Positions 1-64,000 of a DNA stretch of 64,000 bases are shown piece by piece. The position numbers and the translations under genes are program-made. Each line of letters starts with the position of its first letter. Positions within the stretch are counted from its first letter, which is position 1. The DNA is from Bacteroidales bacterium (GTDB taxonomy: Bacteria; Bacteroidota; Bacteroidia; Bacteroidales; F082). The notes under the pieces were generated by a model that saw only the letters and a program-made list of their open reading frames with translations, was not told the DNA's origin and searched no databases. The DNA lies in the NCBI GenBank assembly GCA_030690365.1, contig JAUYGX010000062.1, forward strand, positions 1 to 64,000, given 5' to 3'.

Positions 1-231
1 ACTAGCTATCCCATTAAAGTATCCATAGATTAATAAACTTAACATCGCTGTAGGTGGATAACTCTTGCATCCCTTATTGGTACTTCCCTTCCATTCTTCA
101 CGCAAAGGATTATCGCTAATAAACTTTTTGCACAATAGGTCAATTAATCGAACCGGATTATCCTGGACAATCATAGTCTCATATGAAACCATCATTATTT
201 GTTCTCGGTCTTGTTTTTCTTTATAATGCAT
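1..231 (-). CDS. IS1182-like transposase, N-terminal part (runs off window)
   Basis: Reading the minus strand from ATG at 231 gives 77 codons with no stop before the window edge. The product begins MHYKEKQDREQ, followed by DNPVRLIDLL, EWKGS, then SYPPTAMLSLLIYGYFNGIAS. This is the DUF772-type N-terminus of IS1182/IS5-group transposases (family pattern: DNPVR-ID, WKG, K-Y-P, LLIYGYFNGI). The DDE catalytic domain would lie left of position 1, so I cannot tell whether the element is intact. The terminal inverted repeat should lie to the right of the start codon, but I could not fix its boundary. Confidence 0.75.
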   Translation of the reverse strand, partial: MHYKEKQDREQIMMVSYETMIVQDNPVRLIDLLCKKFISDNPLREEWKGSTNKGCKSYPPTAMLSLLIYGYFNGIAS

Positions 232-604
232 CCAAATATTTATTAAACACATTGTAAAGATATGATTATTAAGTATATAAAACTAATTTTTAATCATATT
301 TAAAACAAAAAATAATACGTTTTTAATATAGAGTTGTTCATTTTCACACAGCCTGTATAGGGTAGGGATGAAAATTCAAGGAAAGGTTGATTTACGGATT
401 AGATTAATACTATTGCTAAATAGGTAATACCACTATCAAATCCCAATTATAAAAAGGGGTTATTAGATACAGCTCACAGAACTAACCACTAGGCACAATT
501 CAGATCACCAAACCAATCCGGTAGCTGGTTTTACCATCCCTCTTCCAACTTCTCAACTGTTTCTGCAACATTTATTTGTTAAAGGTTGTCAATGAATGCA
601 AATA
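232..604. other. Intergenic, AT-rich; probable insertion-sequence end
   Basis: No convincing gene is visible. The first part should contain the left terminus of the transposon whose transposase starts at 231. The stretch around 330-365 changes from very AT-rich to mixed composition and is a possible junction, but no target duplication could be recognised. Confidence 0.3.
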
Positions 605-638
605 TAGACATGTGTCTAAATAAATGATGTTATTTTTG
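605..638 (+). promoter_or_regulatory. dsbD promoter with overlapping inverted repeat
   Basis: TATTTTTG at 631-638 matches the Bacteroidota -7 consensus TAnnTTTG. Just upstream, TAGACA-TG-TGTCTA (605-618) is an inverted repeat over the expected -33 position, where a TTTG is lacking. It could bind a regulator (inference). Transcription would start near 645, which rules out the ATG at 624 and supports the start at 672. Confidence 0.5.
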
Positions 639-671
639 CAATCCAAATATTCTGAACTAATTAAGATCGAA

Positions 672-2705
672 ATGAAGGGACGTTTTTTAAGTTTATTGTT
701 GTTGGTTTCACTCTTCGCACAAGTACAGGCCCAGATACTTGAACCCGTAAAATGGAATTTTTCGAAAGAAAAAATAAGCGAGACTGAATACGATCTGGTG
801 TTTACTGCCACCATCGACATGCATTGGCATTTGTATTCGCAGGACATTCCCATGTCGCCACCTGCCACTACTTTTACTTTTACCGAAAATAAGGATATAA
901 CCCTGGAAGGCCCTGTTACCGAAGCAAGTCCGGTAATTGAAGAGTATGATCCGAATTTTGAGATGACACTGAAATTCTTCGCCGGGGAAGCCGTCTTTAA
1001 ACAAAGGGTAAAGACAAACTCCACGGCGCCGGTAACTATTTCGGGATATTTGAATTACATGTGTTGCGACGATACCAAATGCCTGCCACCCGAAGATGTA
1101 CCCTTTAGTTTTGATTTAAATTCAGACAATACCACACAAAAAACGGTTGAAAAAGCAGAAACCACCGATGCCGGTTCGATTTCCGCTACGGGCAACGACC
1201 TGGATAAATACAAAACCATGTCGTTGTGGGCTTTCTTTTTTGTGGCCCTGGGCGGAGGTTTTATCGCCTTGCTAACCCCTTGTATTTACCCCATGATCCC
1301 GCTCACTGTTTCCTATTTTATGCATGGAAGTGAAAACAAAACCAAGTCGATCTACAAAGCGCTGGTGTATGGGATTTCTATTGTGCTGATTTATGTTTTT
1401 GTGGGGACCATTGTAGCGGTCACCTTGGGCGAATCGTTTACCAACTGGCTAAGTACCCATTGGTTACCCAATATTTTCTTTTTTGTACTTTTCACTGTGT
1501 TTGCCGCTTCTTTTTTCGGGATGTTTGAAATTGTGCTGCCCTCGTGGATGGTAAACAAATCGGATAAACAAGCCGACAAAGGCGGTTATTTAGGTGCTTT
1601 TTTCATGGCCTTTACCCTTGTACTGGTCTCCTTTTCATGTACCGCTCCCATTGCCGGATTTATCCTGGCCTTATCCACGCAAGGTGAAGTCATCCTGCCC
1701 ATCGTTGGGATGCTTGGTTTTTCGCTGGCTTTTGCCATTCCTTTCACCATTTTTGCCATATTCCCGGCTGCTTTGGATAAGCTTCCAAAATCTGGGGGAT
1801 GGCTGAATTCAGTGAAGGTTGTCATTGGGTTTATTGAGTTGGCATTGGGATTGAAATTCCTGAGCGTGGCCGACCAGACCTATCATTGGGAATTGCTCGA
1901 CCGCGAGGTGTATTTGGCTCTTTGGATTGCCATTTTTGCCATCATGGGATTGTATCTGTTGGGAAAAATCAAATTTTCACACGACAGTGATTTAAACCAC
2001 CTGAGTGTGCCCCGATTGATATTGGCCGTTATCACCTTTAGTTTTGTGGTTTATTTAATTCCGGGAATGTTTGGCGCCCCCTTAAAGGCCCTGTCGGGAT
2101 GGACCCCGCCCATGACAACCCACGATTTTGATTTAAACAGCGTCATCCGTGAAAACGTGAAACTCTACTCGGGTTCAGAAGGGAGCAGCCAACCCACGGA
2201 AATTTGTGAGAAACCCAAATACAGTGAGTCGTTGCATCTCCCACATGGTCTGGAAGGTTATTTCGACTTCAACCAGGCCCTGGCCTGTGCCAAAGAGCAA
2301 AACAAACCCTTGTTTATCGACTTTACAGGGCATGGCTGTGTAAACTGCCGCGAAATGGAATCCAATGTGTGGTCCGATCCAAAGGTGTTGAAGCGCCTCC
2401 GCGAAAATTATATCGTGGTGGCCATGTATGTGGACGACAAAAAAATTGTTCTGCCCGAATCGGAATGGTATACTTCCGATTATGATGGCAAGCTGAAGAA
2501 GACACTTGGAGCGGTAAATTTTGATTTCCAAAAAACAAAATTTGGTGTTAACGCGCAACCATATTATGTTTTGCTTGGTCATACTGGTCAGGTATTGGCA
2601 CAGCCAAGGGCTTATGACCTGGATATAGAGGCTTTTGTTGAGTTTCTGGATACAGGGGTTGAAAACTTTAAAGAGGGGAAGAGTGTTGCTCAAATAAAAA
2701 ACTAG
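672..2705 (+). CDS. dsbD: Thiol:disulfide interchange protein DsbD
   Basis: Inner-membrane reductant conveyor that passes electrons from cytoplasmic thioredoxin to periplasmic thiols. The 677-aa product has a signal peptide (MKGRFLSLLLLVSLFAQVQAQ). An N-terminal DsbD-alpha domain follows, with cysteines at about residues 131, 132 and 137 (MCCDDTKCLPP). A multi-span central domain carries the two conserved cysteines in LLTPCIYPMIPL and SFSCTAPIAGF. The C-terminal thioredoxin domain has CVNC at about 556-559. The family usually has one cysteine in the ACDD position, so the doubled CC is a small oddity. The start is set by the signal peptide and by the -7 box at 631-638, which lies downstream of an in-frame ATG at 624. 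It stands alone. Confidence 0.93.
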   Translation: MKGRFLSLLLLVSLFAQVQAQILEPVKWNFSKEKISETEYDLVFTATIDMHWHLYSQDIPMSPPATTFTFTENKDITLEGPVTEASPVIEEYDPNFEMTLKFFAGEAVFKQRVKTNSTAPVTISGYLNYMCCDDTKCLPPEDVPFSFDLNSDNTTQKTVEKAETTDAGSISATGNDLDKYKTMSLWAFFFVALGGGFIALLTPCIYPMIPLTVSYFMHGSENKTKSIYKALVYGISIVLIYVFVGTIVAVTLGESFTNWLSTHWLPNIFFFVLFTVFAASFFGMFEIVLPSWMVNKSDKQADKGGYLGAFFMAFTLVLVSFSCTAPIAGFILALSTQGEVILPIVGMLGFSLAFAIPFTIFAIFPAALDKLPKSGGWLNSVKVVIGFIELALGLKFLSVADQTYHWELLDREVYLALWIAIFAIMGLYLLGKIKFSHDSDLNHLSVPRLILAVITFSFVVYLIPGMFGAPLKALSGWTPPMTTHDFDLNSVIRENVKLYSGSEGSSQPTEICEKPKYSESLHLPHGLEGYFDFNQALACAKEQNKPLFIDFTGHGCVNCREMESNVWSDPKVLKRLRENYIVVAMYVDDKKIVLPESEWYTSDYDGKLKKTLGAVNFDFQKTKFGVNAQPYYVLLGHTGQVLAQPRAYDLDIEAFVEFLDTGVENFKEGKSVAQIKN

Positions 2706-2906
2706 TTAGCAATTTTAAGTTTTTGATTGAGATTTATGGCTACAAGAATTTGAGGGAGTGGAATTAATAATCGCGTTGTCCATTTATTAGTTTATGATTT
2801 TCGGAGAAATGCCCGTATTTTATAAAATAGTTAACTTCACTGCGCAACCATTTAGTAATTAAATCAATCTTAGTCTTACTGAACAACATTAAGTTTTTTA
2901 TTTATA

Positions 2907-2939
2907 TTTGTGTTGGATAGTTACATTATATTATATTTG
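2907..2939 (+). promoter_or_regulatory. Promoter of the Asp-box T9SS protein gene
   Basis: TTTG at 2907-2910, 21 bases, then TATATTTG at 2932-2939 fits the Bacteroidota sigma-ABfr consensus (TTTG, 19-21 bases, TAnnTTTG). The start codon is at 2991, leaving a leader of about 45 bases. The rest of 2706-2990 shows nothing else. Confidence 0.65.
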
Positions 2940-2990
2940 CTGTCTGGAAACGAAAGATAATTCACTTATTATTAAATTAAATTTAAAATC

Positions 2991-4940
2991 ATGAAAAAAT
3001 TATTACTTTTTGTATTAGCTTTTGGAATTGGTTTTTCTTCATTTGCACAAGTTAACAGACTTGTTAAGAAGGATACCAAGGCCCCTAGAACTGAGCTGAA
3101 AATGGAAGCTGCACCTAAAATTTCCAGCGACATTACCAATAACGATCAGCCAACCAAAAAAACCGAGATGTTGAATGGCAGAGCTGTTAGTTTCATTCCC
3201 ATGGGACAATCGGGAAATGCTTATGGATTGTATGGTAATTCAAGAACTTACCTTTGGGCCGACCCAAATGTAAACAGTGTTGTTTTTACCCATCGTATGA
3301 CTGGTGAAGCAGAACTTGAAGGAAATAGCCGTCTGGCTTATGATGTGTCAACTGATGGTGGAGCAACCTTTACAAACAATGTACAGGTCTATACACCGCT
3401 GGGAGCAGGAACACCTTATCCGATTGCAGCTGCTAGATATCCTCAGGGAGCTATTATCAATCCTGAAGGAAATACTGATCCTGCCAATGCATATTACACA
3501 TATTTTGCCTGTACACTTGATCAGTCTAACGGCGGAAGCTGGGGCGGTTATGGATATGGATCTAACGTATTGAACGAAACTGATCCTCCTGCACCTTCAC
3601 AGGTTAACCTGACTACAGGTGGCGGATATTATCGTCTGATTCCTGATGCTTTAACAGTTACTACTAAAGGGGTTTCCTGGTATGTTGAGCCAAGTACAGA
3701 TTATTCAACCGGTTCTTCTGAGTATTCTGGAGAACTAATTGTAGGTAAAGGCGAAATAGTTGATGGTGCTATCGAATACGAAGAGAGTCTGATTGAATTT
3801 ATGGCTCCATTGGAAGGCATTAATGATTGTAAAATTGCTTTTGGTCCTGACGGAATGACCGGATATATCCTCATTATGACTGACGGTGCCAGCGATCCAT
3901 TACCTTTCACCAGCTACCACCCGGCTTTACTCAAAACTACCGATGGTGGTGCCACATGGAGCAATCCAATTCAGGTTCAATTTGGTGGAGTTGATGGTAT
4001 CGAAGCCATTAAATACTACTGGACAGACGAGTTGATCGAAAGCCTAGATGCCTATGAGCCTGGATTTAACAGAGACGAAGTTTGGTATAACATGGGGTTC
4101 CATTCAGATATTGTTGTTGATGAATATGGCAATCCTCATATTACCGGACTTCTCACCGTTGCTTCAGCTGATGGTTGGTATCCAAGCGCCGGTGCAATGG
4201 CTACCTGGCACATTTACTCAGACAATGGAGGAACTTCCTGGAATGCTCAGGCATTGTATGACAACTTGTTCTTTGATGGTGCCATTGGTGATATTTTCCA
4301 ATACAATCGTCCGTATGCTTCTTCTACTCTTGATGGACATTATTTGTTCTTCTCTTGGATTGATACTGATTTTGATGGCGCAGAAGAAAATATTAACCCC
4401 AATATTTTTGTAGTTGGTTACGATGTTGAAGACCACTTTTATACTGATGTGTATAATGTAACAAGGTTAACTTCCTTCTGGTACTCTGCCTTCTACGGTT
4501 CTATGGCACAATATGTATTTGCAGATTTAAACGAAACCGAACAGATTTGGAATTGTGAAATTCCTTTTATGCTTACCGAGTTTACCGTCCCCGGTGATGA
4601 TACCAAGGAGATGAACTTCTGGTACATCAATGGTTTTACTATGAGTATGCCTGTCGGAATTGAAGAGAATATCAATACCACAGCTAATTTCTCTGTAGCT
4701 CAAAATACTCCAAATCCCGCTGTTAACAACACCAGCATTCTGGTTACCACCGAAACGGGTGGTGATTTGAACCTGAAAGTAAGCAACGTCCTCGGACAGG
4801 TTGTTTATCAGGAAACTACCAGTAACAGCGCTCTTGGTCATACATTTAACGTTAATGTAAGCGATCTGGAATCTGGAATCTATTTCTATACAGTTAAACT
4901 TGGAAAAAAATCTATCACCAAGAAGATGCTAGTAAAATAA
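2991..4940 (+). CDS. T9SS-exported Asp-box (BNR/sialidase-like fold) protein
   Basis: The 649-aa product has a clear signal peptide (MKKLLLFVLAFGIGFSSFAQ). The middle region carries Asp-box motifs of the SxDxGxTW type: STDGGATFTN near residue 118, KTTDGGATWSN near 315 and SDNGGTSWNA near 409. These suggest a beta-propeller of the sialidase/BNR superfamily. Catalytic sialidase residues were not identified, so enzymatic activity is not claimed. The last ~80 residues (from SVAQNTPNPAVNNTSI to GIYFYTVKLGKKSITKKMLVK) form a type A T9SS sorting domain. The protein is therefore probably exported through the type IX machinery and attached to the cell surface or released. It is monocistronic, with its own promoter and terminator. 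Confidence 0.85.
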   Translation: MKKLLLFVLAFGIGFSSFAQVNRLVKKDTKAPRTELKMEAAPKISSDITNNDQPTKKTEMLNGRAVSFIPMGQSGNAYGLYGNSRTYLWADPNVNSVVFTHRMTGEAELEGNSRLAYDVSTDGGATFTNNVQVYTPLGAGTPYPIAAARYPQGAIINPEGNTDPANAYYTYFACTLDQSNGGSWGGYGYGSNVLNETDPPAPSQVNLTTGGGYYRLIPDALTVTTKGVSWYVEPSTDYSTGSSEYSGELIVGKGEIVDGAIEYEESLIEFMAPLEGINDCKIAFGPDGMTGYILIMTDGASDPLPFTSYHPALLKTTDGGATWSNPIQVQFGGVDGIEAIKYYWTDELIESLDAYEPGFNRDEVWYNMGFHSDIVVDEYGNPHITGLLTVASADGWYPSAGAMATWHIYSDNGGTSWNAQALYDNLFFDGAIGDIFQYNRPYASSTLDGHYLFFSWIDTDFDGAEENINPNIFVVGYDVEDHFYTDVYNVTRLTSFWYSAFYGSMAQYVFADLNETEQIWNCEIPFMLTEFTVPGDDTKEMNFWYINGFTMSMPVGIEENINTTANFSVAQNTPNPAVNNTSILVTTETGGDLNLKVSNVLGQVVYQETTSNSALGHTFNVNVSDLESGIYFYTVKLGKKSITKKMLVK

Positions 4941-4960
4941 AGGTTAAAACCTATATTAGA

Positions 4961-4997
4961 AAAAGAGGCTGTCCATTTTGGGCAGCCTCTTTTTTTG
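4961..4997. terminator. Bidirectional intrinsic terminator
   Basis: GAGGCTG (4965-4971) pairs with CAGCCTC (4983-4989). It is followed by seven or more T on the plus strand and preceded by AAAA on the other side, so it can also serve the minus strand. It lies between the ends of the convergent T9SS gene and murA. Confidence 0.85.
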
Positions 4998-5135
4998 ATT
5001 GGGAGCATTTTGAAAAATCATTCTCAAAGTATTGACGATTTGAAAGATTTATCATCCTTAATCGGGTAGCGGTTAAATCAGAGAATGTTTTGACCAGCCA
5101 GGTTTTTATAACATGGCAGTTCGGGGAAATATCAA

Positions 5136-6440
5136 TTATATCCGCTCTATCATCGCTCCCAGCTGCTGCAACCGACCCTCTATATTTTGATAGCCCCGGT
5201 CGATTTGCTCAATATTGTCGATGATGCTGGTACCTTGAGCCGACAGGGCGGCAATCAGCAAAGCTACTCCGGCCCTGATATCAGGAGAACTCATGCGGAT
5301 GCCGCGCAAAGGAGTGGACTGGTTCAATCCAATGACGGTAGCGCGGTGAGGGTCGCATAGAATGATCCTGGCACCCATGTCGATGAGTTTGTCCACAAAA
5401 AACAGGCGGCTTTCAAACATTTTTTGGTGTATCAGCACGCTGCCCTCAGCCTGTATAGCCGTTACCAGCACAATACTGATTAAATCGGGAGTAAATCCCG
5501 GCCAGGGTGCATCTGCAATGTTCATGATCGAACCATCGATAAACGTCTCAATAGCATAATGTTCCTGTTTTGGAACCAGGATGTCGTTTCCTTTTTGTTC
5601 AATGGCAATGCCTAACCTGCGAAAAGTGGTTGGAATAAGCCCCAGGTTTTCGAGTTGAACATTTTTGATGGTGATCTCAGAACGGGTCATGGCGGCCAAT
5701 CCAATAAAACTTCCCACCTCAATCATATCGGCCAATAGGGTGTGGCTGGTACCGTGGAGGGTGTTTACCCCCTGAATGGTAAGCAGATTACTGCCGATTC
5801 CGGTAATATCCGCACCCATGTTGTTGAGCATTTTACACAACTGAACCAAATAGGGCTCGCAGGCGGCATTAAAAATGGTGGTAGTTCCTTTGGCCATCAC
5901 AGCGGCCATCAGTATATTGGCGGTTCCTGTAACCGAAGCCTCTTCGAGCAACATGTAATTTCCTTCTAAGTGGTCTGCAGTTACCTCATAGCATTTTTTG
6001 TCGGGATGGTAAACAAACCGGGTGCCGAGCTTTTGCAGGCCCACAAAATGCGTGTCAAGGCGTCTGCGGCCGATTTTGTCTCCGCCGGGCTGTGGCAGGA
6101 TTCCTTTGCCAAATCGTGCCAACAAAGGTCCCAGAATCATTACACTACCCCGAATGGAAGTGGCTTTCTTGTAAAAGTCTTCTGTTTCGAGGTAATCCAT
6201 ATTAACACGGGCAGCCTTAAACAACCAGGACGAAGCATCGGTTTTGGTCACATCTACTCCCAAACCGGCGAGCAACTCAATCAATCTGTTCACGTCGCTG
6301 ATATCGGGCACATTGTACACGTGAACTTCTTCATCGGTAAGCAATACGGCACAAAGGATTTGTAAGGCCTCGTTTTTTGCTCCCTGCGGTATGATTTCTC
6401 CGGAAAGTCTATTTCCTCCTGTGATCTTAAATGATGTCAT
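5136..6440 (-). CDS. murA: UDP-N-acetylglucosamine 1-carboxyvinyltransferase
   Basis: Catalyses the first committed step of peptidoglycan synthesis, transferring enolpyruvate from PEP to UDP-GlcNAc in the cytoplasm. The 434-aa length and the EPSP-synthase-like repeat architecture fit MurA: GGNRLSGEIIPQGAKNE at the start, MILGPLLARFG, DIRAGVALLIAAL near the end. In the active-site loop the usual PGGCxIG is replaced by PGGDKIGRRRLDTHF (about residues 117-131), so the fosfomycin-targeted cysteine is aspartate. This substitution is known to keep activity and give fosfomycin resistance in other lineages. The gene follows a DUF4290 gene, a pairing typical of Bacteroidota, though a terminator-like hairpin lies between them. 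Confidence 0.93.
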   Translation of the reverse strand: MTSFKITGGNRLSGEIIPQGAKNEALQILCAVLLTDEEVHVYNVPDISDVNRLIELLAGLGVDVTKTDASSWLFKAARVNMDYLETEDFYKKATSIRGSVMILGPLLARFGKGILPQPGGDKIGRRRLDTHFVGLQKLGTRFVYHPDKKCYEVTADHLEGNYMLLEEASVTGTANILMAAVMAKGTTTIFNAACEPYLVQLCKMLNNMGADITGIGSNLLTIQGVNTLHGTSHTLLADMIEVGSFIGLAAMTRSEITIKNVQLENLGLIPTTFRRLGIAIEQKGNDILVPKQEHYAIETFIDGSIMNIADAPWPGFTPDLISIVLVTAIQAEGSVLIHQKMFESRLFFVDKLIDMGARIILCDPHRATVIGLNQSTPLRGIRMSSPDIRAGVALLIAALSAQGTSIIDNIEQIDRGYQNIEGRLQQLGAMIERI

Positions 6441-6546
6441 TTTTCAAAATATCTATGATAACCCTATTGGTTTACAATTCAGCATTTAAACGGACTATTC
6501 AGCATTCAACAGCCTGCAATGGTTTCTTAAAGAACCTGTAAAATAA

Positions 6547-6576
6547 CAAAAAAAACAGCCACATAGTGACTGTTTT
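6547..6576 (-). terminator. Terminator or attenuator between the DUF4290 gene and murA
   Basis: On the minus strand ACAGTCAC pairs with GTGGCTGT (stems at 6566-6573 and 6555-6562), followed by a run of eight T. It ends transcription of the DUF4290 gene or partly attenuates read-through into murA. Confidence 0.65.
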
Positions 6577-6630
6577 CTGAATTATTTATCAAGGATGGCT
6601 TTCGCCAACCGGGCATGTCAAAATGCAAAA

Positions 6631-7263
6631 CTATCTTGGATACTTCTTCTTCTGATTGGTGCCAAAACTTTTCTGTGGTTTCTTTTTGATCTTATTTACA
6701 GGTTTGTTTTTTGCAACTACCTCGCTCACACTGATCAATGGGGTTTCCTGATTGAAAATCAAGGCTCCGTCCGACATTTCTTCCAGGTGTTTGGTGATGG
6801 TGGCATCGCTTACCGATTCCCGGTTCCAGGTGAGGTACGACCGTTTCAGGTAATTGGCAATGGACAAAATCAATGCTTCTTTTTCTTCACCTTCTTCAAA
6901 TTCTTTGCTTTTGGCAATGATATTTTCGATGGTTCTTCCGTAATGACGCAGGCTAATTTTCTTATCGCTGTAGTTAATTCTGGAAGGTTTGCGTTCCAGG
7001 TTTTCCTTTACCGGTTTGGGATAGGGACTGTCCACGTCAAGTTTGAAGTCGGCAATCATATGCATGTGGTCCCAAAGGGTTTGTATGTAATCACTCGATT
7101 CTTTGATGTCAGGATTCATCTGTCCCATCACCCTGACGATAAACTGAGCCGACTTATTGCGTTTTTCCCGGTCTTCAATGCCCACAGTATATTCAATCAT
7201 TTTTTGGATATTCCGGCCGTATTCGGGGATTATCATGTGTTCGCGGGTTGTGTTATAATCCAT
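6631..7263 (-). CDS. DUF4290 domain-containing protein
   Basis: The 210-aa soluble, charged protein has the N-terminal signature MDYNTTREHMIIPEYGRNIQ, followed by IEDREKRNKSAQFIVRVMGQMNP. These are hallmarks of the Bacteroidota-restricted DUF4290 family, whose biochemical role is unknown. The C-terminus is lysine-rich (KPVNKIKKKPQKSFGTNQKKKYPR), suggesting nucleic-acid or surface contact (inference). The gene sits directly upstream of murA in the same direction, a conserved arrangement in this phylum. That hints at a link to envelope synthesis but proves nothing. Confidence 0.85.
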   Translation of the reverse strand: MDYNTTREHMIIPEYGRNIQKMIEYTVGIEDREKRNKSAQFIVRVMGQMNPDIKESSDYIQTLWDHMHMIADFKLDVDSPYPKPVKENLERKPSRINYSDKKISLRHYGRTIENIIAKSKEFEEGEEKEALILSIANYLKRSYLTWNRESVSDATITKHLEEMSDGALIFNQETPLISVSEVVAKNKPVNKIKKKPQKSFGTNQKKKYPR

Positions 7264-7399
7264 TCCTTTATAAGTATGTGATTTGAATCAATTAGTTGCC
7301 GAAGCAAATTATGGTGCAAAATTACAACTTTATTTCTCGATAATCTAATTCTGTGTCCATCAACTTTTATATCACAGCAACCACAAGGTTTGCATAATC

Positions 7400-7801
7400 T
7401 TATTCTGATTTTTTGAACAGATAGCGGGTGATAAAAATCCCGTTTGTGTTGTCCTGGTTGCCCGAAAAAACTCCTGAAGTTACATCATACAACTCCCAGC
7501 CTTCGTTGGTGAGTTCTGAAATTTTGTTGGTGATGGTTAAGTCGTTTGCACGGATATTTCCAAAATTAATGCCCGACATGCTAAAGAAGTTTTGGATTTT
7601 AGTTTCTTCCATTTTCCCATTGTCATCGATGGAAATCATCCGTGAGCGGCCTATGCCACCGGGCACAACCGACTCAACGGCAGTTATTTGAAGCCATTTT
7701 ATTTTGGTAGTGCCTTCATCTTGTTTAAATCCATAAAAGGCCAGTGTGCTTACAAACAGAAGCCCTGATAGTGCAACGAGGTACAAGTTTTTTTTATTCA
7801 T
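7400..7801 (-). CDS. Small exported protein with DUF4177-like end
   Basis: The 133-aa product starts MNKKNLYLVALSGLLFVSTLAFYG, a signal anchor or signal peptide. The rest is a single small domain ending KISELTNEGWELYDVTSG and FITRYLFKK. The GWELYDV...YLF pattern resembles DUF4177-type proteins, whose function is unknown. No cysteine or catalytic motif is visible. It is separated from both neighbours by about 135 bases, so it is probably transcribed alone. Confidence 0.65.
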   Translation of the reverse strand: MNKKNLYLVALSGLLFVSTLAFYGFKQDEGTTKIKWLQITAVESVVPGGIGRSRMISIDDNGKMEETKIQNFFSMSGINFGNIRANDLTITNKISELTNEGWELYDVTSGVFSGNQDNTNGIFITRYLFKKSE

Positions 7802-7937
7802 GATACTGCGTTTTTAAAGTTGTTATTGTTTTTGATTACTATTTATTTTCCAGTTATATAAATTTCTGTCAGGTATATTTTAATGTATTTTCAATGATTA
7901 AAAAGTTCTGTCTACTGACTTCCTTCCTTTCTACCCC

Positions 7938-8381
7938 CTAATTATATTTGTATTTGAATTTAAAACTCACAAACACACTGCCCATTTGTCGTTTATCGTA
8001 CAATATGCTTGAAGAAGATTTTCCGGTAAAGAAGCCAGGAACTGATACTTTTAGCTCCTGCATTTCCTTCATTTTCCGGCTGTATTTTATTTTTCCATCA
8101 GGCAGCACCACATAATCCCGGCGAACGAGTTTAACCCTTTTTCCCTTATGTTTATAAGTGAACTCGGTGTAGTAGGCCAGATTATTCTGCTTAATGATTA
8201 ATATTTGTGTTGGGGTGTCGATTGGTATCTTCACCAGTTTAGTTGTGTCGGCACTCATTACCATGCCATTAACTTCAACATGTATCTGCGAAATCAGGAG
8301 GGTGTTCTGTTCAGTTTGAGCTACCAACCCAAGGAAGGGGAAGGCCCACAGAAGGAAGATAAACAGGTGTTTTATTTTCAT
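7938..8381 (-). CDS. Hypothetical secreted protein
   Basis: I do not recognise this 147-aa protein. It opens with a signal peptide (MKIKHLFIFLLWAFPFLGLVAQ) and has a basic, beta-rich body (YTEFTYKHKGKRVKLVRRDYV). It ends in alternating aromatic and lysine residues (VFVSFKFKYKYN), like a terminal beta strand of a periplasmic or outer-membrane-associated protein. No T9SS domain is present. The gene faces away from the rplM operon. Confidence 0.6.
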   Translation of the reverse strand: MKIKHLFIFLLWAFPFLGLVAQTEQNTLLISQIHVEVNGMVMSADTTKLVKIPIDTPTQILIIKQNNLAYYTEFTYKHKGKRVKLVRRDYVVLPDGKIKYSRKMKEMQELKVSVPGFFTGKSSSSILYDKRQMGSVFVSFKFKYKYN

Positions 8382-8556
8382 GACCTGGTTTTTTATTGGA
8401 TTAATTAGATAACTAATTCAAGTGGGCAAGATAAATAAAATGGTAATTCAATTATAATATGTGGTATCAATTTCTTACAGATCAGCTCCTTTCATTCCAT
8501 TTCGGCCTCATCGGTATTAATTTTTGATCAACCTGAAAACCTAATGCCGATTTGTG

Positions 8557-8675
8557 TACTTTTGCACCGAATTTCGAGGCAGCCTGCCAAACTTCAGTTT
8601 GAGGTTAGTTTGTAAACTTTATTCACAAATAAATGTTTACAAATTTGGTAGTTAGTGAAATAGTTTCTATTTTTG
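8557..8675 (+). promoter_or_regulatory. Tandem promoters and hairpin upstream of rplM-rpsI
   Basis: The distal -7 box TACTTTTG is at 8557-8564. The proximal promoter is near-perfect: TTTG at 8644-8647, 20 bases, TATTTTTG at 8668-8675. Between them, TTTGTAAAC (8609-8617) pairs with GTTTACAAA (8635-8643), a 9-bp stem that ends against the proximal -33 box. It could be an RNA leader for the distal transcript or an operator for the proximal promoter. The remainder of 8382-8556 shows no gene. Confidence 0.6.
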
Positions 8676-8727
8676 CACCCCAATTTTCAAGGCTTTTGAT
8701 TAAACGGCTTAAGAAACAATTAATTAG

Positions 8728-9183
8728 ATGGATACATTAAGTTATAAAACAATTAGTGCCAATGCAAACACCGTTACCAAGGAGTGGGTGTTGATTGATG
8801 CTGAGAATGAAGTACTAGGTCGCTTGGCCAGTAATGTTGCCAAACTGCTACGCGGTAAACTCAAACCAAATTTCACTCCTCATGTGGATTGTGGTGACAA
8901 TGTAGTGATAATTAACGCTGACAAAGTCAGGTTAACTGGTAACAAACTTGACGCCAAAGAATATATGCGCCATAGTGGTTATCCGGGTGGACAACGTACT
9001 AAAACTGCTCGTGAAATAATGGCAACCAAACCACAAATGGTTGTTGAAAAAGCCGTTAAAGGAATGCTGCCCAAAAATAAATTGGGGGCTCAGCTCTTCC
9101 GCAACCTGTATGTTTACCCTGGAAGTGAACACAAACAGGAAGCTCAGAAACCAAAACTTATAAATATTAATACAATCAGATAA
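8728..9183 (+). CDS. rplM: 50S ribosomal protein L13
   Basis: The 151-aa product contains the L13 core WVLIDAENEVLGRLAS, KPNFTPHVDCGDNVVIIN and HSGYPGGQRT. It lies seven bases ahead of rpsI, the usual L13-S9 operon. It has a short N-terminal extension (MDTLSYKTISANANTVTKE) common in Bacteroidota. L13 is an early-assembling large-subunit protein, and in some bacteria it regulates its own operon through the leader. Confidence 0.97.
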   Translation: MDTLSYKTISANANTVTKEWVLIDAENEVLGRLASNVAKLLRGKLKPNFTPHVDCGDNVVIINADKVRLTGNKLDAKEYMRHSGYPGGQRTKTAREIMATKPQMVVEKAVKGMLPKNKLGAQLFRNLYVYPGSEHKQEAQKPKLININTIR

Positions 9184-9190
9184 AAAACCT

Positions 9191-9577
9191 ATGGAAGTCA
9201 TTAATTCATTGGGCAGGAGAAAAACTGCTGTCGCCAGGGTTTATCTTCAGGAAGGTACCGGGAAAATCACCATCAACAAACGTGATTATAAAGAATTTTT
9301 CCCAACAGCTATCTTGCATTATGTTGTTGAACAGCCATTTCAGCTTACCGAAAATATGGGCAAGTTCGACATCAAGGCAAATCTCGACGGCGGTGGTGTT
9401 ACCGGTCAGGCCGAAGCACTCCGTTTAGGTATTGCCCGCGCACTGGTCAAGCTGGATCCTGAATATCGTCCAATCTTAAAAAAGAACGGATTGATGAAGA
9501 GAGACCCACGTATGGTTGAACGCAAGAAACCCGGACAGCCTAAAGCACGCAAGAAATTCCAGTTCAGTAAACGATAG
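9191..9577 (+). CDS. rpsI: 30S ribosomal protein S9
   Basis: The 128-aa product starts MEVINSLGRRKTAVARVYL and ends with the basic tail KKPGQPKARKKFQFSKR, whose terminal Lys-Arg reaches the P-site tRNA in S9 proteins. It is cotranscribed with rplM. About 100 bases separate it from rpsB. Confidence 0.97.
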   Translation: MEVINSLGRRKTAVARVYLQEGTGKITINKRDYKEFFPTAILHYVVEQPFQLTENMGKFDIKANLDGGGVTGQAEALRLGIARALVKLDPEYRPILKKNGLMKRDPRMVERKKPGQPKARKKFQFSKR

Positions 9578-9679
9578 ATTTCACTTACCCCGGAATGTGT
9601 TTAGTATCCAAATTGCTGTAATTCCTTATTTGGACTATTCAGCAGTTGAGTTTAGAGAATGTAAACAAAAATTATCAAC

Positions 9680-10558
9680 ATGGCAAAAGTTAGTTTCGAC
9701 GAATTACTTGATGCAGGTGTACATTTTGGTCACCTGAAAAGAAAATGGAATCCGGCTATGGCTCCTTATATTTTTATGGAGCGCAATGGAATCCACATTA
9801 TTGACCTGTACAAAACACAGGCAAAACTTGAGGAAGCTCAGAACGCCCTCAAACAAATGGCTAAATCAGGTCGCAGAATTCTTTTTGTGGCCACTAAAAA
9901 ACAAGCCAAAGTGATTGTTTCTGAAATGGTTAAAAATATCAATATGCCTTACGTTACCGAACGTTGGCCTGGTGGTATGTTAACCAACTTTGCAACCATC
10001 CGCAAAGCTGTACGCAAAATGTCGAATATCGACAAACTGATTACCACCAGCTCATGGGGTAACCTTTCAAAAAGAGAACGTCTGCAAATCACCCGCGAAC
10101 GTGCCAAACTGGAGAAGAACTTAGGTAGTATCTCCGATATGAGCAGACTTCCTGCCGCTATTTTTGTGGTGGATATCAACAAAGAAAAAATTGCTGTGGC
10201 CGAAGCCCGCAAATTGAATATTCCGGTTTTCGCCATGGTAGATACCAATACCGATCCAAACTTGGTGGATTTTCCCATTCCGGCCAACGACGATGCTTCA
10301 AAATCAATTTATGTGATTCTGGATGCTGTTATCCAGTCGATTATCGAAGGATTAAACGAAAGACGTTTAATTAAAGATAAACAAGACGAAGCCGACAGCG
10401 AATTGGATGATATGCAGGATGATGATTTGAAATCCAAATCAGCTAACCTGAAAGTTGCCGAAGAAGAAGAAGATAAAAATGCTGAGAAGAAAGCCAAACT
10501 CGGAGCTAAAGAAGATACAAAACCAAAACGGAAACGTAAGGTAATTACAAAAAACTAA
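9680..10558 (+). CDS. rpsB: 30S ribosomal protein S2
   Basis: The 292-aa product carries S2 hallmarks: LLDAGVHFGHLKRKWNPAM, TERWPGGMLTNFATI and VDTNTDPNLVDFPIPANDDA. Family members are usually near 230-260 aa. Here a charged tail follows the fold (from about residue 235), rich in D/E then K/R and ending KPKRKRKVITKN. It is probably disordered. rpsB is followed 28 bases later by tsf, the standard pair. Confidence 0.97.
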   Translation: MAKVSFDELLDAGVHFGHLKRKWNPAMAPYIFMERNGIHIIDLYKTQAKLEEAQNALKQMAKSGRRILFVATKKQAKVIVSEMVKNINMPYVTERWPGGMLTNFATIRKAVRKMSNIDKLITTSSWGNLSKRERLQITRERAKLEKNLGSISDMSRLPAAIFVVDINKEKIAVAEARKLNIPVFAMVDTNTDPNLVDFPIPANDDASKSIYVILDAVIQSIIEGLNERRLIKDKQDEADSELDDMQDDDLKSKSANLKVAEEEEDKNAEKKAKLGAKEDTKPKRKRKVITKN

Positions 10559-10586
10559 GATTTAAAATTTCTGAAAATTATATATC

Positions 10587-11417
10587 ATGAATATTACTGC
10601 CCAACAGGTAAATGAATTAAGGAAAGCAACGGGTGCAGGTATGATGGATTGCAAGAAAGCTTTGATTGAAGCTGAAGGCGATATGGAAAAAGCCATCGAT
10701 GTATTGCGTAAAAAGGGTCAAAAAGTAGCCGCCAATCGTGCCGATCGCGCTGCCTCGGAAGGTGTGGTGCTTGCAAAAACATCTGCCGACGGAAAGTTTG
10801 CCGGAATTGTAATGATTAACTGCGAAACCGACTTTGTTGCAAAAAATGCCGACTTTGTTGATTATGTGCAATCTGTATTGGATGTAGCTGTTGATAACCA
10901 GGCTAAGAATGCTGAGGAATTGGCTGCCATGTCGGTAAACGGCCGCTTGATTAGCGAAACAATCGTTGACCAAACAGGTGTTATTGGCGAGAAAATTGAA
11001 ATCGGACGCTATGCTTGCGTTTGTGGCGAAAGCACCTTTGCTTATATTCACCCCGGAAACAGAATTGCAACCGTAGTTGCTTTTAACAAAGCCGGAGATC
11101 AATTGGCACAGGCCGGAAAAGATGTGGCTATGCAGGCTGCCGCTATGGCTCCTATAGCACTTGATAAAGGTGATGTGGCACAGGATGTCATCGATCGCGA
11201 AATTGAAATTGGTAAGGATCAGGCCCGTCAGGAAGGTAAAGCTGAAGAAATGCTTGAGAAAATTGCCATTGGAAAATTGAACAGATTTTATAAAGATAAC
11301 ACCTTACTGAACCAGACTTTTATTAAAGACTCCAAGAAAAGTGTTGCTGAATATCTAAACGATACCGAAAAAGGTTTAACTGTAACCGATTTCAAGAGAT
11401 TTGCTTTGGGAGCATAA
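10587..11417 (+). CDS. tsf: Translation elongation factor Ts
   Basis: Nucleotide exchange factor for EF-Tu. The 276-aa product has the N-terminal UBA-like module (RKATGAGMMDCKKALIEAEGD), the TDFVAKN motif of the core (CETDFVAKNADF) and a C-terminal dimerisation module. Its length is typical. It is the last gene before a strong terminator. Confidence 0.97.
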   Translation: MNITAQQVNELRKATGAGMMDCKKALIEAEGDMEKAIDVLRKKGQKVAANRADRAASEGVVLAKTSADGKFAGIVMINCETDFVAKNADFVDYVQSVLDVAVDNQAKNAEELAAMSVNGRLISETIVDQTGVIGEKIEIGRYACVCGESTFAYIHPGNRIATVVAFNKAGDQLAQAGKDVAMQAAAMAPIALDKGDVAQDVIDREIEIGKDQARQEGKAEEMLEKIAIGKLNRFYKDNTLLNQTFIKDSKKSVAEYLNDTEKGLTVTDFKRFALGA

Positions 11418-11427
11418 GCTAACCCAT

Positions 11428-11464
11428 TAAAAAAAAAAGCCCGGTTTACGCCGGGCTTTTTTTA
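11428..11464. terminator. Strong bidirectional intrinsic terminator
   Basis: GCCCGG (11439-11444) pairs with CCGGGC (11451-11456), flanked by nine A on the left and seven T on the right. It terminates both the rpsB-tsf transcript and the convergent dcw transcript. Confidence 0.9.
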
Positions 11465-11478
11465 TGCAATAATGATTT

Positions 11479-11931
11479 TTAACTCAGCAGTTTCTTTACA
11501 ATTCCGGAAATGGTTTTGTTGTCGGCTTTGCCTTCCAGTTTAGCCGAGGCAGCGCCCATCACTTTACCCATGTCTTTCATCGTTGCAGCACCTGTTTCCT
11601 TTATAACCTGTGCTACAATTTCTTCCACTTCCTCCACCGAAAGTTGGGCCGGCAGATAGTTTTCGATAATGTTCGCCTGGTACAATTCAGCTTCTTCCAG
11701 GTCGGGGCGGTTCTGCTCTTTATAAATGATGGCCGACTCTTTGCGTTGCTTCACCAATTTCTGTAGTAGCTTTAACTCCAGGGTTTCCGGGATTTCGCCA
11801 CTGCTCACATCTTTACCGGTTTTTAACAGCAATAGTTCTGCTTTAATAGCACGTAAAGCTTCCAGTTTACGTTTATCTTTCGCAAACATAGCCGTTTTGA
11901 TATCGTTGTTGATGAGTATTTCGAGGTTCAT
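11479..11931 (-). CDS. GatB/YqeY domain-containing protein
   Basis: The 150-aa helical protein matches the YqeY family: INNDIKTAMFAKDKRKLEALR at the start, YLPAQLSVEEVEEIV, and the end GAASAKLEGKADNKTISGIVKKLL. The domain is homologous to the C-terminal tRNA-binding part of GatB, but stand-alone YqeY proteins have no settled function. It is the last gene of the dcw transcript, 18 bases after ftsZ, an arrangement seen in other Bacteroidota. Confidence 0.9.
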   Translation of the reverse strand: MNLEILINNDIKTAMFAKDKRKLEALRAIKAELLLLKTGKDVSSGEIPETLELKLLQKLVKQRKESAIIYKEQNRPDLEEAELYQANIIENYLPAQLSVEEVEEIVAQVIKETGAATMKDMGKVMGAASAKLEGKADNKTISGIVKKLLS

Positions 11932-11949
11932 GATAAATTCAATAAAGCG

Positions 11950-13557
11950 TTAATCTACATTGTCGTGCAGAAATGAGTTGTCGGATTTAATCACCGGTTG
12001 GTTTTTGGTGTCTTCTCCAAGGGTGTACCTTGATACGGTTGAGCCAGAAGAATAATTGGTATCTTCCAGTTCAATTTTTTTTCGGATATAGGCCGGTTGA
12101 TTTTCCAATTCAATCATTTTTTCGGGCGACCGCAAGTTAATGCTCAGGTTTCTGAGCTTATTGATGCGTTCAATGGCATTTTTTGATATTCCGTCCTCCT
12201 CATCATTTTCATTTGGCTTGCGCTCAATGATTTTCTCAGCTTCTTTGTCAGATACCGATGAAACTGTATGTCCAACACTCAAGTATGGATTTGGCGGAGT
12301 TTGACGAATCAGGCTTATCGGATTTTTGGTAGTGGTTGCAGTAGTGGTTTCCGGAGATTTTTCGCCGGGAGACGACAAATCCAGGGTACGTACTATTTTG
12401 GCTGTGGGTGGTTCGATGGTAGTCTCGTCAACGGTTTCTTTCACTGAGCTGGTCTTTACCAGTTTGATTTCCGATTCCGCATGTGTTAAATCGTCGGTGT
12501 TAAAAATGTTCTCAACTACAGGTTGATTTGGCTTAACCGGGGTGGCGATGTGGTTCTGACCAATAACACCTATTACGGTATGTTCCGATTCAGGTTGTGG
12601 TTTTACGGTTTCAAAACCGGTGGCAATAATGGTAATGCCAATGGCATCGCCCAGGGTTTCATCGGTTCCGGTTCCCCAGATGATATCTGCATCTTCACCA
12701 CTTTCTTTCTGCACATATTCTGTGATTTCGGTGATTTCGTCCATACGGATGTCCTTGGTTCCGGTCATAATATACAACAGAATATCGGTGGCACCTTTAA
12801 CATCGTTGTCGTTGAGCAATGGTGAGTTCATGGCTTGTTCGATGGCACGGATCGCGCGGTCGTCACCTTCAGCTCTGGCTGATCCCATGATGGCCTTGCC
12901 ACTGTCCTTGATAACGGTTTTTACATCTTCAAAATCAACGTTTACATAACCGGTCACGGTAATGAGTTCCGCGATTCCTTTTGCAGCGGTGGTAAGTACA
13001 TTGTCGGCTTTGGCAAATGCATCCGATAAGATAAGATCGCCAAATTGCTGACGCAGTTTGTCGTTGCTGATCACCAACAATGAATCCACATATTTTTTGA
13101 TCTCAGCAATTCCCAACTCAGCCTGTTTCCGGCGTTTTCTTCCTTCAAAATTAAATGGCAGCGTTACGATGCCTACGGTGAGAATGCCCATTTCGCGGGC
13201 CAACTTGGCAATCACAGGTGCCGCACCTGTTCCGGTTCCACCACCCATGCCCGCTGTTATAAACAGCATTTGAGTGGATTCATCGGAGAGTAGCTCCTTG
13301 ATTTTATCAAGGGAACCTTCCGCAGCCAGTTTCCCTACTTCAGGATTGGCTCCCGCACCCAGACCGTTTTTGTTACCAATTTCAATTTTAATGGGTACCG
13401 GACTCGATTCAAGAGCCTGCAAATCGGTGTTGCAAATGGCGAATTCAACGCCTGTAATACCTTGCTTAAACATGTGGTTTACAGCGTTTGATCCTCCACC
13501 GCCCACGCCTAAAACCTTAATGATGGACGGATGTTGCTTCGGCTGAAAAGTAATCAT
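11950..13557 (-). CDS. ftsZ: Cell division protein FtsZ
   Basis: Tubulin-like GTPase that forms the Z ring at midcell. The N-terminal half carries GVGGGGSNAVNHM, the signature GGGTGTGAAPVIA and the T7-loop region NVDFEDVKTVI. At 535 aa it is far longer than the 320-400 aa common in other phyla. The extra length is a linker of about 200 residues (from roughly 325) rich in E, T, K and P, probably unstructured. The end NSFLHDNVD is the Bacteroidota version of the conserved C-terminal peptide that binds FtsA-type anchors. ftsA lies 95 bases upstream. Confidence 0.97.
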   Translation of the reverse strand: MITFQPKQHPSIIKVLGVGGGGSNAVNHMFKQGITGVEFAICNTDLQALESSPVPIKIEIGNKNGLGAGANPEVGKLAAEGSLDKIKELLSDESTQMLFITAGMGGGTGTGAAPVIAKLAREMGILTVGIVTLPFNFEGRKRRKQAELGIAEIKKYVDSLLVISNDKLRQQFGDLILSDAFAKADNVLTTAAKGIAELITVTGYVNVDFEDVKTVIKDSGKAIMGSARAEGDDRAIRAIEQAMNSPLLNDNDVKGATDILLYIMTGTKDIRMDEITEITEYVQKESGEDADIIWGTGTDETLGDAIGITIIATGFETVKPQPESEHTVIGVIGQNHIATPVKPNQPVVENIFNTDDLTHAESEIKLVKTSSVKETVDETTIEPPTAKIVRTLDLSSPGEKSPETTTATTTKNPISLIRQTPPNPYLSVGHTVSSVSDKEAEKIIERKPNENDEEDGISKNAIERINKLRNLSINLRSPEKMIELENQPAYIRKKIELEDTNYSSGSTVSRYTLGEDTKNQPVIKSDNSFLHDNVD

Positions 13558-13652
13558 ATGTGGATAGAATTTTTAGTGTTTTAAAAATAGTGTATTCAAA
13601 AATGGTTTATAAACGTTCGGTAAGTAGTTTTAAACAATAAAAAGTTAATTGC

Positions 13653-14969
13653 TTAGGCCGATGTATCGTTCTCGAACCAATCTTTAATGGTGTTCAGGAA
13701 TCGGGATGGACCGGAGCTGCTTTTGGGCAGTTTTGGTTTTTCCTCTTTTTTGCTTCCCTTTTTTGATTCGGTGATTTTCTCAGGGATTACCAGGTCATCT
13801 TCTTTTCGTTTCTCGTAATCGAAGCGTTTAATTCCTTCAATCACAAGCCCAATCCCGGTAGCATACATGGGTATGGCCATCTCATCCGATACCTCATTGG
13901 CCAGGTGTTCATTGGGATAACCAATGCGTGTGTCCATGCCGGTGGTAAATTCGGTAAGCTGATCAATGTGTTTAAGCTGTGCGCCTCCTCCCGTAAGGAC
14001 AATGCCAGCAATGAGTTTCTTTTCGAAACCAGAATTTCTGATCTCAAAATAAACTTGTTCGATTATTTCTTCCATCCTGGCCTGAATGATGAAAGCCAGA
14101 TTTTTAAGGGTGATTTCTTTGGGTGATCTGCCACGTAGTCCTGGAATGGCAACCACTTCATCATCGCGGTTTTCACTGGCAAGTGCCGATCCAAATTTAA
14201 CTTTGAGTTCCTCGGCATGTTTTTTTATGATGGTACAGCCTTCTTTTACATCTTCGGTTACAATGTCGCCGCCAAAGGGGATTACGGCTGTATGCCGGAT
14301 GATGTTGTCCTGGAATATGGCCAGGTCGGTAGTTCCACCACCAATGTCCACCAATACCACGCCGGCTTCTTTCTCCTCCTCGCTCAACACGGCTTCGGCA
14401 GAAGCAATGGGTTCAAGAATCAAATCCACCATCTCCAGACCGGCCTTTTTAATGCACTTGTAGATATTTTTTGCAGCCGCAGTTTGCCCGATAATAATGT
14501 GGAAATTGGCCTCCAGTGTGCTTCCCAGCATGCCCACCGGCTGACGTACGCCACCTTCGTTATCAATAATGTATTCCTGTGCAATCACATCAATGATTTC
14601 CTCGCCTGGCGACATGTTCAGTTTATACATATTTTGGTTCAGCATGTCGATTTCCAAGGTGCTGATCTCCTTGTCGGGATCTTCACGCATGATGTTGCCA
14701 CGGTGCTGATAGCTCTTGATGTGCTGTCCTGCAATGCCCACATTCACATACTTGATGGAAACCTTCGATGTTTCTTCGGCCATTTCTACCGCTTTTCGAA
14801 TCGACTGCACCGTGTTTTCGATGTTGGCCACCACACCACGCTTTACACCGATGGATTCAGCCTTTCCATAACCGAGAATCTCTATTTTTCCGTATTCGTT
14901 TCTTCGCCCTACAATGCAGGCAATTTTAGTAGTTCCGATGTCGAGTCCGACGATTATTTCAGATTCCAT
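13653..14969 (-). CDS. ftsA: Cell division protein FtsA
   Basis: Actin-like ATPase that tethers FtsZ to the membrane and recruits later divisome proteins. The 438-aa product shows the phosphate-1 motif IVGLDIGTTKIACIVG, the phosphate-2 motif VVLVDIGGGTTDLAIF and the adenosine motif IVLTGGGAQLKHID. The C-terminus ends in SSSGPSRFLNTIKDWFEND, an amphipathic helix suited to membrane binding. It is four bases from ftsQ. Confidence 0.96.
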   Translation of the reverse strand: MESEIIVGLDIGTTKIACIVGRRNEYGKIEILGYGKAESIGVKRGVVANIENTVQSIRKAVEMAEETSKVSIKYVNVGIAGQHIKSYQHRGNIMREDPDKEISTLEIDMLNQNMYKLNMSPGEEIIDVIAQEYIIDNEGGVRQPVGMLGSTLEANFHIIIGQTAAAKNIYKCIKKAGLEMVDLILEPIASAEAVLSEEEKEAGVVLVDIGGGTTDLAIFQDNIIRHTAVIPFGGDIVTEDVKEGCTIIKKHAEELKVKFGSALASENRDDEVVAIPGLRGRSPKEITLKNLAFIIQARMEEIIEQVYFEIRNSGFEKKLIAGIVLTGGGAQLKHIDQLTEFTTGMDTRIGYPNEHLANEVSDEMAIPMYATGIGLVIEGIKRFDYEKRKEDDLVIPEKITESKKGSKKEEKPKLPKSSSGPSRFLNTIKDWFENDTSA

Positions 14970-14973
14970 ATGA

Positions 14974-15750
14974 TTATTTTTTTGTACAAACTATCTGATT
15001 GTTGAATGTTAAATTTATGATTTGGTAGTCGTTCCAGCCACTATGTAAACTTAATTCCTGATAGAATGTTCTCAGGTTTTCAAATTTTTCTTCCATGCCT
15101 GCCAGACTGCCAAATTTTATGATGTGGTCGCCAAGTTCGGGAACCAGTTCCCACTCTCCGATACTGTTGTAATACACCTGACCAATTTGTGCGTTCAAAA
15201 ATGCATCCTTGCGGATGTAATTCACCAGTTTAAACATGTCGAAAAGCGGTGTTTTGTAATAAACACTATCGTATATATTTTTATAATCCTTTTGCCGCAG
15301 GTTACCAAAATAACCATTGGCAATAATCATGCGTGGGGCATAGTTATTACCTGTAGGGAAAAAGATGCCATTTTCATCCATGTAATAACTCTTATTGTTT
15401 TTTTCATACACACGAACCACCGGATTTCTTTCTTTCACATTCACAAATACCTCACCATCGAGCCCAATATAACAATCTACCTGGTCGATAAACGGATTTG
15501 AACTTAATTTCTTTTCAATCGCCTTCTCCCTGAAACCGGTCACTTTGGAATTCAGTAACGTGTCAGTAGCATTGATAGTTTTTTCAATGGCTTCCTTTTT
15601 CAGAAATCCATTTTCATTCGACCTGCAAATCCTGACTATTAGTTGGTTAACATTTTTATTGGAACGTTTCATATAGCTCGCTCCTACAAGGGCCAGTAAA
15701 AGGCCGATGAGCACTACCACTGCTGATATGGAGAGTATCTTTTTTACCAT
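14974..15750 (-). CDS. ftsQ: Cell division protein FtsQ
   Basis: The 258-aa bitopic protein has a short cytoplasmic N-terminus (MVKKILS), one membrane span (residues ~8-26) and a periplasmic POTRA/FtsQ region (VDCYIGLDGEVFVNVKERNPV). In the divisome it links FtsB/L and the septal synthase. Sequence identity in the family is low, so the call rests on topology, the POTRA-like pattern and position. The first bases overlap the end of murC by 7 nt, indicating translational coupling. Confidence 0.85.
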   Translation of the reverse strand: MVKKILSISAVVVLIGLLLALVGASYMKRSNKNVNQLIVRICRSNENGFLKKEAIEKTINATDTLLNSKVTGFREKAIEKKLSSNPFIDQVDCYIGLDGEVFVNVKERNPVVRVYEKNNKSYYMDENGIFFPTGNNYAPRMIIANGYFGNLRQKDYKNIYDSVYYKTPLFDMFKLVNYIRKDAFLNAQIGQVYYNSIGEWELVPELGDHIIKFGSLAGMEEKFENLRTFYQELSLHSGWNDYQIINLTFNNQIVCTKK

Positions 15751-17096
15751 GATTTCAGCATTTGTTCAAGGGGTTCGACCAACTGACCAATGTCACCGGC
15801 TCCCATTGTGAGTAATATATCGAAGTTATTGGATTTTATAAAAGGAAGGAGATCACCTTTTGATACCAGGTGTTTGTCCTGGTGATTCATTTCTGACAAA
15901 ATGGAATTTGAAGTGATTCCTTCGATGGGTTTTTCTCTTGCGGGATAGATGTCCAACAGTACGGCGGTGTCGAGTGTTTCCAGCGAATGAGCAAATTCTT
16001 TGGCGAAATCGCGCGTTCGGCTGTACAAATGTGGTTGGAAGATTCCCATTACTTTCTTTGTCGGATAAAGGGTTTTTACCGCAGAAATGGTGGCCCGAAT
16101 TTCTTCCGGGTGATGTGCGTAGTCGTCGATAAACACCATCTTATCGTTACTAAAACGCACATCGAACCTGCGTTCAACACCTGCAAACGAGTTCAGTCCG
16201 TTTTTAATTTCTTCATCAGTAAGTCCCAGTTCAAGTGCTACACCGGTGGCTGCCAGGGCATTCTCAATAAAATGATTTCCGGGAACCTGAAGGCAAATGT
16301 CACTGATAACAGATTGATCGTGAACCAAATCAAATACAAACTTGTGGTTGCTGACATGAACATTGGTGGCGTGCAACCCCTGTTTGTCGTCCAATCCATA
16401 ACTCAGGGTGCGGTTTTCAATATTAAAAAAGGAGCTGAGGCTTGAATTGTGAATGAGGAGTCCGTCGGGCTTTACCTGATTTGAGAAGTCAATAAAAGCC
16501 TGTGAGAGTGCGGAATGTGTTTGGTAAATGTCAAGGTGGTCGGCATCCATGGAGCTGATGACTGCAATGGATGGGTGAAGCATCAAGAAGGAACGGTCGA
16601 ATTCGTCGGCCTCAACGACAAAAAATTCTGTTTCATCCGAGAGAATCAGGTTCGACTGGTAGTTTTTGGTGATTCCTCCAATAAAAGCTGTGGTTTTTCT
16701 CCCGGCATGGTGCAGCAAGTGTGCTACTAAAGCGGTGATGCTGGTTTTTCCATGAGTGCCCGCAATGGCAATGGTGGTATATTGTTGACTTATTTTTCCT
16801 AGAAGGGCTGCGCGCTTGATCAATGGTGCTCCTGATTCCCGACAAAAAACAAATTCACGGTTATTGGCCGGAACAGCGGGGGTGTAAACTACCATCTCCG
16901 GATTTGCCGGAATCTTGCTGATATCTTCTTCGAAATGAATTTCAATTCCTTCCTTCTCAAGTTGTTTTGTAAGTGGAGATGGTGTTAGGTCGTATCCCGA
17001 AACAACATATCCCAGATGTTTATAATACCTCGCCAGGGCACTCATGCCAATGCCGCCTATGCCCAGAAAATAGATATGTCGGGAAATTAAATTCAT
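15744..17096 (-). CDS. murC: UDP-N-acetylmuramate--L-alanine ligase
   Basis: Adds L-Ala to UDP-MurNAc using ATP. The 450-aa product has the N-terminal Rossmann motif FLGIGGIGMSALARYY, the ATP-binding loop AIAGTHGKTSITALVAHLL, and the Mur-ligase central and C-terminal domains (DDYAHHPEEIRAT, FQPHLYSRTRDF). HH and YSRT are typical MurC residues. It overlaps murG by 4 nt and ftsQ by 7 nt. Confidence 0.96.
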   Translation of the reverse strand: MNLISRHIYFLGIGGIGMSALARYYKHLGYVVSGYDLTPSPLTKQLEKEGIEIHFEEDISKIPANPEMVVYTPAVPANNREFVFCRESGAPLIKRAALLGKISQQYTTIAIAGTHGKTSITALVAHLLHHAGRKTTAFIGGITKNYQSNLILSDETEFFVVEADEFDRSFLMLHPSIAVISSMDADHLDIYQTHSALSQAFIDFSNQVKPDGLLIHNSSLSSFFNIENRTLSYGLDDKQGLHATNVHVSNHKFVFDLVHDQSVISDICLQVPGNHFIENALAATGVALELGLTDEEIKNGLNSFAGVERRFDVRFSNDKMVFIDDYAHHPEEIRATISAVKTLYPTKKVMGIFQPHLYSRTRDFAKEFAHSLETLDTAVLLDIYPAREKPIEGITSNSILSEMNHQDKHLVSKGDLLPFIKSNNFDILLTMGAGDIGQLVEPLEQMLKSW

Positions 17097-18214
17097 TTCT
17101 TACTGTTTTCAAGGAGTTTCATCACTTGCTCCACGATCGATCTTGTGGCATTGTGATGGTCAAAATGAGTCATATTTTTAGCTATTTTCAATCGCTCACC
17201 CTCGTTTTTCATCAAACGGATTATTTCCTTACCTATAAGTGACTTAGCTTCGGATTCCTTCACCAGGATTCCTGCATTTTGATCCACAAGGGTTTGTGCA
17301 TTGCGGGTTTGATGATCTTCGGCTGCACTGGGAAGAGGGATAAAAATAGCGGGTTTTTTTACGGCAACAATTTCCGCAATGGCAATGGCTCCTGCACGTG
17401 ATACAATCAAATCGCAGCAGGCGTAGGCCATGTCCATTCGCTGGATAAATTCTTTCACCACGATCCGGTTTTTTGCATCCGCGTTGGTGGCTGCGTCCAG
17501 TGCTTCCTTATAGCCATTTTTGCCGGTTTGCCATAGAATCTGTATATCCTCCTTTAATAACCATGGCAAATTAGCTGTGATAGCCTGGTTTATTTTCTGT
17601 GCACCCTGGCTTCCTCCAATAATCAGTAAAACAGGAAGTGATGTTCTTAAACCAAAATTTATACATGCATCTTCTTTACTGGTTTTCATTTGCATGATTT
17701 CCTTTCGGATGGGGCTGCCGGTAACCGTGATCTTATCTTTTGGAAAGTAGCGTTCCATATCCGGATAGGCCACGCAAATGCTGTCCACTGTGCGAGCAAG
17801 CAGTTTATTGGTCAGTCCGGGGTAAGAGTTTTGTTCCAGTATCAAGGTGGGGATTTTCTTTTTGGAAGCCGCCCGCAATAAAGCCCCGCTGGCATAACCT
17901 CCTGTGCCGATCACCACATCGGGGTTGAATTGTTTGATGAGGGTTCCTACTTTCAAAGTGCTTGAAATCAGTTTGATGGGGAACAGCAAATTGCTCAGGG
18001 TCATTCTTCGCTGTAGTCCGCTGATCCACAGTCCGACGATGTAATAACCGGCTTGAGGCACTTTCTCCATTTCCATGCGACCGGTGGCACCCACAAACAT
18101 AAAATCAGCATTAGGTAGCGTTCTTTTTAGTTCGTCTGCAATGGCAATAGCAGGAAAAATATGGCCTCCAGTACCGCCACCACTCAGCATGATATGGTAT
18201 TTAGTCTTATTCAT
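17093..18214 (-). CDS. murG: UDP-GlcNAc:lipid I N-acetylglucosaminyltransferase MurG
   Basis: Converts lipid I to lipid II on the inner face of the membrane. The 373-aa GT-B protein starts with the glycine-rich loop MLSGGGTGGHIFPAIAIADEL and has the second glycine motif LLIIGGSQGAQKINQ. The donor site reads SRAGAIAIAEIVAVKKPAIFIPLP. It overlaps ftsW by 8 nt and murC by 4 nt. Confidence 0.96.
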   Translation of the reverse strand: MNKTKYHIMLSGGGTGGHIFPAIAIADELKRTLPNADFMFVGATGRMEMEKVPQAGYYIVGLWISGLQRRMTLSNLLFPIKLISSTLKVGTLIKQFNPDVVIGTGGYASGALLRAASKKKIPTLILEQNSYPGLTNKLLARTVDSICVAYPDMERYFPKDKITVTGSPIRKEIMQMKTSKEDACINFGLRTSLPVLLIIGGSQGAQKINQAITANLPWLLKEDIQILWQTGKNGYKEALDAATNADAKNRIVVKEFIQRMDMAYACCDLIVSRAGAIAIAEIVAVKKPAIFIPLPSAAEDHQTRNAQTLVDQNAGILVKESEAKSLIGKEIIRLMKNEGERLKIAKNMTHFDHHNATRSIVEQVMKLLENSKK

Positions 18215-19379
18215 TTACTGGTTGGTTAATGGTTTCAACGAGTGCACTGGCTTCATTTTGGTCGTTTTCTTTGCTCACACTCAGGATGATGCCAATGGCC
18301 AGGCTGGTAAACCAGATGGAGGTTCCACCCATACTCACCAGGGGCAATGGTTGTCCGGTGGTGGGCAACAGCCCGACAGCAACTCCCATGTTGATCATCG
18401 CCTGAAAAACAAGTGAGAATCCGACTCCAATGGTAAGGAATGCCCCGAATGTACCCGGGGCTTTGGTGACAATTTTCACCACCCTGAAAAACAATATCAG
18501 GTAGAGCAACACCACAAAACCACCACCTACAAGACCATATTCTTCTACAATAATCGCAAAAATAAAATCGGAATAGGGGTGAGGTAGGAAATTTCGCTGG
18601 GTGCTGTTTCCGGGCATCTTTCCAAAAATCCCACCAGTAGCAATGGCTATCTTGGCCTGATCGAGCTGATAATTTTCACCCTGACTACCATCCGCAAAGG
18701 TGGTAATCCTGTTTTTCCAGGTACCCAAGCGCCCTTGCTGACCATCTGGCAATGCGTATAAAATGCCAATCCCAATGGACATAACTACCAACCCGATACC
18801 AATCATCCCGGCCAGGTACGAAACCTTAACGCGTCCGATAAAGATTAAAACCAAACTGGTTACGAACAAAATGGCTGCTGTGGAAAAATTAGCCACAAAA
18901 ATAAGCCCTGTAACAATAATCACAGGTAGCATCAGTGGCAGAAAGGCTGATTTAAAATCTTTTATATCATCTTGTTTCTTGCTAAGCATCCTGGCCAGGT
19001 AAGCAATCAGGGTAATTTTCGCCAGGTCGGAGGTTTGAAAAGTGAGTCCAAAGGGTAAGGGCAATACCCTTTTGGCGTCGTTTAAATTTAATCCAAAAAG
19101 CAAGGTGAGCAACAACAAAGGGATGGCCACATAGAGTGCGACCTGGAAAATACGGGAATAATAGGTGTATTTCAGGGTATGAGCCAGGTACATGAATAAA
19201 AGGCCGAACAGCAAAATCAAGGCATGTTTAAGCATATAATATTCGGTGTTTCCACCCTGATATCTATATGCCAGCGTACCTGTTGAGCTGTAAACAGCTA
19301 AAAACGACAGCAGGCTGAGTAAAATGACGATTACCCAGATCACACGGTCTCCTTTTATTTTACCTGATATCAATCCCAT
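18207..19379 (-). CDS. ftsW: Septal peptidoglycan glycosyltransferase FtsW (SEDS family)
   Basis: Polytopic membrane protein of 390 aa with about ten hydrophobic spans that polymerises lipid II together with FtsI. SEDS signatures visible are PFGLTFQTSDLAKITLIAYLA, FAIIVEEYGLVGGGFVVLLY and the C-terminal GLLPTTGQPLPLVSMGGTS. Placement between murD and murG in the dcw cluster favours FtsW over RodA. Confidence 0.93.
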   Translation of the reverse strand: MGLISGKIKGDRVIWVIVILLSLLSFLAVYSSTGTLAYRYQGGNTEYYMLKHALILLFGLLFMYLAHTLKYTYYSRIFQVALYVAIPLLLLTLLFGLNLNDAKRVLPLPFGLTFQTSDLAKITLIAYLARMLSKKQDDIKDFKSAFLPLMLPVIIVTGLIFVANFSTAAILFVTSLVLIFIGRVKVSYLAGMIGIGLVVMSIGIGILYALPDGQQGRLGTWKNRITTFADGSQGENYQLDQAKIAIATGGIFGKMPGNSTQRNFLPHPYSDFIFAIIVEEYGLVGGGFVVLLYLILFFRVVKIVTKAPGTFGAFLTIGVGFSLVFQAMINMGVAVGLLPTTGQPLPLVSMGGTSIWFTSLAIGIILSVSKENDQNEASALVETINQPVNE

Positions 19380-19381
19380 AA

Positions 19382-20728
19382 CTATAATTTATTCACAGCC
19401 TGTTTGAACTGATTCCCACGTTCTTCGTAGCTTTCGAAAAGATCATAACTCGCACAGGCCGGCGACAACAATACCACATCTCCTTTGGTGGCTATCTGAT
19501 AGGCTTCGGCAACAGCCTCTTCGGCCGTTTCGGTATCCACAATGTAGGGTACAATGTCGCCAAATACCTGGTGAATGGTGGTGTTGTCCAAGCCCAGACA
19601 AATGATGGCTTTTACTTTTTGTTTCACCAACTTCATCAACGGGCTGTAGTCATTACCCTTATCTATGCCGCCAACAATCCAAACGGTAGGTCGGTCGACA
19701 TACTCCATAGCATACCAGGTGGAGTTTACGTTGGTGGCTTTGGAATCGTTGATAAACGAAATTCCGTGTACACTCGAAACATATTCCAGACGGTGGGCTA
19801 TGTTGTGATAATCAGACATGCTCGACTTCAGCGTTTCATTCCTGATGTCCATTAATTTTGAAGCAACCCCCGCTGCCATTGAGTTGTAGGTATTGTGTTT
19901 GCCCTGTAATGCCAATTGCTCTAGTGTCATAGTCACTTTTATTTTATGATGTTTGATGATAATTTTATTTTCTTTTATGTAAGCTCCATTGCTCAATGGA
20001 GTGGTTTTAAGTGTGAAAGGAAAAAGTTGAGCCACAACTGTCCGGTTGTTTAATTGTTCCATTAAAACCGGATCGTCGGCGTTGTAAATAAGTGCGTCTT
20101 CGGGTTGCTGATTTTGTAAAATCCTGAGTTTTGAGGCCGCATATAAGTCAAAATTGTGCTGGTATCTGTCCAGGTGATCGGGCGTTATATTGGTGATGAT
20201 GGCAATGTTTGCCCTGAAAGTAAACATACCATCCAATTGAAAGCTGCTGATTTCGAGTACATAAACATCAAATTGATACAAAGCTACCTGCCAGGCAAAA
20301 CTTTGTCCAACATTCCCGGCCAATCCCACATTTAAACCTCCGTTTTTCAGGATGTGATACAAAAGGAGTGTAGTGGTGGTTTTCCCATTGCTTCCGGTTA
20401 TACAAATCAGTTTGGCAGTGGTGTAGCGTGAGGCAAATTCGATTTCGGATATTATGGGAATGTTTTTCTCACGAATAGCTTTTATTACAGGGATATTGTC
20501 AGGAATTCCGGGGCTTTTGATGACTTCGTTGGCTTCAAGTATTCTGGAAAGGGTATGCCCGTTTTCTTCAAATTCGATTTGATGCTGTTGAAGAATTTCC
20601 CGGTATTTAGTGCTAACCTGGCCATTGTCGCTCACCAATACCTTAAGACCTTGTTTTTTAGCAAGTATGGCGGCGCCCACTCCGCTTTCGCCGGCACCCA
20701 TAATGACTATTTTTTGGTCCTGTTGCAT
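19382..20728 (-). CDS. murD: UDP-N-acetylmuramoyl-L-alanine--D-glutamate ligase
   Basis: Adds D-Glu to UDP-MurNAc-L-Ala. The 448-aa product shows IMGAGESGVGAAILAKKQG for UDP binding, the ATP loop CITGSNGKTTTTLLLYHIL, the FINDSKATNVNST motif and the C-terminal VLLSPACASYDLFESYEERG, all typical of MurD. It sits 2 bases before ftsW and 9 bases after mraY. Confidence 0.96.
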   Translation of the reverse strand: MQQDQKIVIMGAGESGVGAAILAKKQGLKVLVSDNGQVSTKYREILQQHQIEFEENGHTLSRILEANEVIKSPGIPDNIPVIKAIREKNIPIISEIEFASRYTTAKLICITGSNGKTTTTLLLYHILKNGGLNVGLAGNVGQSFAWQVALYQFDVYVLEISSFQLDGMFTFRANIAIITNITPDHLDRYQHNFDLYAASKLRILQNQQPEDALIYNADDPVLMEQLNNRTVVAQLFPFTLKTTPLSNGAYIKENKIIIKHHKIKVTMTLEQLALQGKHNTYNSMAAGVASKLMDIRNETLKSSMSDYHNIAHRLEYVSSVHGISFINDSKATNVNSTWYAMEYVDRPTVWIVGGIDKGNDYSPLMKLVKQKVKAIICLGLDNTTIHQVFGDIVPYIVDTETAEEAVAEAYQIATKGDVVLLSPACASYDLFESYEERGNQFKQAVNKL

Positions 20729-20737
20729 AGGTGTTAA

Positions 20738-21976
20738 CTATCTCAATTTTAATGTGATGATGGTGCTTACTGCCAGGAATATTCCTATAATCAAAAAGCG
20801 CTGAACAATTTTTGGCTCGGGATACCCAAGTTTTTGAAAATGGTGGTGCAAGGGCGACATTTTAAAAATCCGCCTTCCTTCGCCATATTTCTTTTTGGTG
20901 TGTTTGAAGTAGCTTACCTGGAGAATTACAGAAAGGCTTTCTGCCAGAAAAATCCCACAAAGGATAGGTATCAGCAATTCTTTGCGGATGATAATGGCAA
21001 ACACGGCGATGATCCCGCCAATGGATAAACTGCCTGTATCGCCCATGAAAACCTGTGCCGGATAGGTGTTGAACCAAAGAAATCCCACTGTAGCACCCAC
21101 AAACGCAGCAATGTAAATACTGAGTTCGCCCACGTTGGGCAGGTACATAATATTCAGGTAATCGGCGAAAATGATGTTGCCCGAAACCCATGCCAGCAGA
21201 CCTAGCGTAAGGCCGATTACTGCCGAAGTTCCTGCGGCGAGGCCGTCCATTCCATCAGTAAGGTTGGCTCCGTTTGAAACAGCCACAATGATGAAGATGA
21301 CCAATGGAATGAAGATGAGAAAAGCCCATTTTTCGTAGCCGGTTCCCATCCAGCTTAACAAGGAAGCATAGTCGAATTCGTTGTTTTTTACAAACGGAAT
21401 GGTTGTTTTGGTACTTTGGAGCTGTTCGTAGGCAAATTTGGAGGATGGCCCGGTTTGCTCAAGTGTTACATAAATTTGAGACGTGGGTTTTGCCTTTTCA
21501 CGAACCACCACCTGTGGATTAAAATACATCACCAATCCTACAATCAACCCGAGTACCACCTGTCCGATAACTTTGTAAATTCCTTTTAATCCTTTTTTGT
21601 CCTTTTTAAATACCTTGATATAATCATCCGAAAATCCAATGAGTCCTAACCAAATGGTGGTAAACAACATCAGCAGGATATAAATATTGGTCAGGTCGGC
21701 AAACAAAAGGGCGGGTACCAGAATAGAAGCCAGGATAATCAGTCCACCCATGGTGGGTGTTCCTTGTTTTTCGAGTTGACCTTCCAGCCCCAGATCGCGA
21801 ATGGTTTCGCCCACCTGTTTCTTGTTGAGAAATGAAATCCATCTGTTGCCAAACAACAAGCTGATGACCAAAGAGGTGATCAATGCCATGGCGCCTCTAA
21901 ACGAAAGATAGGCAAATACCCCTGCACCGGGGATGTTAAACGTTTGATCTAAATATTGAAATAATGAATACAGCAT
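20738..21976 (-). CDS. mraY: Phospho-N-acetylmuramoyl-pentapeptide transferase
   Basis: Makes lipid I from UDP-MurNAc-pentapeptide and undecaprenyl phosphate. The 412-aa protein has about ten membrane spans and conserved cytoplasmic motifs: [50 protein letters not shown] and the histidine cluster [13 protein letters not shown] loop of roughly 60 residues after the third or fourth span is longer than in E. coli, as is usual in Bacteroidota. It is 2 bases from murE. Confidence 0.96.
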
Positions 21977-21978
21977 GG

Positions 21979-23436
21979 TTAATTTCCTTTCATTAGTTCT
22001 TCAATAATTTCTTTGTCGTCGAAATGGTGGCGCACGCCATTTATCTCCTGGTATTTCTCGTGTCCTTTGCCTGCCACCAGAATCATATCCCCCGGCTGTG
22101 CCAGGTTCCAGGCAGTTTTGATGGCTTCTTTCCGGTCGGCGATCACCATGGTTTTGCGTTTTTTTGAAACATCAATTCCGGCCATCATATCTGCCAGAAT
22201 TTGTTCTGGTTTTTCGGTACGGGGATTATCGCTGGTTAAAATCACCCGGGTACTTAATCGCGAGGCGATTCCTGCCATGATGGGTCTCTTGGTTTTGTCG
22301 CGATCGCCACCGGCACCGGTTACGGTGATCAGTTGTTCGTTGTGCGTACGCAATCCGTTGATGGTATTCAGCACGTTTTCAAGGGCATCCGGTGTGTGGG
22401 CATAGTCTACCACAAAGGTGATGTTGTTGTCTGATTTTAAAACTTCAAACCTGCCTTCAGCACCTTTTAGCCGGCTGAGTTCGGTCAGGACTTCTTCTTT
22501 TGATTGCCCCAGCATCATGGCGGTTCCGTAAATGGCCATGAGGTTGTAACAGTTAAAATCTCCCGAAAGGGGCGAATACACCTCATTTCCATCGATTTTG
22601 ATGAGCATGCCATCCAAATGGTTTTCCATCGAACGACCTTTGAAATCGGCCAGGTTTTTAAGACCGTAGAACATCTTTTTGGCTTTGGTGTTCTGAAGCA
22701 TGATTTTCCCGTTCTTGTCGTCAGCATTCGATAAGGCAAAAGCCGTTGATGGCAGCTGATCGAAAAACCGTTTTTTTGCGTCCAGGTAGGCTTTAAAGGT
22801 GAGGTGATAGTCCAGGTGGTCGTGTGTGAGGTTGGTGAAAACCCCTCCGGCAAAGTACAGCCCTGCAATTCTCTCCTGATCAAGGGCATGCGAACTTACT
22901 TCCATAAACACGTATTCACAACCCGCCTCCACCATGTCGTTGAGTAACTCATTGATTTTAACTGCGTCAGGGGTGGTATGTGTAGCGGACAGTGTCTGCT
23001 GTCCAATTTTGTTGGCAATGGTCGACAGCAATCCGGATTGATATCCAAGCAATGTAAAAAGATTGTAAAGCAAGGTGGCGGTGGTGGTTTTTCCATTGGT
23101 ACCTGTAATCCCCACCAGATGAAGCTTTTTGGATGGATTGTCGTAGAAATTGGAAGCCATCACACCCAGAGCAAAGGCTGGATTTTTTACGGCTATATAA
23201 GTGACATCGGGATGGATATTTTCAGGAAAAACTCCGCATACAATGGCCACGGCTCCCAACTCGATGGCTTTTTCAATAAATTGATGTCCATCCACATGGG
23301 TTCCTGCCACAGCCACAAAAGCAGCACCCGGTTTAACAGTTCGTGAGTCGAAAGCGATGCTGCTGATAGGTACATCGAGGATGCCTTTGGTTTCCACCAC
23401 TCCGCTTGAATACAATATGTCCTGTAAAACAGCCAT
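21979..23436 (-). CDS. murE: UDP-MurNAc-tripeptide synthetase (meso-DAP type)
   Basis: Adds the third stem-peptide residue. The 485-aa product has the ATP loop [33 protein letters not shown], and near the C-terminus [12 protein letters not shown]. The DNPR motif marks enzymes that use meso-diaminopimelate rather than lysine, so the wall is predicted to be meso-DAP type. murF is not in this cluster, which is common in Bacteroidota. Confidence 0.95.
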
Positions 23437-23441
23437 TTAAC

Positions 23442-25553
23442 TTATATATTTGATAATTCGAGATTTATGTGCATGTTGGGTTTAAGCGCACTTCCGGAAG
23501 CGATGGATTGCGATCGGACAATACCACGACCGGAAACTGTTATGCTAACGCCCATATTTTCGAGAAGATAAACCGCATCTTTGGCTTTCATCCCTTTTAC
23601 GTTTGGAACCATTTTTCCTGAAAAAATGACCGCATTAAATTCGGTGACACCTTTTTTTTGAGTGGTAACTACCCATTCTTCATCACCCACTCCATCCACG
23701 AATGGGATGTTTAGGCTGTTGTAAATCGTGGCCAGATCTTTAAAATGCAAAGGCCTTTTTACAAATGCACTTGCGATGCTGTCCTTTTGGGCACTATTGG
23801 CAAGTTCCAGTGAAATTGAGGTAGCGTATAAGTTGTCTGCAATTTCTTTAAAGATAGGGGCCGCAACACTACCTCCATAATATTTTCCGGCGGAGGGATT
23901 ATTCACCACCACAATAATCGAATAAATGGGGTTTTCGGCCGGGAAGTATCCCACAAAAGTGGCATTGTAATTTTTCTTGTTGTACTTACCCTGCATGGCA
24001 ATCTGGGCCGTACCTGTTTTTCCGGCTACTTTATAAGGGCTGTTTTTAAAGGTACTCTTACCGGTTCCCCGTTCAATAACACCTTCGAGTAATGATTGTG
24101 CTGCGAGTAACGTTGATTCGGAAACAACTTTCTGATTTATTACCTGAGGTTCAAAATGCTGTTTAGAAACTCCACCCTGCATAATGTCGGTTACAAAATA
24201 GGGTTTTACCATCACGCCATCGTTGGCAATGGAATTATATAAGGTTAGTGTAATTAAAGGAGTAACAGTGAGTTCGTATCCAATAGACATCCAGGGCAAG
24301 GAGGTTCCATACCAGATTTGTTTGTTGGAGGGACTTTTAATGTTTGGTTTTCCTTCACCATGAATCTCCAGGTTAAGCGGTTCGTTAAGATTAAAGGAAT
24401 AAAGGCGGTTGATGAATTTTTCAGGTTCGGTTTTGTAGGCATTATTAATGACCGTTGAAATGCCCACATTGGAAGAAAACTCAAAGGCTTCACGAACGGT
24501 GATTCGGCCATTGCCGATTTTGTGTACGTCCTGCATGCCTCTGTTATAATAGGTGGTATATCCTTCGCCCGTAACCAGACTATCGCTCAGTTTTACCTTG
24601 TTATCTTCCAGAGCTGCCAAAATGGAGGCCAGTTTGAAAGTAGAACCCGGCTCGATGCTCTCGCCAACACTGTAGTTATAGATTTCTTTGTAGGACGCAT
24701 CGCTGCTGTCGTAGCGCAAATTGGCGTTGGCACGGATTTTTCCGGTTTTCACCTCCATGACCACCGCGCAACCCTGAAAGGCTTTGTTGAGTGTAAGCGT
24801 TTCGAGCAATGCATGCTCAGCAACGTCCTGTATTTGAATGTCCAGTGTGGTGACCAAATCGAGGCCATCCACAGGCTCCACTTCATTTTCATCGTGAATT
24901 GGAATCCAGTCCCCATGATTAATCCTGCGCATGACTTGTTTGCCGTCCGTGCCCGTGAGGTAGTCGGAAAACGAGCCTTCAAGTCCTACAAACAAGTCCT
25001 CCTCTTCGATCACATATCCAATAGTTCTGGCAGCCAACTCATTAAATGGATGAGCCCTTTGTGTTTTTTGATTGGTGATCAATCCCCCACGGTACCTCCC
25101 ATCCCTAAAGATGGGCAGTTTTCTAATTTGTTTCAGCTGATCATAGGTGGTTTTTCTACTGATCAGCATGTAGCGATTGCCCTTTTTGTGTGCTTTGATG
25201 AGGTCGGATTTGATGATTCTGGCCGATTTTTTGAGGATGATGGCCAGTCCCTGAGCGATGGAATCGACCTTGGCATTAAAAGTTGTCTTTGAAATGGCCG
25301 GATTACCGGCATCAAAACGAATCTCAAAAATGGGTACAGAGGTAGCCAACAAACTCCCGTCGGAAGCGAGGATGTTGCCCCGGCTGGCTTCAATATCAAA
25401 CACCTGAAGTTCCTGTGTGTTTGCTTTTTCAGCGAGTTCTTCTCCTTCCTTTAACTGGATATGCACCATTTTGGCCACGATGGCTATTCCGAAAAGCAGG
25501 ATTCCGAAGTAAACCAAATATACGCGCCACAATATGTCTTTTCTGATATCCAT
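23442..25553 (-). CDS. ftsI: Penicillin-binding protein 3 / FtsI with PASTA domain
   Basis: Septal DD-transpeptidase and partner of FtsW. The 703-aa product has an N-terminal membrane anchor (residues ~9-30), a dimerisation domain, and the transpeptidase domain with active-site SxxK in EPGSTFKLAS (~residue 310), SSN in FEFSSNVGIS and KTGTAQIAM (~515). A C-terminal PASTA module follows (VPNVKGMKAKDAVYLLENMG). PASTA on FtsI is common in Bacteroidota and Gram-positives but absent in E. coli. Confidence 0.95.
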   Translation of the reverse strand: MDIRKDILWRVYLVYFGILLFGIAIVAKMVHIQLKEGEELAEKANTQELQVFDIEASRGNILASDGSLLATSVPIFEIRFDAGNPAISKTTFNAKVDSIAQGLAIILKKSARIIKSDLIKAHKKGNRYMLISRKTTYDQLKQIRKLPIFRDGRYRGGLITNQKTQRAHPFNELAARTIGYVIEEEDLFVGLEGSFSDYLTGTDGKQVMRRINHGDWIPIHDENEVEPVDGLDLVTTLDIQIQDVAEHALLETLTLNKAFQGCAVVMEVKTGKIRANANLRYDSSDASYKEIYNYSVGESIEPGSTFKLASILAALEDNKVKLSDSLVTGEGYTTYYNRGMQDVHKIGNGRITVREAFEFSSNVGISTVINNAYKTEPEKFINRLYSFNLNEPLNLEIHGEGKPNIKSPSNKQIWYGTSLPWMSIGYELTVTPLITLTLYNSIANDGVMVKPYFVTDIMQGGVSKQHFEPQVINQKVVSESTLLAAQSLLEGVIERGTGKSTFKNSPYKVAGKTGTAQIAMQGKYNKKNYNATFVGYFPAENPIYSIIVVVNNPSAGKYYGGSVAAPIFKEIADNLYATSISLELANSAQKDSIASAFVKRPLHFKDLATIYNSLNIPFVDGVGDEEWVVTTQKKGVTEFNAVIFSGKMVPNVKGMKAKDAVYLLENMGVSITVSGRGIVRSQSIASGSALKPNMHINLELSNI

Positions 25554-25563
25554 AGGTATTTCG

Positions 25564-25956
25564 TCAGTCTTTTGAGTTGATAATGATGGTTTTAATGGGT
25601 TCGGTGTTTTCTTTTATTCCGGACTTTTCAAGTCGTTTTGATATTTGTGATTGCTTCTCTATTTGGGTTAGTTTCGATTTGGCACTGATATATTCGTAGC
25701 GGAGTTCTTTAACCTCTCTGCGTAGTTTGTTGGATTCACGGATTTTGTTTTCCGCCAGGTAGTTGTTGGCGATATAGATGAAAGCCAGGAAGGCCATAAA
25801 AAGTAAATATGGTAAAATGGTGTACGTATTGGAGGAGAGAAAATCCCCACCCAAGATTTCTTTGGTTGTTTTGCCAAAGCGGGTTTTTTTGGCCGGAGCT
25901 TTTGGTTTTACTTCAACAACAGATTCTTGCGGTTTTATGGTGTTCGATTTTGGCAT
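25564..25956 (-). CDS. FtsL-like division protein
   Basis: The 130-aa bitopic protein sits where ftsL sits in dcw clusters, between rsmH and ftsI. It has a basic, proline/lysine-rich cytoplasmic N-terminus (KPKAPAKKTRFGKTTKE), one membrane span (YLLFMAFLAFIYIANNYLAE) and a periplasmic coiled-coil segment rich in E, K, L and R. Bacteroidota versions are longer at the N-terminus than E. coli FtsL. The role is inferred from topology and position, because the family is very divergent. Confidence 0.82.
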   Translation of the reverse strand: MPKSNTIKPQESVVEVKPKAPAKKTRFGKTTKEILGGDFLSSNTYTILPYLLFMAFLAFIYIANNYLAENKIRESNKLRREVKELRYEYISAKSKLTQIEKQSQISKRLEKSGIKENTEPIKTIIINSKD

Positions 25957-25958
25957 GG

Positions 25959-26852
25959 CTATTTTTTTTCTGCAATGCGTAATTTGGCGCTTCTGGCACG
26001 TGGGTTTTTTTCAATTTCTTCTTCCGAAGGAACCAGTGGACGTCCGGTAATATTTATGGTGTCGACCAGCACATTACCGTAAAAATCTTTTTCAAGTTTA
26101 CCTTCAAAATTCCCTGATTTAAAGAAGTTCTTTACCAGCCTGTCTTCCAGCGAATGGTATGAAATCACAACAAACCGACCTCCTGGTTTCAGCGATTTAA
26201 AGCCATCTTCCAAAAGCGTTTTTAATGCTCCCAACTCATCGTTTACCTCGATGCGCAAGGCCTGGAATACCATGGCCAGGTATTTATTGAGCTTGTGGGC
26301 AGGGAAGTACTGCTTTACCACTTCGGTGAGTTCTGCTGTGGTGGTGATGCGTTTTTGGTCGCGGGCCTTCATAATACCCCGGGTGATATAGTAGCTGTTT
26401 TTCAACTCGCCATATTCTTTCAGGATGGTATTTAATTGTGATTCAGAATATCCATTAACAATTTCCTCGGCTGTGATGGAGATTCCCTGGTTCATGCGCA
26501 TGTCCAGTGGGGCATCGAAACGGGTTGAAAAACCGCGTTCGCCCACGTCAAACTGATGTGACGAAACACCAAGATCAGCCAGAATTCCATCTACAGGTCC
26601 GTTGTGGTGCAATTTTATAAAGTTGGTGAGGTAGCTGAAGTTGTTGTCAACAAACTTAAAACGTTCGTCGTGGATGAGGTTGTTTTTGGCATCAGAATCC
26701 TGATCAAAGGCAATCAGCATACCGGTGGTGAGCCTCTTAAGGATTTCCCTGGAATGGCCACCGCCACCATAGGTTACATCCACATAAATGCCTGTAGGAT
26801 CAATACGCAGGCCTTCGATACTTTCGGTTAATAATACAGGGTTGTGGTACAT
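25959..26852 (-). CDS. rsmH: 16S rRNA (cytosine-1402-N4)-methyltransferase
   Basis: SAM-dependent methylation of C1402 in the decoding centre. The 297-aa product contains MYHNPVLLTESIEGL, the SAM-binding motif YVDVTYGGGGHSREIL, GILADLGVSSHQFD, RGFSTRFDAPLDMRM and the C-terminal ISYHSLEDRLVKNFF. These match RsmH (formerly MraW). It lies 7 bases after mraZ. Confidence 0.97.
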   Translation of the reverse strand: MYHNPVLLTESIEGLRIDPTGIYVDVTYGGGGHSREILKRLTTGMLIAFDQDSDAKNNLIHDERFKFVDNNFSYLTNFIKLHHNGPVDGILADLGVSSHQFDVGERGFSTRFDAPLDMRMNQGISITAEEIVNGYSESQLNTILKEYGELKNSYYITRGIMKARDQKRITTTAELTEVVKQYFPAHKLNKYLAMVFQALRIEVNDELGALKTLLEDGFKSLKPGGRFVVISYHSLEDRLVKNFFKSGNFEGKLEKDFYGNVLVDTINITGRPLVPSEEEIEKNPRARSAKLRIAEKK

Positions 26853-26859
26853 GTTGTCA

Positions 26860-27318
26860 TTATTCAGTTGTTAGCTCGCCCATTACCTCTTCTGCCAAAT
26901 TGGCAAAATCATCCGGGTCGAAGTCTACAGCCTTTTCATAGGCATCTTTGTCCCAGATCTCAATGCGGTTTACAACTGATGTAAGTACAACTTCTTTGGT
27001 AATTCCTCCATACTTCATTAAGTCTTTCGGGATGAGCATTCTGCCCGTTCCATCCAACTCAAGGGGCTTTACACCAGCCATAAACTTGGTTATAAATTCT
27101 GCGTTTTTCTTTTTAAACATATTCAACTTGCTTACCTGTGCAGTTTCTTCCTGCCAGTGGCTTGTGGGGAACACTTCGAGGCACTTTTTAAAAATGCTGC
27201 GCTTAATGACAAAGCCCTGCGAAACGGCTTCTCCCATTTGCGTTTTAAACTGAACAGGAAACATCAATCGTCCCTTTAAGTCCAGTTTGCACTCGTATGT
27301 CCCTAATATATTGATCAT
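26860..27318 (-). CDS. mraZ: Transcriptional regulator MraZ
   Basis: The 152-aa protein has two SpoVT/AbrB-like repeats: GTYECKLDLKGRLMFPVQFK at the N-terminus and VKPLELDGTGRMLIPKDLMKY in the middle. MraZ forms rings that bind short direct repeats at its own promoter and controls the dcw operon. Three matching repeats are visible 37-74 bases upstream of the start, which supports autoregulation here. First gene of the division cluster. Confidence 0.95.
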   Translation of the reverse strand: MINILGTYECKLDLKGRLMFPVQFKTQMGEAVSQGFVIKRSIFKKCLEVFPTSHWQEETAQVSKLNMFKKKNAEFITKFMAGVKPLELDGTGRMLIPKDLMKYGGITKEVVLTSVVNRIEIWDKDAYEKAVDFDPDDFANLAEEVMGELTTE

Positions 27319-27354
27319 TAAAAACTAAGAATTATGGCGTAAATGTACTAAGTA

Positions 27355-27392
27355 TTTACCACAATTAGACATTATTTACCACCTTTTACCAC
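27355..27392 (-). promoter_or_regulatory. MraZ-type operator: three GTGGTAAA direct repeats
   Basis: On the minus strand the octamer GTGGTAAA occurs exactly three times, at 27385-27392, 27375-27382 and 27355-27362. Start-to-start spacing is 10 and 20 bases, i.e. whole helical turns. MraZ proteins are known to bind GTGG-containing repeats spaced by about 10 bp ahead of mraZ. The next minus-strand element, TACATTTA near 27338-27346, could be the -7 box, so bound MraZ would block the promoter (inference). Confidence 0.75.
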
Positions 27393-27756
27393 ATTGTTAA
27401 AAAAAAGTTGCGTTTTTAACAGAAAATTATTTTTAAACTGATTCTAATAAATTCATTGACAGATATATAATCTTCAATATGTTGGATGATTTAAACTTAT
27501 TAACAGCGGTTCATCCCTAAAATTGTTAATAACTCACACTACAAATATCCGGGTTTTTAACCGGGAATGGGCAGCTATTGGGTTGATTACATGGATTAAT
27601 AGCAATTTTTGTCGGTGTTTTTCACACTGAAATTTGTAGTGGTAAATGCTATCCTTTTTAGGAAGGTACTCTCAAATATATTTTAATGGCTGATTAAGTG
27701 ATTTTCAGAAAAAATAACTTTTTAACCACCTTATTCGGTGCCGAGCAGGGTATTCT
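27393..27756. other. Divergent intergenic region mraZ / priA
   Basis: AT-rich and without a convincing gene. It contains a small CCGG-(8 bases)-CCGG hairpin around 27549-27565 with no T-run. The regulatory part is limited to the two ends, the MraZ repeats and the priA -7 box. Confidence 0.5.
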
Positions 27757-27764
27757 TATCTTTG
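27757..27764 (+). promoter_or_regulatory. priA -7 promoter element
   Basis: TATCTTTG is a perfect TAnnTTTG element ending six bases before the ATG at 27770. Transcription should therefore begin at or next to the start codon, which would give a leaderless or nearly leaderless message. An in-frame ATG at 27698 lies upstream of the promoter and is not used under this reading. Confidence 0.5.
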
Positions 27765-27769
27765 CAACA

Positions 27770-30250
27770 ATGGAACGTGTAACACTTTTTGCAGATATTT
27801 TATTGCCATTTCCTGTGGCTGGCACGTTCACCTACAGGGTGCCCTACGATTTGAATGACCAGATTTCTATTGGTCAGCGTGTTGCCATTCAATTTGGCAG
27901 GCGCAGGGTGGTTGCCGGTTTGGTAAAAAATCTCCATGAAAATGTACCCACAGGCCATCTTCCCAAATATATCCTGTCGATACTGGATGCAGAACCGCTG
28001 GTATTGCCTGTCCAGTTTGCATTCTGGCAATGGATCTCTGAGTATTATATGTGTACCGAAGGGGAAGTGATGGCAGCTGCCCTGCCTTCTGTTTTCAAGT
28101 TGTCGAGCGAATCGAAGGTGATGTTGCATCCGGGTTTTGTACCCGATCGCGAAGCACTTGGCACAGCCGAATATCATATTACAGAAGCGTTGCTTCAGAA
28201 GAATAAATTGACCATCGATGAACTAACTGATATAGTGGGGATCGCCAAGATACTTCCCATTCTCAAAAGCATGATTGAGAAAAATCTGATTTTGATGGAG
28301 GAAGAATTGCAGGATGCTTACAAGCCCAAATTGGAGAATTTTGTATCTCTCACCGATTGGGCGGTGGATGAAGACAATCTTCGGCAAGCGATGGACGAGC
28401 TTGGGAAACGTGCCCACAAACAACTCGAATTACTGATGGCTTTTATTGGTTTGGCGGGTTTTCCGCTGACCTCTTCAAATAAAATTTCGCAACCAATACT
28501 ATTGGCCAAAGCAGGAGTGTCGTCCGGTATTTTGAAAACGTTGGTCGAAAAGAACATATTGAAGGTGAAGGAGGTTGAAGTTAGCCGGCTCGAAAAGGTA
28601 ATTGAGGCTCCTGAAGAGATGGTCAGTTTAAGCCCACATCAACAAGAAGCCTACGATACCATTCTGCAGAAAATGAAAGAACAGCGGGTTGTTTTGTTGC
28701 ACGGAGTAACTTCCGGTGGTAAAACCGAAGTTTACATCCGACTGATGGAACGTGCTTTGGCCGAAGGTAAACAGGTGCTTTATCTCTTACCCGAAATCGC
28801 GCTGACCACACAAATTATTCAACGTCTGCAGAAATATTTTGGCGATCGGGTGGGCATCTATCACTCGCGGTTTGGGAAAAACGAAAAGGCAGAAGTCTGG
28901 TTGGGATTAAATTCTAATAAACCAGGTTACCAACCGGGAATTGTTCTGGGACCGCGTTCGGCAGTATTCCTACCATTTGACAACCTCGGACTGATCATTG
29001 TGGATGAAGAACATGACGCCAGCTATAAGCAATTCGATCCCGGACCGAGATATAATGCCCGCGATGCAGCCATTTATTTGGCCTCGCTTCACGAGGCAAA
29101 GGTTGTCCTTGGCTCGGCCACTCCCGCCATCGAAACCTATTATAACGCCGCCATAGGAAAGTTTGGATTAGCCACTTTAACCGAACGTTACAGCGGAATT
29201 AAAATGCCGGAAATAAGTGTGGTCGATATGCGTGACCAACAACGCCGCAGATTGATTAAATCCCATTTTTCATCCGTTTTGTTGAATGAAGTTACTGAAG
29301 CCATCAAAGAAAATAAGCAGGCTATTTTGTTTCAAAACCGGCGCGGATTTTCGTTGCGTATAGAGTGCGACACCTGTCATTGGGTTCCTGAATGCAAGCA
29401 TTGCGATGTAACACTTACCTATCATAAACGGAGCGAATTACTTAAATGTCATTATTGTGGTTATTCCACGGCAGTGCCTGCTGTTTGCCCGGATTGCAAG
29501 AGTACAGGTTTGAAAATGAAAGGATTTGGCACTGAAAAAGTGGAAGAAGAACTGGCCATCCTGTTGCCAAAAGCCAAAATCGATCGGTTGGATTTTGATA
29601 CCACCCGAACAAAAAATGCATTTCAACGGATTTTTCAGAAATTCGAAGACCGTCAGACCAATGTGCTAACCGGGACTCAAATGGTAACGAAAGGCCTTGA
29701 TTTCGATCACGTTCATGTGGTTGGGATTTTAAGTGCCGACAGCATGCTAAGCTTTCCCGATTTCAGGGCGCACGAGCGCAGTTTTCAGCTCATGGCGCAG
29801 GTGAGCGGCAGAGCGGGACGAAAAGGCAAACAGGGCAAGGTCATTATTCAAACATGGAAACCTCAGCATGTTATTATACAGGATGTGGTAAATAATGATT
29901 ATGCCGGCATGTACCAACGTCAAATTGCTGAAAGACAACAATTTCAATATCCTCCTTTTTATCGTTTGATTATTGTCAGGTTAAAGCATCAGAATCCGGA
30001 TCTTATTAACGAAGCGGCTGCCAGCATGGCGTTCGATTTGAGGAAGAAATTCGGGAAAATGGTATTAGGACCGGAATATCCTTTGGTTTCGAGGGTTAGA
30101 AACCGATATATCAAGCAGATTATGGTGAAGTTTCCCCGGCACGAAAAAAGCAATCAGATAAAAATGGAGCTTTACAAATCGCTCGAAAGGATTCAGGAAG
30201 TGAAAAAATTCAGACCCATAGTTGTACAATTTGATGTAGATCCACAGTAG
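27770..30250 (+). CDS. priA: Primosomal replication restart helicase PriA
   Basis: Reloads the replisome at stalled forks. The 826-aa product starts MERVTLFADILLPFPVAGTF, the normal family N-terminus, so the ATG at 27698 is rejected. Order: 3'-DNA-binding domain, winged helix, helicase lobe 1 with GVTSGGKTEVYIRLM (~314) and VDEEHDASYKQFD (~412), and a zinc domain with eight cysteines in CDTCHWVPECKHCD ... CHYCGYSTAVPAVCPDCKS (~533-577). Helicase lobe 2 has TGTQMVTKGLDF and SGRAGRKGKQG. All key motifs are present. Confidence 0.95.
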   Translation: MERVTLFADILLPFPVAGTFTYRVPYDLNDQISIGQRVAIQFGRRRVVAGLVKNLHENVPTGHLPKYILSILDAEPLVLPVQFAFWQWISEYYMCTEGEVMAAALPSVFKLSSESKVMLHPGFVPDREALGTAEYHITEALLQKNKLTIDELTDIVGIAKILPILKSMIEKNLILMEEELQDAYKPKLENFVSLTDWAVDEDNLRQAMDELGKRAHKQLELLMAFIGLAGFPLTSSNKISQPILLAKAGVSSGILKTLVEKNILKVKEVEVSRLEKVIEAPEEMVSLSPHQQEAYDTILQKMKEQRVVLLHGVTSGGKTEVYIRLMERALAEGKQVLYLLPEIALTTQIIQRLQKYFGDRVGIYHSRFGKNEKAEVWLGLNSNKPGYQPGIVLGPRSAVFLPFDNLGLIIVDEEHDASYKQFDPGPRYNARDAAIYLASLHEAKVVLGSATPAIETYYNAAIGKFGLATLTERYSGIKMPEISVVDMRDQQRRRLIKSHFSSVLLNEVTEAIKENKQAILFQNRRGFSLRIECDTCHWVPECKHCDVTLTYHKRSELLKCHYCGYSTAVPAVCPDCKSTGLKMKGFGTEKVEEELAILLPKAKIDRLDFDTTRTKNAFQRIFQKFEDRQTNVLTGTQMVTKGLDFDHVHVVGILSADSMLSFPDFRAHERSFQLMAQVSGRAGRKGKQGKVIIQTWKPQHVIIQDVVNNDYAGMYQRQIAERQQFQYPPFYRLIIVRLKHQNPDLINEAAASMAFDLRKKFGKMVLGPEYPLVSRVRNRYIKQIMVKFPRHEKSNQIKMELYKSLERIQEVKKFRPIVVQFDVDPQ

Positions 30251-30295
30251 GAGAAGTCTTAATTTTTAAGTGCCTTAAGTTAAAAATAAAGGGCA

Positions 30296-30345
30296 TAAAA
30301 AATGCCACCCAATCTTGAATGAATCAAAACCGGGTGGCATTTGTC
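30296..30345. terminator. Bidirectional terminator after priA
   Basis: AATGCCACCC (30301-30310) pairs with GGGTGGCATT (30332-30341) across a 21-base loop. It is preceded by AAAAA, so the minus strand reads a T-run. It separates convergent priA and the Omp28-like gene. Confidence 0.75.
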
Positions 30346-30357
30346 TTTGTATCAGTA

Positions 30358-32085
30358 TTATTGACTGATTACGATTTTCTTTGTAAAAGTCTGGTTGTTC
30401 AGATTAATCTTGACAAAGTAAACCCCTTTTTTAAGGGATTCAGCATTAAGTTTTATGCTTTGATTTCCTGCATTTAAAGTACCCACGTAAACCTGAGCAA
30501 CTTGTTTACCAAGTAAATCGAATACCGCGATATTGGCTTTTGAAGCACTGTTCAGGTCAAAGTTAATGCTGGCCTGATTTACCAATGGGTTGGGATAAAT
30601 ACTGACGTCCTCTGTGGAGAAGTTTTCATCCAATCCAACCTGTGAATCATAGGAAAGTCCTGCAATCGACATATCGGTAAAAGCTGGTCCGGTCCACAAT
30701 ACGTTGGTAGCATCATCGGTGATGATATAGAAACCTCCCGAAAGTCCCATACCTGATGCATCATTCAGTGTTAATGTATAACATCCATCGGATGGAAAAG
30801 TAAAAGCTTCCAGATGAAAACCAGATGTGATATACGGGCCGCCTTCGACGACCACAGCGCCATTGTCACCCACAATGCTCCAGGTAATATCCTGAGGATC
30901 GCCAAGGGTTTGAACACCAAAATATCCTGTTACAGGATAGTACTGAGATTGATCGAAAGAAGAATTAAAAAGGTCGTTTTGAGGTAATTGATCGGTTTGT
31001 CCGTCGGGTTGGCCACAGGTTATACTCAGGGTGTTTTCGGTGGTCACATCATAAGAAATTTCAGGAAGATTAACCAGGGTAATTTCATTTTGAGTAAGGT
31101 CTCCGGTCCATGAATAGGTGGAAGTTGTTCCACCGTTGATAGAGTATTCGAAATTAAGGCTGGTTAAATTGTTTACACCATAGTTTTTAATTTTAACAAT
31201 GGGTGACATGGTCCCTGAACAGGCTGTTTGTGGGTAATAGGCATTGAGGATGGCTGCATCGTAATCATTCGATTCCATTGTGGTCAGGGTTCCTTTTTGG
31301 CCACTTACTATTTCCTGATGACTTTCGGTAACAAATGCAACGATGTCCAGGTTTTCGAGTATCACATCCACTCCGGTGTAATCTTCAGGTATTTCATAAG
31401 TAAAAGTACCCGAATACAGCGATCCTGTAGTTGTTTCATTGATTTCAACTCCCCATTGTCCTGTCAAAAGGTGGCGCAACATATGTTTATGAACGTAGTT
31501 ATTTCCTGCGTTTCCTCCTGTTTGTGGTCCAAGAATATTGTTTTGCAGAATGGCCACATTGAGGTAATTGGTTGGAAGCGGACTGTTGTCGGTATAGTAA
31601 ACTTCTACCTGAACCACAAGTTGGCGGGTAGAGGTCACGATGATGGATTCAACTCCAACATTAAGGTAACTGGGTGCTGCCATTATCTGATTTGAAGCAG
31701 AAGTCCAGTAGTTTCTGTTCATTGCAGTACCGCTTCCCTGCGACCAACCCGAAAACAAATGGCGGTTTACCGTTCCGGCAGGGTATCCTAGTAAACCTGT
31801 TTGACCTGCAATGGCATTTCCCCACGGAGTTCTGAAGTCAGGTTCTGAGCCACTGGGTACGGCATAGCTACCTTGGTGGATGTTCATGAGTACAACATCA
31901 TCAGGATGTGCATCGTAGATAGCCTGAGCAATGGCGTGACCATCCGGGCAAAATACACAATGGATACCGGTAAATTCTTCCAGTACAACGTTTTTATTCT
32001 CGGGGTCGGTGCTTACAATTGTTTGCGAAAACAAGTAAGCAGATGCCAGCAAGAAGGCTAAGATAAATGTAAATTTTCTTTTCAT
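30358..32085 (-). CDS. Omp28-like thioredoxin-fold protein with T9SS sorting domain
   Basis: The 575-aa product has a signal peptide (MKRKFTFILAFLLASAYLFSQ). An Omp28-related domain follows, starting NVVLEEFTGIHCVFCPDGHAIA; this has a thioredoxin-like fold with CVFC at about residues 43-46, then PDFRTPWGNAIAG and GYPAGTVNRHLF. The central region is beta-sandwich-like (CARDB/Ig-like). The C-terminus is a type A T9SS domain (SIYPNPLVNQASINF ... KGVYFVKINLNNQTFTKKIVIS). It is probably an outer-surface or secreted lipoprotein-like factor, and its substrate is unknown. Transcribed alone from a -7 box at 32176-32183. Confidence 0.85.
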   Translation of the reverse strand: MKRKFTFILAFLLASAYLFSQTIVSTDPENKNVVLEEFTGIHCVFCPDGHAIAQAIYDAHPDDVVLMNIHQGSYAVPSGSEPDFRTPWGNAIAGQTGLLGYPAGTVNRHLFSGWSQGSGTAMNRNYWTSASNQIMAAPSYLNVGVESIIVTSTRQLVVQVEVYYTDNSPLPTNYLNVAILQNNILGPQTGGNAGNNYVHKHMLRHLLTGQWGVEINETTTGSLYSGTFTYEIPEDYTGVDVILENLDIVAFVTESHQEIVSGQKGTLTTMESNDYDAAILNAYYPQTACSGTMSPIVKIKNYGVNNLTSLNFEYSINGGTTSTYSWTGDLTQNEITLVNLPEISYDVTTENTLSITCGQPDGQTDQLPQNDLFNSSFDQSQYYPVTGYFGVQTLGDPQDITWSIVGDNGAVVVEGGPYITSGFHLEAFTFPSDGCYTLTLNDASGMGLSGGFYIITDDATNVLWTGPAFTDMSIAGLSYDSQVGLDENFSTEDVSIYPNPLVNQASINFDLNSASKANIAVFDLLGKQVAQVYVGTLNAGNQSIKLNAESLKKGVYFVKINLNNQTFTKKIVISQ

Positions 32086-32175
32086 GTGATAGAAATTAGT
32101 AATTGAATTGATTTTTAATCAAAAATTTGGTTAATCAGGACAATGCGGTTTTGAATCATGATCCTAATTATGACG

Positions 32176-32183
32176 CAAAGGTA
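32176..32183 (-). promoter_or_regulatory. -7 promoter element of the Omp28-like gene
   Basis: The minus strand reads TACCTTTG, matching TAnnTTTG, about 90 bases ahead of the start codon. No clear -33 TTTG is present at the usual distance. Confidence 0.45.
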
Positions 32184-32380
32184 TGACAACATCTCAACAC
32201 GAATGGTTGTTTGTGTTATTAAGTGATATATTGCACAATATTTCAGCTAAATTATTTTCTGGCAAAAGCAACCTTTGTAATTTGGCAGATGTCTTTTGAG
32301 ATGAATTATCCATAATTTTTAAGTGACAGATAATTAATTTTGGTATAATCTTTGTAACAAAAATGGTATACAAATTTTTA

Positions 32381-33109
32381 ATGATGATGAAAAAACTAAT
32401 ACTTTCTTTCTTTGTTTTAATCTTTACAGGGTTCTATGTTCAGGCTCAATCATTTCAGTTAACCTGGCATGATGAAATACTCAGTGATACAGTAATTTTT
32501 GAAGGTAGTGCAGATACCCTCATGGTATTTAATCCGGTGTTCAAGAACTTGCTAAGTGTAGATGCCAAAATAAAGGTAGTTAAAAATGATATTTCTATCG
32601 TTGAAGGTGCTGAGAGTACTTTCTGCTGGGGTGTCTGTTTTCCTCCTGATGTTGATTCTTCTGGTGTTGTGCTTGTTGGAGCCGGGACGACAACCAGTCC
32701 TGATTATTTTACCGGAGACTACTATGGTGTAGGGCATCCAGGCACTTCGATTGTGAAGTATAAATTCTATAATGTGGATGATGTCAGTCAATATATTGAG
32801 GTTGTTGTGAAATATGTAGCACAACCTAATGCCATTGATGAAAATATTTTACGTGGAGCTCAGTTTTCCGCCATTTATCCAAACCCGGCACATAATTATG
32901 TAAATCTGGATTATACTCTGGTTCCAGAAGTTAAAACCGCCAGTATCAGGATTTCAAACCTGTTGGGTGCAGTGGTTAGTGAAACAAATCTCAACGTGGG
33001 CAGCAGCAGTGCGCGCATTAATTTAGATCAGCTTGAGGGTGGTGTGTATTTCTATTCTGTAATTGTAAATGAAGAAAGATTGAACACCAAAAAGCTTGTT
33101 ATCAGGTAA
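32381..33109 (+). CDS. Small T9SS-exported protein
   Basis: The 242-aa product has a signal peptide (MKKLILSFFVLIFTGFYVQAQ). A single beta-rich domain of about 120 residues follows, with two cysteines in STFCWGVCFPP (~residues 76-80). The C-terminal type A T9SS domain runs from FSAIYPNPAHNYVNLDY to GGVYFYSVIVNEERLNTKKLVI. The function of the middle domain is not recognised. Three consecutive ATGs (32381, 32384, 32387) could start it. The upstream ATG at 32363 would put extra residues in front of the signal peptide and is less likely. Confidence 0.8.
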   Translation: MMMKKLILSFFVLIFTGFYVQAQSFQLTWHDEILSDTVIFEGSADTLMVFNPVFKNLLSVDAKIKVVKNDISIVEGAESTFCWGVCFPPDVDSSGVVLVGAGTTTSPDYFTGDYYGVGHPGTSIVKYKFYNVDDVSQYIEVVVKYVAQPNAIDENILRGAQFSAIYPNPAHNYVNLDYTLVPEVKTASIRISNLLGAVVSETNLNVGSSSARINLDQLEGGVYFYSVIVNEERLNTKKLVIR

Positions 33110-33126
33110 AAACAGAAGGGTATTTA

Positions 33127-33160
33127 TAAAAAAAAACCGGCATTCAGCCGGTTTTTTTTT
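33127..33160. terminator. Bidirectional terminator between T9SS gene and metK
   Basis: AACCGGC (33135-33141) pairs with GCCGGTT (33147-33153), with a long A-run on the left and nine T on the right. It serves both convergent genes. Confidence 0.9.
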
Positions 33161-33184
33161 GCTCAACGGTTTCGATATTCGTTG

Positions 33185-34489
33185 TTAAATTCCAAAAGCA
33201 CCTTTTACTTTGGAAACATAATCCAACTTTTCCCATGGGAAAAAAGTCACTGTCTTTTTGTAAATGTTTACACCATTTCTGTTTTCCACGAAAGTGGTGT
33301 TATTGTCCTGATAATACACTTCGATTTCCTTTTCGTAGCTATCACGACCAAAATGACCATAGGAAGCGGTAGGTACAAAAATGGGATTCTTTAAGCCAAA
33401 ACGGGAAACGATAGCAAAGGGCCTCATGTCGAAAACACTTTCTATTTTCCGGGAGATTTCGCCGTCCTTCATGATTTCTCCTTTTTCGTTTTTCACATGA
33501 GCGGTACCATAGGTATTCACATAAAACCCAACAGGCTTATCAACTCCAATGGCATAGGCCACCTGAACCAGGATTTGATCGGCCACTCCGGCGGCAACCA
33601 TGTTTTTAGCAATGTGGCGAGCGGCATAAGCGGCTGAACGGTCCACTTTTGAGGCGTCTTTTCCCGAAAAGGCTCCACCACCATGAGCTCCGTGTCCGCC
33701 ATAGGTATCCACAATGATTTTTCTTCCGGTTAGACCGGTATCCCCGTGAGGGCCGCCAATCACAAATTTCCCGGTAGGATTAACCAGCAATTTTAAATCG
33801 TCAACAAACAGCTTCTGAACGCTCTCAGGATACTGAACTTTTACCCTGGGGATTAGAATTTTAGCGCAATCTTCCTTGATTTTGGCCTGCATGTTTGCTT
33901 CGGTATCGAAATCATCATGTTGGGTAGAGATCACAATGGTGTCGATACGAATTGGGGTTCCATTGTCATCGTATTCCAGGGTAACCTGTGATTTTGAATC
34001 CGGACGGAGGTAGGTCATTTCCTTGCCTTCGCGGCGAATCTTTGCCAGCTCGAAAAGTAAATCATGGGCAATCTCAGTAGTAAAAGGCATCAGGTTTTCC
34101 ATTTCCATGTTGGCAAAGCCAAACATCATGCCCTGATCGCCAGCTCCTTGTTCTTCTTCTTTTTGGCGTACAACACCCTGATTGATATCAGAGGATTGTT
34201 CGTGAAGTGCAGACAGTACAGAGCAGGAATCCGCATCAAATTGATATTCGGCTTTCACATATCCAATCTGGCGGATCATTTCACGGGCTACTTTTTGCAG
34301 ATCTACATAAGCCGTGGTTTTAACTTCACCGGCAATCATGGCCAGTCCTGTGGTAACCAATGTTTCGCAGGCCACTTTTGAATTGGGGTCCTGGCGCAAC
34401 ATTTCGTCCAGTACCGCATCTGATATCTGATCAGAAACCTTGTCAGGATGACCTTCAGATACCGATTCGGAGGTAAAATAATATGACAT
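33185..34489 (-). CDS. metK: S-adenosylmethionine synthetase
   Basis: Forms SAM from methionine and ATP. The 434-aa product has [52 protein letters not shown] and [20 protein letters not shown], covering the metal- and ATP-binding sites. It is somewhat longer than the ~384 aa E. coli enzyme, with inserts typical of Bacteroidota. It is preceded by a SAM-II riboswitch, so expression should fall when SAM is high. Confidence 0.97.
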
Positions 34490-34550
34490 ATCGTTATCGA
34501 TTAAGATTAAACAAATTCGGGAAGGTCTGTGTGATTGGCTGGGTATTTTT

Positions 34551-34600
34551 GCTTTAGCATTTTTTTACCGTGGTTGCAATCAATCAAATCTTTCCACAAG
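34551..34600 (-). ncRNA. SAM-II riboswitch upstream of metK
   Basis: The minus strand carries the SAM-II core in order: TGTGG (P1 5' strand), GATTTG, ATTGCAA, CCACG (P1 3' strand, 34569-34573 region), an A-run, and GCTAAAGC (34551-34558). The GATTT, TTGCAA-CCAC and GCTAAA blocks match the class consensus, including the A-rich segment before GCTAAA. The final strand forms the pseudoknot in this class. The aptamer is 61 bases from the ATG. SAM-II is known in Alphaproteobacteria and some Bacteroidota. Confidence 0.82.
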
Positions 34601-34618
34601 CGTTTTTTAAACGTGGCG

Positions 34619-34626
34619 CAAAGATA
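34619..34626 (-). promoter_or_regulatory. metK -7 promoter element
   Basis: TATCTTTG on the minus strand, immediately ahead of the riboswitch. The first transcribed bases would lie near 34613, about a dozen bases before the aptamer begins. Confidence 0.6.
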
Positions 34627-34690
34627 AAAAAATATTTGGCATGGAGGTGTTTGAATTATTTTTTAGTAAATTTTGATTTTGGATTAATTC

Positions 34691-34799
34691 CACGCAAAGA
34701 CCGCGAAGTGGGAACACGCGAAGATAGCAAAGTTAAAGGGATGTGTTTTATCTTCCTCTTTGCGTTCTTAGCGTGATTTTTCTTGGCGTACTTTGCGTG
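34691..34799. repeat. Patterned imperfect inverted repeat beside the GxxExxY gene
   Basis: Two 42-base arms (34691-34732 and 34758-34799) are imperfect reverse complements with a regular mismatch pattern. The left arm reads CACGCAAAG-nn-CGCnAAG-(7 n)-ACGCnAAG-nnn-GCAAAG, and the right arm is the same pattern in reverse. The core words are variations of CTTTGCG/CTTnGCGT. Similar sequence accompanies GxxExxY genes in many genomes, as far as I recall. Confidence 0.6.
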
Positions 34800-34834
34800 C
34801 AACTCTTCACGACTAAGCTGCTAAGTCTGTTTAA

Positions 34835-35215
34835 TTATAGATTATTCACAATCCTATGGATCTCATTTTTAAGAAGTTTCGTGTTGAAGTTAATGAGCAG
34901 CCCCAATTTAAGGCCGGATAACTTCAAATAGGTTAGTAGTTGAGCGTAATGTACCGGTGCCAAGACTTCAACTGCTTTGATTTCAACTATTACCTTGTCG
35001 TTTACAACCAGATCGAGACGATAACCAATTTCTTGTTTTACTTCCTTGTAAATGAAGGGCATGGCAACCTGTTGCCTAACTTCGAACCCAAGAGATTTTA
35101 AATCATGGGCCAAAGCATTTTCGTATGCAGATTCGAGCAAACCTGGTCCCAATGATCTGTGCAACTCAATTGCAACACCGATTATTTCAAAGGATATCTC
35201 ATTTTCAGTCATCAC
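34835..35215 (-). CDS. GxxExxY protein (PD-(D/E)XK nuclease-like)
   Basis: The 126-aa protein carries the family-defining GLLESAYENAL (residues ~30-40) and a downstream core of the PD-(D/E)XK fold: IGYRLDLVVNDKVIVEIKAVE, with D and E-x-K spaced as in nucleases. The family is widespread in Bacteroidota and cyanobacteria with unknown biology. It sits alone between metK and gldA and directly beside a patterned inverted repeat, which may be its own recognition or mobility element (inference). Confidence 0.85.
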   Translation of the reverse strand: MMTENEISFEIIGVAIELHRSLGPGLLESAYENALAHDLKSLGFEVRQQVAMPFIYKEVKQEIGYRLDLVVNDKVIVEIKAVEVLAPVHYAQLLTYLKLSGLKLGLLINFNTKLLKNEIHRIVNNL

Positions 35216-35255
35216 GAAGTGGTTTTTTTGATTATTTCTGTCCCTCTGGGTGAAC

Positions 35256-36170
35256 TTACTCTTGCGTCAGCCGGTGGAAAACATCTTCCATCTTGTTCGA
35301 ATCCTGGGCCAATGCCAGCACATTGTATCCGTTTTTTACTGCGAATTTGAAAATATTTTCACGTATATCTTTGCCTTTTTCACCTGTGATGAGCCAGGTA
35401 TTGCCTTCAAGTTTTTCAATTTTTTTGGCTCCGGCGATGCTTTTAATGTCGATGCTTGGGAGTGATTCCTTGAGCTCAAGACGATAAACAAACGACTGGG
35501 CTGCGTTTTTTGAAAGGTTGGAAGGCGTATCGTCAGCCACTATTTTCCCGTGATCGATAATGATGACCCGGTTACACAAGGCCTCCACTTCCTGCATGAT
35601 GTGTGTGCTCAGTATGATGGTTTTTATTTTTCCCAAATCGGCAATAATGCGCCTGATTTCCACCAGCTGATTGGGATCGAGGCCGGAGGTGGGCTCATCC
35701 AGTATTAAAATCTCAGGATCGTGGATAAGTGCCTGTGCCAATCCAACGCGTTGGCGGTAGCCTTTCGAGAGTTCGCCTATTTTCTTGCGACTTTCCTGTC
35801 CCATTCCGGTCAGGTTGATTACATCGTCCACGGCCTTTTTAACATTCCCTTTCACAGGATAGCTGTTAAACACAAATGTCAGGTATTCGCGCACATACAT
35901 ATCAGGATACAGGGGATTTGTTTCGGGGAGGTAGCCAATGTGTTTCCTGATTTCGAGCGACTGTTCCTGAACATCGAGTCCGTTCACCCGGGCAGTGCCC
36001 GAACTTGGCGGGATCACGGTAGTGAGGATTTTCATCAGGGTGGATTTGCCGGCCCCATTGGGCCCCAGCAATCCAACTACTTCTCCTTTATTAATCGATA
36101 AACTGACGTTGTCGAGTGCTTTTTGCTGACCGTAATATTTGGTGATTCCTTCTATTTTTACCGTTGACAT
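35256..36170 (-). CDS. gldA: Gliding-motility-type ABC transporter ATPase GldA
   Basis: The 304-aa product starts MSTVKIEGITKYYGQQKALD and has the Walker A GLLGPNGAGKSTLMKIL (~38-54), Q-loop region HIGYLPETNPLYPDMYV, signature LSKGYRQRVGLAQ and Walker B LILDEPTSGLDPNQL. The C-terminal ~75 residues match the GldA-type extension. Members pair with GldF/GldG permeases in gliding Bacteroidota, but no permease gene is adjacent, so a related ABC exporter role is possible. The start at 36170 is chosen because an in-frame ATG at 36239 lies upstream of the -7 box (36193-36200). Confidence 0.85.
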   Translation of the reverse strand: MSTVKIEGITKYYGQQKALDNVSLSINKGEVVGLLGPNGAGKSTLMKILTTVIPPSSGTARVNGLDVQEQSLEIRKHIGYLPETNPLYPDMYVREYLTFVFNSYPVKGNVKKAVDDVINLTGMGQESRKKIGELSKGYRQRVGLAQALIHDPEILILDEPTSGLDPNQLVEIRRIIADLGKIKTIILSTHIMQEVEALCNRVIIIDHGKIVADDTPSNLSKNAAQSFVYRLELKESLPSIDIKSIAGAKKIEKLEGNTWLITGEKGKDIRENIFKFAVKNGYNVLALAQDSNKMEDVFHRLTQE

Positions 36171-36192
36171 GGGCGATTTGATAAAGTTTTTG

Positions 36193-36230
36193 CAAAAGTA
36201 ACTTTTTAGAATTTTAATCTTATATCTTTG
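36193..36230. promoter_or_regulatory. Divergent -7 elements for gldA and the DUF3857-like gene
   Basis: The minus strand reads TACTTTTG at 36193-36200 (gldA) and the plus strand reads TATCTTTG at 36223-36230 (right-hand gene). The two promoters are back to back, with transcription starts separated by about 50 bases and short leaders of roughly 15-20 bases. Neither has a clear -33 TTTG at the standard distance. Confidence 0.5.
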
Positions 36231-36254
36231 AAAGATCAATCCCTAAATAAAATT

Positions 36255-38369
36255 ATGAAAACCAACATTGTTTATTTATTTCTTATTTTCTTTGTTTCAC
36301 ATACGGTTGTTTTTGGTGGTGAATTAATTGATGGAGATGCGATTAACACAACCGAACAGACTAAAAAGGGTGATGCCGTCATCATAAACGAAGACAATGT
36401 CATTACCATTGTTGGACGAAAAGCAGCGTTTATTAATTTCTCGGTAACAAAGAAAATGAAGGTTGAGATTTTAACACAGGCCGGATTGGAGAAGTATTCC
36501 AGGATTGTCCTTCCTGAAACATTTGACCCCACTTATATTGCACATTTTCCACTGGATAGAAATTATACAAATGTATTTTCTAACATTAAATTTAATTCTT
36601 TCGAAGCGACCATTACAACAAAAGAGGGCAAACAAACAGATGCCGTGATTAAAAGCAAGATCGAACCCGTGAGAATGGTGATGCTCTACGATAATTTTTA
36701 TGGAAATTTTGACAAGAACACCTATCAAATTGAAAATCTGAAAATAGGTGATGTGGTGGAAGTTGTGTATAACTACAGCATGATGTACGCTGAAAATTAT
36801 AATCAGATTTCATCATTCCGGATTTTTTTCAACGGTGAACTTTTAAAGCAAAATTACACCCTGACCATTTCACACGATGAAAATTTAAATATTGATATGG
36901 AGTATGTTCATGAGGCGGCTCCGGACAGCACCAACAATATTGATAACAGGAAAGTTTATTATTGGAATAAACGCGATGTTTACGGATGTATAAATGAGGA
37001 AGGAAGCCGCCCGTATCGGTCGTTGCCCCATTTGATTTTCTCGGTTAAACCCTTCGAATTGTTATACACGATACCCTATTCCTTCGAGGAAAGATATATT
37101 CCATTTTACTCATTGTTTACCTATCAAAGAGAAATGAATCATTTGGGTATAGCGAAATCAATATCACAAGGGGTTAAAACAAAACAATATTTACAAATCA
37201 ACAAATATATTCAGAGTGAAACGCAGGATATTAAGGGTGACAGTTTGGGATATTTAAAGTTACTGAAGATTCATAATACCATTGCAGAGAATTTTGATTT
37301 TGACAACGATACCGACTATTTTAAAAAAATTGATACCCGTGAAGCCCGGATGGGTGATTATTTGAGCAGAAAAAGCCTGAGGGATATCAGTAGGTTCGAC
37401 CTGTACGTTGCCCTTTTGTTAAAAATTGATTTGGTATATTTTACCGCGTACCTGTGCGACAATAGAATGGGAGAAATTAGTAACGCCTATTTTTATCCTA
37501 TGTATAACAGCGACTACCTTTTTGCTGTTTTGCTAAAAAACAACAGCGTACAATACTTATATCCGAAGAAATCGCGGTTCGGCTATTACTTAAATGAAGT
37601 TCCATTTTATTTTGAGGATACCAAAGCGCGGTTGATCCATTTAGAAGATTACCGCAATTATAAGAAACCCATTAGCGAAAGTACCCGAAAAATCACATTG
37701 CCCAACAGTACAGTTAAAGACAATATGCGCAGGAACAGTGCATTGGTGGATGTAAGTTTGGAACAAATGACTGCGCATTTTACGACAAAAATTAATTTAT
37801 ACGGGCAGTATTCCACTCTCATCCGGGGATTATACCAATACAACTACCAGGATGAAACGATTAATGAGCTGTACAACAAAAAGATATGGGAGATCAATGA
37901 TGAAGTTAAGGTATTAAACCAGGATACTGAAATAGTGAACAAGGAGTTCCCGTTTCCGGCGGTAATCAATACTGAATATATGGCCAACAACCTGCTCGAA
38001 ACCAAAAGAGACACCATTTCGTTAAACATAACAAACTGGTTTAACCACATCATCTTTACCGATTTCGACACCACCCGGCGACAATTGGATTTTTACCCTG
38101 ATTTCCGTGGAAAGGATTCATACGTGTATTTTATCCAATTTGATAAAAACGTTCATTTGATAAGTTCTGTAAAAAATGTAATGATAGACAATGCGTTTGG
38201 AGAGCTTATTATTGATGTTGAACAGGTTAACCCCAAAGCGATAAAACTATCAAGTTCGTTTAAAACCAGTAGTAGCAAGGTGGAAGTTAACCAACTGTAT
38301 GCAGTTCAGGAGATTTATAATAACATACAAACTTTGAACCAGAGCTACCTGCTGTTTAAATTGGATTGA
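36255..38369 (+). CDS. DUF3857/transglutaminase-like exported protein, probably non-catalytic
   Basis: The 704-aa product has a signal peptide (MKTNIVYLFLIFFVSHTVVFGG). The N-terminal third resembles DUF3857 (DAVIINEDNVITIV, then LKIGDVVEVVYNYSMMY). The middle (SLRDISRFDLYVALLLKIDLV) occupies the place of the transglutaminase core, but the usual C-K-D-x-A active-site stretch is missing its cysteine (LRDISRFDLYVALL). It is therefore probably a pseudo-enzyme or a divergent family. The last ~200 residues are beta-rich. The ATG at 36228 lies inside the promoter, so 36255 is preferred. The call is moderate. Confidence 0.6.
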   Translation: MKTNIVYLFLIFFVSHTVVFGGELIDGDAINTTEQTKKGDAVIINEDNVITIVGRKAAFINFSVTKKMKVEILTQAGLEKYSRIVLPETFDPTYIAHFPLDRNYTNVFSNIKFNSFEATITTKEGKQTDAVIKSKIEPVRMVMLYDNFYGNFDKNTYQIENLKIGDVVEVVYNYSMMYAENYNQISSFRIFFNGELLKQNYTLTISHDENLNIDMEYVHEAAPDSTNNIDNRKVYYWNKRDVYGCINEEGSRPYRSLPHLIFSVKPFELLYTIPYSFEERYIPFYSLFTYQREMNHLGIAKSISQGVKTKQYLQINKYIQSETQDIKGDSLGYLKLLKIHNTIAENFDFDNDTDYFKKIDTREARMGDYLSRKSLRDISRFDLYVALLLKIDLVYFTAYLCDNRMGEISNAYFYPMYNSDYLFAVLLKNNSVQYLYPKKSRFGYYLNEVPFYFEDTKARLIHLEDYRNYKKPISESTRKITLPNSTVKDNMRRNSALVDVSLEQMTAHFTTKINLYGQYSTLIRGLYQYNYQDETINELYNKKIWEINDEVKVLNQDTEIVNKEFPFPAVINTEYMANNLLETKRDTISLNITNWFNHIIFTDFDTTRRQLDFYPDFRGKDSYVYFIQFDKNVHLISSVKNVMIDNAFGELIIDVEQVNPKAIKLSSSFKTSSSKVEVNQLYAVQEIYNNIQTLNQSYLLFKLD

Positions 38370-39040
38370 AGGATAGAGTGATTTGTGTTTAACGAGGTTC
38401 TGTCAGTGGATTGGTGATAGCTTTCTGATATAAGACAATGATAATGAACATTCCTACTGTTTCGGAATAATCCTGTCTACTGTTCAATTACTTTTAAAAC
38501 AATAATGTAATTCGGAAATTGTTTTTCAAGTTGATTATAAATTGACTGGTCAAATTGTTTATGTATGCATTTGTTTATTTTAAATCGCACATACATTATA
38601 ATGGCCCTTTAGGTGTTGAATATTCCTGTACTTGATAAGGATAATAAATTATTTTCGTTGGCAAAGCTACACGAAAACCTGTTATAAGCAAAATAGCTTC
38701 TGGATCCACATTAACATTTGGTACAAAAACCCTTATATACAACAATTTACAAATCGACAAACTAATGCTGGTTAAATTCTGGCAACCGGGCTATGTTTTG
38801 TTAAAGGTTGAGAAAAAGGTAGTGGTTACAGGTTAGGGTTATTGGTCAGGGCACGTGTTGGAAAAAATCGCGCGCCAGAGATTTTGTTAAGGAAGTGTAT
38901 TGTTGCGCGTTACGCTATCACTAAACGCCCGCCAGTGACAGGGTCTTGCTTGCAAAACGCCGACAAAGCATACCAGTACAATCTATCGTACGCTCATACC
39001 CAAAAAAATTCCTACCTTGCAGCCTTAATCACTATGCAAC
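38370..39040. other. Intergenic left border of the hsd island
   Basis: About 670 bases with many stops and no supported gene. The right 170 bases are noticeably richer in G+C, with a possible 72-codon reading frame at 38842-39060 that overlaps hsdR. I see no family resemblance and treat it as noncoding. A possible -7 box, TACCTTGC, lies at 39013-39020 ahead of hsdR. Confidence 0.4.
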
Positions 39041-41725
39041 ATGCCCAACCAAAATCCTGAACAATTAGCACGAGATCACATCGACGATCAACTCAAAGCT
39101 TGTGGCTGGGTCATTCAGGATTTGAAACGAATAAACCTTCATGCCGGTATTGGCGTGGCAGTAAAAGAATACCTCACAGATGTAGGCCCTGCCGACTATG
39201 TGTTGTTTGTAGAAGGAAAACCCTGCGGGGTAGTTGAAGCAAAGCGCGAAGAAGAAGGCCACAAACTCAATATGCACGAAGACCAGTCGGAAGGCTATGC
39301 CACGGCCAAACTCAAACATCTGAAGAATGAGCCTTTGCCTTTTGTTTACCTCAGCACAGGCGAAATCACCAGGTTCACCAACTTTACCGATCCCAAACCC
39401 AGGGCCAGAGAGCTGTTTAGCTTTCACCGTCCCGAAACCCTCCGCGACTGGCTCAAAAGTGAAAAATCGCTCCGGAGCAGATTGCACGACCTTCCTGTGC
39501 TACAGCCGGACGGATTGCGCGAATGCCAGATCAATGCCATCAATCAGTTGGAAGTTTCTTTCAAAGAAAAACGGCCCAGGGCCTTAATTCAAATGGCTAC
39601 CGGTGCGGGAAAAACATTCACCGCCATCACGGCCATCTACCGTTTGCTGAAATTTGCCAAAGCCAAAAGGGTATTGTTTCTGGTGGACACCAAAAACCTG
39701 GGCGAACAGGCCGAACAGGAGTTTATGTCGTTTGTTCCCAACGACGACAACCGAAAATTTACAGAGCTATACAGTGTGCAGCGCTTAAAATCAAGCTTTA
39801 TAGCGTCCGACAGCCAGGTTTGTATCAGCACCATACAACGGTTGTATTCCATTCTCAAGGGAACCGAGTTGGAGGAAAGCGCTGAGGAAGAAAACCCCAA
39901 TGAATCCCGATGGCAGCCAAAAGAAATCCCTCCTGTAGAGTACGACCCCAAAATGCCCGTCGAATTCTTCGATTTCATCGTGATCGATGAATGCCACCGC
40001 AGCATTTACAACCTCTGGAAACAGGTGCTAGAATATTATGATGCCTTCGAGATCGGACTCACAGCCACCCCCGATAAAAGGACCATTGGTTATTTCAACC
40101 AAAACCTGGTGAGCGAATACTCCCACGAAATGGCAGTGGCCGACGGGGTAAACGTAGGTTATGATGTTTTTATCATCGACACAAAAGTCTCGCAGCAAGG
40201 CGGCACCTTGTGGCAGGGTGAGTACATCGAACACAGGGAACGCTTAAGCCGGAAAAAACGCCTTGAATTACAGGATGAAGATGAGGTGTATTCAAGACAG
40301 CAACTGGACAAAGATGTGGTAAACCCCAATCAGATCAGGACCATTATCCGCTCATTCAAAGAAAATCTGCCGGCCATCTTCCCCGACCGTTTTACACGAT
40401 CTGCTACTGGTGAGAATCCCGTGGAGGTTTTTGAAGTCCCCAAAACCCTCATCTTTGCCAAAACCGACAGCCATGCCGACGACATCATTCAGATTGTAAG
40501 GGAAGAATTTGCCGAAGAAAACCGCTTCTGCAAAAAGATCACCTACAATTCGGACAAAGACCGAAAGGATGAAGACGACCAGGTAACTGAAAAGGGACAA
40601 GATCCCAAAACCACACTGTCGGATTTCCGGAATGCCTATCACCCGCGCATTGCAGTTACAGTAGACATGATCGCCACCGGCACCGACGTAAAACCCCTGG
40701 AGGTATTGCTTTTTATGCGCGACGTAAAAAGCAAGAATTACTTTGAACAGATGAAAGGCCGTGGCACACGGGTCATCGACCTCGACAGCCTCCGCAAGGT
40801 GACTCCTTCGGCACAGTCTACCAAAGACCATTTTGTAATCGTGGATGCCATTGGCGTGACCAGAAGCCTCAAAACCGACAGCCGTCCCCTGGAGAAAAAG
40901 CCCGGTATTCCTCTCAAAGATTTACTTCAAGCCATCGCCGTAGGTGCCCGTGATGAAGAACTGTTTACCTCACTGGCCAACCGGCTTACCCGCCTGGACA
41001 AACAAATTACCCCGAAAGAAAAAGCCCTGTTTGCCCTGAAGGCCAACGGCAAAAGTGTTTCGCAGGTGGTAAAGGAACTGTTAAATGCCTTTAATCCGGA
41101 TGCCCTCGAAGCCATTGAAACCCGGGTGAAAAATGAAGCCGGAGATACCGCTCCTGACGATCTGCAAACCGCCATAAAAATTGCAACCGAGCAATTTCAG
41201 AACGAAGCAGCCAAAGTATTTACAGGCGAACTGAACGAATACATCGAAAATGTCCGCAAGGCACATGAACAACGCATCGATGTTTCCAATCCAGATGAGG
41301 TAATCCAACTGGGCTGGGACAAGGACAATACCGAAAAGGCAAGCCAGATCATCCTGGAGTTCACCCAATGGATGGAGCTCCACAAGGATGAACTCACCGC
41401 CTTGCAGATTTTCTACAACCAGCCTTTCCGCCGCCGCGAACTCACCTACGCCATGATCAAAGAGGTGCTGGAGAAACTGCAAACCGACCAGCCTGCCCTG
41501 GCACCCCTGAATGTGTGGCGAGCCTATGAAGCCCTGGGGCAGTGCAATGGTTCCACACGCAACGAACTCACTGCCATCGTTTCGCTCATCCGCAAGGTAA
41601 GCGGAATTGATGCCACCACACGGTTTACGACCGCACCGTGGACAAAAATTTCCAGGACTGGGTATTTAGAAAACAAGCCGGTGCAACTAAGTTCAACGAA
41701 GAACAAATGCAATGGCTCCGCATGA
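39041..41725 (+). CDS. hsdR: Type I restriction enzyme subunit R (HsdR), frameshifted near the C-terminus
   Basis: ATP-dependent translocase and nuclease of a type I restriction system, EcoEI-like. The 894-aa frame has a PD-(D/E)XK nuclease domain (VGPADYVLFVEGKPCGVVEAKRE, read here as D-x(n)-EAK), Walker A MATGAGKTFTAIT (~184), VIDECHRSIY (~313), LTATPDKRT and QMKGRGTRVIDL (~568). A long helical C-terminal domain follows. After GIDAT (~858) the frame drifts into unrelated residues and stops at 41725. The expected family ending is found in another frame to 41880. A one-base loss at about 41615-41620 explains this. Confidence 0.9.
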   Translation: MPNQNPEQLARDHIDDQLKACGWVIQDLKRINLHAGIGVAVKEYLTDVGPADYVLFVEGKPCGVVEAKREEEGHKLNMHEDQSEGYATAKLKHLKNEPLPFVYLSTGEITRFTNFTDPKPRARELFSFHRPETLRDWLKSEKSLRSRLHDLPVLQPDGLRECQINAINQLEVSFKEKRPRALIQMATGAGKTFTAITAIYRLLKFAKAKRVLFLVDTKNLGEQAEQEFMSFVPNDDNRKFTELYSVQRLKSSFIASDSQVCISTIQRLYSILKGTELEESAEEENPNESRWQPKEIPPVEYDPKMPVEFFDFIVIDECHRSIYNLWKQVLEYYDAFEIGLTATPDKRTIGYFNQNLVSEYSHEMAVADGVNVGYDVFIIDTKVSQQGGTLWQGEYIEHRERLSRKKRLELQDEDEVYSRQQLDKDVVNPNQIRTIIRSFKENLPAIFPDRFTRSATGENPVEVFEVPKTLIFAKTDSHADDIIQIVREEFAEENRFCKKITYNSDKDRKDEDDQVTEKGQDPKTTLSDFRNAYHPRIAVTVDMIATGTDVKPLEVLLFMRDVKSKNYFEQMKGRGTRVIDLDSLRKVTPSAQSTKDHFVIVDAIGVTRSLKTDSRPLEKKPGIPLKDLLQAIAVGARDEELFTSLANRLTRLDKQITPKEKALFALKANGKSVSQVVKELLNAFNPDALEAIETRVKNEAGDTAPDDLQTAIKIATEQFQNEAAKVFTGELNEYIENVRKAHEQRIDVSNPDEVIQLGWDKDNTEKASQIILEFTQWMELHKDELTALQIFYNQPFRRRELTYAMIKEVLEKLQTDQPALAPLNVWRAYEALGQCNGSTRNELTAIVSLIRKVSGIDATTRFTTAPWTKISRTGYLENKPVQLSSTKNKCNGSA

Positions 41726-41880
41726 TCAAGGATTATGTCATCAGCAGTTTCCATATCGAGAAAGAGGATTTTGATTACAATCCCTTCAACGCGCAAGGCG
41801 GACTGGGTAAAATGTGGCAGCTGTTTGGCGAGCAAACAGAAGAAATTATTAATGAATTAAATGAGGTGTTGGCTGCTTAA
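41611..41880 (+). pseudogene. hsdR: Out-of-frame C-terminal part of hsdR
   Basis: From 41620 this frame reads TVYDRTVDKNFQDWVFRKQ, then EEQMQWLRMIKDYVISSFHIE, DDFDY-like EDFDYNPFNAQGGLGKMWQLFG and ELNEVLAA. This is the standard end of EcoEI-type HsdR. A TGA at 41608-41610 closes the frame upstream, so it cannot be an independent gene. Two bases instead of three separate codon ACC (to 41617) from ACG (41620). No homopolymer is present, so slippage is not obvious; assembly error or real inactivation are both possible. Confidence 0.8.
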
Positions 41881-41942
41881 AAAGCTTTACGCTTTTATCA
41901 ATTAAAGGTGATTATTAAACTATTTTTGTATTAAAAATAAAG

Positions 41943-42626
41943 ATGAAAGATGCACTACAGTCGAAGCCATTATTAGGTAAAGGGATTTACACAATTCCTG
42001 ATATGGCATCCATATTGGGGATTCCATATCCTAAAGTATTGCGATGGACCAATAAGTTTTGGAACGACCGGTTTGGTAGTCAATATCAATCATCTTATTC
42101 CTGGAATGTTGATTTAACCAAAGCAGTTAATTTTCATACGCTGATTGAAATCTATTTATTTTACGAACTTTCACAGGCTGGGGTTAAAACAAAAGAAATT
42201 CTGGGGGCACATGAGATTTTAAGTAAACAGTTTGACACATACTATCCATTCGCCATCAAGGAAGTTCTGAACAACATTAGAACTGATGGCACCAAAGTTC
42301 TATTCGAACAAAAGAATGGTTCTATATACACAGTTGATGCTACGAAGCAATTTAAGTTAGGTTTTATCAGAGAGTTTTTTAAAAATCTGGATTTCGGTTC
42401 AGATTCTCTTGCCGTTCGATTTTGGCCTATTGGAAAAGAAAGATCTATTATCTGCGATCCATATCGTCAGTTCGGACAGCCTATTATTAAAGGAACCAAC
42501 ATCCAGGCCGAAACTATTTATCGCATGTACCTTGCCGATGAGCCAATTGATTTTATTGCTTCCATCTATGAAATAAGCAGGAAGAATGTTTTAGATGCAA
42601 TAGAATTACACAAAAGAGCGGCATAA
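41943..42626 (+). CDS. DUF433 antitoxin-like protein with MerR-like N-terminus
   Basis: The 227-aa product begins with a helix-turn-helix region resembling MerR-type (GIYTIPDMASILGIPYPKVLRW). It ends with a DUF433 module (IICDPYRQFGQPIIKGTNIQ, then IDFIASIYEISRKNVLDAI), which occurs in antitoxins paired with PIN-like DUF5615 toxins. Its stop overlaps the ATG of the next gene by one base. It lies 62 bases after hsdR within the same direction of transcription and probably represses its own promoter (inference). Confidence 0.75.
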   Translation: MKDALQSKPLLGKGIYTIPDMASILGIPYPKVLRWTNKFWNDRFGSQYQSSYSWNVDLTKAVNFHTLIEIYLFYELSQAGVKTKEILGAHEILSKQFDTYYPFAIKEVLNNIRTDGTKVLFEQKNGSIYTVDATKQFKLGFIREFFKNLDFGSDSLAVRFWPIGKERSIICDPYRQFGQPIIKGTNIQAETIYRMYLADEPIDFIASIYEISRKNVLDAIELHKRAA

Positions 42627-43051
42627 TGAGGAAGTATAAAGTTTACATTGACGAAAATCTGCCACCTCAATTAGCGAAAGGTCTTCATGAGTTGCAATGG
42701 CCCCAGAATAAAAGAGATAATATTGAAATTCAGGTCTTATCAATAAAAGACACTTTTGGACAAGGGGAACAGGATGAGGACTGGATTCCTAAAGTAGGAG
42801 CGGAAAACGGCATCGTTATTACCCAGGATTATCGGATTCAAACCCAGCGTCATCAAAAAGAACTATATATTGAATGTGGAGTTGGAATATTGTTTTTTAG
42901 TCCCCCTTCAAAAAGTGGTTACCAATATTGGGATTTGGTCAAGCTGGTCATCAATCGATGGGAAGAAATTAAGCAAATTATTAAAAAAGACGATACTCCG
43001 TTTGCTTACCGGTGCACATCAAGAAAATCGTTTGAAAAAATTGAAGATTAG
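42626..43051 (+). CDS. PIN-like (DUF5615-type) putative toxin
   Basis: The 141-aa protein starts KVYIDENLPPQLAKGLHEL, the first acidic motif of PIN/Mut7-C-like nucleases, and has the second acidic site in GENGIVITQDYRI-like VITQDYRIQTQRH. Such proteins are predicted RNases inhibited by the DUF433 partner encoded just upstream. Target unknown. Spacing to hsdS is 19 bases, so the pair is part of the hsd operon and could guard it against loss (inference). Confidence 0.75.
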   Translation: MRKYKVYIDENLPPQLAKGLHELQWPQNKRDNIEIQVLSIKDTFGQGEQDEDWIPKVGAENGIVITQDYRIQTQRHQKELYIECGVGILFFSPPSKSGYQYWDLVKLVINRWEEIKQIIKKDDTPFAYRCTSRKSFEKIED

Positions 43052-43070
43052 GCTTTCAATCAACTGAAAA

Positions 43071-44291
43071 ATGGACAAAATAAATATACCAAAGCATTGG
43101 AAGGTAAAAAAGTTGGGGGATGTGTGCGAAGTACTTGATAGTTTGCGTAAACCTATAAACGCAGCAGAAAGACAGCAGAGAATTTCTGGCAAGGATAAAA
43201 AAGAGCTTTACCCTTATTATGGAGCAACCGGTCAAGTTGGCTGGATTGATAATTTTATTACAGAGGGTGAATATATTTTAATTGGTGAAGATGGTGCTCC
43301 TTTCCTGGATATATTTAAAGACAAGGCATACATAATCAAAGGGAAAACATGGGTTAATAATCATGCTCATATTTTAAAAGGAAGAGAAAATATCATTCTT
43401 AATGATTTTGCTCTTTATTATCTCAATTCAATAAACTATAGGATGTTCGTTAATGGAACAACACGTTTAAAACTGACTAAAAGTAATTTAGTTGAAATTC
43501 CATTTGTTCTCCCTCCCCTCCCCGAACAACAAGCCATTGTTTCCCGTATCGAAGAACTGCTCAGCGACTTAGACAACGGCAAACAACAACTTCAACTGGC
43601 ACAACAACAATTAAAAACCTACCGCCAAAGTTTGTTAAACACTATTGTTACCGGGGAAAATCTTAAATCTATTGAATCAGTAATTAAAAAACTGGATCAA
43701 GGCTGGAGTCCCAAATGTTTAAATCAACATTCAGAAAATGACCTTGAATGGGCAGTAATAAAAACTACTGCGGTACAAAATGGTCATTTTAATTCCATTG
43801 AGAACAAGATTCTCCCTGCGAATTTAAAACCAAGAGTCCAACATGAATTAAAAGTTGGTGATATTTTAATTACACGGGCTGGTCCAAGAATCAGGGTTGG
43901 GGTTTGCTGTATGGTGAGAAAAACTAGACCAAGATTGATAAATTGTGACAAGGTTTACCGCATTAAAGTAAATGCTCAAACAATTAGTCCGGAATATTTT
44001 GAGTTTATACTAAATACCCCTTTTTATCAACGTGAAATTGAAAAAATGAAAAGTGGTATAAGCGATAGCGGATTGAATTTGACACAAAGTAAATTCCTTA
44101 AGATTGAAATTCCAGTTCCTGCACTTTCAAAACAACAACTCATCGTCTCTGAATTAGAATCCAAACTCACCGTTTGTGATAAAATTGAAGAAACCATCAG
44201 CGAAACCTTGCTTAAAAGCGAATCACTTCGGCAGTCCATTTTAAAGAAAGCATTCAGCGGTGAACTAATTAGAAGTCACAATAGTTTTTAA
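43071..44291 (+). CDS. hsdS: Type I restriction enzyme specificity subunit (HsdS)
   Basis: Chooses the DNA target for both methylation and cleavage. The 406-aa product has two target-recognition domains (residues ~1-145 and ~205-345). Each is followed by a conserved helical spacer: LPPLPEQQAIVSRIEELLSD in the centre and VPALSKQQLIVSELESKL at the end, closing with SILKKAFSGEL. The two-TRD layout predicts a bipartite recognition site. Base use is AT-rich compared with hsdR and hsdM. Confidence 0.93.
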   Translation: MDKINIPKHWKVKKLGDVCEVLDSLRKPINAAERQQRISGKDKKELYPYYGATGQVGWIDNFITEGEYILIGEDGAPFLDIFKDKAYIIKGKTWVNNHAHILKGRENIILNDFALYYLNSINYRMFVNGTTRLKLTKSNLVEIPFVLPPLPEQQAIVSRIEELLSDLDNGKQQLQLAQQQLKTYRQSLLNTIVTGENLKSIESVIKKLDQGWSPKCLNQHSENDLEWAVIKTTAVQNGHFNSIENKILPANLKPRVQHELKVGDILITRAGPRIRVGVCCMVRKTRPRLINCDKVYRIKVNAQTISPEYFEFILNTPFYQREIEKMKSGISDSGLNLTQSKFLKIEIPVPALSKQQLIVSELESKLTVCDKIEETISETLLKSESLRQSILKKAFSGELIRSHNSF

Positions 44292-44387
44292 TTTACCTTA
44301 TGTAATGAAGTCAGTTAAATTAATTAAATACATTATAATCAGATATTTTAAAAAGTACTTTTTATATTATAACTAAATAAATTGCAT
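44292..44387 (+). other. AT-rich spacer before the deaminase gene
   Basis: Ninety-six bases, very AT-rich, with the palindrome AAAAAGTACTTTTT (about 44350-44363) close to the start codon. It is a candidate operator or a place for a separate promoter for the deaminase. No clear TAnnTTTG is visible. Confidence 0.35.
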
Positions 44388-46277
44388 ATGAATTTGGACA
44401 AGATTTATGAAGTTCGTAAAAACTTCATCGTTATTGGATTAACGGGGAGAACAGGCGCTGGTTGTTCAAACGTTACTGAAATTTTGGAAAAGAAATTTGA
44501 AGAAAATGACTTCCCAAAACCATTATCTCATAAAGATCAAGAACATCCTGACGATGCAAAGTATAATATTGCATATAATTATTTAGAAAGCAACCATATA
44601 CCATTTACAGTTATAAAATACCAAAATATATTAGCCTTTTTTACCCTAAAAGAGGGATATGAGAAAATTGATAATTTTTTATCCAGTAATCCTAAAATTA
44701 GTAATCTAAAGGGTGTACTTGAAGAAATTAAAGGTGAAATAGACGAATTTCATAATAAAATAAAGAATCTTAATATTATAACTAAGGAAGAGTCAGATTT
44801 AAAAAAATTAAATAGTTGTTTTTTTGGATCGGAATTTCTATCAATATCAAAGAAACTTCACGAAAAACTTTCGGAAAAATCAAAAGTGACACGTCATCTT
44901 TTTTTACAGATCGTTTCTAACAATCTTAGACAAGTAGGTAACCCATTTGATTCTGGGGATACTTCAGATCCGGAGAATGTATATTTTATTGCCAAATTCA
45001 CTAATTTATTAATAAAGTCATGTAGAGAAAAAGCGCGCGACACAGATAATATTTGCAGAATTGTAATTGATTCTCTCAGAAATTCATTGGAGATGAATTT
45101 CTTTAAACAACGATATTCCGCATTTTATATGATCTCAGTCTCACGTTCAGAAACAGTAAGAGTTGAAAAGATTAGAAAATTTTTTGGAGATGATACTGAT
45201 ATAATAATTGGGTATGATAATGATGAACACGCCGGTAGTCCAGGTGAATTTTATAAACAAGATGTAAGTAATTGTATTCAAAAGGCAGATATTCATCTTT
45301 ATAATATTAAAGAAGAACAAGCTAAAACTGAAAGCGAACTAATAGGTTTAAGAATTATTAGTTTTAAGCATCAGATAGTTTCCTATTTATCATTAATTAT
45401 GCAGCCAGGGATAATCACTCCTTCTCCTCAAGAAAGGTGCATGCAAATGGCCTATACTGCAAAATATAATTCAGGATGTATTTCCAGACAAGTTGGAGCA
45501 TCGATAACTGACAGTAACTATTCTATAAAAGCACTAGGTTGGAACAATACACCAGAAGGTCAAATCCCATGTTTGTTAAGAAATGTAAAAGATTTAATTT
45601 CCAATGACAACAATTTTAATCCAAAATGGTATAGTAATTATGAACAAAGCGGTCTAAGTGATGAAAACCATAAATTCATTAAGACGTTAAAGAGTGTTTA
45701 TAAAAAGCCCATAGAGGATGAAGGTGTCATCAAGTGTTTATCTGGACGAAATGTACCTTATTGCTTTAAGACCATAATAAATTCTTATCAAGAAGGTAAA
45801 AATCAAGTACATACTAGATCCTTACATGCTGAAGAAAACGCTTTTCTTCAAATTTCAAAATATGGAGGGCAAGGAATAAATGGCGGGTTCTTATTTACCA
45901 CTGCTAGTCCTTGTGAGTTATGCGCTAAGAAAGCTTACCAACTAGGTATTAAGATTATTTTTTACATTGACCCTTATCCAGGTATAACAAAAGAACATAT
46001 CATCACATGTGGTGATGAAAATAAGATACCTAAAATGATGAATTTCTATGGTGCCATAGGAAATGCATATCACTGGTTATATGAACCTTTTATGACATAT
46101 AAAGATGAACTTGACCTGATACTTGGTATTAAAATTAAAAATGAGAATCAATCTCTAAAAGACGATAACAAGAATCTTCAAGAGAAATTGGATTTATTAG
46201 GTTTTATATATGATAATGAGACAAAATCATTTAAAGAAAAGCAAAATGGCCAACAAAACATTAGCAACAATAACTAA
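44388..46277 (+). CDS. avcD: Anti-phage dCTP/dCMP deaminase (AvcD-type)
   Basis: Two-domain protein of 629 aa. The N-terminal part is a P-loop NTPase/kinase-like domain with IVIGLTGRTGAGCSNVTEIL; the Walker lysine position is cysteine, as in related members. The C-terminal part is a zinc deoxycytidylate deaminase with HAE (~480-482; LHAEENAFLQIS) and PCELC (~508-512). AvcD-type enzymes deaminate dC nucleotides on phage infection and starve replication. The extreme C-terminus is a lysine/asparagine-rich coiled coil (from ~585). It is very AT-rich and sits between hsdS and a glycosylase-like gene. ATG at 44388 is chosen over TTG at 44382. Confidence 0.85.
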   Translation: MNLDKIYEVRKNFIVIGLTGRTGAGCSNVTEILEKKFEENDFPKPLSHKDQEHPDDAKYNIAYNYLESNHIPFTVIKYQNILAFFTLKEGYEKIDNFLSSNPKISNLKGVLEEIKGEIDEFHNKIKNLNIITKEESDLKKLNSCFFGSEFLSISKKLHEKLSEKSKVTRHLFLQIVSNNLRQVGNPFDSGDTSDPENVYFIAKFTNLLIKSCREKARDTDNICRIVIDSLRNSLEMNFFKQRYSAFYMISVSRSETVRVEKIRKFFGDDTDIIIGYDNDEHAGSPGEFYKQDVSNCIQKADIHLYNIKEEQAKTESELIGLRIISFKHQIVSYLSLIMQPGIITPSPQERCMQMAYTAKYNSGCISRQVGASITDSNYSIKALGWNNTPEGQIPCLLRNVKDLISNDNNFNPKWYSNYEQSGLSDENHKFIKTLKSVYKKPIEDEGVIKCLSGRNVPYCFKTIINSYQEGKNQVHTRSLHAEENAFLQISKYGGQGINGGFLFTTASPCELCAKKAYQLGIKIIFYIDPYPGITKEHIITCGDENKIPKMMNFYGAIGNAYHWLYEPFMTYKDELDLILGIKIKNENQSLKDDNKNLQEKLDLLGFIYDNETKSFKEKQNGQQNISNNN

Positions 46278-46358
46278 AGTCTGGTTATTTTCCCACACCA
46301 TAATTGATGTGCAGTATGAGATTCTTGGCACCTCTATAAATCAATTCAGTTATCAATT
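46278..46358 (+). other. Spacer between deaminase and glycosylase-like gene
   Basis: Eighty-one bases with no reading frame of note. No terminator hairpin was found, so read-through is likely. Confidence 0.35.
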
Positions 46359-46973
46359 ATGAATGACGAAGCCACTGTATTAGAACTAATGAAAAAATAT
46401 GGAGAACGAATTCTGCCAGTTTATTCGCTTCCAAAGGCATACTGCCCTGGAGGAACGGCAAATGTAAAAGGCATTTATCTTGGTTGCGATCCAAGTAATA
46501 GTCATTCTGAATCATTACCATTTGTTTTTGCACATGAAAGTGGACTCAAGGTATTTAGTTCCTTTTTAAAAGCTCATACGGAACAACTAAAACAAATCGG
46601 ATTAGGTTGGGAGGAAGTATATACCCAGAATCTATGTAGGAACTATTTTAAGAATGAAACAAGTAAAAATCCAATTTGGGCACAAGTTGCCAATGAATTT
46701 TGGATAAAAATATTGAAGGAGGAACTATCACAATTCGATTACAAGATTCCGGTCCTTCTAACATCTGCTTATCTTTATCATGTTTTGGTTACTGGTAAAA
46801 AGCACAAACCTATCGAATATTACCAGAACACTCAACCAATACCAATCCCTTCAGAATTGAACAAATTAAATCGTCCCTTAATTCCACTTTACAGGAACCG
46901 AAGAAAAATCGATTATCACCTGAGTAACCCTGCGTGGGAATCCTATAGAAATAAAATTAAAACCTTGTATTAA
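46359..46973 (+). CDS. Uracil-DNA-glycosylase-fold-like protein
   Basis: The 204-aa protein has, in order, VKGIYLGCDPSNSHS near residue 36, a middle strand VYTQNLCRNYF, a second strand IPVLLTSAYLYHVL and the C-terminal segment LIPLYRNRRKIDYHLSNPAW. This follows the layout of the UDG superfamily (LGQDPYH motif A, N-containing second strand, GKxA-like third strand, HPSP-like end). The first motif keeps the DP but has C for Q and N for H. The catalytic end motif is degenerate, so activity is uncertain. It abuts hsdM without a gap. Uracil DNA binding or cleavage is inference from the fold and the neighbour. Confidence 0.5.
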   Translation: MNDEATVLELMKKYGERILPVYSLPKAYCPGGTANVKGIYLGCDPSNSHSESLPFVFAHESGLKVFSSFLKAHTEQLKQIGLGWEEVYTQNLCRNYFKNETSKNPIWAQVANEFWIKILKEELSQFDYKIPVLLTSAYLYHVLVTGKKHKPIEYYQNTQPIPIPSELNKLNRPLIPLYRNRRKIDYHLSNPAWESYRNKIKTLY

Positions 46974-48458
46974 ATGACAACCTCCTCCATAGTATCCAAA
47001 GTCTGGTCATTCTGCAACCCCCTGCGCGACGTAGGCGTAGGTTACGGTGATTACCTGGAACAACTCACCTACCTGCTTTTTCTGAAAATGGCCGATGAAT
47101 ACAGCAAACCACCCTACAACCGGAAATTGAATATTCCGGCAGCTTACAACTGGGAAAGCCTCACGGCCAAAAAAGGAACCGAACTGGAACTGCACTATGT
47201 CACCCTCCTGCGTGAACTAAGCACTGCCAAAGGCATCCTGGGTCAGATATTCACCAAAAGCCAGAACAAGATACAGGATCCTGCCATGCTGGCCAAAATC
47301 ATCGACATGATCAACAGCGAACAATGGCTCGTGATGGGTGCCGATATAAAAGGCGACATCTATGAAAAGCTGCTGGAGCAAAATGCACAGGATGTTAAAA
47401 GCGGTGCAGGTCAGTACTTCACTCCGCGCCCGTTAATCCGTGCCATGGTGGAATGCGTCAGGCCGCAACCCATGAAAACCATCGCCGACCCGGCCTGTGG
47501 TACCGGTGGATTCTTTTTGGCTGCTTACGACTATCTGGTGGCCAATAACAAACTCGACAAAGACCAAAACAAATTTATCAAGCTGGAGACTTTCTACGGA
47601 AACGAAATTGTTGCAGGCACCAGGCGTCTGGCCCTGATGAACATGTTTCTACACAACATCGGTGACATCGACAGCGATAATTTCATCTCCCCGGCAGACG
47701 CCCTCATTGCCGCTTCGCCGGTAACCTATGACTACGTGCTGGCCAATCCACCCTTTGGCAAAAAAAGCAGTCAGACCTTCACCAACGACGAAGGCGAACA
47801 GGAAAAAGACGACCTCACCTACAACCGACAGGATTTCTGGGCCACCACCAGCAACAAGCAGCTCAATTTTGTACAGCACATCCGCTCCATGCTCAAAACC
47901 ACCGGAGTAGCTGCCGTCGTGGTACCCGACAATGTTCTTTTTGAAGGGGGAGCAGGAGAAACTGTCCGTAAAAAGCTTCTGGAAACCACAGACCTGCATA
48001 CCATCCTGCGCCTGCCCACAGGTATTTTCTACGCTCAGGGCGTAAAAGCAAATGTGATATTTTTCGACAACAAACCGGCCAGTAAAGATCCCTGGACCAA
48101 GGAAATTTGGGTATATGATTACCGTACCAACATACATCACACCTTAAAGAAAAACCCGTTGAATATTGAGGTATTGAAAGACTTCATTGCCTGTTATCAT
48201 CCAACCAATCGGCATCAGCGCAAAGAGCTATTTAATGCCGAAACCAACCCCGAAGGCCGTTGGAGAAAATTTACCTATGAGGAGATTATCGCCCGCGACA
48301 AAACCAGCCTCGACATCTCCTGGCTAAAGGACAAATCGCTGGCCGATCTCGACAACCTCCCCGACCCTGATATCCTCGCTGCCGATATCATTGAAAACCT
48401 CGAAGCAGGATTGGCCAGCTTTCGGGAGATCATGATCAAACTGGAATCGAAAGAGTAG
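46974..48458 (+). CDS. hsdM: Type I DNA methyltransferase (HsdM)
   Basis: N6-adenine methyltransferase subunit. The 494-aa product has an N-terminal helical domain (YGDYLEQLTYLLFLKMADEY), the SAM motif I IADPACGTGGFFLAAYDYL (~165) and catalytic motif IV DYVLANPPFGKK (~252), then VPDNVLFEGGAG. It starts immediately after the stop of the glycosylase-like gene (TAA then ATG), so it is translationally close. It is the last gene of the locus; most hsd operons have hsdM next to hsdS. Codon use is G+C-richer, like hsdR. Confidence 0.95.
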   Translation: MTTSSIVSKVWSFCNPLRDVGVGYGDYLEQLTYLLFLKMADEYSKPPYNRKLNIPAAYNWESLTAKKGTELELHYVTLLRELSTAKGILGQIFTKSQNKIQDPAMLAKIIDMINSEQWLVMGADIKGDIYEKLLEQNAQDVKSGAGQYFTPRPLIRAMVECVRPQPMKTIADPACGTGGFFLAAYDYLVANNKLDKDQNKFIKLETFYGNEIVAGTRRLALMNMFLHNIGDIDSDNFISPADALIAASPVTYDYVLANPPFGKKSSQTFTNDEGEQEKDDLTYNRQDFWATTSNKQLNFVQHIRSMLKTTGVAAVVVPDNVLFEGGAGETVRKKLLETTDLHTILRLPTGIFYAQGVKANVIFFDNKPASKDPWTKEIWVYDYRTNIHHTLKKNPLNIEVLKDFIACYHPTNRHQRKELFNAETNPEGRWRKFTYEEIIARDKTSLDISWLKDKSLADLDNLPDPDILAADIIENLEAGLASFREIMIKLESKE

Positions 48459-48474
48459 AAGTTTTTTCCTGACG

Positions 48475-48554
48475 CAAATTTTCCTTGAAATTTGAACTTT
48501 TATGAAGTTAATGATGTCACCGTACACATGACTAATTCAATCTATTGAATTAGT
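48475..48554. terminator. Hairpins between hsdM and the T9SS propeller gene
   Basis: A weak stem CAAATTT/AAATTTG (48475-48481 with 48488-48494) follows hsdM. A perfect 11-bp inverted repeat (48531-48541 with 48544-48554) covers the stop codon of the minus-strand gene, but it has no strong T-run. These could end both convergent transcripts. Confidence 0.45.
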
Positions 48555-51154
48555 AAAAGTTCACGATACGTTTTTGTTTTGGTTTTTACCACAATGATAT
48601 GGCTGCCGGATTGTATTCCTTTAAGGCTAATTGTATTGCTTACAGGCTTATTTTCATACAGAATTTGACCAGTCTCATTGTATATAATAATCTGATAGAT
48701 AGATTCCCCATCAGGGGTGGAAAGCGTTATAATATCATTTGCAGGATTAGGAAACAATCCAAGTTTTTCCATATTGAGTTCATTAATACCAGATGACGGA
48801 TTTAGTACTTCCAGGCTGTCAATACTGATATTACAAATATTTGACAAATAAACATAATAGACTCCATATTGGGTAATTTCAACAGTTGATTGATATGATA
48901 TCGGATAGGGAGAACCTTTATAATACCATCTATACTGATCATCGCTTGGACCAGCGTCAAAAATTACCGGAAACTGATTGGTGAATAACGTGTCCTCACT
49001 TAAGTCCAATACAGGATACTGTTTTGACACTATTTCAATGCTATCCATGTCCTGGCAAGATATCCCAATGACGTTTATTTGATAGTTCCCGGGGGAATAA
49101 ATCGTCACTGTATTTTCATTGCCACCAATTGGACTGCTATTATAATACCAATAGTACTGATAATCGGGTGAGTGTTCAACACTTAATTCAATTGAGGACT
49201 CAGGACACAGCACATTCCCCGGATAAGAGTTTATATGCGCGTTTGGTTTTTCTTTAAAAAATACTTCGATACTGTTAGAATTACTGCAATACCCATTTGA
49301 AACAATAATATGATAATTTCCAGGCTCACTTACAATTAAATGCATACTGTCAGTCACCATCAACAGTGAATCGTTTTTAAACCATTGAATTGTATTGTAT
49401 TGATTCAAAGTTGCCTGGAGGATAATCGAATCCCCGGGGCACATACTGTTTTCTGGCAATGCTGCCAACTCAGCCAGAGGTTTTGACAAAATCTCAAGTT
49501 TGATCACATCAGAAGTGTCTGCACACACCGTATGTGGATTCACAATAGCATAAACAGTAATACTGTCATTAACCCAAAACTCGTTTGAATACTGATAAGA
49601 TAATACCGTGTTTTCGTGCATCCATTGATAAACTGATCCGTACTCTGATTCACAGATAATTACTGCTGAATCGCCGGCACAAAAATAAGGTTGCTGACTG
49701 GAAATGGTTGTGATTCCCGTGGGGCAAATATTATTCGTTGTATCCCGTATTGCATTAAAAAAGAAGTCATCTTCATCGTTATCACTATAGTTGTAAACCG
49801 TATCATTCCCAAATACGGCTTCCAGACTTGAAAAAGTACCGCAAGTGTATATATTGGATACCTCACAGGTGATACCAAAAGCATAATCCCACCATGCGCC
49901 ACCACCTTGAATGGCCCATTGAGGATAACCTATACTGTTGAATTTCAGAATACAGGGATCTACAGAGTTCCAATCACGACTAATAGTGCTTACTAAAGTA
50001 TCGTTGGCAAATATTAATTCCCCAACAAAATTTGAAGTAATGATAACATTTTGCGATTGATCGATAACCATGCCTCCAAGCTTATGGTGCCAAGTTCCTG
50101 GCATATAGTAATCGGTAGGGAAAAAGTTTGATTTTATTCCCCTGCCGAATATGTCATTTCCTAACTGGTCCCTTTTTGTTAAGATTATCTCAGTGTCAAT
50201 TAGTGAATCATGATTCACTATTAAACTTCCTACGAGATAGCCAAAAGTATAAACACAATTCGCACTATCACAAGCAATTTCTATCCACTCAGATAAACTA
50301 TTGTCACCGATATTATCTGACCTTAGCCACATAAACGCACCATCAGTATCGTATTTAGCAAGAAATCCTCTTCTTGAAGAATTATTCAAATTTATTAGCG
50401 TATCTCCAAAATCGCTATCATGTGGCTGGTACATTCCTGCCATATAAACATGGTTGTCTCTATCTAATTCCACCGAATAAGCATAATCGTCGTAGGTTCC
50501 TCCACCACGATTTGCCCAAACAACCTCCCCCAGGTTGTTGAATTTCGCAACAAAAGTGTCAAAATAATCCCAGCTTGTTGAATTATTACTAACTAGTAAA
50601 ATCGTATCAAAAACCAAAGTAGTTTCAAAGTCGCCGGTAATATATATATTGTTCTGATTATCAACAGTAATATCATTGGCAAAGGAAGTTGAATAATTAT
50701 CAGTAGCCCCGTAGCTTTTTGCCCATAACAGCTGTCCTCCATTACTGTATTTAACGATAAATATACGTGGTTGACTGGTATATTGTAATTCAATATCACC
50801 AAACGTTATCTCATTGCTGTAATAACCGGTGACAATAACATTATTATCTTCATCACAAACAATTCCGCTTGCTTGTGTATACCAACTAAAGCCGGTGGAA
50901 CCAATTGCCCACTGAAACTGACCTGTAGTATCAAATTTGGCAATGTAAACCCCTGGATCATTCATATAAAAACCTTCGATAGTTAGATCCCATTCAGTAA
51001 AGCCGGTAATAAACAAACTGCCCATAATATCATGTGTAATAGCACTTGCATTCTCAGAAGTAAAATTACCATAGTTTTTTACCCATTTATACTCCTGACC
51101 CATTAAGACTACACTAATAAACAGCAACAACACAATAGTAAATTTCTTTTTCAT
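48542..51154 (-). CDS. Large T9SS-exported beta-propeller and Ig-like protein
   Basis: The 870-aa product has a signal peptide (MKKKFTIVLLLFISVVLMGQ). A propeller with SBBP-like repeats covers ~20-460, with ANDITVDNQNNIYITGDF, YSVELDRDNHVYMAGMY and CNDEDNNVIVTGYY-like blades. Next come several Ig-like/PKD-like modules with CPGDSIIL-type starts (~480-770), and a type A T9SS domain (LGLFPNPANDIITL ... SGSHIIVVKTKTKTYRELLL). It is probably a cell-surface adhesin or secreted binder; ligand unknown. It sits just right of the hsd island and reads toward it. Confidence 0.82.
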   Translation of the reverse strand: MKKKFTIVLLLFISVVLMGQEYKWVKNYGNFTSENASAITHDIMGSLFITGFTEWDLTIEGFYMNDPGVYIAKFDTTGQFQWAIGSTGFSWYTQASGIVCDEDNNVIVTGYYSNEITFGDIELQYTSQPRIFIVKYSNGGQLLWAKSYGATDNYSTSFANDITVDNQNNIYITGDFETTLVFDTILLVSNNSTSWDYFDTFVAKFNNLGEVVWANRGGGTYDDYAYSVELDRDNHVYMAGMYQPHDSDFGDTLINLNNSSRRGFLAKYDTDGAFMWLRSDNIGDNSLSEWIEIACDSANCVYTFGYLVGSLIVNHDSLIDTEIILTKRDQLGNDIFGRGIKSNFFPTDYYMPGTWHHKLGGMVIDQSQNVIITSNFVGELIFANDTLVSTISRDWNSVDPCILKFNSIGYPQWAIQGGGAWWDYAFGITCEVSNIYTCGTFSSLEAVFGNDTVYNYSDNDEDDFFFNAIRDTTNNICPTGITTISSQQPYFCAGDSAVIICESEYGSVYQWMHENTVLSYQYSNEFWVNDSITVYAIVNPHTVCADTSDVIKLEILSKPLAELAALPENSMCPGDSIILQATLNQYNTIQWFKNDSLLMVTDSMHLIVSEPGNYHIIVSNGYCSNSNSIEVFFKEKPNAHINSYPGNVLCPESSIELSVEHSPDYQYYWYYNSSPIGGNENTVTIYSPGNYQINVIGISCQDMDSIEIVSKQYPVLDLSEDTLFTNQFPVIFDAGPSDDQYRWYYKGSPYPISYQSTVEITQYGVYYVYLSNICNISIDSLEVLNPSSGINELNMEKLGLFPNPANDIITLSTPDGESIYQIIIYNETGQILYENKPVSNTISLKGIQSGSHIIVVKTKTKTYRELLLIQ

Positions 51155-51374
51155 AACATGACTTGAATATTTACAGCCAAAAATACGGATTATTCAGATA
51201 TGTTTTTTGCATACATCGAAATGCCATTTCTATGGGATAGCGAATATTTTCAGCATGTATTCCTCCCGTTCTGGCCCTGATCCTGGTGCGCCTTTATTTC
51301 AACGCGTGCCTGTGCCAATATTCCCAACACTCATTATCAACAGCTTTAAAGAGAAGGCAATTCTTTATCAAACA
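51155..51374. other. Intergenic, no gene seen
   Basis: Upstream of the propeller gene. No convincing coding frame or strong terminator is visible. The right half sits between the minus-strand helicase stop and the propeller start. Confidence 0.4.
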
Positions 51375-53663
51375 CTACCCTTTCCCAACCACCACCAGCT
51401 TGGCAAATCTCAACAACAGGTTTTTTTGTCCAACGGTATGAAAAAACACGGTGGCCTTCTTGTTGGGACCTTCCCCTTCTACAGAAATCACTTTGCCCAG
51501 CCCAAAACTTACATGTTCCACTTCCATACCTGCCTGGATGTTGCCGTCCATTGGTTGGCTTACAGTTGATGGGGAAGAAGTTGTGTTTTCCGATCTGTGC
51601 ATGGGCTTTAAAGGTCGTTTTGTAAAACTGGTATTAAACGAATCCGAAAAATTTCTTTTTACCGCCTGTTTGTTTAGCCCTGATTCTTTGGGCTTGTTAT
51701 AAAGTTCAGCATTAATTTCCTCTAAAAAGCGGCTGGGCTCGGTAATGGTGAAGTTTCCCCAACGGTATCGACTTTCGGCATGGCTAAGCGTTAAATGACT
51801 CATGGCCCTGGTAATGGCCACGTAAAACAGCCGCCGTTCTTCTTCCAGTTCCGATCGGGTGCTGATGGACTGGATGGAAGGAAATAAATTTTCCTCAAGT
51901 CCTACCACAATCACATGTGGAAATTCCAGTCCTTTTGAAGCATGGATGGTCATCAAAGTGACTTTGTCTTTGTCTTCATCTTTGTCGGTATCGGCATCGG
52001 TGAGCAGGGCCACATCCTGCATAAATTCTCCCAGCGATTTTTTAATGGACAGATCACCTTCGTTCGTTTCTACAGCTTTTTCGGTAAACTCCTTAATTCC
52101 ATTGAGCAACTCCTCCATGTTTTCAACCCGGCTGATGCCTTCAGGAGTTTCTTCTTCCTTGTGCATCTTCACCAGCCCAGAGGTGGTGGCAATATAACTG
52201 GCTATCTCATAAGCATCTTTGGTCTTGTTTAGTGCCATGAAACTCTTGATCAGGGTAACAAAATCACTCATTTTGTGTGCGATGCCACTGTTAAGCGACA
52301 GTCCAAATGAATTTGGATTCTGTGCAACCTCCCACAGACTTAAGTTGTTTTCATCTCCCGCCACCATCATTTTTTCGATGGTGGTTTTGCCAATGCCACG
52401 GGCCGGAACATTAATAATCCGGTGAAAAGCTTCGTCGTCGTTGTTGTTGATTACCAATCGAAAATACGACAACAAATCCTTAATTTCCATTCGGTTGTAA
52501 AACGACAGACCTCCATAAATCCGATAGGGGATGTTTTTCTTTCGGAGACCTTCTTCAATGGATCTCGATTGGGCATTGGTTCTGTATAAAATGGCAAAGG
52601 CGTTGTTAGGCAGTTGATTGTTCATTTTCTGATCGAAAATGGCCGCCGCCACCAGGTTGCCTTCTTCGTTGTCGCTTGATGCTTTGATTAAGTCGATGCG
52701 GGTTCCGGCGCCTTTATCGGTCCAGACAGTTTTTTTTATCTGTTCTCTATTAAAGGTGATCACCTGATTGGCTGCTTGTACAATGGTGTTCGTCGACCGA
52801 TAGTTTTGCTCCAGTTTAAAAAGTTTGATATCGGGGTAATCCTTTTTCAAGTTCAGCATATTGCTGATATTGGCTCCCCGAAAGGCGTAAATACTTTGAG
52901 CATCATCGCCTACCACACAGATGTTCTCGGTGTTGGCAGCCAATCGCTTGATGATCAGATATTGTGCATAGTTAGTGTCCTGATACTCATCCACCATGAT
53001 ATATTTGAATTTTTGCTGGTATTTGTACAGGATTTCCGGGAAACCGGCAAACAGAAGGTACGTGTTAAACAGCAAATCGTCAAAATCCATGGCATCAGCT
53101 TTTTTAAGTCTGACCTGGTAAGCACGGTAAATATCTTTAATTCTGGGTTTTCCGGAGGCTTCATCAGCCGATTGAACATCGGGATTGTTGGCATACTGGT
53201 CGGCATTCAACAGCGACGATTTGGCCATGGAGATTCTGCTGGCTACAAACGACTGGGCATACACCTTGCTGTCGAGTTGCATATCGCTGACAATCTGGCG
53301 GATAAGCCGTTTGCTGTCGGTACTGTCGTAGATGGAATAGTTGGATGGATATCCGAGCAAATGACCATCAATGCGCAATATCTTAGAAAAAACGGAGTGA
53401 AAGGTTCCCATCCATACATTTCTGCCTTCGCCATCACCTACCAGTTTAAGCACCCTTTCTTTCATTTCACGGGCGGCTTTGTTGGTAAAGGTCAGAGCCA
53501 GAATATTAAATGAGTCTACTCCTTTGGAGAGCAAATAGGCTATGCGGTAGGTAAGTACACGCGTTTTTCCCGATCCGGCACCGGCTATGACCATCACAGG
53601 ACCTTCGGCCTGCACTACGGCGTCATATTGTTCTTTATTGAGTTGATCTAAAAAGTTGCTCAC
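51375..53663 (-). CDS. UvrD/PcrA/Rep-type ATP-dependent DNA helicase
   Basis: SF1A 3'-5' helicase of 762 aa. Motifs in order: VIAGAGSGKTRVLTYRIAYL (~30), FTNKAAREM, MDFDDLL, VDEYQDTN (~220), AFRGAN, QNYRST, MTIHASKGLEFPHVI (~535) and YVAITRAM. The C-terminus has a Tudor-like RNAP-interaction module (HVSFGLGKVISVEGEG). The start is a GTG at 53663 (VSNFLDQLNKEQYDAV), because an in-frame ATG at 53708 lies upstream of the -7 box at 53682-53689. Whether it is PcrA, UvrD or Rep cannot be decided here. Confidence 0.9.
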   Translation of the reverse strand: MSNFLDQLNKEQYDAVVQAEGPVMVIAGAGSGKTRVLTYRIAYLLSKGVDSFNILALTFTNKAAREMKERVLKLVGDGEGRNVWMGTFHSVFSKILRIDGHLLGYPSNYSIYDSTDSKRLIRQIVSDMQLDSKVYAQSFVASRISMAKSSLLNADQYANNPDVQSADEASGKPRIKDIYRAYQVRLKKADAMDFDDLLFNTYLLFAGFPEILYKYQQKFKYIMVDEYQDTNYAQYLIIKRLAANTENICVVGDDAQSIYAFRGANISNMLNLKKDYPDIKLFKLEQNYRSTNTIVQAANQVITFNREQIKKTVWTDKGAGTRIDLIKASSDNEEGNLVAAAIFDQKMNNQLPNNAFAILYRTNAQSRSIEEGLRKKNIPYRIYGGLSFYNRMEIKDLLSYFRLVINNNDDEAFHRIINVPARGIGKTTIEKMMVAGDENNLSLWEVAQNPNSFGLSLNSGIAHKMSDFVTLIKSFMALNKTKDAYEIASYIATTSGLVKMHKEEETPEGISRVENMEELLNGIKEFTEKAVETNEGDLSIKKSLGEFMQDVALLTDADTDKDEDKDKVTLMTIHASKGLEFPHVIVVGLEENLFPSIQSISTRSELEEERRLFYVAITRAMSHLTLSHAESRYRWGNFTITEPSRFLEEINAELYNKPKESGLNKQAVKRNFSDSFNTSFTKRPLKPMHRSENTTSSPSTVSQPMDGNIQAGMEVEHVSFGLGKVISVEGEGPNKKATVFFHTVGQKNLLLRFAKLVVVGKG

Positions 53664-53681
53664 AGTTTTTTCTTTGATGTG

Positions 53682-53689
53682 CAAAAGTA
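53682..53689 (-). promoter_or_regulatory. Helicase -7 promoter element
   Basis: TACTTTTG on the minus strand. Transcription would start near 53675, about 12 bases before the GTG. No -33 TTTG at the standard distance. Confidence 0.5.
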
Positions 53690-53742
53690 CATTTTTCGGC
53701 CGAGGCATTGGAATAAGTTACAGCACTCATGTTAAAATTCGC

Positions 53743-53750
53743 TACTTTTG
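53743..53750 (+). promoter_or_regulatory. -7 promoter element of the membrane glycosyltransferase gene
   Basis: TACTTTTG, with transcription expected near 53757, eight bases before the ATG at 53765. It lies downstream of the in-frame ATG at 53729, which is therefore not used. Confidence 0.5.
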
Positions 53751-53764
53751 ATGCCCTCAAATCT

Positions 53765-55696
53765 ATGGTATACAAGGAAAATAGAACTTCAATTTTTTTA
53801 CTGCTGATAATCCTGTCAGCAGCTATCTTGCGTTTTTGGGCTTTTCCGGATATTCCTTTTACCCACGATGAGTTCAGTGCGATGGCAAGGCTTCAGTTCC
53901 AAAACTTTTCAGATTTGATGAAGTATGGAATTGTCATCGATGGTCATCCTGCTGGTGTTCAGGTATTTTTATACTATTGGGTTAAATTGGGTGGCGAATC
54001 GGAGTGGTGGGTTAAACTTCCTTTTCTACTCGGTGGTGTAGCCTCGGTATACCTGATATTCCTGATTGGTCGGCTGTGGTTTGACGAAATCACCGGGTTG
54101 CTCACGGCTTCCTATGTGGCCACACTTCAGTTTTTTATTATGTACAGCCAGATTGCGCGGCCCTATTCAAGCGGGTTGTTTCTAACCCTGTTGATGGTGT
54201 ATTTCTGGAGTAAGTATTTTTTCGGGCAACCCAAAATCCGCTACCTTATATTATATGTATTGTTCAGTGCCATGTCGGCCTACAACCATCATTTTAGTTT
54301 GTTTTTTGCCGGTTTGGTTGGGATTTCAGGATTGTTGTTTGTAAAAAAGAATCAATTATTAAAATATTTTCTGGCCGGACTGGGTATTTTCATCCTTTAC
54401 ATTCCACACCTTTCTGTTTTCTTTCATCAGTTTACACAAGGCGGTATCGATGGGGTAGGAGGATGGTTGGCGGCACCAACATATGAATTTATTCCCAACT
54501 TTTTTGGCTGGGTAATGCATTTTTCATGGATCGTAGCCGGTTTATTGGTGCTAATTGTTTTCTTTATTTTACTAAAAGCAGGCAAATTTATTCCGGTAGC
54601 ACTTCCATGGCGTAAACGTGCTTTATTGTTATTCTGGTTTGTTGTCCCGTTTGCCAGTGGATATTTCTATTCCACATTGGTGAATCCAATCCTACAGTTT
54701 TCGTTGTTGATTTTTACTACTCCTTATTTAATATTGTTTGTGTTTAGCTGGCATAAAACCTTAAAAACAAAGCAACTGGCGATAATCCTCCTGCTTATTA
54801 TTTCTGTAAATAGCCTGACGTTGATTTTAGGTCGTCATTACTACAAGGATTTCTATGCACAACCTTATGAGAATTTGTTCACAACAGCCCTGATAGATCA
54901 GGGCAACCGTGAGGTGTTTGTCATTGACGATTGCATCCCATACATTCATGGGTATTATTTTAGGAAATTTGGCAAGGAGTTGCCCTATTATACCAAGCGA
55001 AACAGGGAATTTTACTGGGATGATTTTAATAAAATGATCAGTAGAATTAAGCAACCGGTTGTAGTTGTGGAGGCCCTTTCGGGAGAGGAACTACAGCTGG
55101 TGCGTACTTTTTTTCCATATGAGTTGGATTACCTGCACGGATTTACACACGAAATATATGTACTAAGCAAAGATCCGGCTGACCGGGATTTTGCAAATTC
55201 AGAACCATTGGTGTTGTTCAATCAGGATACGCTTATCGGAACACTACAAATAAAACCGGAATTGGTGGTATTCGATTCAGTTTTACAACGCAAGCAACTA
55301 ATAATGACGACAGATCAGGAATGGGGTTTTTCTACTTCTCTTGATTTAGACAGTATTTCCGGAAGTGGAAATGTTATATTAGAAGCCAGTTTTGGGATTC
55401 TACCTTTAGATAGTTTGGGTTCGGCGATGCTTACCGGATATGTTACACAAGGGGAAAAAGTAATTTACTGGACGGCTTCTCCATTTCGGCGGTTTGAATT
55501 TGATAAACATCAACCAACTACCGTTTTTTTAACCATCGACGTGCAAAGTGTCCTACACAACCACCTCAACCCGGATGATGTTAAGATTCACTTTAAGATC
55601 TGGAATAACAAAAAGCAAGGAAGCTATATTATTGATTGGATGAAGGTTAATCTTCATGAAAGCAACCCGAAGAGATATAGTTTGTTTTATAGGTAA
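53765..55696 (+). CDS. GT39/ArnT-like membrane glycosyltransferase
   Basis: The 643-aa product has about ten hydrophobic spans in its first 380 residues and a soluble C-terminal half. The first periplasmic loop has FPDIPFTHDEFSAMARL, an acidic DE pair typical of GT39/PMT/ArnT family enzymes that use polyprenyl-phosphate sugars. The next span region is HPAGVQVFLYYWVKLGG, then SQIARPYSSGLFLTLL. It probably transfers a sugar to an envelope acceptor; donor and acceptor unknown. Start at 53765 (MVYKENRTS) follows the promoter position. Divergent from the helicase. Confidence 0.75.
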   Translation: MVYKENRTSIFLLLIILSAAILRFWAFPDIPFTHDEFSAMARLQFQNFSDLMKYGIVIDGHPAGVQVFLYYWVKLGGESEWWVKLPFLLGGVASVYLIFLIGRLWFDEITGLLTASYVATLQFFIMYSQIARPYSSGLFLTLLMVYFWSKYFFGQPKIRYLILYVLFSAMSAYNHHFSLFFAGLVGISGLLFVKKNQLLKYFLAGLGIFILYIPHLSVFFHQFTQGGIDGVGGWLAAPTYEFIPNFFGWVMHFSWIVAGLLVLIVFFILLKAGKFIPVALPWRKRALLLFWFVVPFASGYFYSTLVNPILQFSLLIFTTPYLILFVFSWHKTLKTKQLAIILLLIISVNSLTLILGRHYYKDFYAQPYENLFTTALIDQGNREVFVIDDCIPYIHGYYFRKFGKELPYYTKRNREFYWDDFNKMISRIKQPVVVVEALSGEELQLVRTFFPYELDYLHGFTHEIYVLSKDPADRDFANSEPLVLFNQDTLIGTLQIKPELVVFDSVLQRKQLIMTTDQEWGFSTSLDLDSISGSGNVILEASFGILPLDSLGSAMLTGYVTQGEKVIYWTASPFRRFEFDKHQPTTVFLTIDVQSVLHNHLNPDDVKIHFKIWNNKKQGSYIIDWMKVNLHESNPKRYSLFYR

Positions 55697-55813
55697 ACGG
55701 AAGAAAGTACTCAATTATTTTTATTTTTTGTCAGTATTATCAAAATAAGCGCCTGAAATACAAATAAATAAGTCGGTATTGAATTATTTATCAAAAATAG
55801 TTTGTTGAAAAAG

Positions 55814-55843
55814 TTGTAAAGAATAAAAATACGATTACCTTTG
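55814..55843 (+). promoter_or_regulatory. Distal str-operon promoter
   Basis: TTG at 55814-55816, 19 bases, then TACCTTTG at 55836-55843 matches the Bacteroidota consensus. Transcription should start near 55850, directly at the first strand of the leader structure. Confidence 0.6.
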
Positions 55844-55850
55844 CAGCCCG

Positions 55851-56014
55851 TTTCAGATATGAGAAAAAATAACTGGAACAGACATAGTTAAAGGAACCTG
55901 ACAAGGTAAAACGATATAGGTTTCCGGCGCAACCAACACTAGATGTTAAATAATTACAGTGTTGCGTAGTTTTAAAGCCCGCCGGTATATCCCCCCTTGT
56001 CAACTTTCTGAAAA
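55851..56014 (+). ncRNA. Candidate structured leader RNA upstream of rpsL
   Basis: Nested complementary blocks make a long multi-tier stem: TTTCAGA (55851-55857) with TCTGAAA (56008-56014); TGACAAGG (55899-55906) with CCTTGTCA (55995-56002); ATATA and CCGGC (55914-55918, 55924-55928) with GCCGG and TATAT (55981-55990); CGCAAC-ACACT (55928-55940) with AGTGTTGCG (55958-55966). A side hairpin TAACT/AGTTA lies near 55870-55890. I do not recognise it as a known RNA class. It could be a protein-binding leader or a free RNA. Confidence 0.5.
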
Positions 56015-56027
56015 TTATTTAAATAAA

Positions 56028-56060
56028 TTGAGGTTTGTATAAAATGATTTTATACTTTTG
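56028..56060 (+). promoter_or_regulatory. Proximal rpsL promoter
   Basis: TACTTTTG at 56053-56060, with TTG at 56028-56030 (22-base spacing) or TTTG at 56034-56037 (15 bases). Transcription would start near 56067, skipping the structured leader. Confidence 0.55.
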
Positions 56061-56106
56061 CACCTCCAAAATTTTGAGGACTTAAGTTTAATAATTAAAC
56101 GTTAAT

Positions 56107-56484
56107 ATGCCGACAATACAACAGTTAGTTAGAAAAGGACGAGAGAAACTTATTGATAAAAGTAAGTCACCTGCTCTGGATTCATGTCCCCAACGCCGTG
56201 GAGTTTGTGTGAGAGTTTACACAACCACGCCAAAAAAACCTAACTCAGCTATGCGTAAAGTAGCCAGGGTTAGGCTCACCAATGGTAAAGAGGTGAATGC
56301 CTACATTCCGGGTGAAGGACACAACCTGCAGGAACACTCCATCGTTATGATCAGAGGTGGTCGAGTAAAAGATCTTCCAGGCGTGCGCTATCATATCATC
56401 CGTGGAGCATTGGATACTTCAGGTGTGGATGGTCGTACACAACGCCGGTCGAAATATGGTACAAAGCGTCCCAAAAAGAAATAA
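56107..56484 (+). CDS. rpsL: 30S ribosomal protein S12
   Basis: The 125-aa product contains [20 protein letters not shown] and [20 protein letters not shown]. The lysine in KKPNS and the lysine in VKDLPGV are the streptomycin-sensitive states. S12 forms part of the decoding centre. First gene of the str-S10 cluster. Confidence 0.98.
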
Positions 56485-56513
56485 TAGTATAACAGTTTTA
56501 TAAGCTTGATCAC

Positions 56514-56981
56514 ATGAGGAAAGCAAAACCTAAAATACGTATCATCCTTCCCGATCCTAAATTCGGTGATGAGTTGGTTACAAAATTCGTAAACAATTTG
56601 ATGTATGCCGGCAAGAAAAGTACCGCTTATCGGATTTTTTATGAAGCAATGGATATTGTTGCCGAGCGCTCAAAAGAAGACCCGGTAGATGTTTGGAAAA
56701 AAGGACTTGCTAATGTAACTCCCGCGGTAGAGGTTCGCAGCCGCCGTATTGGTGGTGCCACCTTCCAGATCCCTTCTGAAATCCGTGCAGGCCGCAAAAT
56801 GTCTATCGGCATGAAAAACCTGATCAATTTCTCACGTAAACGTCACGAAAAAACCATGGGTCAGAAATTGGCCGGTGAAATTTTAGCCGCATACAAAGAA
56901 GAAGGTTCAGCCTTTAAACGTAAAGAAGATACACACCGCATGGCAGAAGCCAATAAAGCATTCTCACATTTCCGGTTTTAA
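56514..56981 (+). CDS. rpsG: 30S ribosomal protein S7
   Basis: The 155-aa product has [34 protein letters not shown] and [16 protein letters not shown]7 nucleates assembly of the 30S head and in many bacteria autoregulates the str operon. It lies 29 bases after rpsL. Confidence 0.98.
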
Positions 56982-57013
56982 CCAAACCAACTAAAAAATA
57001 GCTACGCAAACTA

Positions 57014-59128
57014 ATGGCAGTGCAAGATTCAAATAGCAAATTAAGATTCACCCGGAATATTGGGATTATGGCTCACATCGACGCTGGTAAGACGACTACC
57101 ACCGAGCGTATTCTGTTTTATACAGGCCGTAATTACAAAATGGGTGAAGTACACGAAGGTGGAGCCACGATGGACTGGATGGTCCAGGAACAAGAACGTG
57201 GTATAACCATTACTTCTGCCGCTACTACAGTATACTGGGAACTATTCAATAAACAGCACAAAATCAATATCATCGACACCCCCGGACACGTTGACTTTAC
57301 CGTAGAGGTAGAGCGTTCATTGCGCGTATTGGATGGTGCCGTTGCACTTTTCTGTGCTGTAGGTGGTGTTGAACCCCAATCGGAAACTGTTTGGAGACAG
57401 GCCGATAAATATAAAGTACCTCGTATCAGCTTCGTAAATAAAATGGACCGTTCTGGTGCCGATTTTTTTACTGTAGTTGAACAGATAAAAACCAGATTAG
57501 GAGCCAATGCTATCCCAATTCAGGTGCCAATTGGTGCCGAAGAAGATTTCGTTGGCGTTGTGGATTTGGTAAAAGACAAAGCTTTCATTTGGGAAGAAGG
57601 AAACAACGGAACCAAAATCGTTGAAATCCCAATTCCTGCCGATATGGAGCAAATTGTATACGATTACCGTATGCGTCTTATAGAAGGTGTGGCTGAAGAA
57701 AGCGATGAGCTTTTAACAAAATTCCTCGACGATCCACATTCAATTACCGAAGAGGAAATGATCGCGTCCATCCGCAATGCAACCCTTGAAATGCGTATCA
57801 CACCTGTAATGTGTGGATCTGCTTTCAAAAACAAGGGCGTACAGATGCTGTTGAATGCCATCATCGAATTTTTACCCAGCCCGCTGGATGTTGAAGCCGT
57901 AACGGGAATTAATCCCAATACAGATAAAGAAGAAATTCGCCAACCCGATCCAAATGAAAAGTTTTCTGCCCTGGCATTTAAAATTGCCACAGATCCTTTC
58001 GTTGGACGCTTGTGCTTTTTCCGGGTTTATTCAGGAACACTGCATGCCGGTTCATATGTTTATAATGTGAACACTGGTAAAAAGGAACGCATCAGCCGCA
58101 TTATGCAGATGCATGCCAACAAGCAGGAACCCATGGATAAAATCGAAGCCGGAGATATTGGAGCCGCTGTCGGATTCAAAACTATTCACACCGGTGACAC
58201 CCTTACCGACGAAAAATGGCCATTGATCCTCGAATCCATGACTTTCCCTAAACCTGTTATCAGCATTGCTATTGAGCCAAAAACGGCCAAAGAAATGGAT
58301 AAAATGGGCATGGCTCTTGGTAAGTTGGCCGAAGAAGATCCTACTTTCATTGTAAATACTGATCTTGATTCAGGTCAGACCATCATTTCCGGAATGGGTG
58401 AATTGCACCTGGAGATTTTGATTGACAGACTTCGTCGTGAGTTTAATGTAGATTGCAATGTGGGAAATCCTCAGGTAAACTACAAAGAAGCAATCGTTGG
58501 TTCGGCTGCACACAAAGAAGTATATAAGAAACAGACGGGTGGACGTGGTAAATTTGCTGATATTCAGTTTGAAATAGGACCAGCTGACGAAGGTGTTGAA
58601 GGACTTCAGTTCATCGATGATGTTAAGGGTGGTCATATTCCAAAAGAATTTATCCCCTCTATTAAGAAGGGATTTGATGTTGCCATGCAAAATGGTGTAC
58701 TGGCCGGATTTGCTGTCGAAAGCATGAAGGTTCGTTTAATTGATGGATCGTTTCACCCGGTTGACTCTGATCAATTGGCGTTTGAGATGGCTGCTAAATT
58801 AGGATTTAAAGCCGCCGCCCGCAAAGCGAAATGTGTATTGTTGGAGCCTATTATGAAAGTTGAAGTGGTTACCCCGGATGCAAATTTGGGCGATGTTACA
58901 GGCGACTTGAATAAACGTCGGGCTATGTTAGAGGATGTATCTGCCAAAATCAACTTCCAGATAATCAAGGCTAAAGTGCCTTTATCGGAAATGTTTGGCT
59001 ATGTAACTACACTCAGGACTCTGTCATCAGGAAGAGCCACCTCTACCATGGAGTTCGATAGCTTTAAACCAGCTCCTGAATATGTTTCGGAAGAGGTAAT
59101 TAAAAAAGTTAAAGGAATAATTAGCTAA
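57014..59128 (+). CDS. fusA: Elongation factor G
   Basis: Translocase GTPase of 704 aa with G1 [21 protein letters not shown]2 RGITITSA, G3 DTPGHVDF and G4 NKMD. The family-specific C-terminal domains include [16 protein letters not shown] and [20 protein letters not shown]. It is 32 bases after rpsG and 11 bases before rpsJ. The tuf gene usually next in the str operon is absent, as in many Bacteroidota. Confidence 0.97.
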
Positions 59129-59139
59129 AATTATAAAAA

Positions 59140-59445
59140 GTGAGCCAGAGAATTAGAATAAAACTGAAATCGTACGATCATAATTTGGTTGATAAGTCAG
59201 CTGAGAAAATCGTAAAAGCGGTAAAATCAACCGGAGCCGTCGTTAGCGGACCGATCCCTTTGCCGACACATAAAAAGGTATTCACTGTTAACCGTTCTAC
59301 ATTTGTTAATAAAAAATCAAGAGAACAGTTTGAGCTGGCCACCTTTAAAAGATTGATGGATGTTTATAACTCCTCATCAAAAACCATCGACTCTCTGATG
59401 AAACTGGAATTGCCCAGTGGAGTTGAAGTTGAGATCAAAGTATAA
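59140..59445 (+). CDS. rpsJ: 30S ribosomal protein S10
   Basis: The 101-aa product starts at GTG (59140) and reads [18 protein letters not shown], then [21 protein letters not shown]10 also acts in antitermination as NusE. It lies 11 bases after fusA, so the str and S10 groups are fused. Confidence 0.97.
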
Positions 59446-59472
59446 CGATTAACGGTTTAAAGAATTGTAACA

Positions 59473-60096
59473 ATGTCAGGATTATTAGGTAAGAAAATAG
59501 GGATGACCTCCATCTACGACGCCGCCGGGAAGAACATTCCATGCACCGTTATTGAAGCGGGTCCATGTGTTGTCACTCAGGTACGCACCAAGGCCGCGGA
59601 TGGCTATGATGCCATTCAGCTTGCTTTTGACGATAAAAAGGAGAAACATACTCCCAAAGCCATGCAAGGTCACTTCGCAAAAGCCAACACCACACCAAAA
59701 CGCTATGTGGCCGAATTTACACGTTTCGAGGATCCAAAGAAATTCGGCGACGTGCTTACAGTAGACGTGTTTAAAGAAGGTGAATTTATTGATGTGGTTG
59801 GTAAATCAAAAGGTAAAGGATTCCAGGGTGTTGTTAAACGTCATGGTTTTGCCGGTGTTAATGATGCCACTCACGGACAGCACAACCGTCTGAGAGCTCC
59901 CGGTTCAATTGGTGCTTCATCATGGCCATCACGGGTATTCAAAGGTATGCGTATGGCTGGTCGTATGGGCAACAACAGGGTAAAACTGATCAACCTTCAG
60001 GTGATGCAAATTATTCCTGAAAAGAATTTAGTAGTAGTAAAAGGAGCGGTACCCGGTCCGAATAATTCATATGTAAAATTAGAAAGATGGAGTTAG
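59473..60096 (+). CDS. rplC: 50S ribosomal protein L3
   Basis: The 207-aa product has [20 protein letters not shown] at the start, [19 protein letters not shown] and [15 protein letters not shown] at the end. It contacts the peptidyl-transferase region. Its stop overlaps the start of rplD by 10 bases. Confidence 0.98.
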
Positions 60097-60719
60097 TTGT
60101 TCATAAGATCAGCGGAGAAGCCACAGACAGAAAAGTTATTCTGGATGATTCCATCTTTGGAATAGTACCCAACGATCATGCCATTTACCTTGATACCAAG
60201 CAGTATTTGGCAAATCAGCGTCAGGGAACCCACGATTCCAAGGAGAAAAGTGACTTAACGGGAAGTACCCGCAAAATCAAACGCCAAAAGGGTACCGGAA
60301 CAGCACGTGCAGGTAGCATTAAAAGTCCTATATTTAAAGGAGGAGCTCGTGTTTTTGGACCTCATCCCAGGTTGTACGGCTTTAAATTGAATAAGAAAGT
60401 AAAACGGTTGGCTCGCAACTCTGCACTTACTTATATGGCCAATGACAATAATATCATGGTTGTAGAGGATTTCAACATGGAAGCTCCTAAAACCAAGGAT
60501 TTTAGAAAGATACTTAATAATTTGGGCGTCGAGGACAAACGCACCCTGATGATTATTGACAAAACGGACGAGAACATCTACATGTCGGCCCGCAATATTC
60601 AAAAGACAAAAGTAATGCGTATTGAAGGCTTAAATACCTACGAAGTGCTTTACGCCAACAAAATTATTTTAGTCGAAAGTGCAGTAAAAACCATCGTTGA
60701 AGTATTAGCGAACAAATAA
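60087..60719 (+). CDS. rplD: 50S ribosomal protein L4
   Basis: The 210-aa product has the exit-tunnel loop [21 protein letters not shown] and [11 protein letters not shown]4 regulates the S10 operon in some bacteria. It starts inside the end of rplC. Confidence 0.97.
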
Positions 60720-60729
60720 ATTTATAGAG

Positions 60730-61020
60730 ATGGGCGTAATATTTAAACCGGTAATTACAGAAAAAATGACTGCTAAGGGCGAAAAGCTCAATCAGTTTGG
60801 ATTTCTTGTTGAGCCTCATGCCAACAAATTACAAATTCAAAGCGAAGTAGAATCTCTCTACGGTGTTCAGGTAATTTCTGTAAACACCATGAATTACTCA
60901 GGAAAAAGGAAATCACGCAACACAAAATCAGGCGTTATCTCCGGTAAGACAAAGGCCTTTAAGAAAGCTATTATCACTTTAGCTAAAGGGGAAACAATTG
61001 ATTTTTTTAGCAACATTTAG
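60730..61020 (+). CDS. rplW: 50S ribosomal protein L23
   Basis: The 96-aa product starts [20 protein letters not shown] and has [20 protein letters not shown]. It lies at the tunnel exit and is the docking site for trigger factor and SRP. It is 10 bases after rplD. Confidence 0.96.
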
Positions 61021-61025
61021 AAATA

Positions 61026-61850
61026 ATGGCTCTGAAAAAATATAAACCAACAACACCAGGTCAACGCTTTAAGATTATAAGCGGATTTGAAGACGTTACA
61101 GCTGCTAAACCCGAAAAAAGTTTGGTAGTAGGTAAACTCAGTACTGGAGGAAGAGACAACAAAGGTAAAATGACCATCCGCAACGTAGGTGGTGGTCATA
61201 AACAAAAATACCGCTTTATTGATTTTAAACGCGACAAGGAAGGAATTCCCGGTATCGTTAAAACCATAGAGTACGATCCTAACCGCACAGCCCGTATTGC
61301 CTTAATCAATTATGCTGATGGTGAAAAACGTTATATCGTGGCACCTCACGGATTAAAGGTAGGACAGGAAATTCATAGTGGTAATGGAGTATCACCCGAT
61401 TTGGGAAATACTTTGTACCTGAGCGAAATACCTTTCGGTACTGTTATTCACAACATCGAACTGCGTCCCGGACAGGGAGCCAAAATGGCAAGAAGTGCCG
61501 GTTCATATGCTCAATTAATGACACGTGAAGGTAAATTTGCCATCCTGAAACTGCCCTCAGGCGAAACCCGGATGATTTTACAAACCTGTAGAGCCACCAT
61601 TGGTATGGTTTCTAATGTAGACCATGGTCTTGAAAAATCAGGAAAAGCAGGCCGTAGCCGTTGGTTAGGTCGTCGTCCAAGAGTTCGTGGTGTAGCCATG
61701 AACCCTGTAGATCACCCAATGGGTGGTGGTGAAGGTAGAGCTTCAGGAGGTCACCCACGTTCGCGTAATGGTATCCCCGCTAAGGGCTATCGCACACGGG
61801 CTCCTAAAAAAGCTTCCTCGAAGTATATCATTGAAAGAAGAAAGAAATAA
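61026..61850 (+). CDS. rplB: 50S ribosomal protein L2
   Basis: The 274-aa product has [39 protein letters not shown] and the C-terminal [20 protein letters not shown] with the key histidine near residue 229. It is needed for peptidyl transfer and subunit joining. It is 5 bases after rplW. Confidence 0.98.
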
Positions 61851-61875
61851 TTACTGAGCGTTAACTGAATCTAAT

Positions 61876-62154
61876 ATGAGCCGATCATTAAAAAAGGGAC
61901 CCTACATCGAACTTAAACTCGATAAAAAGGTAATGGCCAATGTGGACTCCGGTAAGAAAACCGTGATAAAAACCTGGTCGAGAGCTTCAATGATTTCTCC
62001 CGACTTCGTGGGTCAGACCATAGCTGTACACAATGGTAACAAATTTATCCCTGTGTATGTTACTGAGAACATGGTAGGACATAAGCTGGGCGAATTTGCA
62101 CCAACCAGGATGTTTAGAGGTCATGCCGGAAAAAAGAATAAAGGTAAAAAATAA
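61876..62154 (+). CDS. rpsS: 30S ribosomal protein S19
   Basis: The 92-aa product starts [20 protein letters not shown] and ends [20 protein letters not shown]. It sits in the 30S head next to S13. It is 25 bases after rplB. Confidence 0.98.
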
Positions 62155-62165
62155 AGTGTAGTATA

Positions 62166-62603
62166 ATGGGATCTAGAAAACATATCAGTGCCGAAAAACG
62201 TAAGGAAGCACAAAAAACGCTTTATGTAGCTCGTCTGCGCAATGTACCCACTTCACCGAGGAAAATGCGTCTTGTGGCCGACCTCGTACGTGGAATGGAT
62301 GTAGAAAAAGCATTGCCTGTACTGCAACATATGCCAAACGAAGCTGCAGGACGTTTATACAAACTTGTGCGTTCAGCCATCGCTAACTGGGAAGTTAAAA
62401 ATGAAGGCGCCAGAGTGGAAGATAACAAACTGTTCGTAAAACTGATCAGTGTAGATGGAGGCAGAATGCTTAAACGCGTTCAACCGGCACCTCAGGGTCG
62501 TGCTCACCGTGTTCGGAAAAGATCAAATCATGTAACACTTGTTTTGGGCAACCGCATGGAGCAAAAGAATGAAGTTAATATTACCGAAAACAGCGATAAT
62601 TAA
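62166..62603 (+). CDS. rplV: 50S ribosomal protein L22
   Basis: The 145-aa product has [20 protein letters not shown], the tunnel-loop region [20 protein letters not shown] and ends in an acidic, asparagine-rich tail. It is 11 bases after rpsS. Confidence 0.97.
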
Positions 62604-62609
62604 ATTATA

Positions 62610-63332
62610 ATGGGACAGAAAACTAATCCAATAGGACTCAGGTTAGGCATCATTAAAGGATGGGATTCATACTGGTACGGTGGAAAAAGCTTTGCAGCTA
62701 AACTCGTAGAGGATGATCAAATTAGAAAATACCTGAATGCACGTCTGGCAAAGGCCGGTATCTCACGCATTATGATTGAGCGCACGCTGAAATTGGTAAC
62801 CGTTACCATTCACACTGCACGTCCCGGTATCATTATCGGAAAAGGCGGTCAGGAAGTTGACAAGCTCAAGGAAGAATTGAAGAAACTCACCGGAAAAGAA
62901 GTTCAGATCAACATCTCTGAAATTAAACGCCCCGAATTGGATGCACACATCGTAGCCTCCAGTATTGCCCGTCAGATTGAAGGTCGTGTTTCATTCCGCA
63001 GAGCCATTAAAACTTCGGTAGCCTCTACCATGCGTTTAGGAGCCGAAGGAATTAAAGTGTTGATATCTGGACGTTTGGGTGGCGCTGAGATGGCCCGGAA
63101 CGAACAATATAAAGAAGGTCGTGTTCCATTGCACACATTGCGCGCGGACATTGATTATGCTCTGGTAGAAGCTCATACCACCTATGGCCGAATTGGTATC
63201 AAGGTTTGGATTTTCAAAGGTGAGATTTACGGAAAACCAGAATTAGTTGCTGTTACCGTTGGTGGTAATAACCAAAGAGCTGCAGCACCTGCCAAGAACG
63301 CAAACGCAGGTCGTCAAAGAAGAAGAAGGTAG
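62610..63332 (+). CDS. rpsC: 30S ribosomal protein S3
   Basis: The 240-aa product starts [20 protein letters not shown] and has the KH domain motif [20 protein letters not shown] and the C-terminal [17 protein letters not shown]. It forms part of the mRNA entry channel. It ends in a basic, Q/R-rich tail. It is 6 bases after rplV. Confidence 0.98.
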
Positions 63333-63369
63333 CAGAAGCATAGTACTCATATTATAAAGGATAATAGGC

Positions 63370-63795
63370 ATGTTACAACCTAAGAAAACAAAATTCAGAA
63401 AGCAGCAAAAAGGCAAGATGAAAGGTAACTCCGGAAGGGGTCACGAGCTTGCTTTCGGAAGTTTCGGAATAAAAACCATGCAACAGGCATGGCTCACAGG
63501 TCGTCAGATAGAAGCTGCACGTCAAGCTGTTACACGTTATATGAAACGTGAAGGTCAGATTTGGATCAGGATTTTCCCCGATAAACCAGTTACCAAAAAA
63601 CCCGCTGAGGTTCGTATGGGTAAAGGTAAAGGTGCTCCTGAATATTTTGTGGCCCGTATTACTCCCGGTCGGATCCTTTTTGAAGCAGAGGGTGTACCAT
63701 TACATGTCGCCAAGGAAGCTATGCGCCTAGCTGCTCAAAAGCTGCCCGTGATTACCAAGTTTGTTGTTCGTAGAGATTATACTGAAGAAAATTAA
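63370..63795 (+). CDS. rplP: 50S ribosomal protein L16
   Basis: The 141-aa product has [40 protein letters not shown] and [20 protein letters not shown]. It contacts A-site tRNA. It is 37 bases after rpsC. Confidence 0.98.
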
Positions 63796-63802
63796 TTGTA
63801 AG

Positions 63803-64000
63803 ATGAAACAAGAGGTCGTAAAAGAGTTAAGCACTGCCGATATTATCGAAAGACTCGAAGAAGAACGGAAACGCCTTACGCGTCTGAAGCTGAATCATGC
63901 GGTTTCTCCACTGGAAAATCCAAATGATATTAAAGCCAACAGAAAAACTATTGCACGTTTGGAAACCGAACTAAGGATTAGAACTATTGCTGAAAAAAAT
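63803..64000 (+). CDS. rpmC: 50S ribosomal protein L29 (right end outside window)
   Basis: From ATG at 63803 the frame reads MKQEVVKELSTADIIERLEE, then RLTRLKLNHAVSPLENPNDI and ARLETELRIRTIAEKN, with no stop before the window ends. This is the two-helix L29 pattern (LKLNHAV, ENP, RR-IARL-T). It is 66 codons so far, close to the full family length. Confidence 0.93.
   Translation, partial: MKQEVVKELSTADIIERLEEERKRLTRLKLNHAVSPLENPNDIKANRKTIARLETELRIRTIAEKN

What the first reader, a model, noticed from the sequence alone, without database searches (positions are those of the whole stretch)
44388..46973. Possible two-gene defence module: dC deaminase plus uracil-glycosylase-like partner
AvcD-type enzymes turn dC nucleotides into dU nucleotides. 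The next gene resembles the UDG fold, which recognises uracil in DNA. If infection raises dUTP and phage polymerases insert uracil, the second protein could bind or cut that DNA. This would add a DNA-damaging arm to nucleotide depletion. I know of no description of this pair; the link is inference.
Basis: inference. Interest (0 to 1): 0.8.

Follow-up and report, generated by a model that had tools for sequence, protein, structure and literature searches.

The report
UDG-fold protein nested in restriction operon
The two genes are real, but they are not a recurring pair: the deaminase and the uracil-glycosylase-like protein look like separate passengers of a type I restriction-modification operon, and the glycosylase-like family repeatedly sits in such operons, which makes it a candidate anti-phage DNA glycosylase.

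Summary
Both genes exist at the stated coordinates. 44388-46277 is a dCTP deaminase of the AvcD kind. The claimed pair is not supported. None of 27 other places found for the 204-aa family holds an AvcD relative in the DNA held, none of 7 AvcD loci examined holds the 204-aa family, and a published test found no role for Ung or Dut in AvcID defence. Both genes lie between hsdS and hsdM of a type I restriction operon. That slot is a variable cargo bay (14 of 16 comparable loci hold other ORFs there). The 204-aa family lies within 8 kb of type I genes in 15 of 28 places, within 50 bp of a subunit in 10, with changing partners (GmrSD, DUF1016, AvcD), and is once fused to an HNH domain. A UDG of another lineage occupies the same slot in one other genome. 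Best reading: a restriction-associated UDG-fold protein, probably a Brig1-like excisor or reader of unusual bases in phage DNA. Activity and substrate are untested.

The parts
39041..41725 (+). hsdR (type I restriction subunit), reading frame interrupted near its 3' end
   Evidence: Pfam ResIII 2.6e-40, HSDR_N 1.6e-8, first half of EcoEI_R_C; a 940-aa relative in one ORF in L023 at 80% identity
41638..41880 (+). continuation of the HsdR C-terminal domain in another frame
   Evidence: EcoEI_R_C positions 89-162, 5.4e-21
41943..42626 (+). HTH-DUF433 protein, likely antitoxin of the next gene (inference)
   Evidence: Pfam DUF433 1.8e-8
42626..43051 (+). PIN-like protein, likely toxin (inference)
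   Evidence: Pfam PIN_10 3.8e-21
43071..44291 (+). hsdS (type I specificity subunit)
   Evidence: Pfam Methylase_S 1.2e-27; PADLOC Specificity_I 1.7e-49
44292..44387 (+). AT-rich gap (15.6% GC) before the deaminase gene; no RNA structure above shuffled sequence
44388..46277 (+). AvcD-type dCTP deaminase, 629 aa, passenger of the restriction operon
   Evidence: PADLOC dCTPase 2e-125; motifs; GC 30.5% against 49.3% for hsdR and hsdM
46359..46973 (+). UDG-superfamily protein of an unannotated family ('UDGl'), 204 aa, with D44, F57, N91 and R179
   Evidence: AlphaFold2 pLDDT 93.5; VIA Z 12.9 to 4zbx; conserved residues
46974..48458 (+). hsdM (type I methylase subunit), starts directly after the UDGl stop codon
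   Evidence: Pfam N6_Mtase 3.1e-67; PADLOC MTase_I 2.9e-192

Best explanation
The 204-aa protein (UDGl) is a UDG-superfamily defence protein carried as cargo in type I restriction-modification operons. Shown: the predicted fold, the conserved pocket residues, and the recurrent nesting in restriction loci with changing partners. Inferred: it recognises an abnormal or modified pyrimidine in invading DNA, excises it to leave an abasic site (as Brig1 does), and so attacks phages whose base modifications blind the restriction enzyme beside it; strand cutting is left to HsdR, GmrSD-type or DUF1016-type nucleases, to a fused HNH domain in one member, or to the host's own AP endonucleases. The deaminase next door is an independent nucleotide-depletion passenger of the same cargo bay.
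For: UDG fold. Residues that hhalign sets against UNG Asp64, Phe77 and Asn123 (E. coli numbering recalled) are kept: D44 in 24 of 24, F57 in 23 of 24, N91 in 24 of 24 rows of A4. A sister family with GQDPT and HQP(S/T) motifs links the family by profile to UNG (A5-A8 E 2.4e-13, probability 98%; A8-A6 E 2.4e-5, probability 75%). Type I genes within 8 kb in 15 of 28 places, a type I subunit within 50 bp on the same strand in 10 of 28; controls: 0 type I hits in 48 other loci, 155.8 kb, and 174 HsdM_N matches in 149 genomes (sum checked). Partners change: AvcD here, GmrSD in 4 of 28, DUF1016 in 2 of 28. One member is fused to an HNH-type domain (PHROGs 1.6e-9; Pfam HNH below cut-off). A different, Pfam-recognised UDG (2.4e-18) lies between hsdS and hsdM in L106. 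Brig1 precedent (PMC11078745).
Against: No activity data. The position of the UNG catalytic histidine (HPS motif) is an arginine in 23 of 24 rows, so the protein could be inactive or only a binder. The direct profile match of the family to UNG or to a SMUG-like UDG is not significant (probability 4% and 0.3%), and only 2 of 24 members touch Pfam UDG, at best E 0.025, well short of its cut-off. In 9 of 28 places no restriction or known defence gene was recognised in the stretch held, and on a weak tree the type I label is no more clustered than shuffled labels. Type I loci tend to lie in defence islands, so proximity alone overstates functional linkage. In the 16 related operons whose slot could be read, UDGl itself was absent.
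Confidence: 0.5

Rival explanations
1. The first reader's module: AvcD raises dUTP, uracil enters phage DNA, and UDGl excises or binds it, adding DNA damage to nucleotide depletion.
For: The two genes are adjacent on one strand, 81 bp apart; the chemistry is compatible; UDGl has a UDG-like pocket.
Against: AvcD beside UDGl in 1 of 28 places, the window. In L031, with hsdM 76% identical, the same slot holds UDGl and GmrSD, no AvcD. None of 7 AvcD loci read encodes UDGl; of 7 plasmid records with AvcD five were opened, one of these had no annotation, and the other four show no annotated UDG within up to 5 kb. ung deletion and dut overexpression do not alter AvcID defence against T5 (PMC10511110 passages). 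GC differs, 30.5% against 35.3%.
Confidence: 0.1
2. UDGl is a non-catalytic reader or guard: the altered pocket binds DNA, or a phage DNA-mimic inhibitor of the restriction enzyme, and triggers or protects the complex, in the manner of PrrC guarding a type IC enzyme.
For: Nesting inside type I operons like prrC (PMC12707154 passages); loss of the HPS histidine; UDGs are known targets of DNA-mimic inhibitors such as Ugi (recalled).
Against: D44, F57 and N91 are kept almost without exception, which a pure scaffold would not need; places without recognised type I genes exist.
Confidence: 0.2
3. UDGl is a repair enzyme that protects the host genome, for example from uracil made by a neighbour or from damage at stalled restriction complexes, and is in the operon by chance.
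For: Most characterised UDG-superfamily members are repair enzymes (recalled).
Against: The host already has two PF03167 UDGs elsewhere; the family is patchy (matches, the own genome included, in 4 of 395, 9 of 295 and 1 of 395 genomes) and is often in restriction loci.
Confidence: 0.12

Closest known systems
Brig1, defensive DNA glycosylase (Hossain et al. 2024, PMC11078745; abstract, sections 10 and 13 and passages read)
   Same: UDG-superfamily protein in defence loci; best structural match a family 4 UDG of S. tokodaii (4ZBY there by DALI; 4zbx/4zby here by VIA); homologues annotated as hypothetical proteins
   Different: Its homologues were found mostly in Actinobacteria; brig1 itself lies near ThsA-like and Wadjet genes and some homologues near BREX/Pgl genes, not noted there as nested in type I operons in what I read. 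Brig1 relies on Y121 and E147; this family keeps F57 and N91. Substrate known there, unknown here.
Family 1 UNG, family 4 UDG, UdgX
   Same: Fold; GxDP motif with the Asp, stacking Phe and pocket Asn of family 1
   Different: The Tyr of GQDPYH is Thr or Ser; the HPS histidine is replaced by Arg
AvcD / anti-phage dCTP deaminase
   Same: Near full-length match to PADLOC dCTPase, P-loop and deaminase motifs
   Different: Below the NF041025 cut-off (353 of 400 bits); no recognised AvcI RNA; lies in a restriction operon
PrrC and other genes nested in type I restriction operons (PMC12707154, passages read)
   Same: Accessory defence gene embedded among hsd genes
   Different: PrrC is an anticodon nuclease; the review does not hold the word uracil, and its three uses of glycosylase do not concern nested type I passengers
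R.PabI restriction glycosylases (PMC10273834, passages read) and Brig3 (PMC13160076, abstract and section 8 read)
   Same: Base excision used as restriction or phage defence
   Different: Brig3 is described as similar to AAG, and R.PabI as its own superfamily; the model here is a UDG fold

Membership tests
UDG superfamily | Overall fold | tested here: met
   pLDDT 93.5, pTM 0.91; all 20 Foldseek PDB hits at E<=1e-3 are UDG or UdgX; VIA Z 12.9 over 168 residues, rmsd 3.2
UDG superfamily | Motif with catalytic acid, and pocket Asn | tested here: met
   G42, D44, P45 and N91 in 24 of 24 rows, aligned with UNG GQDP and LLLN by hhalign (itself not significant)
UDG superfamily | HPS-type second motif (not universal: E. 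coli MUG differs, recalled) | tested here: not met
   Arg179 in 23 of 24 rows; the sister-family row L021 has His
UDG superfamily | Pfam UDG model over its cut-off | tested here: not met
   2 of 24 members match, best E 0.025; the window protein has no hit
UDG superfamily | Base excision activity | not testable with these tools
   needs an enzyme assay
Family 1 UNG | GQDPYH and significant sequence similarity | tested here: not met
   GCDPSN here; hhalign probability 4%
Brig1 family | Sequence homology to Brig1 and excision of alpha-glucosyl-hmC | not tested
AvcD / anti-phage dCTP deaminase | P-loop plus zinc deaminase domain, full-length profile match | tested here: met
   PADLOC 2e-125 over residues 5-622; motifs
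AvcD / anti-phage dCTP deaminase | NCBIfam NF041025 cut-off | tested here: not met
   353 bits against 400
AvcID toxin-antitoxin | AvcI RNA upstream of avcD | tested here: inconclusive
   96-nt gap, fold z-score 0.59, no Rfam match near a cut-off; whether AvcI is in Rfam was not checked
Type I restriction-modification operon | hsdR, hsdM and hsdS on one strand | tested here: met
   the hsdR frame is interrupted, so restriction may be lost in this assembly
   1 of 28 places; 0 of 7 AvcD loci

The most novel reading that the evidence does not exclude
Type I restriction operons of Bacteroidota and relatives have repeatedly recruited UDG-fold glycosylases of at least two lineages as a second, modification-directed arm: the restriction complex attacks phages with plain DNA, and the glycosylase destroys the DNA of phages whose substituted pyrimidines (uracil, hydroxymethyluracil or hypermodified bases) make them immune to it, with an Arg in place of the usual His and a Thr or Ser in place of the usual Tyr adapting the pocket to bulky bases.
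Probability: 0.3. Interest if true: 0.75.

Novelty: new variant of a known kind. Interest (0 to 1): 0.5.

Why it matters
Few DNA glycosylases are known to act in defence (Brig1, Brig3 and R.PabI among those read about here). A UDG-fold family missed by Pfam, PADLOC, NCBIfam and PHROGs and nested in type I restriction operons would tie base excision directly to classical restriction, and the 28 places found give a ready set for testing. It also corrects the attractive but unsupported idea of a deaminase-glycosylase module.

Tried and rejected
Rejected: a dedicated deaminase-glycosylase pair. No sign that UDGl is phage-borne: pattern-based scans of viral contigs found no relative and tblastn of the window protein found none at E<=0.01 in phages or plasmids; one viral contig encodes the GQDPT sister family. 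No structured RNA was recognised in the two gaps (the two Rfam hits are far below cut-off). Promoter-like and terminator-like sites occur at about the shuffled rate (31 against mean 25.1, and 11 against 10.4). A fold of the HNH fusion member was poor outside the UDG part (mean pLDDT 69), so the HNH call rests on PHROGs profiles and a sub-cut-off Pfam hit. A tree of 24 rows was weakly resolved (13 of 21 inner branches open); the type I label needs 9 changes on it, and 478 of 500 shuffles are as low, so the association is scattered over the tree; this speaks against one inherited operon but also gives no clustering in support. AvcD relatives in viral contigs: none by the window protein's patterns, although the deaminase matches phage family phrog_8118 at 3.4e-115.

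Rows dropped: of 30 genomes with an hsdM match at 1e-100, the window apart, the 19 with at least 60% identity were fetched; L107 was lost (my simple gene caller took an ORF on the opposite strand) and L111 and L114 show no hsdS, leaving 16. Fragments or broken copies L020, L033, L037 and L044 and the short copy L019 are in the 28 but not in alignment A4, which holds 23 members and the sister row L021. Of 20 UDG loci, 9 ORFs passed the filter, and 8 of them plus L106 went into A6 and A7. The counts include G124 and G669 (sister family) and G593 and G677 (stop-ridden hits). My gene calls are longest-ORF picks, not a trained gene finder. Only chosen neighbours were sent to Pfam or PADLOC, so type I or defence genes may be undercounted; L027 has a GIY-YIG neighbour and L017 a NOV_C neighbour that I did not count as defence. 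The 48 control loci are 3-kb stretches around deaminase and UDG hits, shorter than the UDGl loci (3.3 to 20.6 kb, 399.8 kb in all).

Absence from print was looked for only; subscription papers and supplements were not searchable. DefensePredictor (PMC13092281, passages and figure legends read) lists a UDG domain among predicted, unvalidated systems; whether it is this family is unknown.

Full report
What is there. The window is part of a 4.33-Mb genome. On the + strand runs a type I restriction operon: hsdR 39041-41725 (frame interrupted; its C-terminal domain continues in 41638-41880), HTH-DUF433 41943-42626, PIN_10 42626-43051, hsdS 43071-44291, the deaminase 44388-46277, the 204-aa gene 46359-46973, and hsdM 46974-48458, which starts on the base after the 204-aa gene's stop codon. 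hsdR and hsdM have 49.3% GC; the five genes between them have 30.5 to 37.3% (deaminase 30.5%, 204-aa gene 35.3%, hsdS 35.1%). The stretch between the two conserved subunits therefore looks imported (inference).

The deaminase. It matches PADLOC dCTPase over nearly its full length (2e-125) and carries a P-loop and both zinc-site motifs. It scores 353 bits against NF041025, whose cut-off is 400. Full-length relatives are rare: among 295 genomes of the order only this genome and one other (G543, 40% identity) have one, plus a partial match in G396; the other matches shown are short and cover the dCMP-deaminase core. Seven plasmid records carry a relative at E<=1e-30. In Picosynechococcus plasmid pAQ5 it follows a restriction endonuclease, a UPF0175/DUF3368 pair and a DNA methyltransferase, so a restriction neighbourhood without an annotated UDG is seen for the deaminase too; that record offers little sequence downstream.

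The 204-aa protein. No Pfam, PADLOC, NCBIfam or PHROGs family is hit. With 22 family members the AlphaFold2 model is confident (pLDDT 93.5, pTM 0.91). Foldseek's 20 PDB hits at E<=1e-3 are all UDG or UdgX, and VIA gives Z 12.9 over 168 residues to 4zbx. Sequence evidence agrees but is thin: the family profile matches a two-sequence sister family with GQDPT and HQP(S/T) motifs at E 2.4e-13, and that sister matches UNG at E 2.4e-5 over 56 columns. The direct comparison with UNG is not significant, though it places D44, F57 and N91 on the UNG Asp, Phe and Asn of the pocket; the comparison with a SMUG-like UDG finds nothing. D44 and N91 are present in 24 of 24 rows, F57 in 23. The UNG tyrosine after GQDP is Thr or Ser in 24 of 24, which in UNG terms would open the pocket to groups on C5 (inference from recalled UNG biochemistry). 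The HPS histidine is replaced by Arg in 23 of 24.

Is it a pair? One pattern-based scan of a collection of 84,980 species genomes gave 24 relatives; with three further places from genome searches and the window this makes 28 distinct places, some of them fragments or short contigs. AvcD is present in one, the window. None of 7 AvcD loci read encodes the 204-aa family. A published experiment asked the same mechanistic question for AvcID and found no role for Ung or for dUTP accumulation (PMC10511110, passages read).

What does it keep company with? Type I genes lie within 8 kb in 15 of 28 places (window, L020, L023, L024, L025, L029, L030, L031, L032, L034, L035, L038, L041, L045, L046). In 10 of 28 a type I subunit lies within 50 bp or overlaps on the same strand (window, L020, L023, L031, L032, L034, L035, L038, L041, L046). 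HsdR types differ (EcoEI-like in the window, with L023 and L031 close to it; HindI-like in L038 and L046), so this is not one inherited operon; on a weakly resolved tree the association needs 9 changes, no fewer than shuffled labels. GmrSD-type nucleases are next to it in 4 of 28 (L019, L031, L037, L045), DUF1016 nucleases in 2 (L032, L034), and an AIPR/MzaE protein in L042, where the protein itself carries an HNH-type domain at its C-terminus. L040 has only a helicase and an SMC-type ATPase. In 9 of 28 no restriction or known defence gene was recognised (L017, L026, L027, L028, L033, L036, L039, L043, L044); four of these are short contigs or fragments (L026, L033, L039, L044). Controls: 0 type I hits in 48 other loci totalling 155.8 kb; 174 HsdM_N matches in 149 genomes of the order, which at a few megabases per genome is well under one per megabase (estimate).

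The slot. Among 19 fetched loci with a closely related hsdM, 16 show both hsdS and hsdM; 14 of 16 hold at least one extra ORF of 60 aa or more between them. Cargo from 10 of those loci was sent to Pfam: a Schlafen-AlbA protein, a SIR2-like protein, AAA/ABC-type ATPases in two loci, a SEC-C protein, a CAAX protease, a weak transposase-like hit, one UDG, and three proteins without a hit; L101 and L104 appear to share cargo (by eye). None of the 16 holds UDGl or AvcD, but L106 holds a different UDG with INPG and HPR motifs and Pfam UDG at 2.4e-18. In L031 (hsdM 76% identical) the slot holds UDGl plus GmrSD. This looks like a cargo bay whose contents turn over, and UDG-fold proteins of two lineages were taken up into it.

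Mechanism. Shown: predicted fold, pocket residues, genomic association. Inferred: recognition of an abnormal pyrimidine in foreign DNA, excision, and phage arrest, by analogy with Brig1, whose best structural match is also a family 4 UDG and many of whose homologues lie in putative defence islands (PMC11078745). Genes nested in type I operons with their own defence activity are known, PrrC being a described case (PMC12707154 passages), which also feeds the guard rival.

Verdict. The pair is not supported. What remains is a restriction-associated UDG-fold family of unproven activity: a new variant of defensive DNA glycosylases nested in a known kind of operon.

Noticed in passing
window 41615-41880: hsdR is interrupted by a frame change near its 3' end, splitting the EcoEI_R_C domain; a relative in one ORF exists in L023. 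Assembly error and real loss cannot be told apart here.
   Followed up: partly
L106:11155-11865: A different UDG (INPG/HPR motifs, 48-50% identical to UDGs elsewhere in the window's genome and a relative) sits between hsdS and hsdM of a related type I operon.
   Followed up: partly
L042:9977-11176: Family member with a C-terminal HNH/endonuclease VII-like domain, next to an AIPR/MzaE gene; seen in one genome.
   Followed up: partly
window 41943-43051 and L025:7701-8787: The same HTH-DUF433 plus PIN-like pair (41% and 60% identity) lies near UDGl in a second restriction locus.
   Followed up: no
L021:9764-10414, L022:2851-3558, L119:5001-5615: Sister UDG-like family with GQDPT and HQP(S/T) motifs (motifs read in L021 and L022); the L119 copy is on a viral contig.
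   Followed up: partly
L100-L118: The hsdS-hsdM gap of this type I subfamily holds extra ORFs in 14 of 16 readable loci.
   Followed up: yes
L121 (Picosynechococcus plasmid pAQ5): AvcD relative directly after a restriction endonuclease, a PIN-type pair and a DNA methyltransferase.
   Followed up: no
window 41921: Single TAnnTTTG (Bacteroidota promoter-like, recalled) match 22 bp before the HTH-DUF433 gene; one match may be chance.
   Followed up: no
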